Assembly: GCF_003966695.1 (NCBI RefSeq) | Contig: NZ_AP018828.1 | Coordinates: 62,001 to 126,000, forward strand | DNA: 64,000 nucleotides | Direction of reading: 5' to 3' | DNA from: Asticcacaulis excentricus | GTDB lineage: Bacteria; Pseudomonadota; Alphaproteobacteria; Caulobacterales; Caulobacteraceae | Shown: piece by piece, positions 1-64,000 of the stretch | How the letters are laid out: the number at the start of each line of letters is the position of its first letter | How positions within the stretch are numbered: the first letter of the stretch is position 1 | Program-made: the position numbers and the translations under genes | Notes under the pieces: model-generated | The model's database searches: none | Told to the model about the DNA's origin: nothing | What the model saw: only the letters and a program-made list of their open reading frames with translations

Positions 1-548
1 CGCGGCGTCAGGGCCGATACCGCCGCCCGCTCGTCCGGCGTCAGGACATGAAACCGCGCGGTTCCGGTATCCGTATCGCGCCACGCCGCCAGACCGGCCT
101 TTGCCGAGGCCTCGCTCTCCCAGACGACGTAGTGGCCGTCTTCGCGGATCAGGTCGGGCGCTCCCAGCGACTGCACCAGCCGCCGCCAGGCGGGCATGGC
201 CTCGCGCATCAGGCCAGACAAGGCCGTCTTGCCGTGCGCAAAGCGCGCCGGTTCGGCGGCGGCCATCAGTCGCAACCCGAAGGGCAGCCACGCCGAAATC
301 CCTGACGGCGGAAAGGATAAGGCCCCGCCGCGCGCAAACCAGCGCCGCCACGCGCTGCGAATCAGGTCCCATGAGGCCAGCGGCTCCACCTGTTCGATAG
401 CAATATGGCCCGCATTGCCGTATGATGCGCCTTTCCGGGGGGAGTCCGGGTCCAGCAAAATCACATCGCCGTGGCGTTTCTGGAGTTCCAGGGCGATGGA
501 CAGACCGACGATTCCGCCCCCGACAACGATAACCTTAGACAAATGCAC
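1..548 (-). CDS. FAD-dependent D-amino-acid oxidoreductase, probable D-hydroxyproline dehydrogenase (3' end outside window)
   Basis: The reverse strand is open from a GTG at 548 to the window edge, giving about 182 N-terminal residues. The protein starts VHLSKVIVVGGGIVGLS, a dinucleotide-binding fold with a GxGxxG FAD motif at about residues 9-16, followed by a conserved ASYGNAGH segment typical of DadA-like (DAO family) flavoenzymes. An AAGAAGGA ribosome-binding site sits just upstream of the GTG. It is divergent from a DapA-like gene and a hydroxyproline epimerase. In known hydroxyproline pathways the epimerase makes cis-4-hydroxy-D-proline and a flavoprotein oxidises it to a pyrroline carboxylate. 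That assignment comes from context; the N-terminus alone only shows the enzyme class. Confidence 0.8.
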   Translation of the reverse strand, partial: MHLSKVIVVGGGIVGLSIALELQKRHGDVILLDPDSPRKGASYGNAGHIAIEQVEPLASWDLIRSAWRRWFARGGALSFPPSGISAWLPFGLRLMAAAEPARFAHGKTALSGLMREAMPAWRRLVQSLGAPDLIREDGHYVVWESEASAKAGLAAWRDTDTGTARFHVLTPDERAAVSALTP

Positions 549-573
549 GTTCCTTCTTGCGCCGCATCATTGC

Positions 574-592
574 ATATTGTATACGGTATATA
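574..592. promoter_or_regulatory. Candidate GntR operator in the divergent hydroxyproline promoter
   Basis: GTATACGGTATA (579-590) lies in the 71-bp gap between the oxidoreductase and the DapA-like gene. Its reverse complement, TATACCGTATACAA, matches TATACCATATAAAT before the GntR gene (from 2883) at 11 of 14 positions. The pairing suggests one regulator controls both and itself; this is inference from motif sharing. Confidence 0.5.
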
Positions 593-619
593 TTCTTACG
601 CAAGCAGTTGGAGTAAACT

Positions 620-1534
620 ATGAAAGTCGATTGGCGCGGCGTATTCCCGGCGGTCACCACTCAATTCAAAGAAGACCTATCCATTGACGTGCCCGAAAGC
701 CAGCGCGTAATCGACGATCTGATCAAGGACGGCGTGACCGGCATCATCGCGCTCGGCACCTGCGGTGAGAACAATTCGCTGGAGCCTGACGAAAAGCGGA
801 TGCTGCTGTCCGCCATTGTCGAAGTCGTCAATGGTCGCGTGCCGGTCGTCGTCGGCACTTCCGAACTGACCACGCCGCGCGCCGTCGCTTTTGCGCGCGA
901 TGCCGAAACCATCGGTGCCAATGGCCTGATGCTGCTGCCGGCCATGGTCTATGTGCCGAAGACGAATGAGCTGGTTGAGCACTTCACGCAGGTGGCCAAT
1001 GCCACCGCCCTGCCGATCATGCTCTACAACAACCCGACCGCCTACCGCGTCAATATCGGCAATGATGCGCTCGAAGCGCTGCGTCCGGTGAAGAACATCG
1101 TGGCGATCAAGGAATCCGCCGCCGATACGCGCCGCTTCACCGACGTCTATAACGCCTTTGGCAGCCGCTATTCGATCTTCGCCGGTCTCGACGACGTGGC
1201 CTATGAAGGCCTGCTGCTGGGCGCGCAGGGCTGGGTGTCGGGCCTGACCTCGGCCTTCCCGCACGAATCCGTCATGCTGGTCAAGGCGCTGGAAGCGGGC
1301 GACACCAAGACCGCGCTCGAAATCTATCGCTGGTTCCTGCCGCTGCTGCACCTCGATGCCGAGCACGATCTGGTGCAGTCGATCAAGCTGGCCGAGCAGG
1401 TCATGGGCCGCGGCTCTGAGCGCGTACGTATGCCGCGTATGCCGCTGATCGGGGAGCGCCGCGCCCAGATCATCAAAATGGTCGAAGACGCCGCCGCCTC
1501 GCGCCCGTCGCTGAGCATCAACAAGGCGGCGTAA
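620..1534 (+). CDS. DapA-family lyase, probable 1-pyrroline-4-hydroxy-2-carboxylate deaminase
   Basis: This 304-aa protein is a full-length class I aldolase of the DHDPS/NAL family. The Schiff-base lysine is K164 in VAIKES, and the YNNPTAYR segment carries the conserved tyrosine Y136. GTCGENNSL at about 46-54 is the phosphate/carboxylate-binding loop. Neighbouring genes for hydroxyproline epimerase, a D-amino-acid oxidoreductase and a GntR regulator point to the bacterial 4-hydroxyproline pathway. There this family deaminates pyrroline-4-hydroxy-2-carboxylate to 2-oxoglutarate semialdehyde. True dihydrodipicolinate synthase is possible by fold but unlikely in this context. The semialdehyde dehydrogenase that completes the pathway is not in the window. 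Confidence 0.85.
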   Translation: MKVDWRGVFPAVTTQFKEDLSIDVPESQRVIDDLIKDGVTGIIALGTCGENNSLEPDEKRMLLSAIVEVVNGRVPVVVGTSELTTPRAVAFARDAETIGANGLMLLPAMVYVPKTNELVEHFTQVANATALPIMLYNNPTAYRVNIGNDALEALRPVKNIVAIKESAADTRRFTDVYNAFGSRYSIFAGLDDVAYEGLLLGAQGWVSGLTSAFPHESVMLVKALEAGDTKTALEIYRWFLPLLHLDAEHDLVQSIKLAEQVMGRGSERVRMPRMPLIGERRAQIIKMVEDAAASRPSLSINKAA

Positions 1535-1625
1535 GCTCCGTACCCCGCAAAGTGGGGAGATATAAAAATCCGCGCCAAAGCGAAGGGCCAACCAGAGCTA
1601 AGGCGCGTCCTTATTGATTTCCATG

Positions 1626-1658
1626 AAAAAGTATCCCGATTTATCGGGAGACTTTTTT
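1626..1658 (+). terminator. Terminator-like hairpin directly before the epimerase gene
   Basis: The arms AAAAAGT-ATCCCGAT (1626-1640) and ATCGGGAG-ACTTTTTT (1643-1658) form a long stem ending in a U run. The next base is the A of an in-frame ATG (1659). The epimerase's better start, with a GAGG site, is 12 bases further on. It may terminate the DapA-like transcript or act as an attenuator. Confidence 0.7.
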
Positions 1659-1670
1659 ATGAGGCCCCCT

Positions 1671-2690
1671 ATGCGTCACACCTTCTTCTGCATTGATGGT
1701 CACACCGCCGGTAATCCGGTGCGTCTGGTGGCGGGCGGTGCACCGCTGTTGCGCGGATCGAACATGTCCGAGCGTCGGCAGGACTTCCTGAACCGCTTCG
1801 ACTGGATCCGTACCGGCCTGTGCTATGAGCCGCGCGGTCACGATATGATGTCGGGCGGTTTCCTCTATCCGCCGACGCGCGAGGACACCGACGCCGGTAT
1901 CCTGTTTATCGAAACCTCCGGCTGCCTGCCCATGTGCGGCCACGGCACTATCGGCATGGTGACCTTCGCGCTGGAAAACGGCCTGATCACGCCGCGCACA
2001 CCGGGTAAGCTGAAGCTCGAAGTGCCCGCCGGGCTTATCGACATCGACTATAAAACCGACGGCCCCAAGGTGACGGCGGTTAAGATCACCAATGTCCCGG
2101 CCTATCTGGCCAGGACCGGCATTGAAATAGACGTGCCGGACTTCGGACCGGTAACGCTTGATGTCTCTTACGGCGGTAACTACTACGCCATTATCGAGCC
2201 CACCAAGGACGGCCCCTATACCGGCCTCGACGCTCTGGGGGCCGCGCGAATTATCGAGTTGAGCCGCACCATCCGCACCCTGGTGCGCGAAGTCTATGAG
2301 CCTGTGCATCCGCTCGACCCGACCATTCGCGGGGTCAGCCACGTCCTGTGGGCCGATGCGCCCAAAAACGCCGAAGGCGAAGCCAATCCTGCCCACGGCC
2401 GCAACGCCGTCTTTTATGGCGAACGCGCCATCGACCGCTCACCCTGCGGCACCGGCACCTCGGCGCGGCTGGCGCACCTGCACGCCACGGGCCGCCTGAC
2501 GGTAGGCGAACCCTTCATCCACCAAAGCTATATCTGTAGCCGCTTTACCGGTGTGGTGACGAAAGAGGTCGATCTCAACGGTCAGCCGGCCATCATCCCG
2601 TCCATCGAAGGCTCGGCGATGTCGACCGGGTTCAATACCATCTGGATCGATCGCGAAGATCAGTTCTGGGACGGTTTTCAGGTCGTATAA
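1671..2690 (+). CDS. 4-hydroxyproline 2-epimerase (proline racemase family)
   Basis: The 339-aa protein belongs to the proline racemase superfamily. Both catalytic cysteines are visible: C89 in LPMCGHGT and C259 in DRSPCGTGTSA. Two cysteines mark an epimerase/racemase; trans-3-hydroxyproline dehydratases carry Thr at the second place. It interconverts trans-4-hydroxy-L-proline and cis-4-hydroxy-D-proline in the cytoplasm, the first step of catabolism. I chose the ATG at 1671 because a GAGG precedes it by about 7 bases and family members start MRHTFFCIDGHT. An ATG at 1659 would add four residues. It follows the DapA-like gene after a terminator-like hairpin and precedes the GntR regulator. Confidence 0.9.
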   Translation: MRHTFFCIDGHTAGNPVRLVAGGAPLLRGSNMSERRQDFLNRFDWIRTGLCYEPRGHDMMSGGFLYPPTREDTDAGILFIETSGCLPMCGHGTIGMVTFALENGLITPRTPGKLKLEVPAGLIDIDYKTDGPKVTAVKITNVPAYLARTGIEIDVPDFGPVTLDVSYGGNYYAIIEPTKDGPYTGLDALGAARIIELSRTIRTLVREVYEPVHPLDPTIRGVSHVLWADAPKNAEGEANPAHGRNAVFYGERAIDRSPCGTGTSARLAHLHATGRLTVGEPFIHQSYICSRFTGVVTKEVDLNGQPAIIPSIEGSAMSTGFNTIWIDREDQFWDGFQVV

Positions 2691-2880
2691 CGCGGCTTCA
2701 GCGCCAAAAGAAACGCAGCGGGCGACGCACAGCCGTTGTCCGCTGCGAGCGTTTGTGACAAAGGGTGTGCGATTCAATGGCTGGAGGCGTCAGCCTCTTT
2801 GGCTGTCGTTATCAGATTTTCGCAGAATCAGGTTACAGTTATTGACTTGTTAGCGTTAGCACCACAGTGTTACAAAAAGC

Positions 2881-2896
2881 GTATACCATATAAATC
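2881..2896. promoter_or_regulatory. Candidate autoregulatory GntR operator
   Basis: GTATACCATATAAA lies about 20 bases upstream of the GntR start. It matches, in reverse orientation, the site in the divergent promoter near 579-590. The rest of the 2691-2912 gap shows nothing else that I can support. Confidence 0.45.
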
Positions 2897-2912
2897 CAAA
2901 CAAGAGTTTCGC

Positions 2913-3572
2913 ATGGCGCTGGTCGTCCAAACCCTCTCTGAACAGATCTTTACCCTCGTCCGGGATCGGATCATTTCCGGCTCCCTGCCCGTCGAGGTCG
3001 CCATCCGTCAGGACGCTCTGGCGGCGGAGCTGGGGGTCAGCAAGATTCCTCTGCGTGAGGCGCTGGTGCGGCTGGAGCAGGAAGGCCTCCTCACCTCTCA
3101 GGCCAATCGCGGCTTCTTTGTCCGCCCGATGACCGCCTCTGAGGCCGAAGAGGTCTATGCCCTGCGCCTGAAGATCGAGCCGGAAGCCGTGGCGCGCGCC
3201 GCCGCCTTGGCGACGCCCGCCGATCACAAGGCCGCGCGCGACGCGCTGGACGCGCTGGACCGCGCCGCCGCCGAGGACAACAAGAGCGAGGTGGGCAAGC
3301 TCAACCGTGCCTTCCACCTGTCGCTGGTGCGCCCGCTGGGCCGTCAGGTCACCCTGCAGATCATCGAGCGGCTGAACATCATCGCCGAACGCTACGTGTC
3401 CAAACATCTGGAACCCGCCGGCCGCGACGACCGCGCGCATCAGGAACACTCCACGCTTCTGGACCTGTGGATGCGCGGCAAGGGCGAAGAGGCGTCCGAG
3501 CTGATGCACGCGCACATCGCCGAAACGCTTTACGACCTGCGCAAGGAATTCGAGAACGACAAGCGCGCCTGA
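2913..3572 (+). CDS. GntR-family regulator, FadR/FCD type, probably of hydroxyproline catabolism
   Basis: This 219-aa protein has an N-terminal winged helix (about residues 8-72, with LAAELGVSKIPLREALVRLEQ as the recognition region) and a C-terminal all-helical FCD ligand-binding domain. The FCD domain carries spaced Asp/His residues (LNRAFH, HQEHSTLLD, HAHIAETL) consistent with a metal and carboxylate site. The ATG at 2913 is chosen because the DNA-binding domain starts right after it. The upstream extension of the frame has no domain. A shared operator-like motif before this gene and in the divergent promoter upstream suggests self-control and control of the hydroxyproline genes. The inducer, perhaps a hydroxyproline isomer, is inferred. 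Confidence 0.85.
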   Translation: MALVVQTLSEQIFTLVRDRIISGSLPVEVAIRQDALAAELGVSKIPLREALVRLEQEGLLTSQANRGFFVRPMTASEAEEVYALRLKIEPEAVARAAALATPADHKAARDALDALDRAAAEDNKSEVGKLNRAFHLSLVRPLGRQVTLQIIERLNIIAERYVSKHLEPAGRDDRAHQEHSTLLDLWMRGKGEEASELMHAHIAETLYDLRKEFENDKRA

Positions 3573-3695
3573 TACCCAGGGTCATTGAAAATGACTCTGG
3601 GTATGCCTTTCGAGACTGTCTCATGTCTCCAACACAGATGAGACAGTCTCGAGTTTTCAACGGCCGGAGGCGGTCAGCATCTTCGGCCGTTGGTA
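3572..3695 (+). repeat. Three-hairpin interspersed repeat, copy A
   Basis: About 124 bp made of three successive palindromes: ATACCCAG...CTGGGTAT; GACTGTCTCAT...ATGAGACAGTC; CAACGGCCG...CGGCCGTTG. Copies B (55491-55616, inverted) and C (61872-61996) have the same order. It begins on the last base of the GntR stop codon and may serve as its terminator. Confidence 0.9.
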
Positions 3696-3734
3696 TGAAA
3701 CACCAGCGCAGCAAAACCGTCACACTCGAACGGT

Positions 3735-3763
3735 AAAAAGCTCCCGTTTCCGGGAGCTTTTTT
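3735..3763 (+). terminator. Terminator hairpin abutting the next start codon
   Basis: AAAAAGCTCCCG (3735-3746), a TTTC loop, then CGGGAGCTTTTTT (3751-3763). A single C separates it from the ATG at 3765. The only ribosome-binding-like GGGAG of the next gene lies in the 3' arm, so folding would hide it. Confidence 0.8.
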
Positions 3764-3764
3764 C

Positions 3765-5135
3765 ATGCGTCTGTCCTGTCTTGCCTTCACTGCACTGGTG
3801 GCTCTCACCGGCCACGTCCACGCCGAAGAGGCGCGCACCTGGCTGGCCGGGGATCACCACGTGCACAGCCGCTTTTCCGGCAAGCGCACCGAAGACGGCA
3901 CCTATGTGCTGGGCAAGGACGGCATCTACACCCTGCCCGACAATGCTCGCCACGCCCGCCAGTACGGTCTGAGCTGGGTCGTGCTGATCGACCACGGCGG
4001 CGAAGGCCTGTCGAAACTGCGCTACGAACAGGCCTATCCGGAGTTTTTACGGGCGCGTCAGGCGGTGCCGGACCTGATCCAGTTCTTCGGCATGGAACTC
4101 GATACGCCGGGCGGCGACCATTCGAGCCTGATCATGGCCATCGACCCGCGCGAGGCCGAGACGCTGCGCCATCTCGAAAGCACCTATGCGGCCCATGAAA
4201 CGAAAGACCCGGCCCGCGACGACCCGACGCGCATGATCGCGGCGCTGAGCGAGATGCAGGGCCTGAACCCCCAACCACTCGTCATCGCCAATCACCCGTC
4301 GCGCGGCGCGAAATCACCGGACGGCTATGGCCGCCATACGCCGCAATCCCTGCGCAACTGGATAGACACTGCGCCCGACGTAGCCGTCGGCATGGAAGGC
4401 GCGCCGGGCCATCAGGGCGCCAGCCTCAAGAGCGGGGCGACACCCGACACCCTGCGCAAGCGCGGCTATTACGAGCAGTCGCCGACCTATGGCGGGTTTG
4501 ATGCCATGACGGCGCGCCTTGGCGGCGTGTGGGATGCGCTGCTGGGCGAAGGTCGCCACTTCGTGGTCACCGCCACCTCGGACTCGCATCGCAATGTCGC
4601 CGACGGCGGCGAAGACTTCTGGCCCGGTCAGTACGCCAAGACCTGGGTCAAGGCGCGCAAGGACCCGGCGGACATTCTCGACGGCCTGCGCAAGGGCCGC
4701 GTCTTTGTGGCCACCGGCGATCTGGTCAGCGAACTGGATATGGACGTCGCGGGTGCCCATCTGGGCGACACGGCCACGGTCAAAAAGGGTGAGACGGTGC
4801 AGGTGTCGGTGCGTCTGCGCGACCCCGCCGGGCCGAACGCCCACGGCGACCGCCCGGAATTGAAGCGCGTGGACCTGATCATGGGCGAGGTGATGCGACA
4901 GGTGGCCGAGCGCAACCCCACAACCCGCGTGGCGAAGACCTTTACCCCTGCCGACTGGACGCGCGACGGGGAGATCATCACCTTCAACTGGTCATTTACC
5001 GCCACCACAGACGCCTATCTGCGCCTGCGCGGCACGGCGACCGATGAGGCCGAGCCCCTGCCCGACCCGCTGGGCGAAGACCCCTGGCCGGACCTGTGGG
5101 TCTATGGCAGCCCGGTCTATATCCAGGTGCGGTAA
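3765..5135 (+). CDS. Secreted PHP-domain metallo-phosphoesterase, CehA/McbA-like
   Basis: The 456-aa protein starts with a signal peptide (MRLSCLAFTALVALTGHVHA, cleavage before EEA), so it is probably periplasmic. The PHP metal site is visible in order: GDHHVHSRF (about 28-36), LIDHGGEG, MELDTPGGDHSS, ANHPSR and TSDSHR. The family hydrolyses phosphoesters or other ester-like bonds with a multinuclear metal centre; CehA/McbA members act on carbamate or similar esters. No substrate can be assigned. The signal peptide begins exactly at the ATG after a terminator hairpin, so this start is probably right despite the odd leader. It is followed closely by a DCC-family gene. Confidence 0.75.
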   Translation: MRLSCLAFTALVALTGHVHAEEARTWLAGDHHVHSRFSGKRTEDGTYVLGKDGIYTLPDNARHARQYGLSWVVLIDHGGEGLSKLRYEQAYPEFLRARQAVPDLIQFFGMELDTPGGDHSSLIMAIDPREAETLRHLESTYAAHETKDPARDDPTRMIAALSEMQGLNPQPLVIANHPSRGAKSPDGYGRHTPQSLRNWIDTAPDVAVGMEGAPGHQGASLKSGATPDTLRKRGYYEQSPTYGGFDAMTARLGGVWDALLGEGRHFVVTATSDSHRNVADGGEDFWPGQYAKTWVKARKDPADILDGLRKGRVFVATGDLVSELDMDVAGAHLGDTATVKKGETVQVSVRLRDPAGPNAHGDRPELKRVDLIMGEVMRQVAERNPTTRVAKTFTPADWTRDGEIITFNWSFTATTDAYLRLRGTATDEAEPLPDPLGEDPWPDLWVYGSPVYIQVR

Positions 5136-5171
5136 ACCCGTCTAAACAGCCGTCTCGTGCGTAAAAGGCGC

Positions 5172-5618
5172 ATGACACAGACATCCGACGAATCCGACAC
5201 ACCCGCTCCTGAAATCGCCGCCTGCGGCACGGTCTGCCGTGAGGGCCTGACCGTCTATTTCGACGGGTCCTGCGCTCTTTGTTCCACCGAAATCCGCTAC
5301 TATTCGGCGCGCGCGGGCGAGGCCCTGCGCTTTGTCGATGTGGCCGACCACGCGGTGACGCCTGAGCCCGATCTGCCGCGCGAGGCGGCGCTGAAACGCC
5401 TCCACGTGCGTCAGCCCGATGGCACGCTGCTGTCCGGGGCACAGGCCTTCATCGCCATCTGGTCGCAGGTGCCCGGCTGGCGTTGGCTGGCGCGTCTGGC
5501 CTCCCTGCCCGGTGTGGCGTGGTGTCTTGAGCGCGCCTATCGCGCCTTCCTACCCGTGCGTCCCGCCCTGTCGCGCCTCGCCCGCGCTTTGGGGGCCAAA
5601 CCCATGCGTCAGCCGTAG
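5172..5618 (+). CDS. DCC-family thiol-disulfide oxidoreductase-like protein (DUF393)
   Basis: The 148-aa protein carries the family signature VYFDGSCALC: an Asp followed by C34-x2-C37 at the N-terminus of a thioredoxin-like segment. A conserved FVDVADH stretch and a C-terminal LLSGAQAFIAIW region follow. No signal peptide is visible, so it is probably cytoplasmic. The ATG at 5172 is chosen over the upstream extension because the extra residues are basic and unconserved. It starts 36 bases after the PHP gene and may be cotranscribed. The partner thiol or substrate of this family is not established. Confidence 0.75.
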   Translation: MTQTSDESDTPAPEIAACGTVCREGLTVYFDGSCALCSTEIRYYSARAGEALRFVDVADHAVTPEPDLPREAALKRLHVRQPDGTLLSGAQAFIAIWSQVPGWRWLARLASLPGVAWCLERAYRAFLPVRPALSRLARALGAKPMRQP

Positions 5619-5726
5619 CGCTGTCTAATCTAAACGTCGCCACCCGCCGTATAGATAGCCAGAAGCGCTTCTGAGTTCGAGTTTATCGCCACGTTCGGCA
5701 TCCCCCAACAGACGGAGACTAAACCC

Positions 5727-6275
5727 ATGATTAAGCGCAATCTTTTGCATAAACTGACCATCGCCCTGCTGGCCACCAGCCTGACCCTGCCGGCCGCTGC
5801 TGTGGCTGGAGATTATGCCAAGAAACCCACCACCACCATCGTTGAAACCGCCGCCGGTAACCCGAACTTCAGCACGTTGGTCGCTGCCGTGAAAGCCGCC
5901 GATCTGATCGGCACCCTGTCCGGTCCCGGTCCTTTCACCGTGTTTGCCCCGACCAATGCCGCCTTCGACGCCCTGCCGCACGGCACGGTGCCGACGCTGC
6001 TGAAGCCGGAAAACAAGGCCAAGCTGACCAAGGTCCTGACCTATCACGTCGTCGCCGGTAAGGTGAAGGCCGCCGACCTGATCGCCGCCATCAATGCCCA
6101 TAATGGCAAGTACACCATCACCACCGTCAGCGGCGATACGCTGGTCGCCTCGCTGTCGGGCGGCAAGGTGCTGCTGACCGATGAATCGGGCGGCGTCGCC
6201 ACCGTCACCACCACCGACCTGTATCAGAAGAACGGCGTCATCCACGTCATCGACAAGGTCGTTCTGCCGAAATAA
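5727..6275 (+). CDS. Secreted fasciclin (FAS1) domain protein
   Basis: A 182-aa protein with a signal peptide (about residues 1-27, ending AAAVAG) and one FAS1 domain. The FAS1 hallmarks are both present: GPFTVFAPTNAAFDALP (H1 box) near 70-86 and the terminal NGVIHVIDKVVLP (H2 box). Between them LTYHVVAGKV is the family's YH motif. Such single-domain proteins are periplasmic or extracellular and are linked to adhesion or matrix binding. The gene has its own terminator (6288-6319). Confidence 0.9.
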   Translation: MIKRNLLHKLTIALLATSLTLPAAAVAGDYAKKPTTTIVETAAGNPNFSTLVAAVKAADLIGTLSGPGPFTVFAPTNAAFDALPHGTVPTLLKPENKAKLTKVLTYHVVAGKVKAADLIAAINAHNGKYTITTVSGDTLVASLSGGKVLLTDESGGVATVTTTDLYQKNGVIHVIDKVVLPK

Positions 6276-6287
6276 AGGTTTGTGTGC

Positions 6288-6319
6288 AAAGAGGCCCGGC
6301 CCCCTTCCGGGCCTCTTTT
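6288..6319 (+). terminator. Intrinsic terminator after the fasciclin gene
   Basis: AAAGAGGCCCGG pairs with CCGGGCCTCTTTT. The HIG1 gene starts 26 bases downstream. Confidence 0.85.
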
Positions 6320-6344
6320 ACCGCCCGCCCAGAAAGGTCACGCT

Positions 6345-6545
6345 ATGGATATCATCGTCAATATCGCTATCGGCCTGTCGCTGCTGGTCGTTCTGGCGAC
6401 CTTTATCATGGGCATGTTCGCCTTTGCCCAGAACGGCAAGGAAGCGGGCGCCAAGCTCAACAAGGCGATGGAATGGCGCGTGCGTACCCAGATCGTCGCC
6501 ATCGGCATCCTGATCCTCAGCATGGCGATCAAGGCCGGGTCGTAG
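6345..6545 (+). CDS. Small HIG1-type twin transmembrane protein
   Basis: This 66-aa protein has two hydrophobic helices (about 3-26 and 47-63) joined by a charged loop with NGKEAGAKLNKAMEWRVRTQ. The loop and the R-x-R-x-Q pattern resemble the HIG1 domain, which in mitochondria and Alphaproteobacteria associates with cytochrome oxidase or respiratory supercomplexes. It is expected in the inner membrane. An AGAAAGG ribosome-binding site lies upstream. The function here is inferred from the family. Confidence 0.7.
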   Translation: MDIIVNIAIGLSLLVVLATFIMGMFAFAQNGKEAGAKLNKAMEWRVRTQIVAIGILILSMAIKAGS

Positions 6546-6633
6546 GTTTTAACGGAAGAGGTACTGGTATCTTCTCGGTTCGTTAACATGACAATGTTAT
6601 CAATGGGCAAAGTAAATTACTTTCCGATTGCCT

Positions 6634-8607
6634 ATGCCGACCCTGTTTCATCCTGTTCCATATCACCCGCACCTGCTGCGTCAGGCCTATCGCACGCTTG
6701 GGCCGATGCTGCTGGTCAATCTGGCCTGCGTAATCGGCACCAGCTTCCTGCTCGACATAGCCAACCATCCGCTGTTGTCCGGCTGGGTGGTGATGCATGT
6801 GACGGTCATCCTGATCCGCGGCGGCTCATGGGCGCGTTTTCATCAGGACAAGCGCAACTGGCGGCGCAAAAGCGATTATCAGTTCTGGAAGGCCAGCTAT
6901 GCGGCGGGCCTGCTCGTCTCCGGCAGCCTGTGGTCGGCTCTGGCCGTCTATCTGTTTGCCAAACACCCTGAAATCGCGTCTGTCGAAGCGCAGTACGCCG
7001 TCCTGATCATCCTGTCGGCGCTGGCGGGCGGGGCCACGGGCGTTACCTCAAGTTTTGCGCGCGCCGGCAGTGTCTATATCGGTCTGCTGCTGCTACCCGC
7101 CTCCCTGACCCTCCTGACCCACGACGACACGCATCGCACCCTGGGCCTTCTGGGCCTGATCTTTTTAGGCGTCATGCTGGTCACGCTGCGTGGCAATCAT
7201 CGTCTGCTGGTGCGCAATCTCACCCTCGAAGACCGCAATCTCAGCCTGATCAAACAGCTCAGCGAGGTCAATCAGGTGCTGGAGGCCAAGGTCAGCGAAC
7301 GCACCGAACGGCTGGCGCGGCTGGCCCATACCGATAAGCTGACCGGCCTGTTCAACCGCTACGGCCTGTTCGACTGGCACCAGAAGCGGATCGAGGCCGA
7401 GCCACACACCCGCACCGTCGTCTTCTTCCTCGATCTCGACCGCTTCAAGCAGGTCAATGACGCCCTGAGCCACGAAGCGGGGGACAAGGTGCTGACGGCC
7501 ATTGCCCAGCAGATCGAGTCCGTGGCCCCACCGCAGGCCAAACTAGCCCGCTGGGGCGGCGATGAGTTCGTTCTGGCCTGCCCGGTCACCGGCGACGTCA
7601 ATGCGCTGGTCGATGCGGTCTCCGAGGGCGTATCGCGCGCCGTCGATATCCCGCTGAACATCGAAGGCACCGATCTCAAGCTGGGCGTCAGTATTGGCTG
7701 GGCCTGCCATCCCGATCACGACAAGACTTTTTCGGACATCGTCCACGCCGCCGATCTGGCCGCCACCGAGGTCAAGCGCAGCGGCCGCGGTCGGACACTG
7801 GCCTTTGACGAAACCTTTGCCGAAAGCCTGCGCCGCCGCTTCAACCTCAGCCGCGCCCTCAGTGAGGCCATCGGCAGCGACGCCTTGTATGTTGCCTATC
7901 AGCCGATCATCTGCGCCCGCACCGGCGCGCTTTTGTCCTATGAGGCCCTGTGCCGCTGGGACCATCCGGAGCTGGGGACCATCCGCCCGGACGAGTTCAT
8001 CCGTCTGGCCGAAGATACCGACCGTATCGTGGCACTGGGCAACTGGGTGCTGGAACGCGCCTGCGCCGATGCCGTCCAGTGGCGCCGTCAGGGGATCGCA
8101 GCCAAGGTGGCGGTCAATGTCTCGGTCAAGCAACTGACGCTCGATACCTTTGCCCTGCATCTGGTGTCGATCCTGTCGCGTACGGGCCTTTCACCGGCCT
8201 GTCTGGAAATCGAAGTGACCGAAAGCGTCTTTGATGACGGCCATATCGAGCAGGTCAGCCACACCATCAAACACCTCAAGGCGCTGGGCGTGCACATCCA
8301 TATCGACGATTTCGGCACGGGCTATTCGTCGCTGTCGCGTCTGCGTCACCTCAATGTCAGCGGCATCAAGATCGATCAGTCCTTCGTCGCCGACCTGAGT
8401 GGTCAGAGCCGCGTGATCATCGAAAGCACCATACTGATCGCCCGCGCCTTTGGCCTGACCATCGTCGCCGAAGGGGTGGAAAGCGATGAACAGCGCGACC
8501 TGTTGCGCACGCTGGGCGTGGATCAGCTTCAGGGATATCTGCTGGGGCGTCCGCAGCGCCTGGGCAACATTCTGGGGGCGGATACGCTCAGCGAAACGGC
8601 GGCGTGA
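6634..8607 (+). CDS. Membrane-bound GGDEF-EAL cyclic-di-GMP enzyme
   Basis: The 657-aa protein has about six N-terminal membrane helices (residues 20-195), a coiled linker (LEDRNLSLIKQLSEVNQVLEAKVSERTERL), a GGDEF domain and an EAL domain. The diguanylate cyclase motif is intact (RWGGDEF, near 305-311). No RxxD inhibitory site precedes it. The EAL domain keeps YEALCRW, VNVSVKQL, IEVTES, DDFGTGYSSL and VAEGVE, so phosphodiesterase activity is also likely. It would tune c-di-GMP in response to a membrane signal. The start is ATG 6634, two codons after a TTG. A shared terminator separates it from the convergent receptor. Confidence 0.92.
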   Translation: MPTLFHPVPYHPHLLRQAYRTLGPMLLVNLACVIGTSFLLDIANHPLLSGWVVMHVTVILIRGGSWARFHQDKRNWRRKSDYQFWKASYAAGLLVSGSLWSALAVYLFAKHPEIASVEAQYAVLIILSALAGGATGVTSSFARAGSVYIGLLLLPASLTLLTHDDTHRTLGLLGLIFLGVMLVTLRGNHRLLVRNLTLEDRNLSLIKQLSEVNQVLEAKVSERTERLARLAHTDKLTGLFNRYGLFDWHQKRIEAEPHTRTVVFFLDLDRFKQVNDALSHEAGDKVLTAIAQQIESVAPPQAKLARWGGDEFVLACPVTGDVNALVDAVSEGVSRAVDIPLNIEGTDLKLGVSIGWACHPDHDKTFSDIVHAADLAATEVKRSGRGRTLAFDETFAESLRRRFNLSRALSEAIGSDALYVAYQPIICARTGALLSYEALCRWDHPELGTIRPDEFIRLAEDTDRIVALGNWVLERACADAVQWRRQGIAAKVAVNVSVKQLTLDTFALHLVSILSRTGLSPACLEIEVTESVFDDGHIEQVSHTIKHLKALGVHIHIDDFGTGYSSLSRLRHLNVSGIKIDQSFVADLSGQSRVIIESTILIARAFGLTIVAEGVESDEQRDLLRTLGVDQLQGYLLGRPQRLGNILGADTLSETAA

Positions 8608-8614
8608 AAACGGC

Positions 8615-8650
8615 ACAAAAAACCCCGGAGCCTTCGCTCCGGGGTTTTTT
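8615..8650. terminator. Bidirectional terminator between convergent genes
   Basis: AAAAAACCCCGGAG and CTCCGGGGTTTTTT form a stem with A and T runs on both sides, serving the GGDEF-EAL gene and the converging TonB receptor. Confidence 0.9.
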
Positions 8651-8671
8651 CATTCAGACCCGAAAGCCGGA

Positions 8672-11455
8672 TCAGAACTGCCAGTTCAGGCCGACAAACA
8701 CGGTGCGGCCCGACGTCGTGGTGTTCCACAGACGCTTGGCCCCGCGCGCGGCGTTACCGCCCGGCCAGAAGCTGTTGTACTGGATTTCCTTCTCGTCGGT
8801 CAGGTTGATACCGTCCAGCGTCAGGCGCAGGCTGGGCGTCACCTGCCAGAAGGCGGCCGCGTCCACATAGGTGGTCGAGGCAAAGCCACCGCCGTCGATC
8901 GGATAGTCCGAGCGGAAGTTTTCGGAGATACGTGCCCCCCATTTGGCGGTTTCATAATAGATGGTCAGGTTGTGGTTGACGTCCGACACGCCCCACAACG
9001 GCCCCTTCACATCGACGCCCTGCACCGAATTGATCGTCGTGGTGTCGATAAAGGTGACGTTGGCGACCATGCCCAGATTGTTGAACGGCGCGGGCAGGAA
9101 AACGAAATCCGTCTGACCACTCAGCTCAAAGCCCGTCAGCTTGACATTATTGAGGTTGATCGGACGGGTGTATTCGTTGACCGTGCTGTTGGCCGTCACC
9201 CCGGCGCTCAGTCCTTCGGGCAGGCCGGTCGAGGCGTAGGAGACATTGGTGACCTTCTTGGATACGACCAGATTGTCGATGTCCTTATGGAAGACGCCGC
9301 CGGTGACCATGCCGACGCGACCGAAGTACCATTCGACGCCCAGATCATATTCGTCAGACGTATAGGGTTCGAGGTTGGGGTTACCGGTCGAGACGGTGAT
9401 GGTGTTAGTCGTCGTGTCGTTGCTGACCGTGCCGTTCATGGCATAGGCCGTCAGCGACGGACGGTTGAGGTTCTGCGACGCCGCCAGACGCACCTGCACA
9501 TTGTCGGACGCTTCAACCACCAGATTGAACGCCGGCAGGGTGCCCGAATAGGTCTTCGACGTCGTCACCGGCTTCGTCGTGCCGTTGACGCTCATAAAAC
9601 CTTCGGAGGTCAGTTCAGTCTCATAGCCGCGCAGACCGACATTGCCGCGTACAGGACGGCCCCCCAGCGTGCCCTTGAAATCGACCTGAGCATAGGCGGC
9701 ATTGGTGTCCTCGGTGACACTGTAGTCGGCATTACGCACCCAGTTTACCGTGCGCGTCACACCGTAATAGTTGAGCGCCTTGTCAAAGTCGGCAATCACC
9801 CACGACTGGTCCTTGTGGCCGGTGAACAGCTTGTAGTAGCTGTTCACCTTGTCATCCGGGCGCGTACCCCAGGTGCCGTTTTCCCACTCGCCCTTCAGCA
9901 GGTCGTCATTGGTATACTGACGGCCCGAATTGGCGAAGCTGCGATAGGACAGACCGGCCTTGAAGGTCAGGTTGTCGCTGTAGGCATAGGCAGCGTTGAT
10001 TTCGGCATTTTCCAGCTCGGTCGTCTGATAGCTGCTGAAAAAGTCGATTTCGTGGGCGCGGTAGTTGTTCGGATCGGTCGTGTCCCACTTATAGGTATTG
10101 CGGCCGTAATACGGGTCCTGCGTGTAGTCGGTAATCAGGCCGCCAAAGGCTTCCATATAGAACTTGTCCGAATAGGGCAGGTCGTAGGTGGACTTTTCTT
10201 TGCCCACATGACCGTTGATATTCAGCGTGTCCGACACCTGCCAGTCGGCGGTGAGCACCATTTGGTCAAATGTGTTTTCAGCCTTCTGACGGCGGGTTTC
10301 GGTGGCGAAGACCGTGTTATCGACGTCGGCATAAAGGACGCTGTAGTACTGATCGTACTGGATCGAATTCAGGCTGGGGGCCTTCTGCGCCGAAGCCGGG
10401 ATGCCCGAATGGGTCATGGCCGTGCCGAGGACGGTCGAACCGACGCTGGCGCGCGTGGCGAGGTGCAGTTCGTCACGCTTGTTGGTGAACTCCCCGTGCA
10501 GCGCATCCAGCGTCAGGGTCAGGTTTTCCAGCGGACGCCATTGCAGGGCCGTGGTGATGCCAAGGCGCGTCTGATCCGAACCCCACACCGACAGACGGTT
10601 ACCGCGTTGGAAGACCAGCAGGCCGGCGGTGGCCAGCGCCTGATCAGCGGCGCTCAGCTTGCTGACATTGGCAGCCAGCGCCCTCTGGTTGCCCGCGCCA
10701 TAGGTGTTGTAGCCCTGTTCCTGCGTCTGACGCTCACCATAGGCGACCGAGATCAGCGCGCCGAACTTGCCGTCGTGATTGTACGACAGCATGGCCGCGC
10801 CGCGCTTCTGGAAGTCTTCGGTGTTGGAATTGGTGCCGCCTTGCAGCGAGAAGGCACCCTTCAGGCCCGGCTTGTAGTCGAACGGCTTGGCCGTGTAGAG
10901 GCCGACCGTCCCGGCCATGCCGCCTTCGTCCTGCTCGGCCGAGAAGGATTTCTTCACATCGACCTTGTTAAACAGGTCAGAGGCGAACAGGTTGAAGTCG
11001 AAGGCACGATCGCGCGAGGTCTGACCGCGCGAATCCATCGGCGAATCGACATTGCCGAGCACTTCCATGCCATTCAGTTGCACGCGGGTGAAGTCCGGCC
11101 CCAGACCCCGCAGGGACACGCGACGGCCTTCGCCGCCTTCGCGGTTGATGGCGACGCCCGGCAGGCGTTGCAGCGATTCCGCGAGGTTCAGATCGGGGAA
11201 TTTGGCCATATCCTCGGCGACGATGACGTCGGAGACGATATCCGAATTGCGCTTCAGGGCGCGGGCCTGACCCAGCGACTTGCGGAAGCCGCGCACGACG
11301 ACCTCTTCGGTCTCATCGGCGGGCGAGGCCTTGGCGGCGTCTTCGGTTGGCTTCAAGGTCGGGCTTTGCGCCAGGGCCGGCGCGGCGTGGATAAGCGACA
11401 GGCTGAGAACGCCGCAGGCGACCCCCGCCAACAGCGTCTTTTGCGAAACAGACAT
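8672..11455 (-). CDS. TonB-dependent outer-membrane receptor
   Basis: This 927-aa protein has a signal peptide ending PALAQ near residue 30, then a TonB-box-like ETEEVVVRGF. The plug domain includes DMAKFPDLNLAESLQRLPGV and the RRVSLRGLGPDFTRVQLNG motif characteristic of large Caulobacter/Xanthomonas-type receptors. The beta-barrel follows and ends in ...TVFVGLNWQF with the terminal aromatic residue needed for outer-membrane insertion. It imports a ligand using TonB energy. The ligand is not visible; the class is often used for sugars or oligosaccharides. It diverges from the PI-PLC-like gene at 11662, so the 11456-11661 gap holds both promoters. Confidence 0.93.
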   Translation of the reverse strand: MSVSQKTLLAGVACGVLSLSLIHAAPALAQSPTLKPTEDAAKASPADETEEVVVRGFRKSLGQARALKRNSDIVSDVIVAEDMAKFPDLNLAESLQRLPGVAINREGGEGRRVSLRGLGPDFTRVQLNGMEVLGNVDSPMDSRGQTSRDRAFDFNLFASDLFNKVDVKKSFSAEQDEGGMAGTVGLYTAKPFDYKPGLKGAFSLQGGTNSNTEDFQKRGAAMLSYNHDGKFGALISVAYGERQTQEQGYNTYGAGNQRALAANVSKLSAADQALATAGLLVFQRGNRLSVWGSDQTRLGITTALQWRPLENLTLTLDALHGEFTNKRDELHLATRASVGSTVLGTAMTHSGIPASAQKAPSLNSIQYDQYYSVLYADVDNTVFATETRRQKAENTFDQMVLTADWQVSDTLNINGHVGKEKSTYDLPYSDKFYMEAFGGLITDYTQDPYYGRNTYKWDTTDPNNYRAHEIDFFSSYQTTELENAEINAAYAYSDNLTFKAGLSYRSFANSGRQYTNDDLLKGEWENGTWGTRPDDKVNSYYKLFTGHKDQSWVIADFDKALNYYGVTRTVNWVRNADYSVTEDTNAAYAQVDFKGTLGGRPVRGNVGLRGYETELTSEGFMSVNGTTKPVTTSKTYSGTLPAFNLVVEASDNVQVRLAASQNLNRPSLTAYAMNGTVSNDTTTNTITVSTGNPNLEPYTSDEYDLGVEWYFGRVGMVTGGVFHKDIDNLVVSKKVTNVSYASTGLPEGLSAGVTANSTVNEYTRPINLNNVKLTGFELSGQTDFVFLPAPFNNLGMVANVTFIDTTTINSVQGVDVKGPLWGVSDVNHNLTIYYETAKWGARISENFRSDYPIDGGGFASTTYVDAAAFWQVTPSLRLTLDGINLTDEKEIQYNSFWPGGNAARGAKRLWNTTTSGRTVFVGLNWQF

Positions 11456-11661
11456 GAAATAGCTCCCATAGCCACCGCAGGGGGGAGGACGCGGCGGATT
11501 GAGGCGCAGGTATGTTTTATTTGTGAAAGCGTATTGTCACTAAAAATACGGTTTTATGACACCCCCCACCTAACGCCGTTCGCTTGTGTTTTCTCGTCAT
11601 TTTGTCATGCGGGCGTGGTACGGGCGCTACAGAGGCTTTTGACAACCGAGAAGGTGAACCC

Positions 11662-12771
11662 ATGACCCGTCGCCCCAACCTGTGGCCTGTTGCAGCACTT
11701 GTCGCGGCCATGACCGCCCTGCCCGTCCTCGCGGCAGAGTCGTCGCTGGAACCGAAGGCCACCGCCGGTCTGCATATGAACGACCTTCAGGCGGTGGGCA
11801 CGCACAACAGCTACAAGATCGCCATTCCGCCGAAGGAACTGGCCCTGATCGCCGCGCGCAACGCTCAGGGGGCGAAGGCGCTCGACTACGGCCACCTACC
11901 TCTGGCAACGCAGCTCGATCTGGGGATGCGTCAGCTTGAAATCGACTTCCTCTACGATCCGGACGGCGGGCGCTATGCCCATCCGCGCCTGCCGCAGCTC
12001 AGCGGCGAACCCTATGACGCCACGGATATGGATAAGCCCGGCTTCAAGGTATTGCACATGCCCGATGCCGATGTGCGCAGCCATTGCCACACCTTCGTCC
12101 AGTGCCTGAGGCAGATCCGCGACTGGTCCGACGCCCACCCCGATCACGTCCCCCTGCTGATCATGATGAACGCCAAGGATGGCGCCCCCAGCCTCGACGG
12201 CGGCGTGACGCCACTCGCTTATGACGCTCAGGCCTTTGAGGCGCTGGACGCTGAAATCCGCTCGGTCTTCGGGCCGGAGCGCCTGATCACGCCGGATCAG
12301 GTGCGCGGTGGGCACAAAACGCTACGTGAGGGGGCGATGGCTGGCGGCTGGCCGACACTCAAGGCGGCGCGCGGCAAGGTCTTCTTCGCGCTGGATGAAG
12401 GTCCGGCAAAGGTCGCCGTCTATATGCGCGGCCACGCCTCGCTGGAGGGCCTGCCCGTCTTCGTCAATTCGGTGTCCGAAGCGGCCGATCACGCCGCCTA
12501 CTTCACCCTCAACGACCCGGTGAAACAGTTTGAGCGCATTCAGGCGGCGGTGAAGGCGGGCTTTGTGGTGCGCACCCGTGCTGACGATTCGACCACCGAA
12601 GCGCGCCGCAACGATCTCAGCCGTTTCACAAAGGCGCTGGCGTCGGGCGCGCAGTATATTTCCACCGACTATCCCACCCCGCGCCCCGAATGGAGCCCCT
12701 ATCAGGTCCGCCTGCCGGACGGCGTCGCGGCCCGTGCCAATCCGCTGCGGGGACAGGCACCGCGGCGTTGA
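11662..12771 (+). CDS. Secreted PI-PLC-like phosphodiesterase (Ca-dependent phosphoinositide phospholipase C family)
   Basis: The 369-aa protein has a signal peptide (ending LPVLAAE) and a TIM-barrel PLC-like domain. Recognisable elements are AVGTHNSYKI (catalytic His loop, near residue 52), QLEIDFLYDPDGGRYAHP (acidic metal-binding strand) and HCHTFVQCLRQIRDW. The C-terminal strand has RTRADDSTTEAR and YISTDYPTP. Family members cleave phosphodiester bonds of inositol or glycerophospho compounds. The ATG at 11662 is preferred, since it opens the signal peptide and is preceded by GAAGGTGAA. It diverges from a TonB receptor, suggesting scavenging. The exact substrate is unknown. Confidence 0.75.
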   Translation: MTRRPNLWPVAALVAAMTALPVLAAESSLEPKATAGLHMNDLQAVGTHNSYKIAIPPKELALIAARNAQGAKALDYGHLPLATQLDLGMRQLEIDFLYDPDGGRYAHPRLPQLSGEPYDATDMDKPGFKVLHMPDADVRSHCHTFVQCLRQIRDWSDAHPDHVPLLIMMNAKDGAPSLDGGVTPLAYDAQAFEALDAEIRSVFGPERLITPDQVRGGHKTLREGAMAGGWPTLKAARGKVFFALDEGPAKVAVYMRGHASLEGLPVFVNSVSEAADHAAYFTLNDPVKQFERIQAAVKAGFVVRTRADDSTTEARRNDLSRFTKALASGAQYISTDYPTPRPEWSPYQVRLPDGVAARANPLRGQAPRR

Positions 12772-12859
12772 GGCTTCTGCGCCTTCCCTTAAGTCAACTT
12801 CGCTTCGGCTACACGCAAGGATAGACACTGCGGCGCAGTAATGTCTGTTTCTCTATACT

Positions 12860-12873
12860 ATTGTGAACACAAT
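12860..12873. promoter_or_regulatory. Inverted repeat upstream of the mucR-like gene
   Basis: ATTGTG-AA-CACAAT, a 6-bp inverted repeat in the AT-rich 229-bp gap, 128 bases before the MucR-like start. It could be an operator; no regulator is assigned. Confidence 0.3.
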
Positions 12874-13000
12874 TATCCGGGGTTTGACGCACTGGAAACT
12901 TCGCCATATCGGCATTTATTTCAATTTTTTATGTCAGCTCAGTTGACTTCGCGGGCAAACTGCTGTTTTGGGGAAGGAAAGGTAACAAGGATTCTTGGTT

Positions 13001-13426
13001 ATGGAAGAACAAAACAAGCTGACCGATCTGGTTGTCGATATTGTCACCGCCTATGTCGGTAATAATTCGGTGCCCGCATCTGAATTGCCCGCTCTGATTC
13101 ACTCGGTGCACAAGGCGCTGGGCGGTCTGACCGGTGAACCGGAAGCAAAGGTCGAAGAAGCCAAGACCCCTGCCGTGTCGATCAAAAAGTCGATCTCGGA
13201 CGACTACATCATTTGTCTGGAAGACGGTCGCAAGTTCAAGTCGCTGAAGCGTCACCTGCGCACCAAGTACAATATGAGCCCCGAAGAATACCGCGCCAAG
13301 TGGAACCTGCCGAAGGATTATCCGATGGTCGCCCCCAACTATGCGGCGGCGCGCTCCAACCTTGCCAAGCAGATGGGCCTCGGCACCGGTGGTCGTCAGG
13401 CCGCCCGCAAGCCGCGCAAGGCGTAA
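13001..13426 (+). CDS. MucR/Ros-family transcriptional regulator with altered zinc ligands
   Basis: The 141-aa protein has the MucR layout: an N-terminal oligomerisation segment (LTDLVVDIVTAYVGNNSVPASELPALI) and a C-terminal single zinc-finger-like domain (residues 68-125) with LKRHL and YPMVAPNYAAARSNLAKQMGLG. MucR proteins bind AT-rich DNA and control surface, exopolysaccharide and cell-cycle genes. The ligand positions read C72, D75, H85 and K89. The second Cys is Asp, a known variant, and the usual second His appears to be Lys. ATG 13001 is used rather than the TTG two codons earlier. A bidirectional terminator ends the gene. Confidence 0.88.
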   Translation: MEEQNKLTDLVVDIVTAYVGNNSVPASELPALIHSVHKALGGLTGEPEAKVEEAKTPAVSIKKSISDDYIICLEDGRKFKSLKRHLRTKYNMSPEEYRAKWNLPKDYPMVAPNYAAARSNLAKQMGLGTGGRQAARKPRKA

Positions 13427-13443
13427 GACGTCAGTATAAGAAC

Positions 13444-13479
13444 AAAAAAACGGCAGGCCCGCAGGCCTGCCGTTTTTTT
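13444..13479. terminator. Bidirectional terminator, mucR-like gene and convergent cupin gene
   Basis: AAAAAAACGGCAGGCC and GGCCTGCCGTTTTTTT flank a short loop. A and T runs on both sides suit the two convergent genes. Confidence 0.9.
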
Positions 13480-13483
13480 ATGG

Positions 13484-14488
13484 CTACTTACATATATAGC
13501 CGCGCACGGCCTGCTCGACACTGACGACCAGCGCGCGACGCTCCGCCTCGGTCATCTGTCGCACGTCAGGGGGCAGATGCTCAAAATGCGCCGGGCGTGG
13601 GTCGGCAATGTGCAGCCGGAACATTTCGCGCCAATAGGCCCGATCAGCCTCGCTCAGCCCGGCCATAATCCCCAGCGCCTGATTGAACACCACCGCCGGG
13701 TCCTCCAGCGGATTCGCATAGCCGCCCCACCAGAAATTGGCCAGCACGCCCACCGGCCCTTCGGCCGTGACCTGATGCCACCAATAGCGCGGGATAAATA
13801 GAACATCCCCCGGTTCCAGCGTCACGCTCTGCGCGTGTTCAAAGGCCTCACGCAGGCGCGGGAAGGTTTCGAAATCCGGCGTATCGAGGTCGGCTATGCT
13901 GATCGGCCGTCCGGAGGGCGTGTAACCCAGAGGCCCGATGTACAGATTACCCACCTGCTCCGGCGGGAACAGCAGGAAATGCCGTCTCCCGGCCACCAGA
14001 CAGGCCAGGTTGAGGTCGTGATCGTTGTGCAGGGCCGCCCGTGTTGCGTTGCCGATCCACAGGCGCGGCCCGATCTCTGGCGGCAGCAAGGGCATCGGGT
14101 TTTGCACGGCGAACTCAGGCGCATGGTCGCGGGCCGGCGCCGATTGCAGATAGAGGCCCGGCGGCATCGGATGGCCGCTCAGACGCACGAGCGTCGCCAT
14201 GACTTCGGAGAGGGTCTGCTGCGCGTGACTGAAGTTCAGGGCCTCAAGATCGGGTGTGTAGCCGAACCGCCCTTTCAGGTGCGCACTGGCCGTCAGCACC
14301 CCGGCGGGGCGGCCGTTGTCGAGGCCTTGCAGATAGGCCGCCAGCGACGACACGCCTTCGCGGGCCCGCTGAACCGCCGGCCATTGCGCCACCAGACCAC
14401 GCACCACAAACGGCACGGTCGCCCGGCGGATACGCAACCGTATCTCAGCTTCATCCGCGGCTTTCAGTGCCTCCACGTCGCGGCTCAT
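13484..14488 (-). CDS. JmjC-like cupin (Cupin_8) 2-oxoglutarate/Fe(II) oxygenase
   Basis: A 334-aa protein of the Cupin_8 family. The Fe(II) facial triad is visible as H154-x-D156 (LHNDHDL) and H238 (RYWWHQV). The intervening segment VAGRRHFLLFPP is the family's typical strand with the basic 2-oxoglutarate-binding residue. It resembles the protein at 23153 in layout and motifs (VAGRR.F.LFPP; WWHQV), so the two are probably paralogues flanking the receptor-halogenase locus. Related proteins hydroxylate amino-acid side chains. Its target is unknown. It is divergent from the TonB receptor at 15003. Confidence 0.8.
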   Translation of the reverse strand: MSRDVEALKAADEAEIRLRIRRATVPFVVRGLVAQWPAVQRAREGVSSLAAYLQGLDNGRPAGVLTASAHLKGRFGYTPDLEALNFSHAQQTLSEVMATLVRLSGHPMPPGLYLQSAPARDHAPEFAVQNPMPLLPPEIGPRLWIGNATRAALHNDHDLNLACLVAGRRHFLLFPPEQVGNLYIGPLGYTPSGRPISIADLDTPDFETFPRLREAFEHAQSVTLEPGDVLFIPRYWWHQVTAEGPVGVLANFWWGGYANPLEDPAVVFNQALGIMAGLSEADRAYWREMFRLHIADPRPAHFEHLPPDVRQMTEAERRALVVSVEQAVRGYICK

Positions 14489-15002
14489 CCGGCCTCCTGC
14501 ATACCCATGTAAGGGTGGGGAGATTCGACCGCGCTATCCCCGTAAGTCAAGGCCGTGCGGCTTTTTATCGGTCAAAATGCGCATTTCAAAACGAAACTGA
14601 AAAGATGAAATGCGGCACAAAAAGCACACATGCAGTGCTCCGCTTTAAAAAAATATCAACGATATTGAAGGTTAAGTAAATGTAATTTATGGCTTTTTTA
14701 TATGAGATTCGGTTGATGCCGGATTTTCATGGTAGCGCTAGCAAATAATTTTGAAATCAAATTGGCTTAATGCGTTTTCAAAAACGCAGAGTTGATATAA
14801 TTCTGTAATTGTCAGCGCTGTCAGGCATAGGCCTGTGGTGTAATCCCGTCTGGTCGTGTGACTGGCGGGCAATAAAAAAGTGGATACAGGTTTCGGGAAG
14901 CTCACCAGAGTGGGGGGCATAAGGCGCAATGACGCCTTCATGCTGTTTGCCTCCCCGAAATCTTTTTTTGAGATGAAGAGCGGTCAGGGAGGACTTGAAC
15001 AC
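14489..15002. promoter_or_regulatory. AT-rich divergent control region with two palindromes
   Basis: This 514-bp gap is far richer in A/T than its neighbours. It holds TAGCGCTA (14733-14740) and CAGCGCTG (14813-14820), both centred on the GCGC core common in LacI-family operators and 80 bp apart. It probably carries the promoters of the cupin gene (leftward) and the TonB receptor (rightward). A GGAGGA ribosome-binding site lies just before 15003. No other gene is supported. Confidence 0.5.
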
Positions 15003-18000
15003 ATGACAGTTAAGTTGAAGCACGGCGTTTCGGCTATGGCGCTTCTGATTTCCGCCGGCGTGGCTATGGCCGGCGCGGCACAGGCGCAGACCGCGCCCAA
15101 GGAAGGCGAGCCGCAGGAAGTCGTCGTCGTTGGCGCGCGCAAAGCCTTGCAGAGCGCCCAGCAGATCAAGAAGAATGCCGACACGGTCGTCGATTCGATC
15201 ACGGCCAATGACATCGGGGCTTTCCCGGACAAGTCGGTCGCCGAAGCGCTTCAGCGCGTAGCCGGCATCACGGTCAACCGCTTCGCCGCCACCGGCGACA
15301 CCGCGCACTTCTCGGCCGAACCGTCGGGCGTCGTCGTCCGCGGCCTGCAACAGGTGCGTTCGGAATTCAACGGCCGCGACATCTTCACCGCCGACTCCAA
15401 CCGCGGCCTGTCCTGGTCGGACGTGTCGCCGGAACTGATGGGCGGCGTGGACGTCTATAAGAACCAGACGGCTGAGCTGATCGAAGGCGGTATCGCCGGT
15501 ACGGTCAATCTGCGTACCCGTCTGCCGTTCGACCAGAAGGGCCGCGTGCTGGCCGCGACCGCTGAATATACCTATGGCGATCTCGTCGGTAAGGGCGCCG
15601 CTTCGGTGTCGGGCATCTATGCCGACCGTTGGGACACGGAGCTGGGTGAATTCGGCGTGATGATCAACGCCGCTCACTCGGAAGTCTTCACCAACTCGGA
15701 AGGCGTGCAACTGGGTCGTATGGCGATCCACTCGAACGCCGCTACCTGGGGCACGACCGCCAAACGTTACTACCCGACCGCCATTTCGCTGCGCGACAAT
15801 ATCTATAACCGTATCCGCGACGGCGTAGCTTTTGCCGCTCAATGGAAGAGCAATGACGGCAATATGACCGCCACCTTCCAGTACAACCAGTCGAAGAAGC
15901 AGGAAAAGTGGGAAGAGTACGTCTCGACCGCTTCGACCGGCACCGACATGTGGGCCAAGGATATTGAGTACTTTGCCACGGGTGCGAATGAAACCCAATG
16001 CAAGACGGGCACCACCTGTACCTTCGATTCCAATGGTTTCCTGCAAAAAGGTACGCTCTTAGCCTCGTCTGATGTTTGGTATGGCAATATCGGCGCCCAT
16101 CCCGGTGCAAACTCGCCGACCGGTAACCTGGTCTGTTATTCTTGGGAAAGCTGCGGCGGTTCCCAACGGGGCACGTCTTACGCCACCTCGACCCGCTTCA
16201 GCGACAGCGTCAACGACACAAGGGACGCCTCGTTTAACCTGAAATGGCAGGTCAGCGACAAGCTGTTCACCAGCTTCGACGTTCAGTATGTCGATGCCAT
16301 TCAGACCAATTATGACATCGCCGGGACGCTTTCGACCTTTGCAGACGTCACCTGGGATATGACGGGCGAACACCCGACCTTCACGCTGGCAAAGCCGACC
16401 AGCTTCGTGACGATGCCCGGCGACGTTGCCAACCCGCAAAACTACCGCCTGAACGATCTGATGGATCACGTCACGGATTCGGATGGCAATGAGTTTGCCG
16501 TACGTGCGGACGCCGCCTACAGCTTCGACTCGCCTTGGCTGAATATGCTTAAGTTCGGCGTACGCCATGCCGAACGTGAACAGACCGTGCGCTGGTCTAC
16601 CTACAACTGGGCTAACGTTGTGAACACGTGGTCCAACTATACCGCTGACAACTACTTCATCACAGGCTCCAAGTTCCCCAGCGCTTCGGCCTATGGTGTT
16701 CGTTCCTTCGACGAAGATTTCTATGGCGGCGGTCTGACCAACGCCAATACCGCCGTCTACCTGAACATGGACCTCCTGAGGGACCAGGAAGGTCTGGCGA
16801 ATATGTTTGGCCGTGCGAGCTATAAGCCTCGGACCACTGCCGCGCTTGAACCCCAGACCATTCCGGATCCGAACGACCCGACGAAAACCATCCCGAATCC
16901 GAAGTATGATCCGGATGGCAACGTGTCGAACGTCTGGGTTCCGGTCTGCCGTCGTTCGGGCCGGGTGGACGGGTGCTTCCGTCCGTCCGAAATTGCCGAA
17001 GTGTCCGAAATCACCAACGCCGCCTATCTTCAGTTGAAGTTCGGGGGCGACGACGCGATGCTGTTTGGTAAGTTCCCTGTGACGGGTAATATCGGGGTCC
17101 GCTACGTCGAGACGAAGAACGAAAGCACGGGTGGTATCAATTTCGGCAACCAGATTGCCTACGCGACTGAGCCGACCTCTGTACAGAAAACGCCGCTGGG
17201 TGATGTCACGGTTATCAATGCGTCATACTACGTGACGCAGGCTGATCGTAACTTCATGACGGTCAACAATACCCGCAGTGTCTACAGCATCACGCATAAG
17301 AACTGGCTGCCCAGCTTCAACGCGCGCATTACGCTGGATGATGCCTGGTATCTGCGTGTGGCCGCTTCGCGCGCCATGTCGCGTCCGGATATCGGTAACC
17401 TGAAAGCCTATACGTCCGTGAATGCGTCTCTGCCCAATGAAGCGGATCGCGTCTGCGGCAAGGGCTTTGTGTGTAACTCCGCCGGTCAGATCCAGTCGGT
17501 CGTCATGACCTATACCGGTGATGCCCAGAACCCCTACCTGAAGCCGGTGACGGCGGATCAGTTCGACCTGTCGTTCGAAAACTACTTCTCCTCGACCGGG
17601 TCGTTCACCTTCTCGCTGTTCTATAAGCAGTTCCACGACTACATCACCTACGGCACCTACTTCCGCGACTTCACCAATCAGGGCGTGACCCGCTCGGTGC
17701 GTATGCGTGGTCCGGTCAATGGTGACGGTGGGGCCATCAAGGGTTGGGAACTGGCCTATAAGCGCTTCTTCGACAACCTGCCCTCCCCGTGGAACGGCCT
17801 CGGCATCGACTTCAACTACACCATGCTCAACAACAAGGGCATCAAGTCGTCGAACGTGGTTGTGAACTCGGGTGACGGCACCTCCGGTCAAACCGGTGGC
17901 GGTACGTCGGTGGCGGCCAACTCCTTCACCGATCTGCCGCTGGAAGGTCTGTCTGACAAGACGTTCAACCTGGTGGGTATGTACGAAAAGGGTGCATGGT

Positions 18001-18299
18001 CGGCGCGTCTGGCCTACAACTGGCGTTCGTCGTATCTCGTGACCTCGCAGGATTGCTGTATCGCTCTGCCGATCTGGCAAAAGTCGGCGGGCTTCCTTGA
18101 TGCCCGCCTGGCCTACCGCTTCAACGATCACGTGGAAATGTCGATCGAAGGCACCAACCTGCTCAACACCGAAACCGTTCTTCTGCAACAGGTTGACGGC
18201 CCGACCAATTCGAGCCCGAACGATACGCGCCTGCTGCTGCCGAACGCCTGGTTCCAGAACGATCGCCGCATTCAGGCTCAGGTTCGCCTGAAGTTCTAA
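15003..18299 (+). CDS. Large TonB-dependent receptor of the halogenase locus
   Basis: The 1098-aa protein has a signal peptide (MTVKLKHGVSAMALLISAGVAMAGAAQAQ), a TonB-box-like EPQEVVVVGARK and a plug with DIGAFPDKSVAEALQRVAGITVNRF. A barrel ends in ...RIQAQVRLKF with a C-terminal phenylalanine. It is of the large receptor type that pairs with flavin halogenases and cupins in Caulobacter-like genomes. The ATG at 15003 is chosen because it opens the signal peptide and follows GGAGGA; the open frame from 14880 is an extension. The transported molecule is unknown. The halogenase operon lies 316 bp downstream in the same direction. Confidence 0.93.
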   Translation: MTVKLKHGVSAMALLISAGVAMAGAAQAQTAPKEGEPQEVVVVGARKALQSAQQIKKNADTVVDSITANDIGAFPDKSVAEALQRVAGITVNRFAATGDTAHFSAEPSGVVVRGLQQVRSEFNGRDIFTADSNRGLSWSDVSPELMGGVDVYKNQTAELIEGGIAGTVNLRTRLPFDQKGRVLAATAEYTYGDLVGKGAASVSGIYADRWDTELGEFGVMINAAHSEVFTNSEGVQLGRMAIHSNAATWGTTAKRYYPTAISLRDNIYNRIRDGVAFAAQWKSNDGNMTATFQYNQSKKQEKWEEYVSTASTGTDMWAKDIEYFATGANETQCKTGTTCTFDSNGFLQKGTLLASSDVWYGNIGAHPGANSPTGNLVCYSWESCGGSQRGTSYATSTRFSDSVNDTRDASFNLKWQVSDKLFTSFDVQYVDAIQTNYDIAGTLSTFADVTWDMTGEHPTFTLAKPTSFVTMPGDVANPQNYRLNDLMDHVTDSDGNEFAVRADAAYSFDSPWLNMLKFGVRHAEREQTVRWSTYNWANVVNTWSNYTADNYFITGSKFPSASAYGVRSFDEDFYGGGLTNANTAVYLNMDLLRDQEGLANMFGRASYKPRTTAALEPQTIPDPNDPTKTIPNPKYDPDGNVSNVWVPVCRRSGRVDGCFRPSEIAEVSEITNAAYLQLKFGGDDAMLFGKFPVTGNIGVRYVETKNESTGGINFGNQIAYATEPTSVQKTPLGDVTVINASYYVTQADRNFMTVNNTRSVYSITHKNWLPSFNARITLDDAWYLRVAASRAMSRPDIGNLKAYTSVNASLPNEADRVCGKGFVCNSAGQIQSVVMTYTGDAQNPYLKPVTADQFDLSFENYFSSTGSFTFSLFYKQFHDYITYGTYFRDFTNQGVTRSVRMRGPVNGDGGAIKGWELAYKRFFDNLPSPWNGLGIDFNYTMLNNKGIKSSNVVVNSGDGTSGQTGGGTSVAANSFTDLPLEGLSDKTFNLVGMYEKGAWSARLAYNWRSSYLVTSQDCCIALPIWQKSAGFLDARLAYRFNDHVEMSIEGTNLLNTETVLLQQVDGPTNSSPNDTRLLLPNAWFQNDRRIQAQVRLKF

Positions 18300-18615
18300 T
18301 CGGTACACCGTTCCAAACGGTAGGATGAGGCTGTCCGGGAGGCGTTCTTTCCCGGACAACCCGTTTCCCGCGCAGCGGTACGACCTTTGCGCGCCTCTCC
18401 CTCCGTCATTCACGGAAACCCTTACGGGACGCATCACACGTGGTGCGTCCTGTTTTTATCTGGGCCAATTCTTTTTGGGCCAATTGCTTTTCTGGGGATG
18501 AGACACAGTGACGCGCTTTTTTATCCAAAAGGGGCCTCACAGTTTTCAAAATACCCTCTAAGATCGCGACACTTAAAAAGACCCCACTCATCAGAAGCCA
18601 AAAGGGGAAGCAGGG
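18300..18615 (+). terminator. Terminators and leader between the receptor and the halogenase operon
   Basis: Two hairpins are visible. GTCCGGGA...TCCCGGAC lies at about 18333-18357. GGACGCATCAC-ACG-TGGTGCGTCC followed by TGTTTTT (18427-18456) is a good intrinsic terminator. After it, GGGCCAATT occurs twice within 25 bases. The halogenase gene therefore probably has its own promoter in 18460-18600, although no clear -35/-10 can be named. Confidence 0.65.
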
Positions 18616-20133
18616 ATGACCCCCATTCGCAACATCACCATACTGGGCGGCGGCACGTCCGGCTGGATGACGGCGGCGGTGCTGAGCCGCGCCTTCACAC
18701 CCGATGCCTGCACCATCCGCCTGATCGAGTCCGAAGAGATCGGCATTGTCGGCGTGGGCGAAGCCACCCTGCCGCAGGTACGCGATTTCAACACCTGGCT
18801 TGGCCTTGATGAGGCTGAGTTCATGCGCGCGACCAATGCTACGTTCAAGCTGGGGATCGAATTCCGCGGCTGGGGCACGTCGGGCAGCTATCACCACCCC
18901 TTTGGCGTCCACGGTCAGTCGGCCGGCGGCATCCCCTTCCATCAGTTGTGGTTGAAGGCGCGCACCTTCATGGACCCCGGTTCCATCGAGGACTATGCCT
19001 TCCCCATACGGCTGGCGCGCGAAAACCGCTTCGATTTTCCGGTGGAAGACCCCAAGTCGATCCGTTCCGCCTACGCCTATGCCTACCATTTCGATGCGGT
19101 CCTCTATGCCCGCTATCTGCGCCAGTGGTGCGAGGCGCGCGGCGTGCAGCGCATCGAAGGACAGGTGACCGGCGTCGATCAGAACGCCGAAACCGGCTTT
19201 GTCGAACGCCTGACCCTGGCCAGCGGTGAAAGCGTGGGAGGCGAGTTGTTCATCGACTGCTCCGGTTTTCGCGCCGTCATCGCCGGTCAGGCGCTGAATT
19301 TAGGCTGGGAAGATTGGACGCCGTGGCTGCCGTGCGACCGGGCGCTGGCCGTGCCGTGCGAACGTACCGACGACCTGACGCCCTACACGCGCGCCACCGC
19401 CCGCGAAGCCGGCTGGACGTGGCGCATCCCGCTTCAGCATCGCACCGGCAATGGCTATGTGTTTTCCAGCCGCTTCACCACCGAAGACCGCGCGCGTGAG
19501 GTGCTGCTGGGTGCGCTCGATGCCCCCGCTCAGGCCGAGCCGCGCCTGCTGCGCTTTCAGGCCGGCCGCCGCACGGCGTCGTGGCACAAAAACGTCATCG
19601 CCCTCGGTCTGGCCTCCGGCTTTCTGGAGCCGCTGGAATCGACCAGCATCTACCTGTCGCAGATCGCCCTGACCTTCCTGATGCGCCTGATGCCGGACAC
19701 GCGCTTTGACCCGGCTCTGGCGCGCGAATTCAACCGCCTGATCGACATCGAATATGAGCGGGTGCGCGACTTCCTGATCCTGCACTACCACGCCAATTCG
19801 GCGAGCCAGGGCCCCCTGTGGGACTATGTGCGCTCTATGCCTGTGCCGGACAGCCTGAAGGAAAAGATGGCGCTGTTCCGCCACCGCGGCCACGTTCAGC
19901 AGTACAAGGATGGCCTGTTTTCCCCGGCAAGCTGGATCGCCGTCTTCATGGGGCAGGACGTCATGCCGCAAGCCTACGACCGGCAGGCCGATGGCCTAAG
20001 CGAAGAGGCCCTGACGGGCTATCTGAAAGACCTCAAACGCAAGATCGACAGCAATCTGGCCGTTCTGCCCTCACACGCCGAGTTTGTGGCCGCCCATTGC
20101 TACAATCCGAACAGCGGGATTTCCCATGACTGA
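18616..20133 (+). CDS. Flavin-dependent halogenase (tryptophan halogenase family), apparently intact
   Basis: The 505-aa protein has all family hallmarks: the FAD motif GGGTSGWM (11-18), the catalytic lysine K78 in NATFKLGIEF, the WTWRIP motif (267-272; WxWxIP) that separates halogenases from monooxygenases, and FLEPLEST (336-343) with the conserved acid. The class uses FADH2, O2 and halide to make hypohalite, which lysine directs to an electron-rich ring such as an indole. It needs a separate flavin reductase, not seen here. A strong GGGGAAGCAGGG leader precedes it. It overlaps the next gene by 8 bases (ATGACTGA). Members of TonB-receptor-linked clades are poorly understood, so the substrate is open. 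Confidence 0.93.
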   Translation: MTPIRNITILGGGTSGWMTAAVLSRAFTPDACTIRLIESEEIGIVGVGEATLPQVRDFNTWLGLDEAEFMRATNATFKLGIEFRGWGTSGSYHHPFGVHGQSAGGIPFHQLWLKARTFMDPGSIEDYAFPIRLARENRFDFPVEDPKSIRSAYAYAYHFDAVLYARYLRQWCEARGVQRIEGQVTGVDQNAETGFVERLTLASGESVGGELFIDCSGFRAVIAGQALNLGWEDWTPWLPCDRALAVPCERTDDLTPYTRATAREAGWTWRIPLQHRTGNGYVFSSRFTTEDRAREVLLGALDAPAQAEPRLLRFQAGRRTASWHKNVIALGLASGFLEPLESTSIYLSQIALTFLMRLMPDTRFDPALAREFNRLIDIEYERVRDFLILHYHANSASQGPLWDYVRSMPVPDSLKEKMALFRHRGHVQQYKDGLFSPASWIAVFMGQDVMPQAYDRQADGLSEEALTGYLKDLKRKIDSNLAVLPSHAEFVAAHCYNPNSGISHD

Positions 20134-21619
20134 TACCTCCGTCAGACCGGTGCGCACCGTCGTCATCGTCGGCCGTGACGAGGCCCTGTGGCTGACCGCC
20201 GCAGTATTGCAACGCACCTTTGCCCGCAGCGATCTGAGCTTTACCGCTGTCGAGCTGCCGTCGCTGCTGCGCCCCGGCGAGGTGCTGCCGACACTGGGCA
20301 GTCAGGCCGGCTTCCACGCCCGTCTGGGGCTGGAGGAAGCGGTGCTGATGCGGGCGCTGGGCGCGACCTTTACGCTGGGGCAGCAATATGTTGGGTGGGC
20401 CAAGACCGCGCCGCCGGTCTTTGTCGGTTATTCCAGCACAGGCGTGGCGCTGCACAATGTGCCCTTCCATCATCTGTGGCTGCGGGCCCGCGCCTCCGGC
20501 ATGAACGTGGCGTTTGAGGATTTCGCCATCAATGCCGCCTGTGCCAAGCAGGGGCGTCTGCTGACCCCCGACGCCGACCTCAGCGGCTTTGCCGACGCCG
20601 ATCGCGGCTTTCACCTGCCCGCCGCCCCCTATGCCGAAATGCTGCGGCAGGTGGCAATCAAGCGCGGGGTGCGGCACCTGCCCGCCGCGCACGTGTCGCC
20701 CGTCGTGAAGGGTCCTGAGATGACCGCCGTGGTCCTGTCCGACGGGCAAACAGTAGAAGGCGATCTGTTTATCGACACCACAGGCAGCGACGCACGTCTG
20801 CTCAGCCAGATGCCGGAGACAGGCTTTAGCTCGTGGCGGCAATGGCTACCCTTTGACCGCCTGCTGACCACCTATGCCGCCCCCGCGACGCCGCTTCCGG
20901 CCTATGCGCAGATCACCGCCTTCCGCTCAGGCTGGGCCGGACTGTTCCCGCTGCGCGACTATACCGCTGTGCAACAGGCCTACATCCGCGACGAGCTGTC
21001 TGACGATGAGGCTTTCGAAGCGGCGGCCATGGTGGTGAAGATGAGCCTGCATCCGCAGGCGACAGTGACACCCTTTGAAGCGGGCCGTCGCCCGGCCTGG
21101 TCGGGCAATGTCATCGGGCTGGGCGAAGCCGCCGCCGTGCTCGATCCTTTGGGCACTGCGCGGATGCCCGCCCTGCTGCTCGGTCTGTCGCACCTGACGG
21201 CCCTGTTCCCGCTGGACACATCCGGGCTGGAAAGCGCTGTGTATAACCGCACCGTGGGTCAGGCCTACGACCGTCTGAGGGATGCGCAGATCTGGCTCTA
21301 CAGCCTCAACAAACGCCGCGATCAGCCGGTCTGGGACCATCTGCGCAGCGTCAGCCTGCCGCCGGAACTGGCCTATAAGCGCGAAGTGTTTGCCGCCTGT
21401 GGTCACCTGCCGGTGTACGATGACGAAACCTTCGACGAGGCGTGGTGGATCGCCGCGGGCCTTGGCCACGGGCTGTTTCCCGCCACCCATGATGTGCGCG
21501 CCGATCAGCTTGCGGAACCCGAACTGATCCGCCACTTTCAGACGGCCCTCGGCTATGTGCGCAAGCAGGTCGAGGCCATGCCCACCCCGGATGCCGTATC
21601 ACGGGCAGCGACTGTATAG
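20126..21619 (+). CDS. Degenerate flavin-halogenase paralogue, probable pseudoenzyme
   Basis: This 497-aa protein aligns along its length with its two neighbours (shared segments: LGLEEAVLMRALGATFTLG, VEGDLFIDTTGSDARL, FEAGRRPAWSGNVIGLGEA) but lacks the catalytic signatures. The FAD loop reads VGRDEALW instead of GGGTSGWM. The catalytic lysine position is T83 (ATFTLG). WxWxIP is replaced by WAGLFP. EPLEST is replaced by DPLGTA. The frame is open and full length, so it is a maintained protein, not a pseudogene. It starts at ATG 20126 inside the end of the first halogenase, implying coupled translation. A structural or regulatory partner role is inferred. Confidence 0.85.
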   Translation: MTDTSVRPVRTVVIVGRDEALWLTAAVLQRTFARSDLSFTAVELPSLLRPGEVLPTLGSQAGFHARLGLEEAVLMRALGATFTLGQQYVGWAKTAPPVFVGYSSTGVALHNVPFHHLWLRARASGMNVAFEDFAINAACAKQGRLLTPDADLSGFADADRGFHLPAAPYAEMLRQVAIKRGVRHLPAAHVSPVVKGPEMTAVVLSDGQTVEGDLFIDTTGSDARLLSQMPETGFSSWRQWLPFDRLLTTYAAPATPLPAYAQITAFRSGWAGLFPLRDYTAVQQAYIRDELSDDEAFEAAAMVVKMSLHPQATVTPFEAGRRPAWSGNVIGLGEAAAVLDPLGTARMPALLLGLSHLTALFPLDTSGLESAVYNRTVGQAYDRLRDAQIWLYSLNKRRDQPVWDHLRSVSLPPELAYKREVFAACGHLPVYDDETFDEAWWIAAGLGHGLFPATHDVRADQLAEPELIRHFQTALGYVRKQVEAMPTPDAVSRAATV

Positions 21620-21629
21620 GGTTTATCGG

Positions 21630-23156
21630 ATGCAACAGACCATCAGGAAGATTGTGATCGTTGGGGGCGGCAGCGCCGGATGGATGGCCGCCGCTGCCTT
21701 GGCCAAAACACTGGGGGAGTCGCTCGATATCCATCTGATCGAGTCAGAGGAAATCGGCATTGTCGGTGTGGGCGAAGCCACCATCCCGCCCATCCTCAAA
21801 TACAATGACCTGCTGGGGATCGACGAAGCCACCTTCGTGCGTGAAACCAACGCCACCTACAAGCTGGGGATCGAGTTCGTCGATTGGCGCGCCAAAGGGC
21901 ACAGCTATTTCCACCCCTTTGGCCACAGCGGGCGGGAAATCGAAAGCTTCCCCTTCCATCACTACTGGCTGGCCGACTGGCGACGCCGGGGCGGTGAGTA
22001 CGACTATACGCAGTTCAATCTGGAAACCGTCGCCGCCTATAAGGGGCGCTTCGGGTATCTGCCGGCCGAAGGCGACAAGCCCGGTCTGAACTATGCGTTT
22101 CAGTTCGACGCCGTGCTTTATGCCAAATTCCTGCGCAATTACAGCGCCGAGCGCGGCGTCACCCGCCACGAAGGCCGCATCGTCAGCGTCGAACAGCACC
22201 CTGAAAGCGGCTTTGTGACGGCGGTCGTCACCGCCGATGGCCGCCGCCTTGAAGGCGATCTGTTTATCGACTGCTCCGGTTTCCGTGGCCTGCTGATCGA
22301 AGGAACTCTGAACTGCGGCTATGAGGACTGGTCGCGCTGGCTGCCGATGAACAGCGCCGTGGCCGTGCCCTGTGAGCGCGTCGCCGACATCACACCCTAT
22401 ACCCGTGCCACGGCGCGCGAAGCGGGCTGGACGTGGCGGATTCCGCTGCAACACCGCACCGGCAATGGCTATGTCTTCTCCGATCAGTTCCTCAGCGTCG
22501 AAGACGCCAAAACGCGACTGCTCGGTTGCCTCGACGGCGCGCCTCTGGCCGAGCCGCGCCTGCTGAAATTCGTCACCGGTCACCGCAAGCGCGTGTGGGA
22601 CAAGAATGTGGTGGCCCTGGGTCTGGCCTCTGGCTTCCTTGAGCCGCTGGAATCGACGGCCATCCATCTGGTGCAGTCGGGCATTACCCGCCTTTTGGCC
22701 TTCTTCCCCAAGACAGGGATCGTGCCTTCCGTCGTGGCGCAGTATAATCGCGACGTCCTGTTTGATTACAACAATATCAAGGACTTCCTGATCGCCCACT
22801 ACAAGATCAGCGAACGCGACGACACGCCCTTCTGGCGCTGGGTGCAGGCCATGGAGATGCCCGACAGCCTGAAAGAGCGGCTGGATATGTTCCGCGAAAC
22901 CGCACTGCTGATTGCCCGCGAACCCGAGCTGTTCCGCGAGACGAGCTGGCTGGCGGTCATGATGGGGCAGGGCTTGCTGCCCAAGACCAGTCACCCGATC
23001 GTGGAGACGATCGAAGCCGCCGATCTGCGTCTGCATATGAGCCGCTGGCGCAAGATGCTGGAAAGCCGTGCCGACAGCCTGCCCGGCCACGAAGACTATG
23101 TGCGCCGCTTTGCGCCCTCCGCCGACCTGAAGATGCGCATGGCCAGCGCCGGATGA
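21630..23156 (+). CDS. Flavin-dependent halogenase (tryptophan halogenase family), apparently intact
   Basis: The 508-aa protein keeps GGGSAGWM (12-19), the catalytic K78 (NATYKLGIEF), WTWRIP (267-272) and FLEPLEST. It is closest to the first halogenase: both share VESEEIGIVGVGEAT-like and PYTRATAREAGW segments, so the trio probably arose by tandem duplication. The ATG at 21630 is preferred to the longer frame because the FAD fold begins there. The start is 10 bases after the middle gene's stop, and the end overlaps the cupin start by four bases (ATGA). Expected to work in the cytoplasm with a reduced-flavin supply. Confidence 0.93.
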   Translation: MQQTIRKIVIVGGGSAGWMAAAALAKTLGESLDIHLIESEEIGIVGVGEATIPPILKYNDLLGIDEATFVRETNATYKLGIEFVDWRAKGHSYFHPFGHSGREIESFPFHHYWLADWRRRGGEYDYTQFNLETVAAYKGRFGYLPAEGDKPGLNYAFQFDAVLYAKFLRNYSAERGVTRHEGRIVSVEQHPESGFVTAVVTADGRRLEGDLFIDCSGFRGLLIEGTLNCGYEDWSRWLPMNSAVAVPCERVADITPYTRATAREAGWTWRIPLQHRTGNGYVFSDQFLSVEDAKTRLLGCLDGAPLAEPRLLKFVTGHRKRVWDKNVVALGLASGFLEPLESTAIHLVQSGITRLLAFFPKTGIVPSVVAQYNRDVLFDYNNIKDFLIAHYKISERDDTPFWRWVQAMEMPDSLKERLDMFRETALLIAREPELFRETSWLAVMMGQGLLPKTSHPIVETIEAADLRLHMSRWRKMLESRADSLPGHEDYVRRFAPSADLKMRMASAG

Positions 23157-24145
23157 CACCCGTCCGCGCGATAGAGTCCGTGACGGCGGAGGCCTTTGCG
23201 ACCGTGCAGGCGGCGGCGCAACCGGTCGTCCTGAAGCAACTGGTGGCCGACTGGCCCATCGTGGCCGCCGCCCGGCAATCGGATCAGGCCGTCACGGCGC
23301 TGCTGGCCGATTTCGATGCCGGGCTGAAGGTGCCGCTGTCCATCCTGCCCCCCGAAGCGAACGGGCTTTGTCATTATGACGCCAGCCTGACCGGCGTGAA
23401 TTTCCGCACCACGCCGCAGTGGCTCGAAGACATCTGGCCAAGGCTGCTGTCCCCGCCGACCGACGGCAGCGGCTATTACGTGCAGTCCCTGCCCACCGAA
23501 ACCTACCTGCCGCGCTTTGCCGAGGCGCACGCAATGCCCTTGCTGCCGCCACAGGTTCAGCCGCGCCTGTGGCTGGGCACCCATGTGGCCACCCAGACCC
23601 ATTACGACCTGATGCGCAATATCGCCTGCGTCGTGGCCGGACGCCGCCGCTTCACCCTGTTCCCGCCGGATCAGCAGGCCAATCTCTACCCCGGCCCGGA
23701 CGATTTTACCCCCGGCGGCGCACCGCTCAGCCTGCCCGACATCCGCAACCCGGATTTCGCGCGCTGGCCCCGGCTGCGGGCGGCACTGGACAGCGCGCAG
23801 GTCGCTGAACTGGAACCCGGAGATGCGCTATACATCCCCTATGGCTGGTGGCATCAGGTGCAGTCGCTGGCCCCCTTCAATGCCCTCGTCAATTACTGGT
23901 GGAACGACGCGGACGCCGCCCGCCCCCTGCCCCGACTGGCCTTCAAGGCGGCGCTGGTGGCGCTGAGGGACCTGCCGGACGAACAGAAGGCCGTCTGGCG
24001 TCACATGTTCGAGCTGTTTATCTTTGGCGACAGCGAGGCGGCCATGGCGCACCTGCCGGCTCAGGTGCGCGGGGCCTATGGCGAACTGACGCCCGAACGG
24101 CTGAAGGCGCTTAAAGCCGAAATCGCGGCGGCTTTTAGAGCGTAA
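23153..24145 (+). CDS. JmjC-like cupin (Cupin_8) oxygenase coupled to the halogenases
   Basis: The 330-aa protein has the Fe(II) ligands H150-x-D152 (THYDL) and H234 (GWWHQV), and the VAGRRRFTLFPP strand of Cupin_8. Its start overlaps the stop of the third halogenase (ATGA), the last link of a tightly coupled four-gene operon. A paralogue stands beyond the receptor at 13484. In similar loci such cupins accompany halogenases and TonB receptors, but the shared substrate is not known. The stop codon lies inside the first hairpin of an interspersed repeat. Confidence 0.85.
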   Translation: MTPVRAIESVTAEAFATVQAAAQPVVLKQLVADWPIVAAARQSDQAVTALLADFDAGLKVPLSILPPEANGLCHYDASLTGVNFRTTPQWLEDIWPRLLSPPTDGSGYYVQSLPTETYLPRFAEAHAMPLLPPQVQPRLWLGTHVATQTHYDLMRNIACVVAGRRRFTLFPPDQQANLYPGPDDFTPGGAPLSLPDIRNPDFARWPRLRAALDSAQVAELEPGDALYIPYGWWHQVQSLAPFNALVNYWWNDADAARPLPRLAFKAALVALRDLPDEQKAVWRHMFELFIFGDSEAAMAHLPAQVRGAYGELTPERLKALKAEIAAAFRA

Positions 24146-24245
24146 TGATTTCTACTGGAATCATTACGCTTAAGCCGCCATTGAGGCGGCGGCCAAGGTG
24201 GCGAAGCCGCCGCCCGGCGAGGGACAAAAGCAAAAAATCTAGATC

Positions 24246-25788
24246 GTCGTCTGTGAAGAACGTCCAATTCATTGATTTATAGTTATAAATTGTACTTTTG
24301 AAGGGTTTGGAATTGCCAGAAAAGAACCTGTCTTGATAGGTTTTCTTGCAATTGACGAACGAGTTTTGGCGTGATTCCCTGGTTGATATGTGAGCCGTGG
24401 GAGCGTTGATCGTGCGTCCAAAAGAGCGTCGGGAAACTGGGCAGAATGACATCTTCCAATCACGCCTGGACCAGATTATCGATCTGGGCCACCCTCTTGT
24501 GAAGCTGGCGCAGAAGATCGACTGGGTCTTTCTGGAGACGAAGCTGGGCGCGGCTTACACCGACAGGAAGGGCCGCCCACCGTTGCCGACGCGGTTGATG
24601 GCGGGGCTGGCGATCCTTAAGTCTGCACACGATCTGTCGGACGAGGCGCTATGCGCTCGTTGGCTGGAAAACCCTTATTATCAATACTTCTGCGGTGAGG
24701 AGTTCTTCCGCCATCGCCTGCCGTTTGAGCGCACATCGATCACGCGGTGGCGCCAGCGCATGGGCGAGGATGCCCTGACAGCTCTGGTCCAGGAGAGCCT
24801 GGCTGTGGCCACTCGGACCGGAGCCGCCAAGCCTGCAGACTTCCGCCAGGTGATAGTCGACACGACCGTCCAGCCGAAGAACGTCATGTTTCCGACGGAT
24901 GCGCGGCTTATGCACCGGGCGCGTGAACGTCTGGTCCGTCTGGCCAGGGCCCTGGGCGTCAACCTGCGTCAAACCTATGAGCGGGTCGGCAAGTTGGCCC
25001 TGATCAAGCACCAGCGCTACGCCCATGCCAAACAGTTCAAGCGCGCCAATAAGGCTTTGCGAACCCTGCGCACCCAACTGGGCCGCGTCATCCGTGATAT
25101 TCGCCGCAAGATCGGGACGGACGAAGCCCTGAACGCGGCCTTCGCCTGGCCGCTCTCCCTGGCCAGCCGGGTGCGCGATCAACGCCCGCGCCAACGGGGT
25201 CAGAAAGTCTATTCACTGCACGCTCCGGAAGTCGAGTGCATCGGCAAGGGCAAGGCGCACAAGCCCTATGAGTTCGGCGTCAAGGTCAGCGTCGCAACAC
25301 CCATCCAGCGCTCAAAAGGCGGCCAGTTCGTCGCCCACATCAAGGCCTTGCCCGGCGCACCCTATGACGGTCATACCCTGGAGAAGGTGCTGCCCGAGAT
25401 CGAGAGCCAGATCGGTGTCAATCTGAACCGCATCGTCGCTGACGCTGGCTACAAGGGCCACAACGCTCCTTACAAGCATCGCCTCAAGGTCTTTACCAGT
25501 GGTCAGAAACGCGGCGTCACCGACACTATCAAAAAAGCCCTGCGACGACGGGCCGCGGTCGAACCCGTCATCGGCCATCTCAAAGCCGGCCATCGCATGG
25601 GCCGAAACTACCTCGCACACCGCAGAGGCGACGCCATCAACGCCGTCCTCGCCGCTGCCGGATACAACTTCACCCTGCTCATCAAGTGGATCAGGCTTTT
25701 GTTCGCCTTCGTACTCCCAACCCTCATCTCATCGTTAAGGCGCAAACCAACCCTCCACGCCGCCTAAATCCGGTTCTTCACGGACGAC
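24246..25788 (+). mobile_element. IS5/IS1182-like insertion sequence
   Basis: The element is about 1.54 kb with imperfect terminal inverted repeats: GTCGTCTGTGAAGAAC at the left and the complement of GTTCTTCACGGACGAC at the right (one mismatch). TAGATC borders both ends, consistent with a 4-7 bp target duplication including CTAG; the exact boundary is ambiguous by a few bases. It carries one complete transposase gene and looks intact. Confidence 0.85.
24397..25767 (+). CDS. IS5/IS1182-like DDE transposase
   Basis: The 456-aa protein begins at a GTG (the ATG alternatives are much further in). It has an N-terminal DUF772-type domain (KLGAAYTDRKGRPPLPTRLMAGL... PYYQYFCGEEFF) and a DDE catalytic core. 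The likely acidic residues are D in VIVDTTVQPKN, D in IVADAGYKGH and E in AAVEPVIGHLK. Conserved HKPYEFGVKVSVAT and YDGHTL segments match IS5-superfamily transposases. It is intact, so the element may be mobile. Confidence 0.93.
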   Translation: MGALIVRPKERRETGQNDIFQSRLDQIIDLGHPLVKLAQKIDWVFLETKLGAAYTDRKGRPPLPTRLMAGLAILKSAHDLSDEALCARWLENPYYQYFCGEEFFRHRLPFERTSITRWRQRMGEDALTALVQESLAVATRTGAAKPADFRQVIVDTTVQPKNVMFPTDARLMHRARERLVRLARALGVNLRQTYERVGKLALIKHQRYAHAKQFKRANKALRTLRTQLGRVIRDIRRKIGTDEALNAAFAWPLSLASRVRDQRPRQRGQKVYSLHAPEVECIGKGKAHKPYEFGVKVSVATPIQRSKGGQFVAHIKALPGAPYDGHTLEKVLPEIESQIGVNLNRIVADAGYKGHNAPYKHRLKVFTSGQKRGVTDTIKKALRRRAAVEPVIGHLKAGHRMGRNYLAHRRGDAINAVLAAAGYNFTLLIKWIRLLFAFVLPTLISSLRRKPTLHAA

Positions 25789-25844
25789 TAGATCATTATG
25801 TTTCTACCAGAAATCATAATGATCTAGAAAGCCCAAAACAGTAG

Positions 25845-26510
25845 CTATCGGATACCAAAGAACAGATTGGCCGTCAGGCGACGCGGGTTGCTGGCCTGCA
25901 CCTGACCATAGTGGATTTGTCCAGCCCGGTAAAAGATCAGCCGGTTGAAGCGCGGTTCAATAGCGGCAATGGGCTCAAAAAACTGTGCCCGTGCCGCTTC
26001 ACCGCTGCCGTCAAAACCATCCAGTTCCAGCCGTTTGGCGCGCTCAAAGCTATAGCTGCGACTGGGGGTGATCAGCTCGTGCCCACTGGCCCGATGGCGG
26101 AAAAAGGCCGTACCACCCAGATCGCCCTCAAAAAGGTAATGCACGCTGGCAAAGCTGTTGAGGCTGAAGGCGTCGATATGCGGCGCGGCCTGCCGCACGT
26201 CCATGGCGTCGGGGGCCTGGGTGGCCACGCCAAAAAAGCCAAACAGCGGCAAGGGCTGTGGCGTCACACCAAAATGCGGCAACAGGCGCGGCAGAAGCTC
26301 CGTCGCCACCACCGTCTTATAGGTCTGTGGCAAGGGGGCATTGAGGCCGGGATATCGCGATCCGGGCGCAGGCGTGCGAAAGGCCGCCGCGTCGGCTTCG
26401 GCAATCAGGGCCTGCGGATCGCTGAGCACCTCATCGACGATGATCAGGGGCTGCGCCTCATGGCCCAGAGACTGAACCGTCAAGGTAAGGTGGGGATTGA
26501 GAGAGATCAT
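25845..26510 (-). CDS. DUF6445-like putative Fe(II)/2-oxoglutarate dioxygenase
   Basis: The 221-aa protein shows an H111-x-D113 pair (PHIDAFS) and a distal His in RAGQIHYGQ, followed by RRLTANLFFG with a possible 2-oxoglutarate-binding Arg. This is the layout of small Fe(II) oxygenases of the DUF6445 type, which often sit beside TonB receptors and flavin halogenases in Caulobacter-like genomes. It lies just past the halogenase operon on the other strand, separated by the IS. Its ATG is two bases after the U run of a terminator that ends the efflux operon. Confidence 0.65.
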   Translation of the reverse strand: MISLNPHLTLTVQSLGHEAQPLIIVDEVLSDPQALIAEADAAAFRTPAPGSRYPGLNAPLPQTYKTVVATELLPRLLPHFGVTPQPLPLFGFFGVATQAPDAMDVRQAAPHIDAFSLNSFASVHYLFEGDLGGTAFFRHRASGHELITPSRSYSFERAKRLELDGFDGSGEAARAQFFEPIAAIEPRFNRLIFYRAGQIHYGQVQASNPRRLTANLFFGIR

Positions 26511-26556
26511 ACAAAAAACCGCCTGAGAGAACGTTATTCCGGTTCCCTCAGGCGGT
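26511..26556 (-). terminator. Terminator of the efflux operon abutting the DUF6445-like start
   Basis: On the minus strand ACCGCCTGAGGGAACC pairs with GGTTCTCTCAGGCGGT and runs into TTTTTTGT, immediately followed by the ATG at 26510. Confidence 0.8.
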
Positions 26557-26581
26557 CAAAGCGCAAAGCGTCGCGATAAAT

Positions 26582-27952
26582 CTATTGCAGGCCGCCGCCC
26601 GTGGCCGCGTAAAGCCGCGTCAGGTTCAGAGCGCGGGTCAGGCGCGTGGTGATCAGGCCCTGCTGCGCGCCGTAGAGGGTGCGCTGGGCGTCGGTTAGGG
26701 TCAGGCGCGAGTCCACACCACGATCGAAGCGGGCGCGCGACAGGGCTTCGGTCTCGCTGGCGGCTTCGACCACGCGGGTCTGGGCGGTCAGGCGCGTGTC
26801 GATGGTCGAGCGCACAGCCAAGGCGTCGGCCACGTCGCGGAACGCCGTCTGGATCGACTTTTCGTAGGTCGCCAGCGCAATATCCCGCGCCTTTTTCGAG
26901 CTTTCCAGCCCGGCGATATTGGCCCCGCCGGCAAAGATCGGCACCGAGATCGACGGCGCAAAGCTCCAGGTATCGGCCCCGTCAAACAGGTTATTGAGGT
27001 CCGTAGAGGCCTTGCCCACCGCACCGGTCAGCGAGATGCGCGGAAAGAAGGCGGCGCGGGCCGCCCCGATATTGGCATTGGCCGATTTGAGATCAAATTC
27101 GGCGGCCACTACATCCGGACGCTTCAGCAGCACGTCCGACGGCAGGCCGACCGGCAGGTCGCTCAGCACGGCGTTTTCCGGCAGTGAATTCGGCAGGTTG
27201 GCGGCTTCGACCTCAACGCCAACCAGCAGGCGCAGGGCGTTCTTGTCCTGCTGCACCAGCGCTTCCAGTTGCGCCACATCGGCGCGCGCCTGTTCGGTCA
27301 GGGTCTGCTCCTGACGCAGGCCCAGCGCGTCGGTGGCCCCAAGGTCAAAGCGCTTTTGCGTCAGGGACAGGCTCTCTTCGCGCAGACGCAGGGTCTCACG
27401 CGACAGGCGCAACTGCTCCTGATCGGCGCCCAGAGTCAGCCACGCCGTGGCCACAGACGAGATCAGCGACACCTTGGCCGCCTTCTGGTTTTCGGCCGAG
27501 GCGAAATAGGTGTTGAGCGCGGCATTACTCAAAGAGCGCACGCGCCCGAACAGGTCCAGCTCCCACGAGGCCCCGATGTCGGCGCTGTAGGACTCGGTGT
27601 CCGTACCTGTGCCGGTATCGGCGCGGCGGCCACTGACCGTGCCATTGACGGCGGGGAACAGGCTGGCGCGCTGCACGCTGTACTGGGCGCGCACGCGCTC
27701 GGCGTTCAGCGTCGCGATGCGCAGGTCGCGGTTATTGACCAGCGCCTCGTAGATGACGCTTTGCAGGCGCGGGTCAAGGAAGACCTTCTGCCACGGCAGG
27801 GTTTCCGCCGACTCTCCCTGCGCCGTGGCGGGCGTCGGGAACTGATCGGCCACCGGCAGGGTGCCGCGCTCATATTTCGGGGCCAGCGTACAGGCGCTGA
27901 GGACCAGAGCCGTGGCCGGGAGCATCAGACCGAGTTTAAGAGAGCGTGTCAT
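26582..27952 (-). CDS. Outer-membrane efflux channel, NodT/OprM type
   Basis: This 456-aa lipoprotein has a lipobox (LVLSAC at about 15-20) and two TolC-like repeats; Asn/Ala-rich ELDLFGRVRSLSNAA is typical of RND outer-membrane factors. The repeat segments IASVATAWLTLGADQEQLRLSR-like and GAARAAFFPRISLTGAVG are easily recognised. It forms a trimeric channel that links to the adapter and pump encoded just upstream. Its ATG overlaps the stop of the pump gene (TAATG), so translation is coupled. Confidence 0.93.
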   Translation of the reverse strand: MTRSLKLGLMLPATALVLSACTLAPKYERGTLPVADQFPTPATAQGESAETLPWQKVFLDPRLQSVIYEALVNNRDLRIATLNAERVRAQYSVQRASLFPAVNGTVSGRRADTGTGTDTESYSADIGASWELDLFGRVRSLSNAALNTYFASAENQKAAKVSLISSVATAWLTLGADQEQLRLSRETLRLREESLSLTQKRFDLGATDALGLRQEQTLTEQARADVAQLEALVQQDKNALRLLVGVEVEAANLPNSLPENAVLSDLPVGLPSDVLLKRPDVVAAEFDLKSANANIGAARAAFFPRISLTGAVGKASTDLNNLFDGADTWSFAPSISVPIFAGGANIAGLESSKKARDIALATYEKSIQTAFRDVADALAVRSTIDTRLTAQTRVVEAASETEALSRARFDRGVDSRLTLTDAQRTLYGAQQGLITTRLTRALNLTRLYAATGGGLQ

Positions 27953-30900
27953 TAGTGGTCCTCACGGTTGTGACGTGACTGTTCCAGAGCCGCCAGAGCT
28001 TCACGCTCCGCCGCCAGAGTCTTAAGGTGCTTTTCGTCCGCCTTGAACATCTTTTCAATGATGACAAAGAAAAGCGGGATAAAGAACACCGCCAGGAAGG
28101 TGGCCGACAGGATACCCCCGACCAGACCCGTACCGATGGCGTTCTGGCTGCCCGACCCCGCGCCATCGGCGAAGAACAGCGGCAGGATACCGAAGGTGAA
28201 GGCCATCGACGTCATGATGATCGGGCGCAGGCGGACGCGGGCAGCCTGAAGCGTGGCGTCGATCAGATTCATGCCGTTTTCGTGGTTGTGCTTGGCAAAC
28301 TCCACGATGAGGATGGCGTTCTTCGCCGACAGGCCGATGATGGTCAGCAAGGCCACCTGCAGATAGATGTCGTTCGACAGGCCGCGCAGCAGGGTGGCAA
28401 GCAGCGCCCCCAGCACGCCCAGCGGAATGACCATAACGATGGCCACCGGGATCGACCAGCTCTCATAGAGGGCGGCCAGCAGGATGAAGACGACGAAGAT
28501 CGACAGGGCGTAGAGCATCGGCGCTTCGGCCCCGGACTGCTTCTCCTGAAGCGACAGGCCGGTCCATTCGTAGCTGATGCCGGGGGGCAGTTGCGCGATG
28601 ATCTTCTCCATCTCGGCCATGGCCTGACCCGACGACTTGCCCGGCGCGGCCATACCCTGAATATTCATCGACGGCGCGCCGTTATAGCGTTCCAGTCGCG
28701 GCGAACCATAGGCCCAGTGCGCGGTCGTAAAGGCCGACAAAGGCACCATCTGACCCTGATCATTGCGGACATACCACTGGTTCAGGTCTTCCGGCTTCAT
28801 GCGGAAGGGCGCATCGGCCTGCACATAGACCTTCTTCACGCGGTTGCGGTCAATAAAGTCGTTGACATAGGCCCCGCCCATGGCGGTCGAGAGCGTGGCA
28901 TTGACGTCGCTGAGGCTGACGCCCATAGAACCGGCGGCGACCTGATCGATGTCGAGTTTCAGTTCCGGCGTGTCTTCCATGCCGTTGGGACGCACGGCCA
29001 TCAGCGACGGGTTCTGCGCCGCCATACCCAGCACCTGATTACGGGCATTGAGCAGGGCTTCGTGACCCAGACCCCCGACATCTTTCAGTTGGAGGTTGAA
29101 GCCTGATGAGTTGCCGAGTTCAGACACCGCCGGCGGCACGATGGCAAAGGCCATGGCGTCACGGAACTGGCTGAAGGCACCCATGGCGCGCCCGGCGACA
29201 GCGGGGGCTTTCAGGTCCGGCGACTTGCGCTCCTCAAAGGGTTTGAGGCGGACGAAGGCCATACCAGCATTTTGCCCCACGCCGGCGAAGGAGAAGCCGC
29301 TGACCGTAAAGTTCGATTCCACGGCCGGGTCCTTGGCAAAGTGCGCGCCGACCTGATCCATGACCTGACCGGTACGCTCATCCGTGGCCCCCGGCGGCAG
29401 TTGCACCAGCGAGAACATGATCCCCTGGTCTTCTTCCGGCAGGAAGGAGGTCGGGATGCGGGTGAACAGGAAGGCCATCAGGCCGACGATCACCGCGAAG
29501 ACGATCATATAGCGACCGCCCTGCCCCAGAATCTTGCCCACTGTGTTGCGGTAGCCATTGGCCATGCGGTCGAAATTGCGGTTGAACCAGCCGAAAAAGC
29601 CTTTCTTGTCCTGATGCTCGGCATCAGAGGCCTTAAGAAGCGTGGCGCACAGGGCGGGCGTCAGGATCAGGGCCACCACCACCGACAGGACCATGGCCGA
29701 AACAATGGTGATCGAGAACTGGCGATAGATGACGCCCTGCGACCCGCCAAAGAAGGCCATAGGGATGAACACCGCCGACAGGACCAGCGCAATGCCGATC
29801 AGCGCCCCGGTGATTTCCTCCATCGACTTGATAGTCGCGGCCATGGGCGGCAGCTTGTCTTCATGCATGACACGTTCGACGTTTTCGACGACGACGATGG
29901 CGTCATCGACCAGCAGACCGATGGCCAGCACCAGCCCGAACAGGGTCAGGGTATTGATCGAATAGCCAAAGGCGGCCAGCACACCAAACGTCCCCAGCAA
30001 CACCACCGGCACGGCGATGGTCGGGATGATGGTGGCGCGCCAGTTTTGCAGGAAGAGGAACATGACGACAAAGACGAGCACCACGGCTTCGATCAGGGTC
30101 TTCACGACCTCATGGATCGAGAGCTCGATAAACGGCGTCGTGTCGAACGGCACCACGTAGTGGTAGCCCTTGGGGAAGTTCTTTTCCAGCTCGGCCATCT
30201 TGGCCTTCACCGCATTGGCGGTGTTGAGCGCATTGGATCCGGTGGCCAGGCTGATGGCGACCCCGGTCGCTTCACGGCCATTGAACTTCACTGTACCCGT
30301 ATATTGCTGAGCCCCCAGTTCGACACGCGCCACGTCCTCCAGCTTCACCACGGCGCCGCCAGAGGTGTTCTTGAGGATGATGTTGCGGAACTGCTCGATG
30401 CGGGTCAGGCGCGACTGCGCCGTAATCGTGGCGTTGAGCACCGTGCCCTTGACGGCGGGCAGACCACCCAGTTGCCCGGCCGAGACCTGCGTGTTCTGGG
30501 CGCGGATGGCATTCATCACGTCGGTCGGCGTCAGGCTGTAGCTGGTCAGCTTGGCCGGATCGAGCCAGATACGCATGGCGTACTGAGCCCCGAAGTTCTG
30601 GATGGTGCCGACGCCATCGACGCGGCTGAGCTGATCGACCAGGGTCGAGGACATGTAGTCGCCGAGGTCGTGGCCTGAGACATTGGGGTCTTCGGAATAG
30701 AGGCCCACCACCATCAGGAAGCTGGAGGTCGCCTTGGCCACGGTCAGGCCCTGCTGCTGCACCTCCTGCGGCAGGAGCGGCGTGGCCGATTGCAGCTTGT
30801 TCTGCACCTGAACCTGCGCGATGTCCGGATCGGTCCCCGCCTTGAAGGTCAGGGTGATCGAGGCCGCACCGCTCGAATCCGAGGTCGAATTCATGTACAA

Positions 30901-31128
30901 AAGGCCGTCAATGCCCTTCATCTGCTGCTCGACAATTTGGGTGACCGAGTCTTCAACGGTCTTGGCCGAAGCACCGGGATAATAAGCACTGACCGACACC
31001 TGCGGCAGGGCGATCTGCGGATACTGGGCGATCGGCAGGTTGGCGATGGACAGAAGGCCCGCCATCATGATGACGATGGCCACCACCCAGGCGAAGATCG
31101 GTCTATGGATAAAGAAACGCGAGATCAT
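27952..31128 (-). CDS. RND multidrug efflux pump, AcrB/MexB type (HAE-1)
   Basis: The 1058-aa protein starts [18 protein letters not shown] at 31128, the usual HAE-1 start; the frame extends 75 bases further without homology. Twelve membrane helices and two large periplasmic loops are implied by length and by hydrophobic blocks. The proton-relay aspartate pair is present in [45 protein letters not shown] and [14 protein letters not shown] are typical. It exports drugs or other toxic compounds with the adapter and channel of this operon, probably under the divergent TetR regulator. Confidence 0.95.
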
Positions 31129-31247
31129 GACGGTGCCTTTGCAGGAACGGATGCAGTCAGATGGAGGTCTGGCAGATAGAGGTCTGGGGCTGACGACGGA
31201 CACACTTCGGGCGTCGCGTCGTCAGTCATTTATTTAAAACGCTTGAT

Positions 31248-32444
31248 TTACTTGGCTTTTTGCGCAGGCGCCGCGGCAGCCGGAGCTTCCTTGGCCGCAC
31301 CGACACTGACGGGTTTGACCGGGGCTTCGGGACGGATCTTCTGAAGACCCTCCACTATCACCTTGTCACCGGCTTGCAGACCTTCGGTCACCAGCCACTT
31401 GTCACCGACCGTCTGCGCCACCTTGATCGGGCGCATCTCGGCCTTGCTGTCCTTCGACACCACCATGACCGTGGCATTGCCCTTCGGATCGCGCGTCACC
31501 GCCGGCTGCGGCACCAGAATGCCGTTGCCGACCACGCCCGACACGATGCGCGCCTTGGCATACATGCCCGGCAGCAGGACGCCGTTGGGGTTGGGGAACA
31601 GGGCGCGCAGCGTCACCGTACCGGTCGATTCATCGACGCTGACGTCCGAAAATTGCAGCTTGCCCTTGATGGGATAGACCGTGCCATCTTCGAGGACCAT
31701 TTCGACATCGGCCGTGGCGGCCTCACCGATCTGACCCGCCGCCGCCGCACGCCTCAGCGCCATCAGCTCGGTGACCGATTGATTGATGTCGAGATAAACA
31801 TTGTCGATATTCTGGATGCGCGTCAGCTCGGTGGCCTGCGCCGCCGTGACCAGAGCGCCCGGTGTGACGTTCGACTTGCCGATACGGCCAGAAATCGGGG
31901 CCACGACCTTGGTCCAGCCGACATTAATGCCCGCGGTTTGCAGCGCGGCCTGACCGGCGGCGACGGTCGCCTTGGCCTGAGCGTACTGCGCCTGCGCGTC
32001 GTCATTATCCTGCTTCGAGACGGCGTTGATCTTGACCAGTTCGGCATAGCGTTCAGCCTTCAGCCGTGCCGCCGTCAGATTGGCTTCGGCCTGAGCCACA
32101 GTGGCCTGCGCCTGAGCGTAGGAGGCCTGGAACGGCGCGGCGTCGATCTGATACAGCGGCTGACCCGCCTTGACGTAGCTGCCTTCGGTGAACAGTCGCG
32201 CCTTGACGATGCCGCTGACCTGCGGACGCACTTCCGACAGAAGGTAGGCCGAGGTGCGGCCTGACAGTTCGGTCGTCAGATTGACCGACTCAGACGCCAC
32301 GACGACGATCCCGACCTCGGTCGGCCCGCCCATGCCCATGCCGCCCGCACCGGGGCCGCCTTCCTTCTTGCCGCAGGCCGTGAGGGTGAGGCCAAGCGCC
32401 AGCACCACCGCTGCGGATTTCATAAGGGGAAATTGCGATCTCAT
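31248..32444 (-). CDS. RND efflux periplasmic adapter, AcrA/MexA type
   Basis: The 398-aa lipoprotein has lipobox LTLTAC (about 18-23), a Gly-rich linker, the lipoyl halves (SGIVKARLFTEGSYVKAGQPLYQID and VVAPISGRIGKSNVTPGALV), an alpha-hairpin (AQATVAQAEANLTAARLKAERYAELV) and beta-barrel segments. It bridges the inner-membrane pump and the outer-membrane channel. It is the first gene of the adapter-pump-channel operon and diverges from tetR; the operator lies between them. Confidence 0.94.
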   Translation of the reverse strand: MRSQFPLMKSAAVVLALGLTLTACGKKEGGPGAGGMGMGGPTEVGIVVVASESVNLTTELSGRTSAYLLSEVRPQVSGIVKARLFTEGSYVKAGQPLYQIDAAPFQASYAQAQATVAQAEANLTAARLKAERYAELVKINAVSKQDNDDAQAQYAQAKATVAAGQAALQTAGINVGWTKVVAPISGRIGKSNVTPGALVTAAQATELTRIQNIDNVYLDINQSVTELMALRRAAAAGQIGEAATADVEMVLEDGTVYPIKGKLQFSDVSVDESTGTVTLRALFPNPNGVLLPGMYAKARIVSGVVGNGILVPQPAVTRDPKGNATVMVVSKDSKAEMRPIKVAQTVGDKWLVTEGLQAGDKVIVEGLQKIRPEAPVKPVSVGAAKEAPAAAAPAQKAK

Positions 32445-32574
32445 GCGGGTTCTCTCCGGAACGAAATGTCAGTCACTTGTAAATGCCGCCCTATACGTTG
32501 GCGCAGATCAAAGTGTGCAACGCAAAACAAGCCCTACACCTGTCGCACGGATGTGCAAGAAAGTGTCAGCACGA

Positions 32575-32600
32575 AATGAGAGTGAACGATCATTCTCATT
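32575..32600. promoter_or_regulatory. Candidate TetR operator between the adapter and regulator genes
   Basis: The inverted repeat AATGAGA (32575-32581) ... TCTCATT (32594-32600), with a GAACGATCATTC-like centre, lies in the 250-bp divergent gap. Its position suits control of both the efflux operon and the regulator itself. Confidence 0.6.
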
Positions 32601-32694
32601 TTTTCTGGCATTACGCGGCTTTTTGGTGTATGTCAAGCGCAGAGATAATATTAAAAATGTTAACCCCTTATCCACGAAGGGTTTGCCACCTCGG

Positions 32695-33330
32695 ATGACC
32701 AGTACAGCTTTGAAGTCCGCACTTGCCGATTCCCCTACCCTGCCCCGTGCGCGTCAAAGCCGCGAGGAGCGACGCCAGCAGATTCTGGACGCCACCTTGC
32801 GCTGCGTCAGACGCTCCGGTTTTCATGGCGCCTCCATGTCCGACATTGCCGCCGAAGCGAAGATGAGTGTCGGCGTTATCTATCGCTACTTTGCGAATAA
32901 AGAAGCTATTATTGAAGCCATCGTCGCCAATGATCTGGCAGAAATGCGCGCCAAATTCGCCGAATGGGACCAGACGCCGGACGATCAGTTGCTGGACACC
33001 CTCCTCAACACCATCGACTTCGCGCTGGACCACAAGTACGGCCCCGACAAGAGCGCGCTGGCCCTCGAAGTGCTGGCCGAAGCCGCACGCAATCCGCGCG
33101 TCGCGGCCATCGTGCAGTCCGCCGACATGCAGGAACGCGAACTGGGCCGCAGCCTCTGTGAGCGCCTCAATCCGGGGTGTGACCGGCGGCGTCTGGACGC
33201 GCGCGGCGAAATCATCAGCATGTTGTTCGACGGCATGATGATCCGCGCCATCACCCATCCCGACATCGACCGTGAGGCGCTGGCCAACGATTTGCGCGCG
33301 GTGATGAAGGTGCTGTTTATCCTGAAATAG
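32695..33330 (+). CDS. TetR-family regulator of the efflux operon
   Basis: The 211-aa protein has an N-terminal TetR helix-turn-helix (RRQQILDATLRCVRRSGFHGASMSDIAAEAKMSVGVIYRYFANKEAI, about 23-70) and a C-terminal helical ligand-binding domain. The ATG at 32695 is used because the upstream open frame crosses the operator region. Divergent orientation from the RND operon and the palindrome between them support a local repressor role released by pump substrates. Confidence 0.9.
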   Translation: MTSTALKSALADSPTLPRARQSREERRQQILDATLRCVRRSGFHGASMSDIAAEAKMSVGVIYRYFANKEAIIEAIVANDLAEMRAKFAEWDQTPDDQLLDTLLNTIDFALDHKYGPDKSALALEVLAEAARNPRVAAIVQSADMQERELGRSLCERLNPGCDRRRLDARGEIISMLFDGMMIRAITHPDIDREALANDLRAVMKVLFILK

Positions 33331-33392
33331 GTTGGCTCAGGGCGCGGCAAGATAGCACCATAAACAGCTTTTATCCGCCGCCGCCCCCACGG

Positions 33393-33407
33393 TTAACCCT
33401 CCATTAA
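33393..33407. promoter_or_regulatory. CtrA-type site before the chemoreceptor gene
   Basis: A perfect TTAA-N7-TTAA (TTAA CCCTCCA TTAA) lies 78 bases upstream of the chemoreceptor start. This is the full CtrA recognition pattern of Caulobacterales, which activates motility and chemotaxis genes in swarmer-stage cells. Confidence 0.65.
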
Positions 33408-33484
33408 AAAACGAAGCGTTACTGGACGTTCAGTTCAGAAAACGAGTCGGCTCAGACATGTGCCGGCAACAGGTGGGGGCGACT

Positions 33485-35113
33485 ATGCTTGAGCGTTTGG
33501 GCATCCGGTTAGGCGTGGGCTGGCGCGACGGGCTGATCGCCGGAGGGGCCCTGTTTGCCGCCGCTGCCGTCACCGGTCTGGCGGTCTATCTCACGGCTTC
33601 GTCAGCGCTGAAAAACGAGGTGCGCACCAATCTGATGCGCGTCGCCGTCAGCGCGGCACAACTGACCGACACCACCGCCCACGCCCGCATCACCCGCCCG
33701 GAAGATCAGGGCAATGCCGATTACGAGCATGTGCGCGCCCCCTATTTCGCCCTGCTGCGCGGCAATCCGGACCTCGCCTACATCTACACCATGGTCCGGG
33801 TGGACGGTAAGACCCGCTTCATCATGGACGCCTCCATCCCCAAACCGGGCGAAACCGTCCTGCCGACGGGCGTAATGGAAGTCTATGAAGACAGCACATC
33901 GACCCTCGAAAAGGCCTTTGCCACTCAGGCCCCGCAGGTCGAGTCGGAAACCTACACGGACAAATGGGGCACCTTCCTGTCGGGCTATGCGCCGCTGGTG
34001 GACAAGGGCCGCTTTGTCGGTCTGGTCGGCGTCGATATCCGCGTGGACGCCTATCTGAAACGGCTGGAGGGCATCCGCAACGCGCTGCTGACCGGTCTGG
34101 GCGTGGCGGCGCTGGCGGCCATTGCCGCCGGGCTGATCGTTGGACGCCATCGCCACGCCGCCGAGCGCGTGCGTCAGGAAAACGCCGCCCGCTCGCAGCA
34201 ATTGCAGGCCATGGAGCACGACCGCCTGCGTACCGAGCACGCGGCGCTTCAGGCCGAAGCCAGCCGCCGCGCCGCCATGTCGGAGGCCGCTACCGCCTTT
34301 GAACAGACCGCCTGCCGCATTCTCGACCAGGTGAAGCAGTCAGTCGGCGGCCTGCACGAACGCGCCGCCGATGTCTCGGAAATCGCCATCCGCACCCGCG
34401 AAGGCGTCGAAACCGCCGCCACGGCGACGCGCAATACGCAAGAGCGCGCCCGGCACGTCTCCGAAGCCGCGCAGGCCCTCAGCCTCGCCATACGCGATAT
34501 CGCCGAGCGCAGCGCCCGCTCAGACGCCATCGCCCACGAAGCGGCGCACCGCTCCGCCGACGCGGCGGCCAAGCTCGACTCCCTGTCAGCCCGGTCGGCG
34601 CAGATCACCGACATTATCGGCCTGATCGACGACGTGGCGTCCCAGATCAATCTGCTGGCGCTCAATGCCACCATAGAGTCGGCGCGCGCCGGAGACGCCG
34701 GCAAGGGCTTTGCCGTCGTCGCCTCAGAGGTCAAGACCCTCTCCGGCCGCGTCGCCGAAGCCACCCGCCGCATCACCACCCAGATTCAGGATATCCAGTC
34801 GGCGACTCGTGAGACCGTGGACAGCGTCGGGGCCATCCGCAGCATCATCGAAGACATGGGGCGCACGGCTCAGGACGTCGCTCAGGCCGTCGAGGCGCAA
34901 ACGGGCCTGACCGCCCGCATCGGCGAAACCATCGAACAGACCGCCGCCGACGCACAGGCGGTGGGGCGCACCCTGCAACAGGTGCACCGTTCGGCCGATG
35001 AAACCGATCAGACCGCCGCCTGCGTGAGCGAGGAATCGGCGCATCTGGCCGAAGAAACCGCACGCCTTAACGGGGCGGTGGACGCCTTCCTGCGCGCGGT
35101 GCGGGCGGCTTAG
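33485..35113 (+). CDS. Methyl-accepting chemotaxis protein
   Basis: The 542-aa protein has an N-terminal membrane helix (about 16-40), a periplasmic sensor segment of about 145 residues with Cache-like features ([42 protein letters not shown]), a second helix (residues 195-215) and a long cytoplasmic coiled coil. The hairpin tip [41 protein letters not shown] is the conserved CheA/CheW contact. ATG 33485 is favoured by GGTGGGGG upstream; ATG 33458 would add nine residues. A CtrA-type site lies upstream. The ligand is unknown. It is followed by the Pho-controlled pst operon, but cotranscription is unlikely. Confidence 0.92.
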
Positions 35114-35143
35114 GGAAATCAATGGTCGGCAGGCTTCACACAA

Positions 35144-35161
35144 CTGTCACAAAACTGTTGT
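35144..35161 (+). promoter_or_regulatory. Pho box upstream of pstS
   Basis: CTGTCAC-AAAA-CTGTTGT matches the PhoB direct repeat (CTGTCAT N4 CTGTCAT, 11-bp period) and lies 143 bases before pstS. Confidence 0.75.
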
Positions 35162-35303
35162 AATGCCCCCTCAGCTTCACAGCACCGCCTGCCGTTTACC
35201 CTTGCGTCATATTTGTTTAACGCAGCGGTGCTTTACCGGTGGTTGGATTCGGATACGGGCTTCCCATCGGAAACGTGTTCGTCGGATCATCGGAGACGAG
35301 TAG

Positions 35304-36422
35304 ATGTTCAAACCCTTCGCCCTGGCGCTTGGCGCGCTGCTGATGCTGACCGCGTGCTCGGATAAGGGTGCTGCGACGGCCGAAGGCAAGGACGCGCCGG
35401 CGGCGGGCGACATCACCGGCGCGGGTTCGACCTTTTTCGCGCCGCTGGGGGCCAAATGGGCCGAAACCTATAAGGACACCACCGGCGTCCGTCTGAATTA
35501 TCAGTCGATCGGCTCCGGCGGCGGCGTGCGTCAGATCAAGGTCAAGACGGTCGATTTCGGCGCCACGGACAAGCCGGTAAAGCCCGCTGACCTCGACGAA
35601 ACCGGCCTGTTGCAATTCCCCATCGTCATGGGTGGCATCGTCCCCATCGTCAACCTGCCCGACGTCAAGAGCGGTCAGATGAACCTGACCGGCCCGCTGC
35701 TGGCCGATATCTATATGGGCAAGGTCAAGCGCTGGGACGACCCGGCCATCCGAGCCCTTAATCCGGGCCTGAAGCTGCCGCACCTGCCCATCACGGTTAT
35801 CCACCGCGCTGACGGGTCGGGCACCACCTTCCTCTTCTCCAACTATCTGGCCAAGGTCAGCCCGACCTGGAAGGAAGAGGTCGGAGCCGCCGACGCGCTG
35901 GAATGGCCCGCGGGCCTTGGGGGCAAGGGCAATGAGGGCGTCTCTGCCTTCGTCAAGCAAACGCTCGGCGCTATCGGCTATGTCGAATTCGCCGTCGCCG
36001 CGCGCACCGGCACCGCTGTCGCCAATATGCGCAATCACGACGGCCACATGATCGCCCCGTCCATCGAAGCCTTTGCCGCGGCGGCTGCCGGGGCGGACTG
36101 GGCCAACGCGCCGGGCAACCAGCTTCTGCTGCTCGATCAGCCGGGGGCTCAGGCGTGGCCGATCACCGGCACCGTCTTCATCGTCATGCACAAGACGCAG
36201 GACAAGCCGGCCAGCGGCCGCGCCGCCCTCACCTTCTTCGACTGGGCCTATACCAATGGCGACGCGCTGGCGACAAAAATGCACTACGTCCCCCTGCCCC
36301 CTGAGGTGAAGCAGATGATGCGCGCCCAGTGGTCGCAGATCACAGGTCCGGACGGTAAGCCGGTCTATGCCCCGGCCACCCCCGCGCCCGCCGTGGCGGC
36401 GTCTGCCGCCTCCGCTCAGTAA
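35304..36422 (+). CDS. pstS: Phosphate ABC transporter substrate-binding lipoprotein PstS
   Basis: The 372-aa protein has a lipobox (LMLTAC at 13-18), then the PstS signatures GAGSTFFAPLGAKWAE and YQSIGSGGGVRQI, the phosphate loop VDFGATDKP and HRADGSGTTFLFSNYL. It binds inorganic phosphate in the periplasm and delivers it to PstCA. First gene of pstSCAB, with a Pho box upstream. The C-terminal tail is Ala/Pro-rich. No phoU or phoBR follows in the window. Confidence 0.95.
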   Translation: MFKPFALALGALLMLTACSDKGAATAEGKDAPAAGDITGAGSTFFAPLGAKWAETYKDTTGVRLNYQSIGSGGGVRQIKVKTVDFGATDKPVKPADLDETGLLQFPIVMGGIVPIVNLPDVKSGQMNLTGPLLADIYMGKVKRWDDPAIRALNPGLKLPHLPITVIHRADGSGTTFLFSNYLAKVSPTWKEEVGAADALEWPAGLGGKGNEGVSAFVKQTLGAIGYVEFAVAARTGTAVANMRNHDGHMIAPSIEAFAAAAAGADWANAPGNQLLLLDQPGAQAWPITGTVFIVMHKTQDKPASGRAALTFFDWAYTNGDALATKMHYVPLPPEVKQMMRAQWSQITGPDGKPVYAPATPAPAVAASAASAQ

Positions 36423-36426
36423 GCTT

Positions 36427-37368
36427 ATGGAAACCCCGATGTCTCTTCAGAGCGCCCGCCACCCAGACCCCGTTGACCCGATCTTCCGCGGCCTCGCCTT
36501 CGCGGCGGCGACGACCCTGCTGCTTACTCTGGGCGGCCTGATCGTCGCCCTGATGATCGGCGGCTGGCCCGCCATCTCCAAGTTCGGCTTCGGCTTCCTG
36601 ACCTCCAGCACCTGGAACCCGGTCACCGAAGTCTATGGGGCCGCCGGTCCCATCGTCGGCACGCTGATCACCGCGGTGCTGTCTCTGACCATCGCCCTGC
36701 CCATCGCCGTCTGCGTCTCGGTCTTCCTGACGCAGTACTGCCCCAAGCAGATCGCTCAGCCGGTTTCAACCGCCATTGAGCTTCTGGCCGGTATCCCCTC
36801 CATCGTCTATGGCATGTGGGGCCTGTTCGTCTTCGCACCGTGGTTTGCGCGCACGGTGCAACTGCCCATCCTGACCAGCCTCGACCCCGAAAGCTTCTGG
36901 GGCAAGCTGCTGGCCGGGGTGCCCAACGGCGCCAATATCTTCACGGCCTCCATCGTGCTCGCTATCATGATCCTGCCCTATATGTCGGCGGTCTTCCGTG
37001 AACTGTTCCGCTCGATCCCGCCGCAGGTGCGCGAAGCCGCCTTCGGCCTCGGCTGCACCTCCTACGAAGTGGTGGGCTCGGTCCTGATCCCCTACGTCAA
37101 GAAGGGCATGATCGGCGTAGTTATGCTGGGCTTTGGCCGCGCCCTGGGTGAGACCATGGCCGTCACCTTCATCATCGGCAATTCGCACCGCTTCCCGGAC
37201 TCGCTGTTCGCTTCGGGCTCGACGCTCGCCTCGACCATCGCCAATGAGTTCAACGAAGCCTCCGGCGTCCACCTCGCCTCGCTGATCGCGCTGGGTCTGG
37301 TGCTGTTCCTGATTACCTTCACCGTTCTGGCCATCGCCAGGGCGCTCCTGTCCTCGCAGCGTTACTAA
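36427..37368 (+). CDS. pstC: Phosphate ABC transporter permease PstC
   Basis: About 313 aa with six membrane helices. The ABC permease EAA loop is visible (REAAFGLGCTSYEVVGSVLIPYVKKGMIG), and so are ELLAGIPSIVYGMWGLFVFAP and GRALGETMAVTFIIGN, which are PstC-specific. ATG 36427 is five bases after the pstS stop; ATG 36439 (MSLQSARHP) is an equally possible start. It forms the membrane channel with PstA. Confidence 0.94.
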   Translation: METPMSLQSARHPDPVDPIFRGLAFAAATTLLLTLGGLIVALMIGGWPAISKFGFGFLTSSTWNPVTEVYGAAGPIVGTLITAVLSLTIALPIAVCVSVFLTQYCPKQIAQPVSTAIELLAGIPSIVYGMWGLFVFAPWFARTVQLPILTSLDPESFWGKLLAGVPNGANIFTASIVLAIMILPYMSAVFRELFRSIPPQVREAAFGLGCTSYEVVGSVLIPYVKKGMIGVVMLGFGRALGETMAVTFIIGNSHRFPDSLFASGSTLASTIANEFNEASGVHLASLIALGLVLFLITFTVLAIARALLSSQRY

Positions 37369-37381
37369 GGGAGGCAAGAGC

Positions 37382-38221
37382 ATGGATCGCGCCCTTCGCC
37401 GCAAAATCGCCAATCAGGCCTTCGTCATTATCTGCACCGGGGCCGCGCTGGTCGCGCTCGCTGCGCTGGCCCTGATCATGTTCTCGCTGCTGACCAAGGG
37501 CGTCGGCGGGGTGGACCTGATGCTGTTCACCGCCGACACCCCGGCCCCCGACTCGCCGGGCGGCCTGCGCAACGCCATCATCGGCTCGATCCTGATGTGC
37601 GGCGTCGCCATGATGATCGCCGTGGTCATCGGCGTGCTGGCCGGGACGTGGCTGGCCGAAATCGGTGGCAACACCCCCTATGGCCACGTCGTGCGCTTCC
37701 TCAATGACGTGCTGCTGTCGGCCCCGTCCATCCTGATCGGCCTGTTCGTCTATTGGTGGGTCGTTGTGCCCATGGGCGGCTTCTCCGGTTGGGCCGGGGC
37801 GATCGCACTCGGTATCATCGCTACCCCCATCGTGACGCGCACCACCGAAGACATCCTGAACCTTCAACCCAATGCCCTGCGTGAAGCCGGCATGGCGCTG
37901 GGGGCCTCTCAGTGGGTTACGGTGCGCAGCATCATCTGGAAGGCGGCCGGGGCCGGTATGCTGACCGGCGGTCTCTTGGGCTTTGCCCGTATTTCGGGTG
38001 AAACCGCGCCGCTGCTGTTTACCGCTCTCAACAACCAGTTCCTGAGCTTCGACATGTCGAAGCCCTTCGCCAGCCTGCCGGGCGCCATCTATCCCTTCGC
38101 CATGAGCCCCTACGAGACGTGGAACACCCTCGCCTGGGCCGGGGCGCTGTTGATTACGCTGGCGGTTCTGGGCGTCAACATTCTGGGGCGCTGGCTCGCC
38201 CGCGACAAAGATCACAAGTAA
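37382..38221 (+). CDS. pstA: Phosphate ABC transporter permease PstA
   Basis: The 279-aa protein has six membrane segments and the PstA features GGLRNAIIGSILMCGVAMMIAVVIGVLAGTWLAE, LSAPSILIGLFVYWW and the EAA loop REAGMALGASQWVTVRSIIWKAA. It begins 13 bases after pstC with a GGGAGGCAAG ribosome-binding site, and pstB follows after nine bases. Confidence 0.95.
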   Translation: MDRALRRKIANQAFVIICTGAALVALAALALIMFSLLTKGVGGVDLMLFTADTPAPDSPGGLRNAIIGSILMCGVAMMIAVVIGVLAGTWLAEIGGNTPYGHVVRFLNDVLLSAPSILIGLFVYWWVVVPMGGFSGWAGAIALGIIATPIVTRTTEDILNLQPNALREAGMALGASQWVTVRSIIWKAAGAGMLTGGLLGFARISGETAPLLFTALNNQFLSFDMSKPFASLPGAIYPFAMSPYETWNTLAWAGALLITLAVLGVNILGRWLARDKDHK

Positions 38222-38230
38222 GGCCTCGTC

Positions 38231-39031
38231 ATGTCCGACACCGATTTCCAAAGCGTCATCACCCCGCCCCCGGCCGATCAGCTTGTGCTGGAAACGCGGA
38301 ACCTCAACTTCTACTACGGCACGCATCAGTCGCTGTTCGGCGTCTCCATGCCGGTCAAGCGCAATGGCATCACCGCCCTGATCGGTCCGTCGGGCTGCGG
38401 CAAGTCCACCCTGCTGCGCACCATGAACCGCATCTATGACCTCTATCCGGGTCAGCGCGCCGAAGGCGAGATTCTGGTCGATGGCGAGAATATTCTGGGC
38501 CCCAAGGTCGATGTGACCAGCTTACGCGCCCGCGTCGGCATGGTGTTCCAGAAGCCGACCCCCTTCCCCATGTCGATCTACGACAATGTGGCCTTCGGCG
38601 TGAAGCTGTACCACAAGAAGTCGAAGTCGCAGATGGACGAGGTGGTCGAAAAGGCCCTGCGCCGCGCCGCCCTGTGGGACGAGGTGAAGGACAAGCTCAC
38701 CAAGTCCGGCCTGTCGCTTTCGGGCGGTCAGCAGCAGCGCCTGTGCGTCGCCCGCGGCATCGCGGTTGAGCCGGAAATCCTGCTGCTCGACGAACCGGCC
38801 TCGGCGCTCGACCCCATCTCGACGGCCAAGCTGGAAGACACGCTCGAAGAGCTGAAGCGCGACCTGACCATCATCATCGTGACCCATAACCTGCAACAGG
38901 CGGCGCGCCTGTCGGACTACACGGGCTTCATGTATCTGGGCAAGATGGTCGAATACGGCCCAACCGAAGAACTGTTCGTCAAGCCGAAGGTCGAGCGCAC
39001 CTCCGACTATATCGGCGGCCGCTTCGGTTAA
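38231..39031 (+). CDS. pstB: Phosphate ABC transporter ATPase PstB
   Basis: The 266-aa ATPase has Walker [10 protein letters not shown] (near residue 55), the Q-loop [15 protein letters not shown] typical of PstB, signature LSGGQQQRL, Walker [13 protein letters not shown] and the switch His in IIIVTHNL. It powers phosphate import through PstCA. Its stop shares TTAA with the stop of the convergent ParE-like toxin, a four-base tail-to-tail overlap. Confidence 0.96.
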
Positions 39032-39321
39032 GCTTCAAAGGCGGCGGGCATATCGCGAGCGGCATTCAATACCCGCACCACTTCGATACCCTGCTCTACA
39101 GGACGATAATAAAGCACATAGGGCCGGATCGGAAAGCTGCGCAACCCAGCGTAGAGTTCCGGTCGGGGTCGCCCCATGTCGGGATGCAAAGACAACTTTC
39201 TCAGCGTTTCGGCAATACGATCCAACATCTTATCCGCGGCGTCAGGACGATCTTTGGCGATATAAAGCCACAGGGCTTCGAGATCGTCTTTCGCCCTTGC
39301 CGTCTTTAAAATCCGGGTCAT
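39028..39321 (-). CDS. ParE/RelE-type toxin
   Basis: The 97-aa protein has the RelE/ParE fold: [33 protein letters not shown], a [12 protein letters not shown] loop and [28 protein letters not shown]. ParE members poison gyrase; RelE members cut mRNA. The HPDMGR and RPYVLYYR motifs favour the ParE branch. It overlaps the antitoxin gene by four bases and reads as the second gene of the pair. Confidence 0.88.
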
Positions 39322-39575
39322 TCCGCCGCATTGAGTCTGGCGCGACCTTTGGCCTTGATGGCTTCAATATCCAGTTCTCCTGCGGAACCGCTGTCGATGC
39401 CTTCACGGATCGCCTCGCGCAACGCCTCAAGTTTGGCCGCCTGAAACCGGTCATTGGCTTCCATCAGGCGCAGCGCATCGCGGATTACTTCGCTGGCATT
39501 ATTGTACAGGCCGCCCGCGACCTTCTCACGCACCATATCTTCGAGACGCGGCGTCAGGTTTACATTCAGGGTCAT
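39318..39575 (-). CDS. ParD-type antitoxin
   Basis: The 85-aa protein starts MTLNVNLTPRLEDMVREKV and has the ParD ribbon-helix-helix (residues 3-45: GLYNNASEVIRDALRLMEANDR), then a charged toxin-binding tail. The start at 39575 is used; an upstream extension reads through an intergenic repeat and has no RHH features. It should neutralise the toxin and repress the operon promoter in the adjacent repeat-rich gap. Confidence 0.88.
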   Translation of the reverse strand: MTLNVNLTPRLEDMVREKVAGGLYNNASEVIRDALRLMEANDRFQAAKLEALREAIREGIDSGSAGELDIEAIKAKGRARLNAAE

Positions 39576-39595
39576 GGCGTATCTCCTGACTAGAG

Positions 39596-39697
39596 CGATG
39601 TGCGGAAAAGTGTGAGCGGTTTTCCGCAAAAACATCGCGACAAAACAAAAATTTAGAGCGAAATGGCGTTTCCGCTTGAAGTCATTTCGCTCTAAAA
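39596..39697. repeat. Interspersed repeat with AAACAAAAATTTAGAGCG core, copy 1
   Basis: Hairpin TGCGGAAAAG...TTTTCCGCA, then a CGCGACAAAACAAAAATTTAG core, then hairpin AGAGCGAAATG...CATTTCGCTCT. An inverted copy lies at 59832-59941. It carries or adjoins the antitoxin promoter. Confidence 0.75.
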
Positions 39698-39733
39698 GAT
39701 ACGCCCGCCCCCAAAATTGTCAATCTTTGACAA

Positions 39734-40873
39734 TCACGCCCCCGGCACCAGACACTGCGGGCCGATCTCGCGGATCGACTTGACGCCGGTGAGCGCCATG
39801 GCGACGCGCATTTCCTTCTCGAACAGACTGAGCAGGTTGGAGACCCCCGCCTCCCCCCCGGCGGCCAGCGCGTAGATAAAGGCCCGCCCCAGCAGCACAC
39901 CGTCGGCCCCCAGCGCGATCATACGCACCACATCAAGGCCCGTGCGGATACCGGAATCGGCCAGAATGGTCAGGTCGCCCTTCACGGCCTCGGCAATGGC
40001 CGGGAGGGCGCGGGCTGATGACAGGACGCCATCAAGCTGTCGCCCGCCGTGATTGGACACCACAATGCCGTCGGCACCGAAGCTCACCGCGTCCTTGGCG
40101 TCTTCCGGATCGAGTATGCCCTTGATGACCATCGGCCCCTTCCAGAAGTCTCGGATCCATTCCAGATCCTTCCATGAGATCGACGGGTCGAAATTGGCCC
40201 CCAGCCAGCCGATATAGTCGGCCAGACCCGTGGCCTTGCCCAGATATTTCGAGACATTGCCCAGATCGTGCGGCGTCCCCATCAGGCCGACATCAAAGGC
40301 CCAGTGCGGGTGCGTCACCGCCTGCCACAGGCGGCGGATCTCGGCGTGCGGCCCACTCATGCCCGAATGGGCGTCGCGGTAGCGCGCCCCCGGCACCGGC
40401 ATATCGACGGTAAAGACCAGCGTGCGGATACCGGCCGCCCAGGCGCGTTCCAGCGCGTTCTTCATGAAGCCGCGATCTTTCAGCACATAGAGCTGAAACC
40501 AGATCGGCTTGTCGCACTTGCCCTGCACCTCCTCGATGGGGCAGACGCTGACGGTCGAAAGCGTCAGGTTGATGCCGGCCTTTTGCGCCGCGCGCGCCGC
40601 CTGCACCTCGCCGCGACGGGCATACATGCCGGTCAGGCCGACGGGGGCCAGAGCTATGGGCATGGACAGCTTCTCGCCCAGCAGTTCCGTCTCCAGACTG
40701 AGCGACGACACGTCCTTCAAAACCCGCTGGCGCAGCGCCACGTCGCCAAGGTCCGACACATTGCGCGCCAGTGTGCGCTCGGCATAGGCCCCGCCGTCGA
40801 TATAGTGAAACAGGAAGGGCGGCAGCCGACGCCGGGCGGCTTCGCGGTAATCGGTCGAGGCGGAGATGATCAT
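39734..40873 (-). CDS. lldD: FMN-dependent L-lactate dehydrogenase
   Basis: The 379-aa protein is a full-length alpha-hydroxyacid dehydrogenase. Visible elements: [14 protein letters not shown] (FMN site), [25 protein letters not shown], the K in VIKGIL, and [10 protein letters not shown] holding the catalytic His and the carboxylate-binding Arg. The C-terminus has [28 protein letters not shown]. It oxidises L-lactate to pyruvate at the inner membrane and passes electrons to quinone. It diverges from the KduD-like gene. No lactate permease or LldR is nearby. Confidence 0.92.
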
Positions 40874-41014
40874 GGCAAACCCAGCGATTCAAAGAATTGG
40901 AAAAGCACGGACGATGCTCTAGCATGGGGCCAAGCCCGATGACAATGCGTGGACAATCCCGTTCAATCATCATAGATCAAAATTAATCACCTCCCGTTTT
41001 ATTCAGGAAATGCC

Positions 41015-41776
41015 ATGCCCGCTGCCTCGATGTTCGACCTCTCCGGAAAAACCGTGCTGATCACCGGAGCCAATCGCGGGCTGGGTCAGGGCATGGCGCT
41101 GGCTCTGGCCGAAACCGGGGCCGATATCTGCGCCGTGGGCTCATCGGGGGCGGACACCACCGCCGAAAAGGTTGCGGCTCTGGGGCGCCGGTTCCATTTC
41201 ATCCGCGCCGATCTTACCTCCATTTCGCCCATAGAGGACATTGTCGCCGAAACTTTGAGCGTCATGGGCGGGCTCGACATCCTCGTCAACAATGCCGGGT
41301 CGATCCGCCGGGGCGACGTCACGGAATTCACCGAGGAAGACTGGGACGCGGTGATGAACCTCAATCTGAAGACCCTGTTCTTCATGTGTCAGGCCGCCGG
41401 CCGTCACATGATCGCGCAGGGCCACGGCAAGATCATCAACACGGCGTCGCTCCTGTCGTTTCAGGGCGGCATCCGCGTCCCCTCCTACACGGCGTCGAAG
41501 TCGGGCGTGGCGGGCATTACGCGGCTTCTGGCCAACGAATGGGCGTCCAAAGGCATCAATGTCAACGCCATCGCGCCGGGCTATATGGCCACCGAACTGA
41601 CCGAAGGGCTGCAAAGCGACCCCGAACGCGCGAAGGCGATTCTCGACCGGATTCCCGCCGCACGCTGGGGCACACCAGAAGATTTGGGCGGCGCGACGGT
41701 TTTTTTGGCCTCTAGCGTGTCAAATTACGTAAACGGAGTTATTATCCCCGTCGATGGGGGCTGGCTGGCGCGCTAA
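41015..41776 (+). CDS. SDR oxidoreductase, KduD-like (2-dehydro-3-deoxy-D-gluconate 5-dehydrogenase type)
   Basis: This 253-aa protein is a classical short-chain dehydrogenase. It shows TGANRGLGQGMA (cofactor loop), NNAGSIRR, catalytic Ser in NTASLLSFQGG, YTASK (Tyr-x3-Lys) and PGYMATELT. MFDLSGKTVLITGANRGLGQ and GWLAR at the end match KduD-type enzymes of hexuronate and pectin breakdown. The following LacI-family gene fits a sugar-acid operon. Other sugar-acid SDRs remain possible. Confidence 0.85.
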   Translation: MPAASMFDLSGKTVLITGANRGLGQGMALALAETGADICAVGSSGADTTAEKVAALGRRFHFIRADLTSISPIEDIVAETLSVMGGLDILVNNAGSIRRGDVTEFTEEDWDAVMNLNLKTLFFMCQAAGRHMIAQGHGKIINTASLLSFQGGIRVPSYTASKSGVAGITRLLANEWASKGINVNAIAPGYMATELTEGLQSDPERAKAILDRIPAARWGTPEDLGGATVFLASSVSNYVNGVIIPVDGGWLAR

Positions 41777-41816
41777 TGCGTCTGCTCCGGCCCCATCCGA
41801 ACCCCTTGAGGAGACA

Positions 41817-42425
41817 ATGACCACAGAGACTCTTTCGACCACCGCGCCGCTCAAGATGGCCGATATCGCCCGCATGGCCGGCGTTTCAGTGTCCACCGTT
41901 TCGCGGGCCCTGGCCGGAAGCCCCCTGATCCCCAAGCCGCTGCGTGACAAGATCGCGGCGATTGCCGAGGAACATGGCTACGTCGTCAATCAGGCCGCCC
42001 GTAACCTCCGTCTGAAGCGCACCCGCACCATCGGCCTCGTCCTTCCCGACGACGGTGACCGCAAGCTGCGCGACCCGCACCTCTTGAGCATGATGGGCGC
42101 CCTCACCCAGGCCGTCTTCAAACGCGGCTATGAGCTGCTGGTGCTCAAGACCCCGGCCAAGCGTCAGGGCGCGTTGAAGGACCTTGTCCGCTCGCAGCGC
42201 TTTGACGGCATGCTGGTCCTGCCCGACACCGCCGCTAAGGATCAGCACGAGGCGCTTAGCGACCTCGCCCGCTACTACGCGCCGCTGGTCGTCTGGGGCC
42301 GCTTGCCGGACCAAAACTACTGCGGCGTCGAAGCCTCGACCGCCACGGATGAAAACGCCGAGGAGATGGTCGATCTGCTGTTCCAGCGCCTCAGCGAAGA
42401 CGAAAAAGCCAAGGCCGTAAAATAG
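41817..42425 (+). CDS. Half-length LacI-family regulator
   Basis: The 202-aa protein has an intact LacI DNA-binding head (KMADIARMAGVSVSTVSRALAGSPLIP, then hinge NLRLKRTRTIGLVLPD). Only the first subdomain of the periplasmic-binding-like ligand domain follows. Full LacI proteins have about 330-340 residues. This one ends just after the ribose-binding-like strand (CGVEASTATDENAEEMVDLLFQRL). Its stop is followed by hairpins and a terminator, with no remnant of the missing half. It starts 40 bases after the KduD-like gene. Ligand response may be lost or altered. Confidence 0.8.
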   Translation: MTTETLSTTAPLKMADIARMAGVSVSTVSRALAGSPLIPKPLRDKIAAIAEEHGYVVNQAARNLRLKRTRTIGLVLPDDGDRKLRDPHLLSMMGALTQAVFKRGYELLVLKTPAKRQGALKDLVRSQRFDGMLVLPDTAAKDQHEALSDLARYYAPLVVWGRLPDQNYCGVEASTATDENAEEMVDLLFQRLSEDEKAKAVK

Positions 42426-42434
42426 TCTCCGTTC

Positions 42435-42551
42435 CCCCGATACCGTCGGGGGTTCAGTGACCCTTCAAGATAAGAACAAAGCCCTCCGGAGTGATCCGGA
42501 GGGCTTTGTTTGTCCGTAGCAAGAAGGCCGCCCGGCGAACCGGACGGCCTT
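42435..42551. terminator. Tandem terminator hairpins between convergent genes
   Basis: Three stems lie in a row: CCCCCGA...TCGGGGG (about 42435-42452); AAAGCCCTCCGGA...TCCGGAGGGCTTTG (42478-42508); AAGGCCGCCCGG...CCGGACGGCCTT (about 42524-42551). They serve the LacI-like gene and the converging receptor. Confidence 0.8.
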
Positions 42552-42560
42552 CTCTTGTTT

Positions 42561-45188
42561 TTAGAACTGCGTCGAAAGGCTGACCGAGACCGACGTGCCC
42601 GGATCGTAGCGATCGACATAGACGCGCTTGTCGTTGATGGTCTGATATTCCTTGTACTCGGTGCCCATCAGGTTACGGGCCTCAAGCTGGAAGTTCAGGC
42701 CACGGCCAAAGGCGTCGAAGCCCTTGCGCCACACGAAATCGACCTGCGTGCCCGGCTCCTGCATGATGTCGGGGTCACCGACAATACCCGAACCGCGCAC
42801 CGAGATACGCTCGCTGACATAGGTGAGCAGCAGGGTGGCCTGCGACTTGGCTTCGGAGTCTTCCCAGCCGAACTGCACGTTGGCGAGGTGATCCGACTGA
42901 CCTTGCAGCTTGGAGCCGTCCTTGATGTACAGGCTGGCTTCGACCGGCTGGAAGGTGGTGCGGCTGAAGGCGATCTTGTCGCCGGCCTTCACCTTCACGC
43001 TGGAGTCGGTGAAGGTGTAGTTGGCCTGCACCAGCCACTGCTTGCTCTCGAAGAAGCCGCCCTTGATCGGGCTCTCGAACAGGCCCTTATAGTCCACCTC
43101 AAAGCCCTGAATATTGGCCTCCGGGGCGTTGACGAAGGTCTGCTGGAGTTGGGTGCCGGTCGAGATGGTTTCGACGGGCTTGTCCAGCGTCTTGTGGAAC
43201 AGGCCGGCGGTCAGGTATTCGCCCGCGCCGTAGTACCACTCATAACGGGCATCGAGGTTGGTGATCTCGGTGTCCTTCAGCAGCGGGTTACCCGTGTAGG
43301 AGCGGTCGCTATCGGCTTCGCGGAAGGTCGGCTCGGCCAGTTCGCGGAACTGCGGACGGCCGATCGTCTTGGACGCGCCAAAACGCAGTTGCATGTCGTC
43401 CTTGAAGTTCCAGGTCACCGTACCCGACGGCAGGAGATAGGTCTCCTTGATCTGGGTCGCGGCGCGCTCCGGCTTGGTGTTGGTCTGATAGAGGTAACGC
43501 AGGTCGTTACGCTCCTTGCCGCTTTCGTAGCGGAGACCGGCGGCGACGCGAACCAGCGGAATGACTTCCAGATCGGTCTTCACGTAGTAGGACGACACGA
43601 ACAGGCCGCCCTTGTAGGCTTGCGGCGAGTCCGAACCGGTTTCCCACAGTTGCAGGAAGTCCGGGCGGATATTGTAGTCGGAGAAGAGGTAATCGACGCG
43701 GGTATATTTGGCCAGCGAGTCGTTCACCGACTTGAACTCAAAAGCCCGGCGCTGGTAGTCGCGCTGGTTGTCGAGCACCGAGACACCCGCCATCAGCTTG
43801 CCATCACGGCCTTCACCGAGGCTGTAGTCCCAGGTCAGGTTGGCACCCAGATACTTGGCCACGTCCTTCAGGTTCGAGAAGGCGGTTTCATTGCTACCGC
43901 CGTTACGCAGGTCGGTAAAATAGAGGCCTTTTGTCGCCGTGTTGGAGGTGTCCAACTGATAGTTGATGAACTTGTCATACGGCGTATCGCGCACCGTCAC
44001 GGCGTAGGAGGCCGTCCAGTCGAGCACCAGCTTCGGCGTCAGGGCGTGCGTGCCGGTCAGTTGGCTGAGGCCCAACTCGCGCTGATACCAGCCGGTACGG
44101 TCCTTGCGGTAGAAGAAGCCGTTGGAGTTGAACCCGTCACGGGTAGCCGCGAACTTCGTCGTCTTGCGGATATACATGCCGGTCCACTTCAGGGTGTGGG
44201 CACCGCGCGTATAGCCGAGCGACAAAAGGCTGTTCAGCGAGACATTGTTGGCCGAGTTCGTATAGTCATCCTCGTAGTGGATGCCGTTCTTGACCGACCA
44301 GTTGTTGGAGAAGTCGGCCACGGCCACGACGCCGAACTTGCCACCCAGAACGTCATAGGTCTGACCGGCGCTGCCGTTCAGGCTGAAGTTGGGGGTCGGA
44401 CGGCCGATTTGCAGCAGGTTGAGGTCGGCATTGGTGAAGGAATGACCGATCTTCTGAAGCTCGTTGGTCGCGCCCGTGCCCGTCGCCGGGTAGGTGTTCG
44501 GGTTGACCAGCTTGCCTTTGGCCAGCGCATTACGCAGTGGATCGGGCAGGCTGCGGGCCCCGTCGTCATAGCCCAGCCAGTCGGTGGCCGAGCCGAAATA
44601 GGTGACGGTTTTCTTGCCGGTCGTTTCGCTGTTGTAACCGGTGCCGATGCCGAGGCTCAGGAAGTTGTCGCGCGGCAGGGCCACGGTCTGAAGATCGACG
44701 ACACCGCCGCCGAATTCGCCCGGATATTCCGCCGAATAGGTCTTTTGCACCGAAACGCGGCCCAAAAGCGACGCCGGGAACAGGTCGAGCGGCACAACGC
44801 GTTGCAGCGGTTCCGGCGACGGCAGCGGCGCGCCGTTCAGAAGGGCCGACGAGTAGCGCTCGCCCAGGCCGCGCACATAGATAAACTTGCCTTCGACCAG
44901 CGACAGGCCCGCGACGCGCGTCAGGGCCGTAGCGGCATTGTCGTCGCCGGTGCGCTTGAGGTCTTCGGTGGTCAGGATCGAAGTGACTTCTGCCGTGCGA
45001 CGCATGGTCTTGGGCAGGTTCTTGCCGCGCACGACGACTTCTGTAACGGCGTTGGAATCGCCGGTGGCGGCTTCCGCTGGCTGGTCGGCAGCCGTCTGAG
45101 TCTGGTCTTGCGCCACGGCGGCGTTTACCGCCGCCAGCGACGTCGTAGCCATCAGCAAGGCGCCGAGGGAGAGAGTATGCAGTTTCAT
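42561..45188 (-). CDS. TonB-dependent receptor, possibly Pho-regulated
   Basis: The 875-aa protein has a signal peptide ending AAVAQ (about residue 27), a TonB-box-like AVTEVVVRGK and a plug with LKRTGDDNAATALTRVAGLSLVEGKFIYVRGLGERYSSALLNG. The C-terminus ends in a phenylalanine (SVSLSTQF). It follows a surface lipoprotein gene on the same strand with a 75-bp gap; receptor-lipoprotein pairs often form a joint binding and uptake unit. A Pho-box-like repeat lies upstream of the lipoprotein gene, hinting at a phosphate-containing ligand. That is inference. Confidence 0.92.
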   Translation of the reverse strand: MKLHTLSLGALLMATTSLAAVNAAVAQDQTQTAADQPAEAATGDSNAVTEVVVRGKNLPKTMRRTAEVTSILTTEDLKRTGDDNAATALTRVAGLSLVEGKFIYVRGLGERYSSALLNGAPLPSPEPLQRVVPLDLFPASLLGRVSVQKTYSAEYPGEFGGGVVDLQTVALPRDNFLSLGIGTGYNSETTGKKTVTYFGSATDWLGYDDGARSLPDPLRNALAKGKLVNPNTYPATGTGATNELQKIGHSFTNADLNLLQIGRPTPNFSLNGSAGQTYDVLGGKFGVVAVADFSNNWSVKNGIHYEDDYTNSANNVSLNSLLSLGYTRGAHTLKWTGMYIRKTTKFAATRDGFNSNGFFYRKDRTGWYQRELGLSQLTGTHALTPKLVLDWTASYAVTVRDTPYDKFINYQLDTSNTATKGLYFTDLRNGGSNETAFSNLKDVAKYLGANLTWDYSLGEGRDGKLMAGVSVLDNQRDYQRRAFEFKSVNDSLAKYTRVDYLFSDYNIRPDFLQLWETGSDSPQAYKGGLFVSSYYVKTDLEVIPLVRVAAGLRYESGKERNDLRYLYQTNTKPERAATQIKETYLLPSGTVTWNFKDDMQLRFGASKTIGRPQFRELAEPTFREADSDRSYTGNPLLKDTEITNLDARYEWYYGAGEYLTAGLFHKTLDKPVETISTGTQLQQTFVNAPEANIQGFEVDYKGLFESPIKGGFFESKQWLVQANYTFTDSSVKVKAGDKIAFSRTTFQPVEASLYIKDGSKLQGQSDHLANVQFGWEDSEAKSQATLLLTYVSERISVRGSGIVGDPDIMQEPGTQVDFVWRKGFDAFGRGLNFQLEARNLMGTEYKEYQTINDKRVYVDRYDPGTSVSVSLSTQF

Positions 45189-45263
45189 GGGATCAACCTT
45201 TGCTGAAGGACTTGGAGAGCAGAGCGCGTCGCGGCGGGGTTTCCCCCGCCGCGCTGTCGCTTG

Positions 45264-46922
45264 CTACTGGCAGGACTTCTCGCCGGTGCCCATGCCGCAG
45301 GTCCAACCCTTGTACCAGGTGTCGTTAGCGTCCTTCACGGCACCGATGTAGGTCGGATTGGTGAAGAAGCCGAGGTTGTTATTGGCCGCATCGTTGAGGA
45401 TGGTCGGGTTGGTCACCGCAACGGCGTTTTCGGTCGCACCGTTGACGATGTCGTTGGTCAGGGTCGTCGCCGTGCCGATCGAGTTGTTGGTGACGGTCGG
45501 CAGCAGGGTCGCGGTGACCGAGGACACGCGGGTGATGTTACCCGTATTCCACAGGGCTTCGGCCTCAGCCACGGTCGGCAGGGTCTGACCGGTGTTCGAC
45601 GAACCCGTCTGGACGCTCACCGAAGCGATACCGCCGCAGATGCCCATGACCGAGCGGAAGGCGACCTGAGCGATCACCGTATTGTTGTCCTGCACCAGCA
45701 GGCAGTTCGACGACGGGCTGGTGGTGCGGATGATCGAGTTCATCAGCAGAAGGCCGGTGCCGGTGTCGAGCTTCAGCGCCTGAGTATTCAAGGTGTTCTT
45801 CATGATGATGGTGGCGTTCGATACCTTCGGGTAGGCGAACGGACGCAGGGTGCCGGTGTTGACAACCGCCGTCGGCGGGCAGAAGGCGCGAACACCACCA
45901 TTGCCACCCTTGTTACACGACATTTCGAAGCCGAAAGACCCCGAGGTCGAGCGGGCGGCCTGCAGGGCGATCATCCACTGCACCGAACCCGACCAGGTGT
46001 TGTCGGTATCGAACTGCTCATCGTCATTGCCGACCAGCACGAGGTGCTTGGCGTTGACCGCGCCGCCGAAGAATTCAACGCCGTCGTCGGACGAGTTATA
46101 GACCTGAACGTAATCGACCGTGGTGCCCGCGCCGACGCCGGCGAAGGTGATGCCGTTCAGCTCCTTGCCCACATCGACCTGATAGCCGGTGTAGCGGACC
46201 TGCACGTACTTCAGCGTACCGGAATTGTCGGCGAGGCTGTTGCCGCCGAAGTTCAGACCGGCCACGGCTTCGAAAGACGCGCCGCAGGTGTTGAAGCCGT
46301 CGAGGTTGGTCGGAACCGCGTCAGTGGCGCAGGAGTTCGACGGCGCACGGCCGAGAAGGACCAGACCGCCCCATTCGCCGATCGAGTTCGAGGTCGAAGC
46401 GCCGGTGACGTTGTTCTTGGAGGTGAAGATGATCGGATTGGTCGCCGTGCCTTCGGCGAAGATTTGCGAACCGCGTTGCACGGCGATGTAGTCGAGACCA
46501 GCCGAACCGAAGACAGTGACGCCCGGCTCGATGGTCAGCACGCCCTTGCGCGCACCGGCGATCGGGGAATTAACGTTCGGCCCCATGTCCTCACCGATAT
46601 TGACGCGGCCCGAGACCGAGTAGATGACGCCGTCGAGCTTGGCCAGGGTCAGGCTGCCCGTGATGGTGTTCGGCAGTTGGCAGTTGCGGGCCTGAGCACC
46701 GCCGGCGAGCGTGATGACGCCGATATTGTCGGTGCCGGTCGGACACGAAGCCGCCGCGACACCTGACGTGGAAGACGACGACGATGACGAGGACGAGGTG
46801 CCGCCGCCGATCAGCACGCCTTCGCCCGGCGAAGCGACGTTGTCAGCCCCAAAGCAGCCCGCCAGAGCCACAGCAGCGGTAAAGCCCAGCAGACCCAGGC
46901 GGAATTTCGTGGAAGTGTTCAT
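45264..46922 (-). CDS. Predicted surface lipoprotein with beta-helix-like repeats
   Basis: The 552-aa protein has a lipobox (ALAGC, Cys at about 23), a low-complexity linker of nine consecutive serines (about 43-51) and a long Gly/Asn/Thr-rich body without a named motif. Segments such as GVLTIEPGVTVFGSAG, NGITFAGVGAGTTVDYVQVYNSSDDGVEFFGGAVNAKHLVLVGNDDEQFD suggest a right-handed beta-helix. Paired cysteines near both ends may form disulfides. It stands first in a likely operon with the TonB receptor and is a candidate extracellular binding partner or hydrolase. I do not recognise a specific enzyme family. Confidence 0.75.
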   Translation of the reverse strand: MNTSTKFRLGLLGFTAAVALAGCFGADNVASPGEGVLIGGGTSSSSSSSSSTSGVAAASCPTGTDNIGVITLAGGAQARNCQLPNTITGSLTLAKLDGVIYSVSGRVNIGEDMGPNVNSPIAGARKGVLTIEPGVTVFGSAGLDYIAVQRGSQIFAEGTATNPIIFTSKNNVTGASTSNSIGEWGGLVLLGRAPSNSCATDAVPTNLDGFNTCGASFEAVAGLNFGGNSLADNSGTLKYVQVRYTGYQVDVGKELNGITFAGVGAGTTVDYVQVYNSSDDGVEFFGGAVNAKHLVLVGNDDEQFDTDNTWSGSVQWMIALQAARSTSGSFGFEMSCNKGGNGGVRAFCPPTAVVNTGTLRPFAYPKVSNATIIMKNTLNTQALKLDTGTGLLLMNSIIRTTSPSSNCLLVQDNNTVIAQVAFRSVMGICGGIASVSVQTGSSNTGQTLPTVAEAEALWNTGNITRVSSVTATLLPTVTNNSIGTATTLTNDIVNGATENAVAVTNPTILNDAANNNLGFFTNPTYIGAVKDANDTWYKGWTCGMGTGEKSCQ

Positions 46923-47032
46923 GTCATCTCTCCAGACCAGCGCAGCGGCGCGTCGGGAGACCCCGTTCTGAACGCACCCATGCCATCATTCGGCCTTATA
47001 GGGAGGCTGTGTGACAGAACGCCCAAACTTGT

Positions 47033-47050
47033 ATGACGGATTTGTGTAAG
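47033..47050 (-). promoter_or_regulatory. Candidate Pho box upstream of the lipoprotein-receptor operon
   Basis: On the minus strand CTTACAC-AAAT-CCGTCAT matches the PhoB repeat pattern with an 11-bp period. A third element, CTGTCAC (47011-47017), lies 22 bp further on in phase. It is about 110-130 bases upstream of the lipoprotein start. Confidence 0.5.
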
Positions 47051-47397
47051 CCCGAAAACCGGCACTTACCGGCGGCGGAATCGCCTCTGTAAGGCGCGTT
47101 ATGTGTCTTTGGTGTCACGTTTTCGCCTGTCAGAGCACGGACAGACTCGCGAACAGAGCGAAACATAGAGCAAAAAAAAGAGTGGTCAGCGCAGGGGCAG
47201 ACCACTCCAGTAGGGCCGGGGGGAAATGAGGGAAAACCCGGTTACGGACGTGAGCGTGGCACAGATAAAGCCCAATAGCAATATTGGTTATATCCTTTTG
47301 TGCGGGTTTTTGCGTGCCTCCCGCCGGAAACCCTTCTAAATTGCTACAAAACTGACGGTTTTGCGATTGGCCTTGCCTCAAAAGCGCATCAGTAGTA

Positions 47398-47420
47398 ATA
47401 CCAATGCTAAATATTGGTAT
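47398..47420. promoter_or_regulatory. Palindromic operator before nagB-II, shared with the hexosaminidase gene
   Basis: ATACCAAT-N7-ATTGGTAT lies 37 bases upstream of nagB-II. The same half-sites form TATTGGTTATAACCAATA (55790-55807) before the hexosaminidase gene. It resembles sites of GntR-family amino-sugar repressors (NagQ type); the regulator gene is not in the window. Confidence 0.6.
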
Positions 47421-47456
47421 CAGAACCATCTGCCTCGTCACAAAGGAACCGTCTAC

Positions 47457-48509
47457 ATGTCCCTCGCCTCCGTCGCCACGCCGCTGGATGAAACCACGAC
47501 CCTGATGTTCCGTGAGGCGGCCGAAGGCGGCGACGCCGTTGAGCGCTTCCTGAAACGCAATGCCGAGACCCTGAGCCGTATCGCCGCGCGCCTTAAGGCC
47601 CAGCCCCCGAAGGCCGTCGTCACCTGTGCGCGTGGTTCGTCAGACCACGCCTGCACCTATGGCAAGTACGTCATCGAGACCCTGACCGGCGTGCCGGTCA
47701 GCTCCGCCGCCCTGTCGGTCGCCTCGGTCTATGCGGCCCCGGTCGTCGCCGCCGAAACCCTGTGCATCGCCGTGTCGCAATCGGGCCGCTCGCCCGACCT
47801 TCTGACCGCCGTCGAAGCCTATAAGGCCGCCGGTGCCTTCGTTGTGGCGCTGGTCAATGACGAAACCGCGCCGCTGGCGACGCTCGCCGACGAAGTCCTG
47901 CCGCTGTGCGCCGGGCCGGAGCTGTCGGTCGCCGCCACCAAATCCTGCCTCGCCGCTCTGGCTGGTTTTGCCGCCCTGACCGCCGAATGGGCCGACGACG
48001 CGGCGTTGAAGGCCGCCGTAGCCGCCCTCCCCGCCCAGATGCGTCAGGCCTTCGACCTCGACTGGTCCGCCGCCCTCCCCGCCCTGACCGCGGCAAACAA
48101 CCTCTTCGTCATCGGTCGCGGCTACGGCTTCGGCGTGGCCCAGGAAGCGGCCCTGAAGCTCAAGGAAACCTGCGCCCTGCACGCCGAAGCCTTCTCCGCC
48201 GCCGAAGTGCGCCACGGCCCGATGGCCATCGTCAATCAGGGCTTCCCTGTGCTGGCCTTCGCCACCTCCGACACGGCCGGCGACGGGGTGCGCGATGTGG
48301 CCGCGGAATTTGCCGGACGCGGGGCTGCCGTGTGGCTGGCCGACACCACGCCGGGGGCCTATACCCTGCCCGCCCTGGCCGCTGAGCCGATGCTTGAGCC
48401 CATCCTGCGCCTGCAAAGCTTCTACCGCCTCGCCAACCGCCTGTCGCTGGCGCGCGGCCTCAATCCGGACAGCCCGCCGCACCTGAACAAGGTAACGAAA
48501 ACGGTTTAA
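47457..48509 (+). CDS. nagB-II: Glucosamine-6-phosphate deaminase, SIS-domain type (NagB-II)
   Basis: The 350-aa protein has two SIS sugar-isomerase domains, recognisable by ARGSSDHACTYGKYVIE and VSQSGRSPDLL in the first and VIGRGYGFGVAQEAALKLKET and EVRHGPMAIV in the second. It lacks the glutaminase domain of GlmS. This form replaces NagB in many Alphaproteobacteria and Shewanella: glucosamine-6-P to fructose-6-P plus ammonia. ATG 47457 is chosen with AAAGGAACC upstream. The operator-like palindrome links it to the hexosaminidase. Confidence 0.9.
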   Translation: MSLASVATPLDETTTLMFREAAEGGDAVERFLKRNAETLSRIAARLKAQPPKAVVTCARGSSDHACTYGKYVIETLTGVPVSSAALSVASVYAAPVVAAETLCIAVSQSGRSPDLLTAVEAYKAAGAFVVALVNDETAPLATLADEVLPLCAGPELSVAATKSCLAALAGFAALTAEWADDAALKAAVAALPAQMRQAFDLDWSAALPALTAANNLFVIGRGYGFGVAQEAALKLKETCALHAEAFSAAEVRHGPMAIVNQGFPVLAFATSDTAGDGVRDVAAEFAGRGAAVWLADTTPGAYTLPALAAEPMLEPILRLQSFYRLANRLSLARGLNPDSPPHLNKVTKTV

Positions 48510-48535
48510 GCCCCCTCCCCGGCTGGACATTTTCC

Positions 48536-48571
48536 AAAGGGCGGTCATAGCATTGTCTATGACCGCCCTTT
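48536..48571 (+). terminator. Hairpin that ends nagB-II and contains the next start codon
   Basis: AAAGGGCGGTCATAG (48536-48550), loop CATTGT, CTATGACCGCCCTTT (48557-48571): a perfect 15-bp stem. The ATG of the DUF1345 gene (48559-48561) lies inside the 3' arm. Confidence 0.8.
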
Positions 48572-49230
48572 CCTTTGTCCGCACCCTGCGTACCCGCCCG
48601 TGGCTGAGCCGTGCCATCGCTCTGGCCCTTGGTCTGGGGACGCTTCTGGGCACCCTCACCGACCTGCGCCTGTCGCAAAGCGTGCTGGTCGCGTGGAACA
48701 GCGCCGCCGTCTTCTACCTCATCGCCCTCGCCCGGCTGATGATGACCGCCAATACCGCCGACATGCGCCGCCGCGCCGAAACGCAAGACGTCGGCAAATG
48801 GACCATATTGGGCCTCACTGGGGCCGCCATCGCCGTCTGCGTCGTCGCCATCGCCAGCGAACTGATCGCCGCCCACGACGAAACCGGCCTCAGCAAAGGC
48901 CTCGACCTCGCGCTGGTCGGCACCACCATCGTCACAACCTGGGTCTTCGTGCACACCACCTTCGCCCTGCACTACGCCCACGCCTACTACATCGCCATCC
49001 GCCGCGCCGAGCCCCCGCCCCTCAAATTCCCGGATGCAGACTGCGAACCGGACTATCTCGACTTTGCCTATTTCGCCTTCATCGTCGGCACCGCCGCCCA
49101 AACCGCCGACGTCTCCGTCGCCTCCAAAGCCATGCGCCGCCTCAATCTCGGCCACGCCGTCTTTGCCTTTGTCTACAACACCACCATCCTCGCCCTGTGC
49201 ATCAATATCGCCGCAAGCCTGCTGGGGTGA
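48559..49230 (+). CDS. DUF1345 integral membrane protein
   Basis: The 223-aa protein has about five membrane helices (residues 17-35, 40-60, 76-96, 108-128, 190-215) and conserved DUF1345 segments: WNSAAVFYLIALARLM, TTWVFVHTTFALHYAHAYY and LDFAYFAFIVGTAAQTADVSV. Function unknown; expected in the inner membrane. Its start codon is buried in a hairpin that also looks like the nagB-II terminator. No downstream ATG gives a complete first helix, so this start is probable. Confidence 0.85.
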   Translation: MTALSFVRTLRTRPWLSRAIALALGLGTLLGTLTDLRLSQSVLVAWNSAAVFYLIALARLMMTANTADMRRRAETQDVGKWTILGLTGAAIAVCVVAIASELIAAHDETGLSKGLDLALVGTTIVTTWVFVHTTFALHYAHAYYIAIRRAEPPPLKFPDADCEPDYLDFAYFAFIVGTAAQTADVSVASKAMRRLNLGHAVFAFVYNTTILALCINIAASLLG

Positions 49231-50100
49231 GTTGGGTTTGAGTGTTGGGCAAGGGTAAGATTCCGGGGTCAGTTGACCCCGGACCCCGGATGTGGGCACG
49301 CGCTTTCCGCGGGCGGCGTCTGGGGTTTCGGGCGGGTTTTTAGCCACTATAAACGCAAAAAGCACGAATGGGAGCCTTTGGCACAGGCCTGCGCTTTAAA
49401 CCCGACTTCCCCTCCCTACGAAGTGGGGAGGTGTTGGCGAGCGAAGCGACGCTGACGGAGGGGTATAACTCCTCGTGAAGATACCCCTCCGCCTCGTAAA
49501 CTCGGCACCTCCCCATGATATGGGGAGGAGGAAGATCGCTAAGGTGAAATCGTCACGACAGCTCAAAAACCACGGATTACACAGATTTCACAGATTATCC
49601 GTGTCTGCGTCACTCAGGGGCGCGCAGCGCCAATCTATGAAATCTGTGTAATCTGTGGTTCAAAGCCTTTCTCGACGCGCAGCGCCATTCATCGAGGCTT
49701 GCGCACGAAGGTCAGGGCCCTGTGGGCCGGGTGTTTCAGCGGCTCTTTTGGCTGCGCCGAACTTCGTTTCGTGTTTTTGGTGGCTAATCTTCAGTGGCGT
49801 AGGGGCCTTGCCAGCTTGTCAGAATGTCGTGTCATTGACGCCAAGGAAGCCCCCACCACCATCTGCGCTTCGCTTGATGTTCCCAACGCTTATGAAAGCT
49901 ACACTTTCGCTGGCGCTACACACCAGCAAGCTGGGAAGGTATGAGGAAGTTTCGCGCCCGAAACCGGGTGCAGGGGCTGTGCCCCTGCCCGCCGGAGGCT
50001 CTTTTTTAGATGCCCAAAAGATAGCCAAAAGATATCTTACATTTATTCAATAGCTTATTGAGACGAAACCTTATTCACCCGCTGTGAAACGTCATCACAA
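49231..50100. other. Long intergenic region with palindromic repeats, no supported gene
   Basis: It holds a large inverted repeat of the CCTCCCC...GGGGAGG type (49407-49531). A second inverted repeat has 23-bp arms with one mismatch (49568-49590 and 49638-49660; motif ACACAGATTTCA). Open frames across 49655-50053 have poor codon character and no recognisable domain. Confidence 0.6.
49568..49660. repeat. Inverted repeat with 23-bp arms
   Basis: Left arm AACCACGGATTACACAGA... (49568-49590), right arm ...TCTGTGTAATCTGTGGTT (49638-49660), one mismatch, about 47-bp spacer. This type of ACACAGATTTCACAGAT palindrome recurs in many bacterial genomes. Confidence 0.8.
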
Positions 50101-50110
50101 CTGAGGAGAG

Positions 50111-50440
50111 GGTAGCTACCAGATACTCATTACATATCCGATAGCCACACGAAAGCTTCACACAGGCTATCGGATGGAATTCGGCTAGCTATTAACTTTC
50201 TATTAGCTATTGGAAAGCTAGGCTATGGCTAACCGAGAGCTAACGCATAGCAACCCGACGTCTAGCCGAGGGCTTTCGGTGAGATAGCCGGTGTCTATCG
50301 GGCGACTTTCGCACAGCTTTCCGTTAGCTGTCGGAGGCCTTCCGTCTGGACCCCGCGTCAGAATCGGCGCACCAACAGAATTAACACTTCATTAACCTTT
50401 GCGCAAAAGGCGCGCGCTAGCCGGTGGCTATCCGATAGCT
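50111..50440. other. Phased TAGC/GCTA array, putative partition centromere
   Basis: About twenty TAGC or GCTA tetramers fall in 330 bp upstream of parA, many within GGCTATCGG/CCGATAGCC-like contexts and starting with the palindrome GGTAGCTACC (50111-50120). Spacings include 20, 20, 11, 11, 11 and 22 bp, near whole helical turns. Ribbon-helix-helix partition proteins bind such arrays of short boxes, and one is encoded at 51172. Confidence 0.6.
50381..50395. promoter_or_regulatory. CtrA-type site in the parA promoter
   Basis: A perfect TTAA-CACTTCA-TTAA lies 84 bases upstream of parA, inside the phased array. It would tie transcription of parA-repA to the host cell-cycle regulator CtrA, and could also block the replication region. 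Confidence 0.65.
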
Positions 50441-50478
50441 CGCCATTCGCGCGTCAAAGCCAGCACGAGGAACCTGAC

Positions 50479-51168
50479 ATGCCTGTCATCTCCTTCATTT
50501 CGCCCAAGGGCGGCGTGGGCAAGACCACGGCGGCGACGCTGATGGCCACGCAACTGGCGCGCAAGACGCAGGTCATTATTATAGACGCCGACCCCAACCG
50601 TCCGATCCTGGCCTGGTCGCAGTTGAATGGCTGCCCGGCCAATATCCGCATCGTGTCGGACGCCAATCAGGAAAACATTCTCGACAAGATCGAGGAGGCG
50701 GCCGCCGAAGCGCCATTTGTGGTCGTTGATTGCGAAGGCACGGCGTCGCTGACGGTGGCCTATGCCATCGGGGCGTCCGATCTGGTGGTGGTGCCAACGC
50801 AAGGCTCGCAGTTGGATGCCAAGCAGGCGGCCAAGGCGCTCAGCCTGATCAAAAATACCGAGCGTCAGTCGCGCCGCCCGATCCCGCATGCGGTGCTGCT
50901 GACGCGCACCAATCCGATCATCAAGCCGCGTACCCTGTCGGCCATCCACGAGCAGTTGCGCGCCCATGGTATCCGTTTGTTCGATACGCAATTGCACGAG
51001 CGCGAAGCCTTCAAGGCCATGTTCTCGTTCGGCGGGGCGCTGGAAACGCTAGACCCGTCGCAGGTCGCCAATATCGACAAGGCCGTGGCCAATGCCCGCG
51101 CCTTTGTTGCCGAAGCCATTGAATTGCTGAAAAATCCGGACGCGGTTCCGGCTCAGGAGGTCGCTTAA
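50479..51168 (+). CDS. parA: ParA-family partition ATPase (short, type Ib-like)
   Basis: The 229-aa protein has the deviant Walker A KGGVGKTT (residues 10-17), a Walker B-like VVVDCEGTAS and the switch DADPN. It lacks the N-terminal DNA-binding domain of larger plasmid ParAs, so it fits the short ParA class that pairs with small centromere-binding proteins. It moves plasmid copies over the nucleoid. First gene of parA - RHH protein - repA, with a three-base gap to the next gene. Confidence 0.93.
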   Translation: MPVISFISPKGGVGKTTAATLMATQLARKTQVIIIDADPNRPILAWSQLNGCPANIRIVSDANQENILDKIEEAAAEAPFVVVDCEGTASLTVAYAIGASDLVVVPTQGSQLDAKQAAKALSLIKNTERQSRRPIPHAVLLTRTNPIIKPRTLSAIHEQLRAHGIRLFDTQLHEREAFKAMFSFGGALETLDPSQVANIDKAVANARAFVAEAIELLKNPDAVPAQEVA

Positions 51169-51171
51169 TCC

Positions 51172-51507
51172 ATGTCCGAACGCGCTTCGATCTTTGACGA
51201 CGATCTTGACCTGTCGGCGTTTGACGCCCGGCCAAAACCCAAGCCGGATAAGGACTCTCTGCGCGCCGTGGCCGAGGCGAGGGGCTTCCCCAGCCGTGAA
51301 GCCGTGGCCGTACCTGCAGCGCCTGAACCCGTCCTGCAACGTCGCTACCGCACCGGGCGTAACCGTCAGCTCAATCTGAAAGTCACCGACGAGGCGCTGC
51401 GCCGCTTCTATGCCGTGGCCGACGCGCAGGGTCTGGTGCTGGGGCAGGTGTTCGAGCAGGCCGTCGAAGCGCTGGAAGACAAACTGAAAGCCGAGGGCAG
51501 GATCTGA
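51172..51507 (+). CDS. Small ribbon-helix-helix partition protein (ParG-like)
   Basis: The 111-aa protein has an unstructured acidic and Pro-rich N-terminal half. The C-terminal RHH-type segment reads GRNRQLNLKVTDEALRRFYAVADAQGLVLGQVFEQAVEAL (about residues 62-101). Position directly after a short ParA and before repA is that of the centromere-binding partner. The flexible N-terminal arm with an Arg-rich stretch (RRYRTGR) could stimulate ParA, as ParG does. The sequence itself shows only the fold; the role comes from context. Confidence 0.8.
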   Translation: MSERASIFDDDLDLSAFDARPKPKPDKDSLRAVAEARGFPSREAVAVPAAPEPVLQRRYRTGRNRQLNLKVTDEALRRFYAVADAQGLVLGQVFEQAVEALEDKLKAEGRI

Positions 51508-51509
51508 TC

Positions 51510-52439
51510 ATGGCCCGCCGCGCCGCCGAATCGCAGTTCGACCTGTTTATCCCGCTCGTCAGCGACATGTCGCTGAAGGACCAGCGCGAGCTGATGGAAC
51601 GGCCGTTTTTCAGCCTCGCCAAGCGCAAGCGCCTGAAACCGATCGAATATACCAGCCCCGATGGCGACACCTGGGTGAAGGTCTCAGGCAATGCCGAATT
51701 CGGCATCGCCACCATTTGGGACGCCGATATCATGATCTGGGCGGCCTCGGTGCTCAATCGTCTGAAAGAGCAGGGAGTCAATGACTTGCCGCGGACTCTT
51801 AAGACAACGTCTTATGATCTGCTGCGCGCCATCAAGCGCGATACCGGCGGCAAATCCTATCAGGAACTGAACGCGGCGCTGCAAAGGCTGGAATCGACGA
51901 CCATCCAGACCTCGCTGCGCGCGCCCAAGCGCAAGGACAAGGCGCAATTCGGCTGGATCGACGCCTTTCAACTGGAGGTGGACCCGGAAACCGAGGCGCC
52001 GCGCGGCATTTCGATCACCTTGTCCGACTGGGTTTATCAGGGGATCGTCACCGAACGCTCTCTGCTAACCATGCATCAGGACTATTTCCTGCTGACCGGC
52101 GGCATGGAGCGCGCTCTTTACCGCGTGGCGCGCAAGCACGCCGGTGATCAGGAGGGCGGCTGGACCTGCCGTATCGCGATTTTGCATGAGAAAACCGGCT
52201 CAGACAGCCCGCTGAAGCAGTTTACCTACCTTTTAAAGCGCATCGTGGCCAAGAACGCCCTGCCGGAATACGAGATGACGCTGACCAAGACCAATGACGG
52301 CTCACCCGCCGTGCATTTCATCAAGCGCGACATGGAAGAGCGGGTGAGGGTGCGCGATGCGCTGAAAACGCTGGAACGGCAAACCGCCGAAGACCAGCGG
52401 GCGCTGGAAATCGACGGCCTTATGCACAAACGATTCTAG
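51510..52439 (+). CDS. repA: RPA-family plasmid replication initiator
   Basis: The 309-aa protein matches the RPA family of alphaproteobacterial initiators: QFDLFIPLVSDMSLKDQRELMERPFFSLAKRKR, WDADIMIWAASVLNRL, LRAIKRDTGGKSYQELNAALQRLESTTIQTSL, and GITLSDWVYQGI-like and FLLTGGMERALYRVARKHAG segments. It should bind the iterons that begin ten bases after its stop and open the origin. Third gene of the par-rep operon; the two-base gap suggests coupled translation. Confidence 0.92.
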   Translation: MARRAAESQFDLFIPLVSDMSLKDQRELMERPFFSLAKRKRLKPIEYTSPDGDTWVKVSGNAEFGIATIWDADIMIWAASVLNRLKEQGVNDLPRTLKTTSYDLLRAIKRDTGGKSYQELNAALQRLESTTIQTSLRAPKRKDKAQFGWIDAFQLEVDPETEAPRGISITLSDWVYQGIVTERSLLTMHQDYFLLTGGMERALYRVARKHAGDQEGGWTCRIAILHEKTGSDSPLKQFTYLLKRIVAKNALPEYEMTLTKTNDGSPAVHFIKRDMEERVRVRDALKTLERQTAEDQRALEIDGLMHKRF

Positions 52440-52448
52440 AAAACGGTG

Positions 52449-52772
52449 TCGGGGGATCGGTGACTTTTTGAGGCCGATTCGTCGGGGGAACAGTGACCAC
52501 CCTATCGGGGGATGGGTGACCGGATTGACGGGGGAAGAGTGACCGATTCGCTCAAGGTGAGTCGGGGGAACGGTGACCGGCGGGCGTTTTTCAGCGGTTT
52601 TGCCCTCAAAAGCCGGTGTTCGGGGAATGGTGACCGGATTTGCCGCGGAAATAGGGTTAAAAAGCCGCGGGCAAGCTGTGGAAAATATTCTGTTTTTCCT
52701 AGCTCACTTATCGGGGGAAGAGTGACCGCCTGCACGGGGGAACGAAGACCCGTCGCGCGGGGGATCAGTGAC
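52449..52772 (+). repeat. Nine iterons, consensus TCGGGGGAWCRGTGACC
   Basis: Copies start at 52449, 52482, 52505, 52528, 52562, 52619, 52711, 52734 (GTGACC degraded to GAAGACC) and 52757. Intervals of 23, 33-34, 57 and 92 bp are all near multiples of 11.4, so the sites face one side of the helix. They follow repA immediately and are the expected RepA binding sites. Confidence 0.9.
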
Positions 52773-52774
52773 AA

Positions 52775-52890
52775 AGTGACGGGGTATCAAAGATTAACAA
52801 AAGGTACCCTTGTTGATTTTAAAGGGGAATTCCGGCTGTTTTTTCGCTTAACCTATTTAACTAGATTCACTAACAGACTCTCTTAACAGC
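52775..52890. other. AT-rich segment, possible DNA-unwinding element
   Basis: Runs such as GATTAACAAAAGG, TTGTTGATTTTAAAGG, TTTTTTCGCTTAACC and TATTTAACTAGATTCAC stand out against the GC-rich surroundings, next to the last iteron. Confidence 0.55.
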
Positions 52891-52921
52891 GAGAGGGGAG
52901 CGGTATTAAGGTCCGTGCGCG

Positions 52922-52961
52922 GTCCGCCTTGTGCGACCTTTGAAGGGTCGCTCAGGCGGAC
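52922..52961. other. Strong nested hairpin near the origin
   Basis: GTCCGCC (52922-52928) pairs with GGCGGAC (52955-52961), with an inner GCGACC...GGGTCGC stem. It could be a single-strand origin feature, a terminator or a small-RNA structure; no U run follows. Confidence 0.5.
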
Positions 52962-53210
52962 ATCTACGGGGAAAGACAGTTAACACCCGACCGGCAGAGT
53001 CACCGAACAGCACAGTCACCGGGATTTACGGTTCACCGCGTCCTGTTCCTTGACCTCAGTGGGTGAGTTTGTAGTGACCGCCTGCAATACCACCGAGATA
53101 TACCCGTCAGGCTCTGATTTCAGCCATAGAGCGACGGTTATGATGCTGAAAAACGACCCCACAAGACACGGAGTCGCTTGGAGTCCAAGGGATTGCGGCG
53201 AAAAGAGGCC

Positions 53211-53226
53211 GTCACTGATCCCCCGA
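53211..53226 (-). repeat. Inverted outlying iteron
   Basis: The complement of TCGGGGGATCAGTGAC, identical in core to the iterons by repA but reversed, lies 0.1 kb before the carboxypeptidase gene. Confidence 0.7.
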
Positions 53227-53329
53227 TAGCCAGCCACACCCTGAAAAACGGTCCCGAAATCACGTGACGGCCTCCGATTCGGTCGTTATGGAAACGATCA
53301 GTACATTCAACACCTTGCGGAGACGCAGC

Positions 53330-54466
53330 ATGGCGGTCAGCATCCATTCCGATTTCGATGGCGGCAATATCGAGGTGGTGCAGGCGCACGGGGGCGGACG
53401 TTTCGATCTGGCTATCCGCCCGGATCATCAGTCGCACTATTACCAGTGGTTCTATTTCCGCGTGGACGGGGCCTCAGGCGTCGATCTGGAACTGCGCCTC
53501 ACCAATGCCGGGGGATCGGCCTATACGGGCGGCTGGGAGGGCTACAAAGCCCGTATCAGCAGCGATGGGGCCCATTGGAGGCAGGCCGACACCGCCTATG
53601 CCGACGGCGTGCTGAGCATCCGTCACCGGTCGGCCTCTGAAACCCTGTGGGTGGCCTATTTTGCGCCCTATGACAGTGACCGTCACCGGGCGCTGGTCGA
53701 GCGGGTGAAGGCCTTGGCCGGCATCAGTCACCGGGTTCTGGGCCAAACGCTCGATGGCCGCGATCTCGACCTGTTCAGGGTAGGAGAGGGGCCGCGCGTC
53801 GTTTGGCTCTATGCGCGTCAGCATCCGGGCGAGACCATGGCCGAATGGTGGATGGAGGGGGCCATTCCTTGGCTGTGCAGCGACGCGCCGGAGGCCATAG
53901 CTCTGCGGGCAGCGGCGACCTTTTACATCGTGCTCAACTGTAACCCGGACGGCAGCGCGCGCGGGCACCTGCGCACCAATGCCGCCGGCACGGATCTGAA
54001 CCGTCAGTGGGCCGAGCCCTCGGCCGAAAAGAGCCCGGAAGTGCTGGCCCTCCGCAACGCCATGGACGACACCGGCGTTGATTTTGCCATCGACGTGCAC
54101 GGCGACGAAGCCATCCCGCACGTTTTCATGGCCGGATTTGAGGGCATTCCGTCGTGGACGCCGCAGCGTGACGTCCTCTATCGCCGCTATCTGAGCGCCC
54201 TGTCGGCGCGCACGCTCGATTTCCAGACCACCTATGGCTATGCGGTCGATGCGCCGGGACAGGCCAATCTGGCCGTTTCGACCAATGCCGTGGCCGAACG
54301 CTTCGGGGCCATCGCCATGACGCTGGAAATGCCGTTCAAGGACCATGACGACGCGCCGGACGCCGTTGAGGGTTGGTCACCGGCCCGCTCTCAGGCGCTG
54401 GGCGTAGCGTGCCTGAAGGCGCTGTCGGACGTGATCACGGAGATCCCGCCCCGCGCCCGGGGCTGA
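53330..54466 (+). CDS. M14-type metallocarboxypeptidase, cytosolic carboxypeptidase-like
   Basis: The 378-aa protein has an N-terminal beta-sandwich domain (about 1-120; HYYQWFYFRVDGASG) found in CCP-like M14 enzymes, then the catalytic domain. Zinc ligands H165 and E168 are in RQHPGET, H257 in DVHGDE; the catalytic glutamate is E333 in MTLEMPFKD. No signal peptide is visible. Bacterial members trim C-terminal residues of peptides or proteins; substrate unknown. ATG 53330 is chosen because GCGGAG lies eight bases upstream; ATG 53288 is an alternative. Confidence 0.88.
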   Translation: MAVSIHSDFDGGNIEVVQAHGGGRFDLAIRPDHQSHYYQWFYFRVDGASGVDLELRLTNAGGSAYTGGWEGYKARISSDGAHWRQADTAYADGVLSIRHRSASETLWVAYFAPYDSDRHRALVERVKALAGISHRVLGQTLDGRDLDLFRVGEGPRVVWLYARQHPGETMAEWWMEGAIPWLCSDAPEAIALRAAATFYIVLNCNPDGSARGHLRTNAAGTDLNRQWAEPSAEKSPEVLALRNAMDDTGVDFAIDVHGDEAIPHVFMAGFEGIPSWTPQRDVLYRRYLSALSARTLDFQTTYGYAVDAPGQANLAVSTNAVAERFGAIAMTLEMPFKDHDDAPDAVEGWSPARSQALGVACLKALSDVITEIPPRARG

Positions 54467-54500
54467 AAACATCTGCGTGAGGCAAAGGTTTGCGCAATCA

Positions 54501-54517
54501 TCGGGGTATCGGTGACC
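54501..54517 (+). repeat. Outlying iteron upstream of the YidB-like gene
   Basis: TCGGGGTATCGGTGACC differs from the iteron consensus at one position and lies 2 kb from the main cluster, between two genes. Confidence 0.65.
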
Positions 54518-54585
54518 GCACATCCTGACTCGACTCTGACCGATTCGCCGCGCAAGGTAGAATGGGAACACACACGGAGCGGATC

Positions 54586-54984
54586 ATGTTGAACGATATT
54601 CTTGGCGCCCTCGGCAGCAAGCTCGATCTGGGCAATCTCGACCTCGCCGGTCTGGCGCAGCAACTGGGCGGGCAGGGCCTGATCGGCGACGTGCTGGGTC
54701 AGTTGCAGCAGGGCGGTCTGGCTGAGGTGGTGCAGTCGTGGGTGTCGAACGGCGCCAACCTGCCGGTATCTCTGGAGCAGTTGCAGTCGGCGCTGGGGCC
54801 GGACATGGTCAATCAACTGGCCGGGTCACTGGGCATTGATCCGGCGCAACTGGGCGACGTCCTGCCCGGTGTGGTCGATCAGTTGTCGCAGGGCGGACAA
54901 TTGCCGCAGGCCATAGCCGAGGCCGCCCCGAACCTCCTGGGGCAGGACGGCATTGGCAAGCTGCTGGGCGGTTTATTCCGCTAG
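54586..54984 (+). CDS. YidB/DUF937-family protein
   Basis: The 132-aa protein is Gln/Gly/Leu-rich with the YidB pattern: MLNDILGALGSKLDLG, GLIGDVLGQLQQGGLAEVVQSWVSNGANLPVSLEQLQSALG, then DGIGKLLGGLF. No signal peptide or membrane segment is visible. Its role is not known. The ATG at 54586 follows CGGAGCGG. The stop codon TAG lies inside the hairpin of an interspersed repeat with a T6 run that can serve as terminator. Confidence 0.85.
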   Translation: MLNDILGALGSKLDLGNLDLAGLAQQLGGQGLIGDVLGQLQQGGLAEVVQSWVSNGANLPVSLEQLQSALGPDMVNQLAGSLGIDPAQLGDVLPGVVDQLSQGGQLPQAIAEAAPNLLGQDGIGKLLGGLFR

Positions 54985-55105
54985 ATCATTATGATAAACA
55001 TAATGATCTAGCTTTTTTAGTCCCTCGCCGGGTGCGAGGCTCCGCCACCTTGGCCGCCGCCTCAATGGCGGCTTGAGCGGACTGATTATGGAAATCAGTC
55101 CGCTA
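54981..55105 (-). repeat. Two-hairpin interspersed repeat, intact copy 2
   Basis: Hairpin CTAGATCATTATG...CATAATGATCTAG (54981-55011), a GC-rich core (about 55020-55075; CTCGCCGGG...CCGCCTCAATGGCGGC) and hairpin AGCGGACTGATT...AATCAGTCCGCT (to 55105). It is the uninterrupted inverse of the copy split by the IS at 24-26 kb. Confidence 0.8.
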
Positions 55106-55111
55106 TAATCC

Positions 55112-55300
55112 TTACTCCATCCCCTTAAGGGCGCGGGCCGAGCGCAGCCCATTGCGGCGCAAAGCCTGCACGGCGTGGCGCAGATCGGCCAGAGCCTGCG
55201 CCCGCGTGCTTCCCGATGCCTCATAGGCGGCAACCGTTTCGGCGATCAGTTCGGCCTCGGCGGGCCAGTTGTCGTTGGCAGCGATCAGTGTAGGGGTCAT
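55112..55300 (-). CDS. Small hypothetical protein
   Basis: A 62-residue frame starting MTPTLIAANDNWPAEAELIAETVAAYEASGS, with a helix-prone, Ala/Arg-rich tail. LIAANDN-type starts are seen in small alphaproteobacterial proteins. No clear ribosome-binding site precedes either possible ATG (55300 or 55309), so its reality is uncertain. Confidence 0.4.
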   Translation of the reverse strand: MTPTLIAANDNWPAEAELIAETVAAYEASGSTRAQALADLRHAVQALRRNGLRSARALKGME

Positions 55301-55355
55301 GGCGGGCATATTACGGCAGGGGAGGGGACTGTCTATAGCGGAAGGGGGTTAAAAA

Positions 55356-55691
55356 TTACCCCGCCAGCAGGCCGTTTTCGCGCGCGGTTTGAGGGTCGAG
55401 GATCATCTGAATGGCCGGACGCCCCACAACCCCGTCCACAGCGCGCCCATCCTCACCATAAAGACCATCTGCCACGCGAAACATGCTTTTAGTACCAACG
55501 GCCGAAGATGCTGACCGCATCCGGCCGTTGAAGACACGAGACTGTCTCATATGTATCAGCGACATGAGACAGTCTCGAACGGAATACCAAGAGTCATTTC
55601 CAATGACCCTTGGTATAAGACACTCAATAGCCGGCTGCGCCACCGCCTGACCAGCCACCAGCACCCACGCTCCGTCATACAGTCGGCTCAT
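55356..55691 (-). CDS. Small ORF with an in-frame copy of the three-hairpin repeat
   Basis: A 111-residue frame begins at 55691 behind a strong AGGAGA ribosome-binding site seven bases from the ATG. About 25 residues (MSRLYDGAWVLVAGQAVAQP...) are followed by about 42 residues encoded entirely by repeat copy B (IPRVIGNDSWYSVRDCLMS...), then 43 more (MFRVADGLYGEDGRAVDGVV...). The repeat has no stop in this frame and keeps the frame open. I do not recognise a family. If the flanks are a real gene, this resembles in-frame palindromic elements such as those of Rickettsia. Confidence 0.55.
   Translation of the reverse strand: MSRLYDGAWVLVAGQAVAQPAIECLIPRVIGNDSWYSVRDCLMSLIHMRQSRVFNGRMRSASSAVGTKSMFRVADGLYGEDGRAVDGVVGRPAIQMILDPQTARENGLLAG
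55491..55616 (-). repeat. Three-hairpin interspersed repeat, copy B
   Basis: It has the same order of palindromes as copies A and C, inverted. The first stem reads ATACCAAG...CTTGGTAT where A and C have ATACCCAG...CTGGGTAT, a paired change that keeps the stem. It lies inside a small open frame. Confidence 0.9.
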
Positions 55692-55767
55692 CGCACTCTC
55701 CTAGAGTTCCTTCTTTGTTCTCATATCTGGGCGCAAATGTCAAATCGATAAGCGGAGGCTTGAAAAA

Positions 55768-55789
55768 GCTATCCGCTAGCTATCCGCTA
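55768..55789. repeat. Two tandem 11-bp GCTATCCGCTA units
   Basis: GCTATCCGCTA occurs twice head to tail. The unit has the same TAGC/GCTA boxes and the same 11-bp spacing as the array before parA. It touches the palindrome before the hexosaminidase gene. Confidence 0.7.
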
Positions 55790-55807
55790 TATTGGTTATA
55801 ACCAATA
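55790..55807. promoter_or_regulatory. Perfect palindromic operator before the hexosaminidase gene
   Basis: TATTGGTTATAACCAATA is an 18-bp perfect palindrome 87 bases upstream of the start. It shares half-sites with the nagB-II operator (47398-47420), suggesting one amino-sugar regulator. Confidence 0.65.
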
Positions 55808-55893
55808 CCGCTCCACCCTATAACTTTTGGACTTGATTTCGCGGAAAAACCGCCGTCACATGCGATAAACGCAGCGCCGACCGAGGAACCGCC

Positions 55894-58482
55894 ATGACCT
55901 TTGCCCATTCCGTCAGCCTGAGCACACTGGCCCTTATCCTGTCCCTGACCGCCGGTTGCGCCACCTTGCCGCAAACGCCGGTGCCAGCGCCCGCTGCGCC
56001 AAGCGTCGCGCCTGTGCCGATACTGGATCAGGCCACACTGGACCGTCTGGGGAACCAGCTCGGCTATCGGTGGGAGATCGTCGATAACCGTCAGACCTGC
56101 GACAAGGCCGCCTGTTTCCTGTCGGCCCTGACCCTCACCCTTCCCGAAGGGAGCGACCTGCCCGGTGGCTGGACCCTCTATTTCTCCTACGTCGGGGCAT
56201 TTGTGCGCTCTGAAAGCGACGCTTTCGACCTGAAACAGGTCAATGGCGACCTCTACGCCCTGACACCCAAGGCCGGCATCACGCTGAAGGGTGGTGCCTC
56301 GCATACGGTTCGCGTCTGGGGGCAGGGGCATTTCTATGCGCGCGGTTTCATGATGCCCAATGCCTATGTGGCCGCGCCGGGCCTCACCCCCCGTACCCTT
56401 GTGGCCTCTAAGGCGGTGATCGACCCTGAAAGCGGGCTGGAGACCCTGCCCTTTGTCGCCCCGATGACCGATGAGGCGAAGCTGGGCACCCAGACCCCCG
56501 GCGACAAGACGCAGTGGCTGACCCCTGAACGTGCCTATGAACGCAATGCGGCGCGCAACGTCGCCCTGACCCGTCCGGCCGTGGTGATCCTGCCCACCCC
56601 GGCTAGGGTGACTTTGCAAAAGGGCGCGCCGCTCGATCTCAGCAAGGGGTTTGACCTGCGCCTGAAAGGCCTGAGCCGTGACGCCATTACCGCCGCCGTA
56701 GAGGCCCTGAAACAGGCGGGGGCCGGGGAGGGGCGGGGGCCGGTGCTCAGCGTCACCATCGACCCGAAACTGAGCCCCGAAGCCTATCGCCTGACGGTGG
56801 GCAAAAGCGTTAGCATCCGCGCCGGATCGACGACCGGGGCCAACCACGCCCTGCGCTCTCTGGCCCAGCAAACGGCCTTTGATGGCGCTCAGGTGCGGCG
56901 TATGACCATCGAAGACGCGCCGCGCCTGCCCTTCCGCGGCCTGCATATCGACGTGGCGCGCAACTTCCATTCCAAAGCCTTTGTGCTCGAGACGCTGGAA
57001 CAGATGGCGGCCTATAAGCTCAACCGCCTGCACCTGCATCTGGGCGACGACGAGGGCTGGCGGCTGGAAATCGACGGCCTGCCGGAACTGACGCAGATGG
57101 GGGCCTATCGCTGCCACGACCCGGCCGAAGAAACCTGCCTGCTGCCGCAACTGGGGGCCGGGCCGGAGCGCGACACGCCAGTCAATGGCTATTTCACGAA
57201 GGCCGATTATATCGACATCCTGAAGGCGGCGCAGGCGCGCGGCATCGAGGTCATCCCGTCCTTCGATATGCCGGGCCACAGCCGCGCAGCGATCAAATCC
57301 ATGGAGGTTCGCTATCGCCGTCTGATGGCCGCCGGTGATGCGGCGGGGGCGGCGCAATATCGGCTGGTCGAACCCGAAGACACCACGGCCTATCGCTCGA
57401 TCCAGCACTATAACGACAATACGCTCAATGTCTGCCTGCCCGCCACCTATGCCTTTATCGACAAGGTGATCGACGAGACGATGAAGCTGCATCAGGCCGC
57501 CGGTGTGCCGCTGAAACGCTACCATATCGGGGCGGATGAGACGGCGGGGGCATGGACGCAATCGCCCGCCTGTCAGGCCTTTATGGCGCAGAACAGTCTG
57601 AAAGCGCCGCAGCTCACCCCCTATTTCATCGAGCGCGTCTCGGCCTATCTGGCGCAAAAGGGCATCGAGACGGCGGGCTGGAGCGACGGCATGGGCCATA
57701 CGGACGCCGCGCGCATGCCGAAGATCGTGCAGTCGAACATCTGGAGTTCCACCCTCGGCACGGCGGCCACCGAAGCGCACGATCAGGCCAATCGCGGCTG
57801 GGAAGTCGTGCTGTCCGTGCCCGATGTCACCTATTTTGACATGCCGCCCGCGCCGGACCCGGATGAGACGGCCTATGACTGGGCGTCGCGCGATACGGAC
57901 AGCTACAAGATTTTCAGCTTCCAGCCGGAAAACCTGCCCGCCAATGCCTCCTTGCTGACCGATATCCGCGGGCAGGGGACGACGGTGGCCGATAAGACGC
58001 CTTATGCGCCGGGGCGCGGCCTGACCGGCCTACAGGGGCAGTTATGGTCCGAGGTGGTGCGCACGGACGACGAGGCCGAATATCGCCTCTTCCCGCGCCT
58101 TCTGCCGCTGGCCGAGCGGGCCTGGCACCGGGCGGGCTGGGAAGCGCCGTACAAGGCGGGGGAAAGCTACACCTATGGTGACGGCAAGGTCGATCCCAAG
58201 GCCGTGCTGGGCGACTGGCAGGGCTTCCGTGACCGGCTGGGCGTGCATCTGCGGCTTCTGGATCAGGCGGGCATCGCCTATCGTCTGGCGCCACCGGGGG
58301 CAAAGATCGAAGGCGGGCAGCTATTCGCCAATGCCGAAATCGCCGCTACGCCCATCGAATACCGCCTCGCAGGCGGCGAATGGACGCCCTATACGGGGCC
58401 GGTGGCAGTGAGCGGCCCGGTCGAACTGCGCGTCACCTCCCCCGATGGCCGCCGCAAGAGCCGTATGGTAAGGGTAGAGTGA
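55894..58482 (+). CDS. Secreted GH20 beta-N-acetylhexosaminidase (lipoprotein)
   Basis: The 862-aa protein has a lipobox (SLTAGC, Cys about 23), an N-terminal carbohydrate-binding CHB_HEX domain (about 45-190), a GH20 N-domain (about 225-345), the catalytic barrel from RGLHIDVARNFHSK onward, and a C-terminal beta domain. The catalytic Asp-Glu pair is visible in YHIGADETAGAW (near 547-548). HLHLGDDEGWRLEIDGLPELT and FDMPGHSRAA are typical of chitobiases. It releases GlcNAc from chitin oligomers or glycans outside the cytoplasm. The upstream palindrome links it to nagB-II. A GH16 gene follows. Confidence 0.93.
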   Translation: MTFAHSVSLSTLALILSLTAGCATLPQTPVPAPAAPSVAPVPILDQATLDRLGNQLGYRWEIVDNRQTCDKAACFLSALTLTLPEGSDLPGGWTLYFSYVGAFVRSESDAFDLKQVNGDLYALTPKAGITLKGGASHTVRVWGQGHFYARGFMMPNAYVAAPGLTPRTLVASKAVIDPESGLETLPFVAPMTDEAKLGTQTPGDKTQWLTPERAYERNAARNVALTRPAVVILPTPARVTLQKGAPLDLSKGFDLRLKGLSRDAITAAVEALKQAGAGEGRGPVLSVTIDPKLSPEAYRLTVGKSVSIRAGSTTGANHALRSLAQQTAFDGAQVRRMTIEDAPRLPFRGLHIDVARNFHSKAFVLETLEQMAAYKLNRLHLHLGDDEGWRLEIDGLPELTQMGAYRCHDPAEETCLLPQLGAGPERDTPVNGYFTKADYIDILKAAQARGIEVIPSFDMPGHSRAAIKSMEVRYRRLMAAGDAAGAAQYRLVEPEDTTAYRSIQHYNDNTLNVCLPATYAFIDKVIDETMKLHQAAGVPLKRYHIGADETAGAWTQSPACQAFMAQNSLKAPQLTPYFIERVSAYLAQKGIETAGWSDGMGHTDAARMPKIVQSNIWSSTLGTAATEAHDQANRGWEVVLSVPDVTYFDMPPAPDPDETAYDWASRDTDSYKIFSFQPENLPANASLLTDIRGQGTTVADKTPYAPGRGLTGLQGQLWSEVVRTDDEAEYRLFPRLLPLAERAWHRAGWEAPYKAGESYTYGDGKVDPKAVLGDWQGFRDRLGVHLRLLDQAGIAYRLAPPGAKIEGGQLFANAEIAATPIEYRLAGGEWTPYTGPVAVSGPVELRVTSPDGRRKSRMVRVE

Positions 58483-58533
58483 TCTTAAACCTCCTTGCCT
58501 TCGGCGAGAGGGCATAAACACAGAGGAAACGTC

Positions 58534-59361
58534 ATGCTGAAATCCCTGATTCTGTCGGCGATGACGCTGACGGCTCTGTCGGGGGCCAATGAAACGCGGG
58601 CGGCCGATGCCACCTCACCCGTTCCGGCGGGCTATATGCTGGACTGGGCCGAGGAATTCAACACGCCCGGCCTGCCCGATGTGAAGACCTGGGTCTATGA
58701 CACACAGGCCAACCGTAGCGGCTGGTACAATAACGAAAAGCAGTATTACGCCGCCGAACGGCTGGAAAACTCAGAGGTGAAGGACGGCACGCTGCGTATC
58801 ACCGCGCGCAAGGAACGCCTGAGCGACCGCGCCGATTATGGCGGGCAGGACTACAGCTCGGCGCGCCTGATCACGCGCGGCAAGGTCAGCTTCCTGTATG
58901 GTTTTTACGAAATCCGCGCCAAAATGCCGTGCGGTCAAGGCTCATGGCCGGCCATCTGGATGCTCGGCACCGATGCGGGGTGGCCGGACGGCGGCGAAAT
59001 CGACATTATGGAGCATGTGGGCAAGACGCCGGGCCGGACCTTTGGCACGGTGCATAACCGCTATACGATCAACAGCGTGGGCGGTTCCGGCAACGGCAAT
59101 GGCATCGACGTGCCCGATGCCTGCACCGCCTTCCATAAGTATCAGCTTCTGTGGACACCACAAAAGCTCGACTTCTTCGTCGATGGGCAGCACTTCCATA
59201 CCTACGTCAAAACCGACAAGCCGGGGGCGTGGCCCTTCGACAAGCCGCAGTTTTTGCTGCTCAATCTGGCCATTGGCGGCAATATGGCCGGTGAGGTGGA
59301 CGACGGCATCTTCCCGCGCACCTTTGAGGTCGATTACGTAAGGGTGTGGAAAAAGCGCTAA
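58534..59361 (+). CDS. Secreted GH16 beta-glucanase (laminarinase-like)
   Basis: The 275-aa protein has a signal peptide (about 1-23, ending TRAAD) and a GH16 jelly-roll domain. The active-site E155-x-D157-x2-E160 appears in GGEIDIMEHVG; SWPAIWMLG, LLWTPQKLDFFVDG and LLLNLAIGGNMAG are typical. It cleaves beta-1,3 or mixed-linkage glucans. ATG 58534 follows CAGAGGAAA. It lies 51 bases after the hexosaminidase gene and is probably cotranscribed. Confidence 0.92.
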   Translation: MLKSLILSAMTLTALSGANETRAADATSPVPAGYMLDWAEEFNTPGLPDVKTWVYDTQANRSGWYNNEKQYYAAERLENSEVKDGTLRITARKERLSDRADYGGQDYSSARLITRGKVSFLYGFYEIRAKMPCGQGSWPAIWMLGTDAGWPDGGEIDIMEHVGKTPGRTFGTVHNRYTINSVGGSGNGNGIDVPDACTAFHKYQLLWTPQKLDFFVDGQHFHTYVKTDKPGAWPFDKPQFLLLNLAIGGNMAGEVDDGIFPRTFEVDYVRVWKKR

Positions 59362-59405
59362 AACCCCCGCTTGCAGTGGCGAGGTGCGGTCCCTATAAAT
59401 ACCCC

Positions 59406-59729
59406 ATGCGCTCTGGTCTCCTCAAAGTGATGGTGATTGTGGCGGGACTGCTGGCCATGCTGTCGGGCCTGCACGCGCCCGAAGCCGCCGGTCCGTGGGC
59501 GCATCACGAAGACACCCATGTGCACCTGCACGTCCGGTCGTCGGAAGCGCCCTGCTGCGCCGACAAGGGGGCGGCATCACTGAAGGTTTGTGGTCAGCAT
59601 TGCGCCGCCATCGCCACCGCCAGCTTCCTGTTCATGCACTTGCCGAGCGTGACGGCGCTGGATTTCCAGTCGCGTCACCGCTACAGCGTTGGCCTGAGCT
59701 ACCGCCCGCTGGCCCCGCCGCCGCGCTGA
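59406..59729 (+). CDS. Small His/Cys-rich exported protein, possibly metal-related
   Basis: The 107-aa protein has an N-terminal hydrophobic segment (about 5-22) and a His-rich stretch (AHHEDTHVHLHV, 50s), then CC and C-x3-C-type pairs (APCCADKG, VCGQHCA) and a second hydrophobic stretch (IATASFLFMHL). The pattern resembles small CopL/DUF2946-type proteins found with metal-related TonB receptors. It is placed 76 bases before such a receptor. Metal binding is inferred from residue content only. Confidence 0.6.
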   Translation: MRSGLLKVMVIVAGLLAMLSGLHAPEAAGPWAHHEDTHVHLHVRSSEAPCCADKGAASLKVCGQHCAAIATASFLFMHLPSVTALDFQSRHRYSVGLSYRPLAPPPR

Positions 59730-59831
59730 AACCCTGAAAAATGAACCGACGCGGAGCGCTTAGACGCGCTGCGCCCTTGCTTGCTCATTTTTACGGGTTT
59801 TCCCATGTCTTACCTATACGGGGCCTTGCCC

Positions 59832-59941
59832 CTTCTGGAGCGAGATGATTTTAGACCGAAACGTCATCCCGCTCTAAATTTTTGTTTGGTCGCGCAATTT
59901 TTCCGAAAAGTGGTGCCCACTTTATCGGATTGCGCTCTGGC
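59832..59941 (-). repeat. Interspersed repeat with AAACAAAAATTTAGAGCG core, copy 2
   Basis: Inverse of the repeat at 39596-39697: hairpin GAGATGA...TCATCCC, core CTCTAAATTTTTGTTTGGTCGCG, hairpin CCGAAAAGTGG...CCCACTTTATCGG. It covers the 5' end of the receptor's open frame and the GTG start candidates. Confidence 0.75.
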
Positions 59942-61856
59942 GGCTGCCGCCTTGCCGCTGCTTGTCTGCGTGACCGCCGCGCAGGCCCAAACCCTTGCCC
60001 CTCAGCCGGAAGACGCCATCGAAGAGGTGGTGGTTCAGGCCACGCGCGCTGGCCGCCGGCTTCAGGACGAGCCGATCCGCGTTGACGTCATCGGCCGCGA
60101 AGAGATCGACGAAAAGAGCCTGATGACCCCCGGCAATATCTCGACCCTCGTCAATGAGACGCCGGGCATCCGCGTGCAGGTGACCGCGCCGTCGCTGGGG
60201 GCGGCCAATATCCGCATTCAGGGCATGGCCGGGCGCTACACCCTGCTGCTGACCGACGGTTTGCCGCTCTATGGCGGGCAGTCGCTCGGTCTGTTGCAGA
60301 TTCCGCCGACCGATCTGGGGCAGGTGGAAGTGATCAAGGGCTCGGTCTCGGCGCTTTATGGGGCCTCGGCGCTGGGCGGGGTGATCAATCTCGTCTCGCG
60401 CCGCCCCAGCCCTGAGCCGGAAAGCGAGGTTTTGCTCAACCTGACGCATCGTGGCGGGCAGGACGTCACGGCCTATAGCTCCGCCCCGGCGACGCAGAGC
60501 CTCAGCTATTCGCTTACCGGCGGCTATCACCGTCAGGCGCGCAAGGATCTCGATGGCGATGGCTGGATCGATATGGCGGGCTTTGAGCGCTGGACGCTGC
60601 GACCGCGCCTGTTCTGGTACGGGGACAACGGGTCGAAGGCACTGCTCACGCTGGGCACCATGCGCGAACAGCGTAAGGGTGGCACGCTCAGCGGGCGCAC
60701 GGTCCCGGACGGCACGGCCTTTCCCGAAACGCAAGCCTCGCGCCGCGTCGATGCCGGGGTTACGGCGCAGTTTCCGCTGGAAGGGTTGGGCACCCTCAGC
60801 CTGCGCGCCTCGTCCATGACCCAGCGTCACGAGCACCGCTTCGGCGAGGTCATTGACCGCGACTCGCACCTGACCGGCTTTGCCGAGGCGGCGCTGAAAG
60901 GCGAGACGGGGCCGACCGCCTGGGTGGGCGGGGTAGCTTTTCAGTCCGACCACTACCATTCCAAGGGGTTCAGTGACTTCAACTATCACTTCAGCGTCCC
61001 CGGCCTGTTCGGGCAGGTGGAGCAGACGATGGGTGAGCGCCTGACGCTGGCGGCCAGTGCCCGCCTGGATGACCACAGCCGCTACGGCAGGCAGTTCAGT
61101 CCGCGCCTGTCTCTGCTCTATCGTCCGGGCCACTGGACGGTGCGGGCCTCAGTGGGGCGCGGGTTTCATGCGCCCACGCCCTTTGTCGAGGCCATCGAGG
61201 CCACGGGCTTTGGCCGGCTGGAGCCGCTGGGCGACCTGCGGCCCGAGGTGGCGCGCACGGCCTCGCTGGACCTGACCTATGCCAAAGGACCGATCGAGGC
61301 CAATATGACCCTGTTCGGTGCGGACATAGACGATGCGGTGCAGCTACGCCAAACGGGCCCGTCCTCGGTCAGGCTGGTCAATGCGGCGGGCGTGACGCGC
61401 ACGCGCGGTTCGGAATGGCGTCTGCGCTACCGTCATGAGGCGTTGACCCTGACCGGTTCCTACGTCTATGTCGATGCCACCGAGCCCGATCCGTCGGGCA
61501 GCGGCCGCCGCGCTCAGCCGACAACGCCGAAACACACCGGCGGCTTCGTCGCCATGTGGGAGGAACACGACATCGGGCGGATCGGTTTTGAGGCCTATTA
61601 TACGGGCTGTCAGACTCTGGACGACAATCCGTACCGGAGCGAGAGTAAACCCTACTGGGAACTGGGCCTGCTGGGTGAGCGCGTGGTGGGGAAGGTGCGC
61701 CTGTTCCTCAATGCCGAAAACCTGCTCAATGTGCGCCAGACGCGGCACGATCCGCTGGTGCGGCGGCAAAGGGCCGCCGATGGACGCTGGACGGTCGAGG
61801 CCTGGGCCCCGACCGACGGGTTCGTGCTCAATGGCGGGGTGCGGATGCGCTTCTGA
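59910..61856 (+). CDS. TonB-dependent receptor with 5' end formed by an intergenic repeat
   Basis: The receptor of about 648 aa (691 if read from the TTG at 59781) has a signal peptide in PTLSDCALAAAALPLLVCVTAAQAQ, a TonB box (IEEVVVQATR), a plug with NISTLVNETPGIRVQVTAPSLGAANIRIQGMAG and LLTDGLPLYGG, and a barrel ending ...FVLNGGVRMRF. Residues before the signal peptide are encoded by the repeat. GTG 59910 or 59913 gives a normal signal peptide. ATG 59805 gives an odd 35-residue basic leader. The BtuB/CirA-like size and the preceding His/Cys-rich gene suggest a metal or metal-chelate ligand; this is inference. Confidence 0.88.
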   Translation: MVPTLSDCALAAAALPLLVCVTAAQAQTLAPQPEDAIEEVVVQATRAGRRLQDEPIRVDVIGREEIDEKSLMTPGNISTLVNETPGIRVQVTAPSLGAANIRIQGMAGRYTLLLTDGLPLYGGQSLGLLQIPPTDLGQVEVIKGSVSALYGASALGGVINLVSRRPSPEPESEVLLNLTHRGGQDVTAYSSAPATQSLSYSLTGGYHRQARKDLDGDGWIDMAGFERWTLRPRLFWYGDNGSKALLTLGTMREQRKGGTLSGRTVPDGTAFPETQASRRVDAGVTAQFPLEGLGTLSLRASSMTQRHEHRFGEVIDRDSHLTGFAEAALKGETGPTAWVGGVAFQSDHYHSKGFSDFNYHFSVPGLFGQVEQTMGERLTLAASARLDDHSRYGRQFSPRLSLLYRPGHWTVRASVGRGFHAPTPFVEAIEATGFGRLEPLGDLRPEVARTASLDLTYAKGPIEANMTLFGADIDDAVQLRQTGPSSVRLVNAAGVTRTRGSEWRLRYRHEALTLTGSYVYVDATEPDPSGSGRRAQPTTPKHTGGFVAMWEEHDIGRIGFEAYYTGCQTLDDNPYRSESKPYWELGLLGERVVGKVRLFLNAENLLNVRQTRHDPLVRRQRAADGRWTVEAWAPTDGFVLNGGVRMRF

Positions 61857-61871
61857 TGCGGTTACCGGCTT

Positions 61872-61996
61872 ATACCCAGGGTCATTGAAAATGACTCTGG
61901 GTATGCCTTTCAAGACTGTCTCATGTCGCTGACACACATGAGACAGTCTCGAGTTTTCAACGGCCGGATGCGGTCAGCATCTTCGGCCGTTGGTAT
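61872..61996 (+). repeat. Three-hairpin interspersed repeat, copy C
   Basis: Nearly identical to copy A (3572-3695): the same three stems in the same order and strand, beginning 15 bases after the receptor stop, where it may end transcription. A further short hairpin, CGGAATGATT...AATCATTCCG, follows at about 62003-62030. Confidence 0.9.
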
Positions 61997-62044
61997 TAGA
62001 TCGGAATGATTCTATTTGAAATCATTCCGCCCAAGCCTTGTTAA

Positions 62045-62755
62045 TCAGTAAGGATAGTTTGTCGTCTTGGTGCAGACGCGGCGGGAGGGACGATAGCCGC
62101 CCCATATGGGGTCGCCTATAGCGCCTTCATAACGCACGCTGTCGCAGTCTTCGTCGCGGTCGCGGTCCTTGCCGCGGTCGCTGAAGTCGAGCGAGATCGA
62201 CAGGGATTTTGACGTGCCGCCGCGCGCATAGCCATAGCCCCGACCATAGCCGTATCCGTAGGGGTCGTAAGCCGACGCCCCATAGTGACCATAGCCCGGC
62301 CCGTAGCCATAGCCGTAAGGGTCGCCGTAAATATAGCCGTTATTGCCGTGATCGGTCTGGCTGTAGGCGATGCCCAGCGTGCCGGTTTCGCCCACCGGGA
62401 TCAGGGTCGCTACATAGGCGCTCTTATAGCCGCCGGTGCCGATGGAGACACCCGCTTCGCCGTGAATCTGACGCTTTTGCGGGCCTGAGTCCGTATCGTC
62501 GCGGCCCCAGGAGGTCGGCTGACGGCGGTCGGGAGTGCGCGTCCCGTCCAACGTTGAAAGCACCTGCGCCTGCGTCGCCTTGGCCGTGTCTTCGGCGGTT
62601 ACGGGCGTCACGCTGGCGGCGGGGGCCGGGGTATCAAGGGCCACCTTGGGGCGGTTGGTGGCCACGATCTCATCGTCGGCCGCCCACACCGACAGGGGCG
62701 TGACGACCAGCGTAGCGAGGATCAGACCGGAAAGGGTGAGGGGTTTCAGGCGCAT
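62045..62755 (-). CDS. Exported Gly/Tyr-rich hypothetical protein
   Basis: The 236-aa protein has a signal peptide (about 1-25, ending SVWAAD), a Thr/Ala-rich linker, a beta-strand-like segment (GEAGVSIGTGGYKSAYVATLIPVGETGTLGIAYS) and a low-complexity block of GYGYG/DPYG repeats (about 145-180). An acidic and basic RGKDRDRDEDCD stretch follows. Two or three cysteines near the end could pair. I do not recognise a family; it may be a surface or periplasmic structural protein. Confidence 0.75.
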   Translation of the reverse strand: MRLKPLTLSGLILATLVVTPLSVWAADDEIVATNRPKVALDTPAPAASVTPVTAEDTAKATQAQVLSTLDGTRTPDRRQPTSWGRDDTDSGPQKRQIHGEAGVSIGTGGYKSAYVATLIPVGETGTLGIAYSQTDHGNNGYIYGDPYGYGYGPGYGHYGASAYDPYGYGYGRGYGYARGGTSKSLSISLDFSDRGKDRDRDEDCDSVRYEGAIGDPIWGGYRPSRRVCTKTTNYPY

Positions 62756-62815
62756 GACAGGGACTGTGAGACGGCTATGCAGCCAAATTAAGGCCGGTGT
62801 GTAACGCAGTGGTTT

Positions 62816-63835
62816 TTACCCCTCACGCGGGGCGGCGGCGGACCCGCGGCGGACGATGAAATAGTCGAGTTGTTGCGCCGCCGGGACGTCACGCCCGTTG
62901 ATGCGCTCCAGAAGCAGGCGCGTCGCCTCTTCGGCCAGCCCCTTCATCGGCTGATGTACGGTCGAAAGCGGCGGCCATACGCTGCTGGTGCCCGGCGCAT
63001 CGTCGAAACCGACGATGGAGACGTCTTGCGGCACCGACAGTTTCAGCTTGGCGGCCGCCGCCATGGCACCGAAGGCGATGTAGTCGGCGGCAGCGAAGAC
63101 AGCGGTCGGGCGGTCGGCCTGAGACAGCAGGGCCTCGGCCTCATCGAAGCCGTTATTGACCCGCACATCGCCGCGCACCACCCATTCCGGTCGCGCCGCC
63201 AGCCCGGCCTCGGACAGGGCGCGCAGATAGCCGGACTTGCGGTTGTCGTTCGAGCCGCGCCCGCGCAGGTTTTCGATGAAGGCGATGCGTGTGTGACCCA
63301 GTTCGATCAGCCAGCGCGTCAGCTCATAGCCCGCCGCCACATCGTCCATAAACACATAGGGGCTGCGCTCGAAATGCTGGACGGGAGAGATGCGCACCAC
63401 GGGCACGCCAAGCTCGTCGAACAGGTCGATCATGGCCGCATCATCGCACACCGGCGGGGCCAGCAGCACGCCGTCAAAGCGCGAGGTGGCCAGTTGCGCC
63501 TTCATCTGCGCGCGCGGCAGGTGGCGCAGTTCCGCCACCCCTTCGATAATCAGATGATAGCCGGCCTGATGGCAGGCATTGAGGGCGCCGATCTGAAGCT
63601 CATGCTGGTAATAGTGGGTGACGGGGCGTTCAAAAATCAGCCCGATCATATAGCTGCGTGACCCCGACAGGGCGCGGGCGGCGGGGTTGGGCTTGAACCC
63701 CGTCTCGGCGATCAGCGCCTCGATCTCAGCGCGCTTTTCCGGCCGCACGCCCGGCTGCTTGTTCAGCACCCGCGACACGGTCTTGATGGAAACGCCCGTC
63801 AGACGGGCCAGATCGACGATGGTGATACGGGACAC
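62816..63835 (-). CDS. LacI-family transcriptional regulator, full length
   Basis: The 339-aa protein has the LacI head (TIVDLARLTGVSIKTVSRVLNKQPGVRPEKR, 5-35), hinge (NPAARALSGSRSYMIGLIF) and a complete ligand-binding domain ending in VSIVGFDDAPGTSSVWPPLSTVHQPMKGLAEEATRLLLERI. It is expected to repress sugar-use genes until its ligand binds; the target is not determined. The region after its start (63836-64000) shows no gene and may carry its promoter. Confidence 0.93.
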   Translation of the reverse strand: MSRITIVDLARLTGVSIKTVSRVLNKQPGVRPEKRAEIEALIAETGFKPNPAARALSGSRSYMIGLIFERPVTHYYQHELQIGALNACHQAGYHLIIEGVAELRHLPRAQMKAQLATSRFDGVLLAPPVCDDAAMIDLFDELGVPVVRISPVQHFERSPYVFMDDVAAGYELTRWLIELGHTRIAFIENLRGRGSNDNRKSGYLRALSEAGLAARPEWVVRGDVRVNNGFDEAEALLSQADRPTAVFAAADYIAFGAMAAAAKLKLSVPQDVSIVGFDDAPGTSSVWPPLSTVHQPMKGLAEEATRLLLERINGRDVPAAQQLDYFIVRRGSAAAPREG

Positions 63836-64000
63836 GGGCAGACCGAAAAGGAATTAAACTCAAAGCCTAACGTGGGGTTTGCCCCCTGTCCAGACAAAGG
63901 CCAAGCAGAGTATGACCCATAGGTCGGGACCAAGGGTTCCGTTTGAACCCGTCAGAATATCAACTACTTCGCGTCACCAGGAAAAAGGAAGCGGACTCCT

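Follow-up and report, generated by a model that had tools for sequence, protein, structure and literature searches.

A degenerate tryptophan-halogenase paralog conserved directly behind an intact halogenase is a candidate non-catalytic subunit

One precedent exists for an inactive halogenase partner. In the armeniaspirol cluster, the halogenase-like protein Ams8 lacks the lysine, was judged to be FAD-blocked, and is accompanied by the intact halogenase Ams9, with which it was predicted to form a heterodimer; deletion of ams8 was reported to abolish production (PMC13311259). As described in the available portion of that source, the pair belongs to one biosynthetic cluster and was compared with the pyrrole halogenase PltA (PMC13311259). 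StaK, a halogenase homolog that was also reported to be inactive, derives from a glycopeptide antibiotic cluster, and the accessible part of its source describes no conserved pair (PMC11727664). Among proteins with folds other than that of the halogenases, inactive paralogs act as allosteric or structural subunits in FAM20A/FAM20C and in S-adenosylmethionine decarboxylase with its inactive homolog (PMC10211241) and as a subunit in KS/CLF (PMC13311259); the available text of the pseudoenzyme review uses none of the terms halogenase, flavin, or FAD (PMC10211241). The nearest solved structures to both halogenase 1 and the middle protein described below are those of BrvH (6frl), Xcc4156 (6y1w), and the Pseudoalteromonas L11 halogenase (9luq), all intact enzymes of the GVGEATI type for which the accessible parts of the sources mention no inactive partner; in the case of BrvH, another halogenase gene (gene 13, 42.7% identical) was described upstream. 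BrvH and Xcc4156 were reported to accept indole but not free tryptophan, a peptide substrate being a hypothesis only in the text available (PMC7336383). Among the open-access papers listed in literature searches, none described a family-scale case of an inactive halogenase partner, and none dealt with a degenerate partner from PF04820 or with this receptor-halogenase unit.

The window analyzed here, 64,000 nucleotides of Asticcacaulis excentricus (contig NZ_AP018828.1, positions 62,001 to 126,000), encodes three such proteins in tandem on the plus strand. Halogenase 1 (18616–20133; 505 aa; PF04820, 4.4e-182) contains GGGTSGW, K78, WTWRIP, and EPLEST, and its Trp1 motif (GVGEATL) carries Leu in the third place, where that of halogenase 3 (21630–23156; 508 aa; PF04820, 2.1e-184) carries Ile (GVGEATI). 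The alignment and the motifs bear out an initial annotation according to which both proteins keep the FAD motif, the lysine, WTWRIP, and EPLEST. Between them lies the gene for the putative pseudo-halogenase (20126–21619; 497 aa; PF04820, 1.3e-82), whose most plausible start is the ATG at 20126 rather than a TTG further upstream. With this start it overlaps gene 1 by 8 nt (ATGACTGA); of the translational coupling initially proposed on both sides, that with gene 3 would be by proximity and not by overlap, its ATG at 21630 lying 10 nt past the middle-gene stop. A gene for a Cupin_8 (JmjC-like) protein (23153–24145, plus strand; PF13621, 4.8e-60) overlaps gene 3 by 4 nt, and the unit therefore comprises at least four genes.

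The middle protein was aligned with its two neighbors, and the four substitutions noted initially were recovered column by column: GRDEALW (20171–20191) replaces the FAD loop GGGxxGW, Thr83 (codon 20372–20374) replaces the catalytic lysine (K78 of halogenase 1), WAGLFP (20933–20950) replaces WTWRIP, and DPLGTA (21143–21160) replaces EPLEST, with Gly343 aligned to the catalytic Glu341 of halogenase 1. The GxGxxG FAD loop (two glycines gone, the first alone left), the catalytic lysine, WxWxIP, and the catalytic glutamate (EPLES) expected of an active halogenase are thus all missing. A fifth substitution was also seen, GEVLPTL (20276–20296) in place of GVGEATL of the FAD loop/Trp1 substrate motif. 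The claim that every visible catalytic signature had been lost was slightly too strong, in that G16 (the first loop glycine), E43 (the acid ending strand 2), and D217 (the Asp of DLFIDxxG) are kept. PF04820 covers residues 12–463 from profile position 2 to 457 of 458 (278.5 bits versus a cut-off of 21), and NCBIfam matches to all three halogenases fell far under cut-off. The AlphaFold model of the protein alone predicts a halogenase fold (pLDDT 87.3, pTM 0.88), and its best Foldseek matches in the PDB were 6frl, 9luq, and 6y1w at TM 0.91–0.93. A frameshift or sequencing error was ruled out by the open frame, the end-to-end alignment, and a degeneracy common to homologs at 98 down to ∼37% identity; an oddity local to one strain was likewise ruled out by the homologs in other genomes.

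Within the genus, 21 of 25 genomes encode such a homolog. Further homologs came from other genera of the host family, and a single genome from a different family also has one. Matches to the middle protein yielded 50 neighborhoods (L045–L093 plus the window), of which 46 hold a full-length copy, 1 a split copy, and 3 (L062–L064) none, a set that is a fair test of an upstream halogenase 1 and not of the presence of the middle protein. The survey confirmed that the degenerate paralog co-occurs with an intact halogenase: one lies directly upstream of all 46 full-length copies, on the same strand and at −8 to +23 nt (with starts chosen by script), and the observation is therefore not due to chance. 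An intact halogenase directly downstream was present in 37 of the 46 loci and missing in 9, a receptor gene occurred in 44, and a DUF6445 gene in 20. The reverse survey is the fairer test of pairing, "best 60" being itself a choice: among the best 60 halogenase-1 matches in 199 genomes of the host family, a degenerate copy came next in 57 (54 plus 3 split), the others comprising 1 at a contig end and 2 without a degenerate neighbor (L107 and L112). GVGEATI-type halogenases seldom have a degenerate copy behind them in the loci examined. These results single out halogenase 1, not halogenase 3, as the partner of the middle protein, and the support that the initially suggested partner role gains from these surveys and from the gene trees is genetic.

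The three gene trees mirror one another (Mantel r 0.92–0.93 for the three pairings of 36 triplets, with 0 of 999 permutations as high), which is joint inheritance and not contact. In trees built without six motif stretches, one branch set the 46 middle homologs apart (SH-aLRT 99), and likewise all 70 degenerate proteins (99, or 88 in a re-rooted tree; a halogenase with EPLKST was counted as intact), a single grouping that long-branch attraction could help. One further split (96) united all 72 upstream halogenases, five of them labeled as such by hand with the degenerate neighbor split or in a merged ORF, with 7 other rows, namely five of the GEGT type, L101 at a contig end, and L112 without a partner.

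We conclude that the middle protein is probably a pseudo-halogenase that serves as a dedicated non-catalytic subunit of halogenase 1. Motif loss, an intact frame, the predicted halogenase fold, purifying selection (dN/dS of 0.07–0.31 in 13 pairs), fixed gene order and overlap, and co-inheritance support this reading. Loss of catalytic motifs under purifying selection is what is expected of a pseudoenzyme, and the linkage to an active paralog is that of an enzyme/pseudoenzyme pair; the initial view of a retained, non-catalytic protein is strongly supported by these data, by the distribution in the genus, and by the single tree branch. The middle protein would be a full-length paralog unable to run the flavin/hypohalite chemistry. 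Tryptophan halogenases are dimers in crystals, and the middle protein most likely would replace one protomer of the usual dimer, with halogenase 1 giving the FAD, lysine, and glutamate and making the hypohalous species, and the pseudo-halogenase offering a substrate that may be larger than free tryptophan either a surface to dock on or allosteric support. As a counterpoint to the dimer, Xcc4156 was reported as possibly monomeric in solution (PMC7336383). Compared with Ams8/Ams9, the middle protein belongs to Trp_halogenase (PF04820), is linked to a TonB receptor, has lost more motifs, and occurs in many genera.

The best-surviving alternative, which we nevertheless regard as unlikely, is a neofunctionalized enzyme of the same pathway in which the fold persists and the pocket has been rebuilt to serve a different reaction or cofactor. 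Q86, H64, H448, and D18 are conserved in 40, 43, 43, and 35 of the 47 middle-gene homologs, respectively, unlike in intact halogenases, and three of these residues (Q86, H448, and D18) hardly occur outside this branch (1, 0, and 0 of the 23 degenerate proteins that hold the same slot in other lineages); from their conservation and the retained G16, E43, and D217, a new activity could have arisen here. Pfam and NCBIfam, however, gave no other enzyme family that fits better, and the slot-2 proteins of the other lineages, which are found in further Alphaproteobacteria and in bacteria outside that class, speak against a rebuilt pocket. Seven of the 23 lack 55 or more of the 68 positions surrounding WxWxIP and keep most of the N-terminal box and the C-terminal part, and 10 of the 23 have gaps at both Trp columns. 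These proteins argue for a function that does not require an active-site cavity, indirectly in that the deletions occur in other branches and not in that of the middle gene. Because the deletions are found only there, and some of the new residues only here, we weighted the subunit reading slightly down and neofunctionalization slightly up. As to how common the arrangement is, the less biased count is that a degenerate neighbor lay within the 1.5-kb flanks of 5 of the 30 best-scoring loci (one per genome), and a count of 13 of 20 regions is not a frequency, the 20 having been picked because a degenerate neighbor or cluster had already been noticed.

It is still less likely that the protein is a free-standing binder that hands over or shields a substrate or product in no stable complex with halogenase 1. 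A halogenase fold whose active-site region has changed and the tight cluster with the receptor, halogenases, and cupin would suit such a role, which explains neither why the protein is tied to halogenase 1 and not to halogenase 3 nor the slot-2 proteins that have lost the WxWxIP region. That the middle protein is a working flavin-dependent halogenase with its FAD site and lysine displaced is very improbable, despite its full-length fold and the equivalents of G16, E43, and D217 in 47, 44, and 47 of the 47 homologs, respectively: the lysine is present in 5 of 47, the catalytic glutamate and the Glu of GVGE in 0 of 47 (motif states beyond the three-protein window alignment being taken from automatic alignments), and no shifted copies of the lost motifs were visible in the alignments. 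Remnant nucleotide binding may be possible because these three residues persist and the second loop glycine is kept in 12 of the 47 homologs and in 21 of the 23 other slot-2 proteins. Least probable of all is the gradual decay of a duplicate into a pseudogene, since a rate ∼1.7–1.8 times that of halogenase 1 and the split copies in L055 (genome G109), L105, and L110 are outweighed by a frame open in 46 of 47 loci (split in L055), the low dN/dS values, and the spread across the genus, the host family, and beyond.

Retention of a degenerate copy behind a working halogenase in many bacteria thus suggests a helper subunit, not a broken gene. Extending the subunit reading, we tentatively raise the possibility that halogenase-1-type enzymes linked to TonB receptors are obligate heteromers, with the pseudo-halogenase bringing in a protein or peptide as substrate, such as the co-encoded receptor or its ligand; a receptor or peptide as the substrate of halogenase 1 is pure inference. 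If so, the enzyme alone should be only weakly active on indole-like model compounds. With a conserved inactive subunit that belongs to a single halogenase type, the substrate question would become open to direct test, and genome mining, if the pairing is true, should express the halogenase pair and not the single enzyme. The pseudo-halogenases of this one gene slot, ranging from intact-looking to truncated, would then form a natural series in which to study how enzymes become regulatory or structural subunits.

The surroundings of the unit complete the description. Upstream lies a TonB-dependent receptor gene (ORF limits 14880–18299, plus strand; TIGR01782, 3.4e-173) with an uncertain true start, scanned over 14967–18296, and divergent from it a second Cupin_8 gene (13484–14488, minus strand; PF13621, 2.5e-59); the recurrent neighbor DUF6445 is encoded at 25845–26510 on the minus strand (PF20043, 1.8e-48). 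By eye, eight aligned upstream regions showed no conserved reading frame for a small peptide in the gap between receptor and halogenase 1. The hairpin scan placed an intrinsic terminator-like hairpin in this gap (18424–18453, plus strand), one of 6 such sites in the region compared with 4.4 ± 1.9 in shuffled sequences, and in the same eight-region alignment this hairpin was also visible by eye in close relatives.

All three halogenase genes of the window, gene 1 (18616-20133), the middle gene (20126-21619), and gene 3 (21630-23156), match the Trp_halogenase family PF04820 over the profile length, with E-values of 4.4e-182, 1.3e-82, and 2.1e-184, respectively. Gene 1 overlaps the middle gene by 8 nt, gene 3 follows at a spacing of 10 nt and overlaps by 4 nt the Cupin_8 gene directly after it (23153-24145), and a TonB-dependent receptor gene of the TIGR01782 type lies upstream of gene 1, with a terminator-like hairpin (18424-18453) between the two that, by eye, close relatives show as well. 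Alignment of the three proteins bore out the initial annotation, according to which the middle protein has lost the FAD loop, the lysine, WTWRIP, and EPLEST, all kept by both neighbors: GRDEALW stands in place of GGGxxGW, GEVLPTL in place of GVGEAT(L/I), T83 in place of lysine, WAGLFP in place of WTWRIP, and DPLGTA in place of EPLEST. Among 47 homologues of the middle gene (46 from the Caulobacteraceae plus that of locus L181), the catalytic Glu and the Glu of GVGE were found in none and the catalytic lysine in 5; WxWxIP kept its second Trp in 2, and of the loop glycines the second persisted in 12 and the third in 5. The first loop glycine and the Asp of DLFID were retained in all 47 and the strand-2 acid, as Glu, in 44. 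Intact and degenerate halogenases alike conserve 34 columns, many of them Trp, Gly, or Pro, and at nine columns the middle family exchanges one conserved residue for another, including I to Q86, N to H64, and Q to H448. These losses and retained columns suggest that the fold is preserved and the known chemistry is not; the middle protein may have remnant nucleotide binding. Its AlphaFold2 model (alignment of 15 sequences) had a mean pLDDT of 87.3 and a pTM of 0.88, and the top Foldseek matches were BrvH (6frl), the Pseudoalteromonas L11 halogenase (9luq), and Xcc4156 (6y1w), with TM scores of 0.91-0.93 by query length.

The closest named copies of the middle gene (86-98 percent) are all in Asticcacaulis genomes; at a threshold of E 1e-150 it occurs in 21 of the 25 genomes of this genus, and in an additional one (G109) it is split. 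Of 199 family genomes searched, 100 gave some match, the lower-ranked ones being mostly ordinary halogenases, and 49 loci taken from this search (L045-L093) were combined with the window into 50 neighborhoods, with a full-length degenerate copy in 46, a split copy in 1, and none in 3. The suggested co-occurrence with an intact halogenase held throughout: one lay directly upstream on the same strand, at -8 to +23 nt, in 46/46 full-length loci. An intact halogenase directly downstream was present in 37 and absent from 9, a receptor gene was found in 44 (upstream and co-oriented in 38), a Cupin_8 gene in 31, and a DUF6445 gene in 20. At E 1e-100, 385 genomes of the class yielded 33 matches; 30 of these were examined as loci, and one is a clear orthologue beyond the family (544 bits; G372, a genome from a different family), which likewise immediately follows an intact halogenase. 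In the reverse direction, the gene following the best 60 halogenase 1 matches in the same 199 family genomes was degenerate in 54 cases and split in 3, with a contig end in 1 and no degenerate neighbor in 2 (loci L107 and L112). The upstream pairing and the reverse test on these best 60 matches indicate that gene 1 and the gene directly behind it (slot 2) go together. Split slot-2 genes, each in two frames (L055:7902-9418, L105:7749-9012, and L110:7465-8674), may reflect recent loss or sequencing error in three genomes.

The pairing also tracked the residue after GVGE(A/S)T, which is residue three of Trp1; one report (PMC8269204) links this motif to regioselectivity. Among fetched loci, a set enriched for the halogenase/degenerate pair, a degenerate copy came next in 59 of 65 intact halogenases with Leu or Val at this place (split in 3 more), whereas this was so in 9 of 126 with Ile (split in 2 more). 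All three nearest solved enzymes have Ile, so the paired type may be unrepresented among them.

Beyond the middle family we found 23 more degenerate proteins, 22 of which immediately follow an intact halogenase; three of the loci (L191-L193) come from genomes outside the class. They ranged from fairly recognizable sequences such as that of L189, which keeps GGGVAGW, to that of L193, the weakest against the custom profile (41 bits); Pfam detected PF04820 in 10/10 degenerate proteins scanned (weakest 3.3e-12). The second loop glycine was kept in 21/23, the Glu of GVGE in 3/23, and the catalytic Glu in 1/23, which speaks against uniform loss. Degeneracy in this slot is graded: GVGE and the catalytic Glu are gone from a sister branch (L056-L061) that retained GGGVAGW, GGGVEGW, or GGGVEAW and, in 5/6, the lysine. 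In ten shortened frames of 371-483 aa (L102-L104, L106, L108, L109, L111, L113, L114, and L187), both WxWxIP Trp columns were gaps in the automatic alignment, and at least 55 of 68 positions around this motif were missing in seven. An intact halogenase is the immediate upstream neighbor of 69 of all 70 degenerate proteins; the other one lies behind another degenerate copy, at L047:7416-8597 (G124), where a more reduced 393-aa frame follows the middle-gene homologue. The 70 form one side of a branch with an SH-aLRT of 99 (88 in the re-rooted tree), subject to a long-branch warning, and a single split (96) brings together all 72 halogenases from the upstream position and 7 further rows. The halogenase upstream of one shortened protein, L104:7338-8885 (G060), reads EPLKST, with lysine at the catalytic glutamate position; its relatives at L102 and L103 were classed intact, and it may be another dead copy or simply an error. 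Far from the others on the trees stands a distinct halogenase type, marked by GVGEGTF and FKQG (L076:13637-16648, L079:5980-7587, L100:8817-10418, L119:3570-5210, and L120:9679-11322).

Built without the motif stretches, the gene tree set the 46 middle homologues apart on one side of a branch (SH-aLRT 99) and placed those of genes 1 and 3 in separate clades. The middle gene evolves at ∼1.7-1.8 times the rate of gene 1, and its dN/dS of 0.07-0.31 in 13 pairs, some unreliable with dS >1, agrees with the proposal that it is retained. For the 36 loci with a complete triplet, pairwise tree distances were correlated between the three genes (r 0.92-0.93; 0/999 permutations as high), which points to joint inheritance rather than contact, since common ancestry of the loci alone suffices. 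We favor, with some confidence, the middle protein being a non-catalytic subunit of halogenase 1. A new activity of the middle protein appears unlikely; Q86, H448, and D18, conserved in its branch only, would fit one, and some other branches have lost the WxWxIP region, which speaks against the slot as a whole being catalytic. As a non-catalytic subunit, the middle protein could form a heterodimer with halogenase 1 in the geometry of the dimer known from Trp halogenase crystals (PMC7336383), which offers a ready template. The same source describes an open substrate site in related enzymes, for which its authors suggest peptide-sized substrates; both features would fit a docking role for the middle protein.

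Ams8/Ams9 offer one close precedent for an inactive halogenase partner (PMC13311259), and StaK is a halogenase homologue named inactive in print (PMC11727664). Among the papers listed from an open-access library, one that lacks most subscription journals, none dealt with a degenerate PF04820 lineage.

The genome of the window holds nine PF04820 genes, the middle gene alone being degenerate by motif criteria. A 1.7-kb insertion (24137-25836) carrying a DDE/DUF772 transposase gene (24397-25767) separates the cupin and DUF6445 genes, and its two flanks lie close together in the relatives L066 and L067. Upstream of the halogenase unit, a Ca2+-dependent phosphoinositide phospholipase C-like gene (11662-12771; PF16670, 2.5e-122) has a homologue at equal distance in L066-L069, labelled GDPD in the locus annotation.
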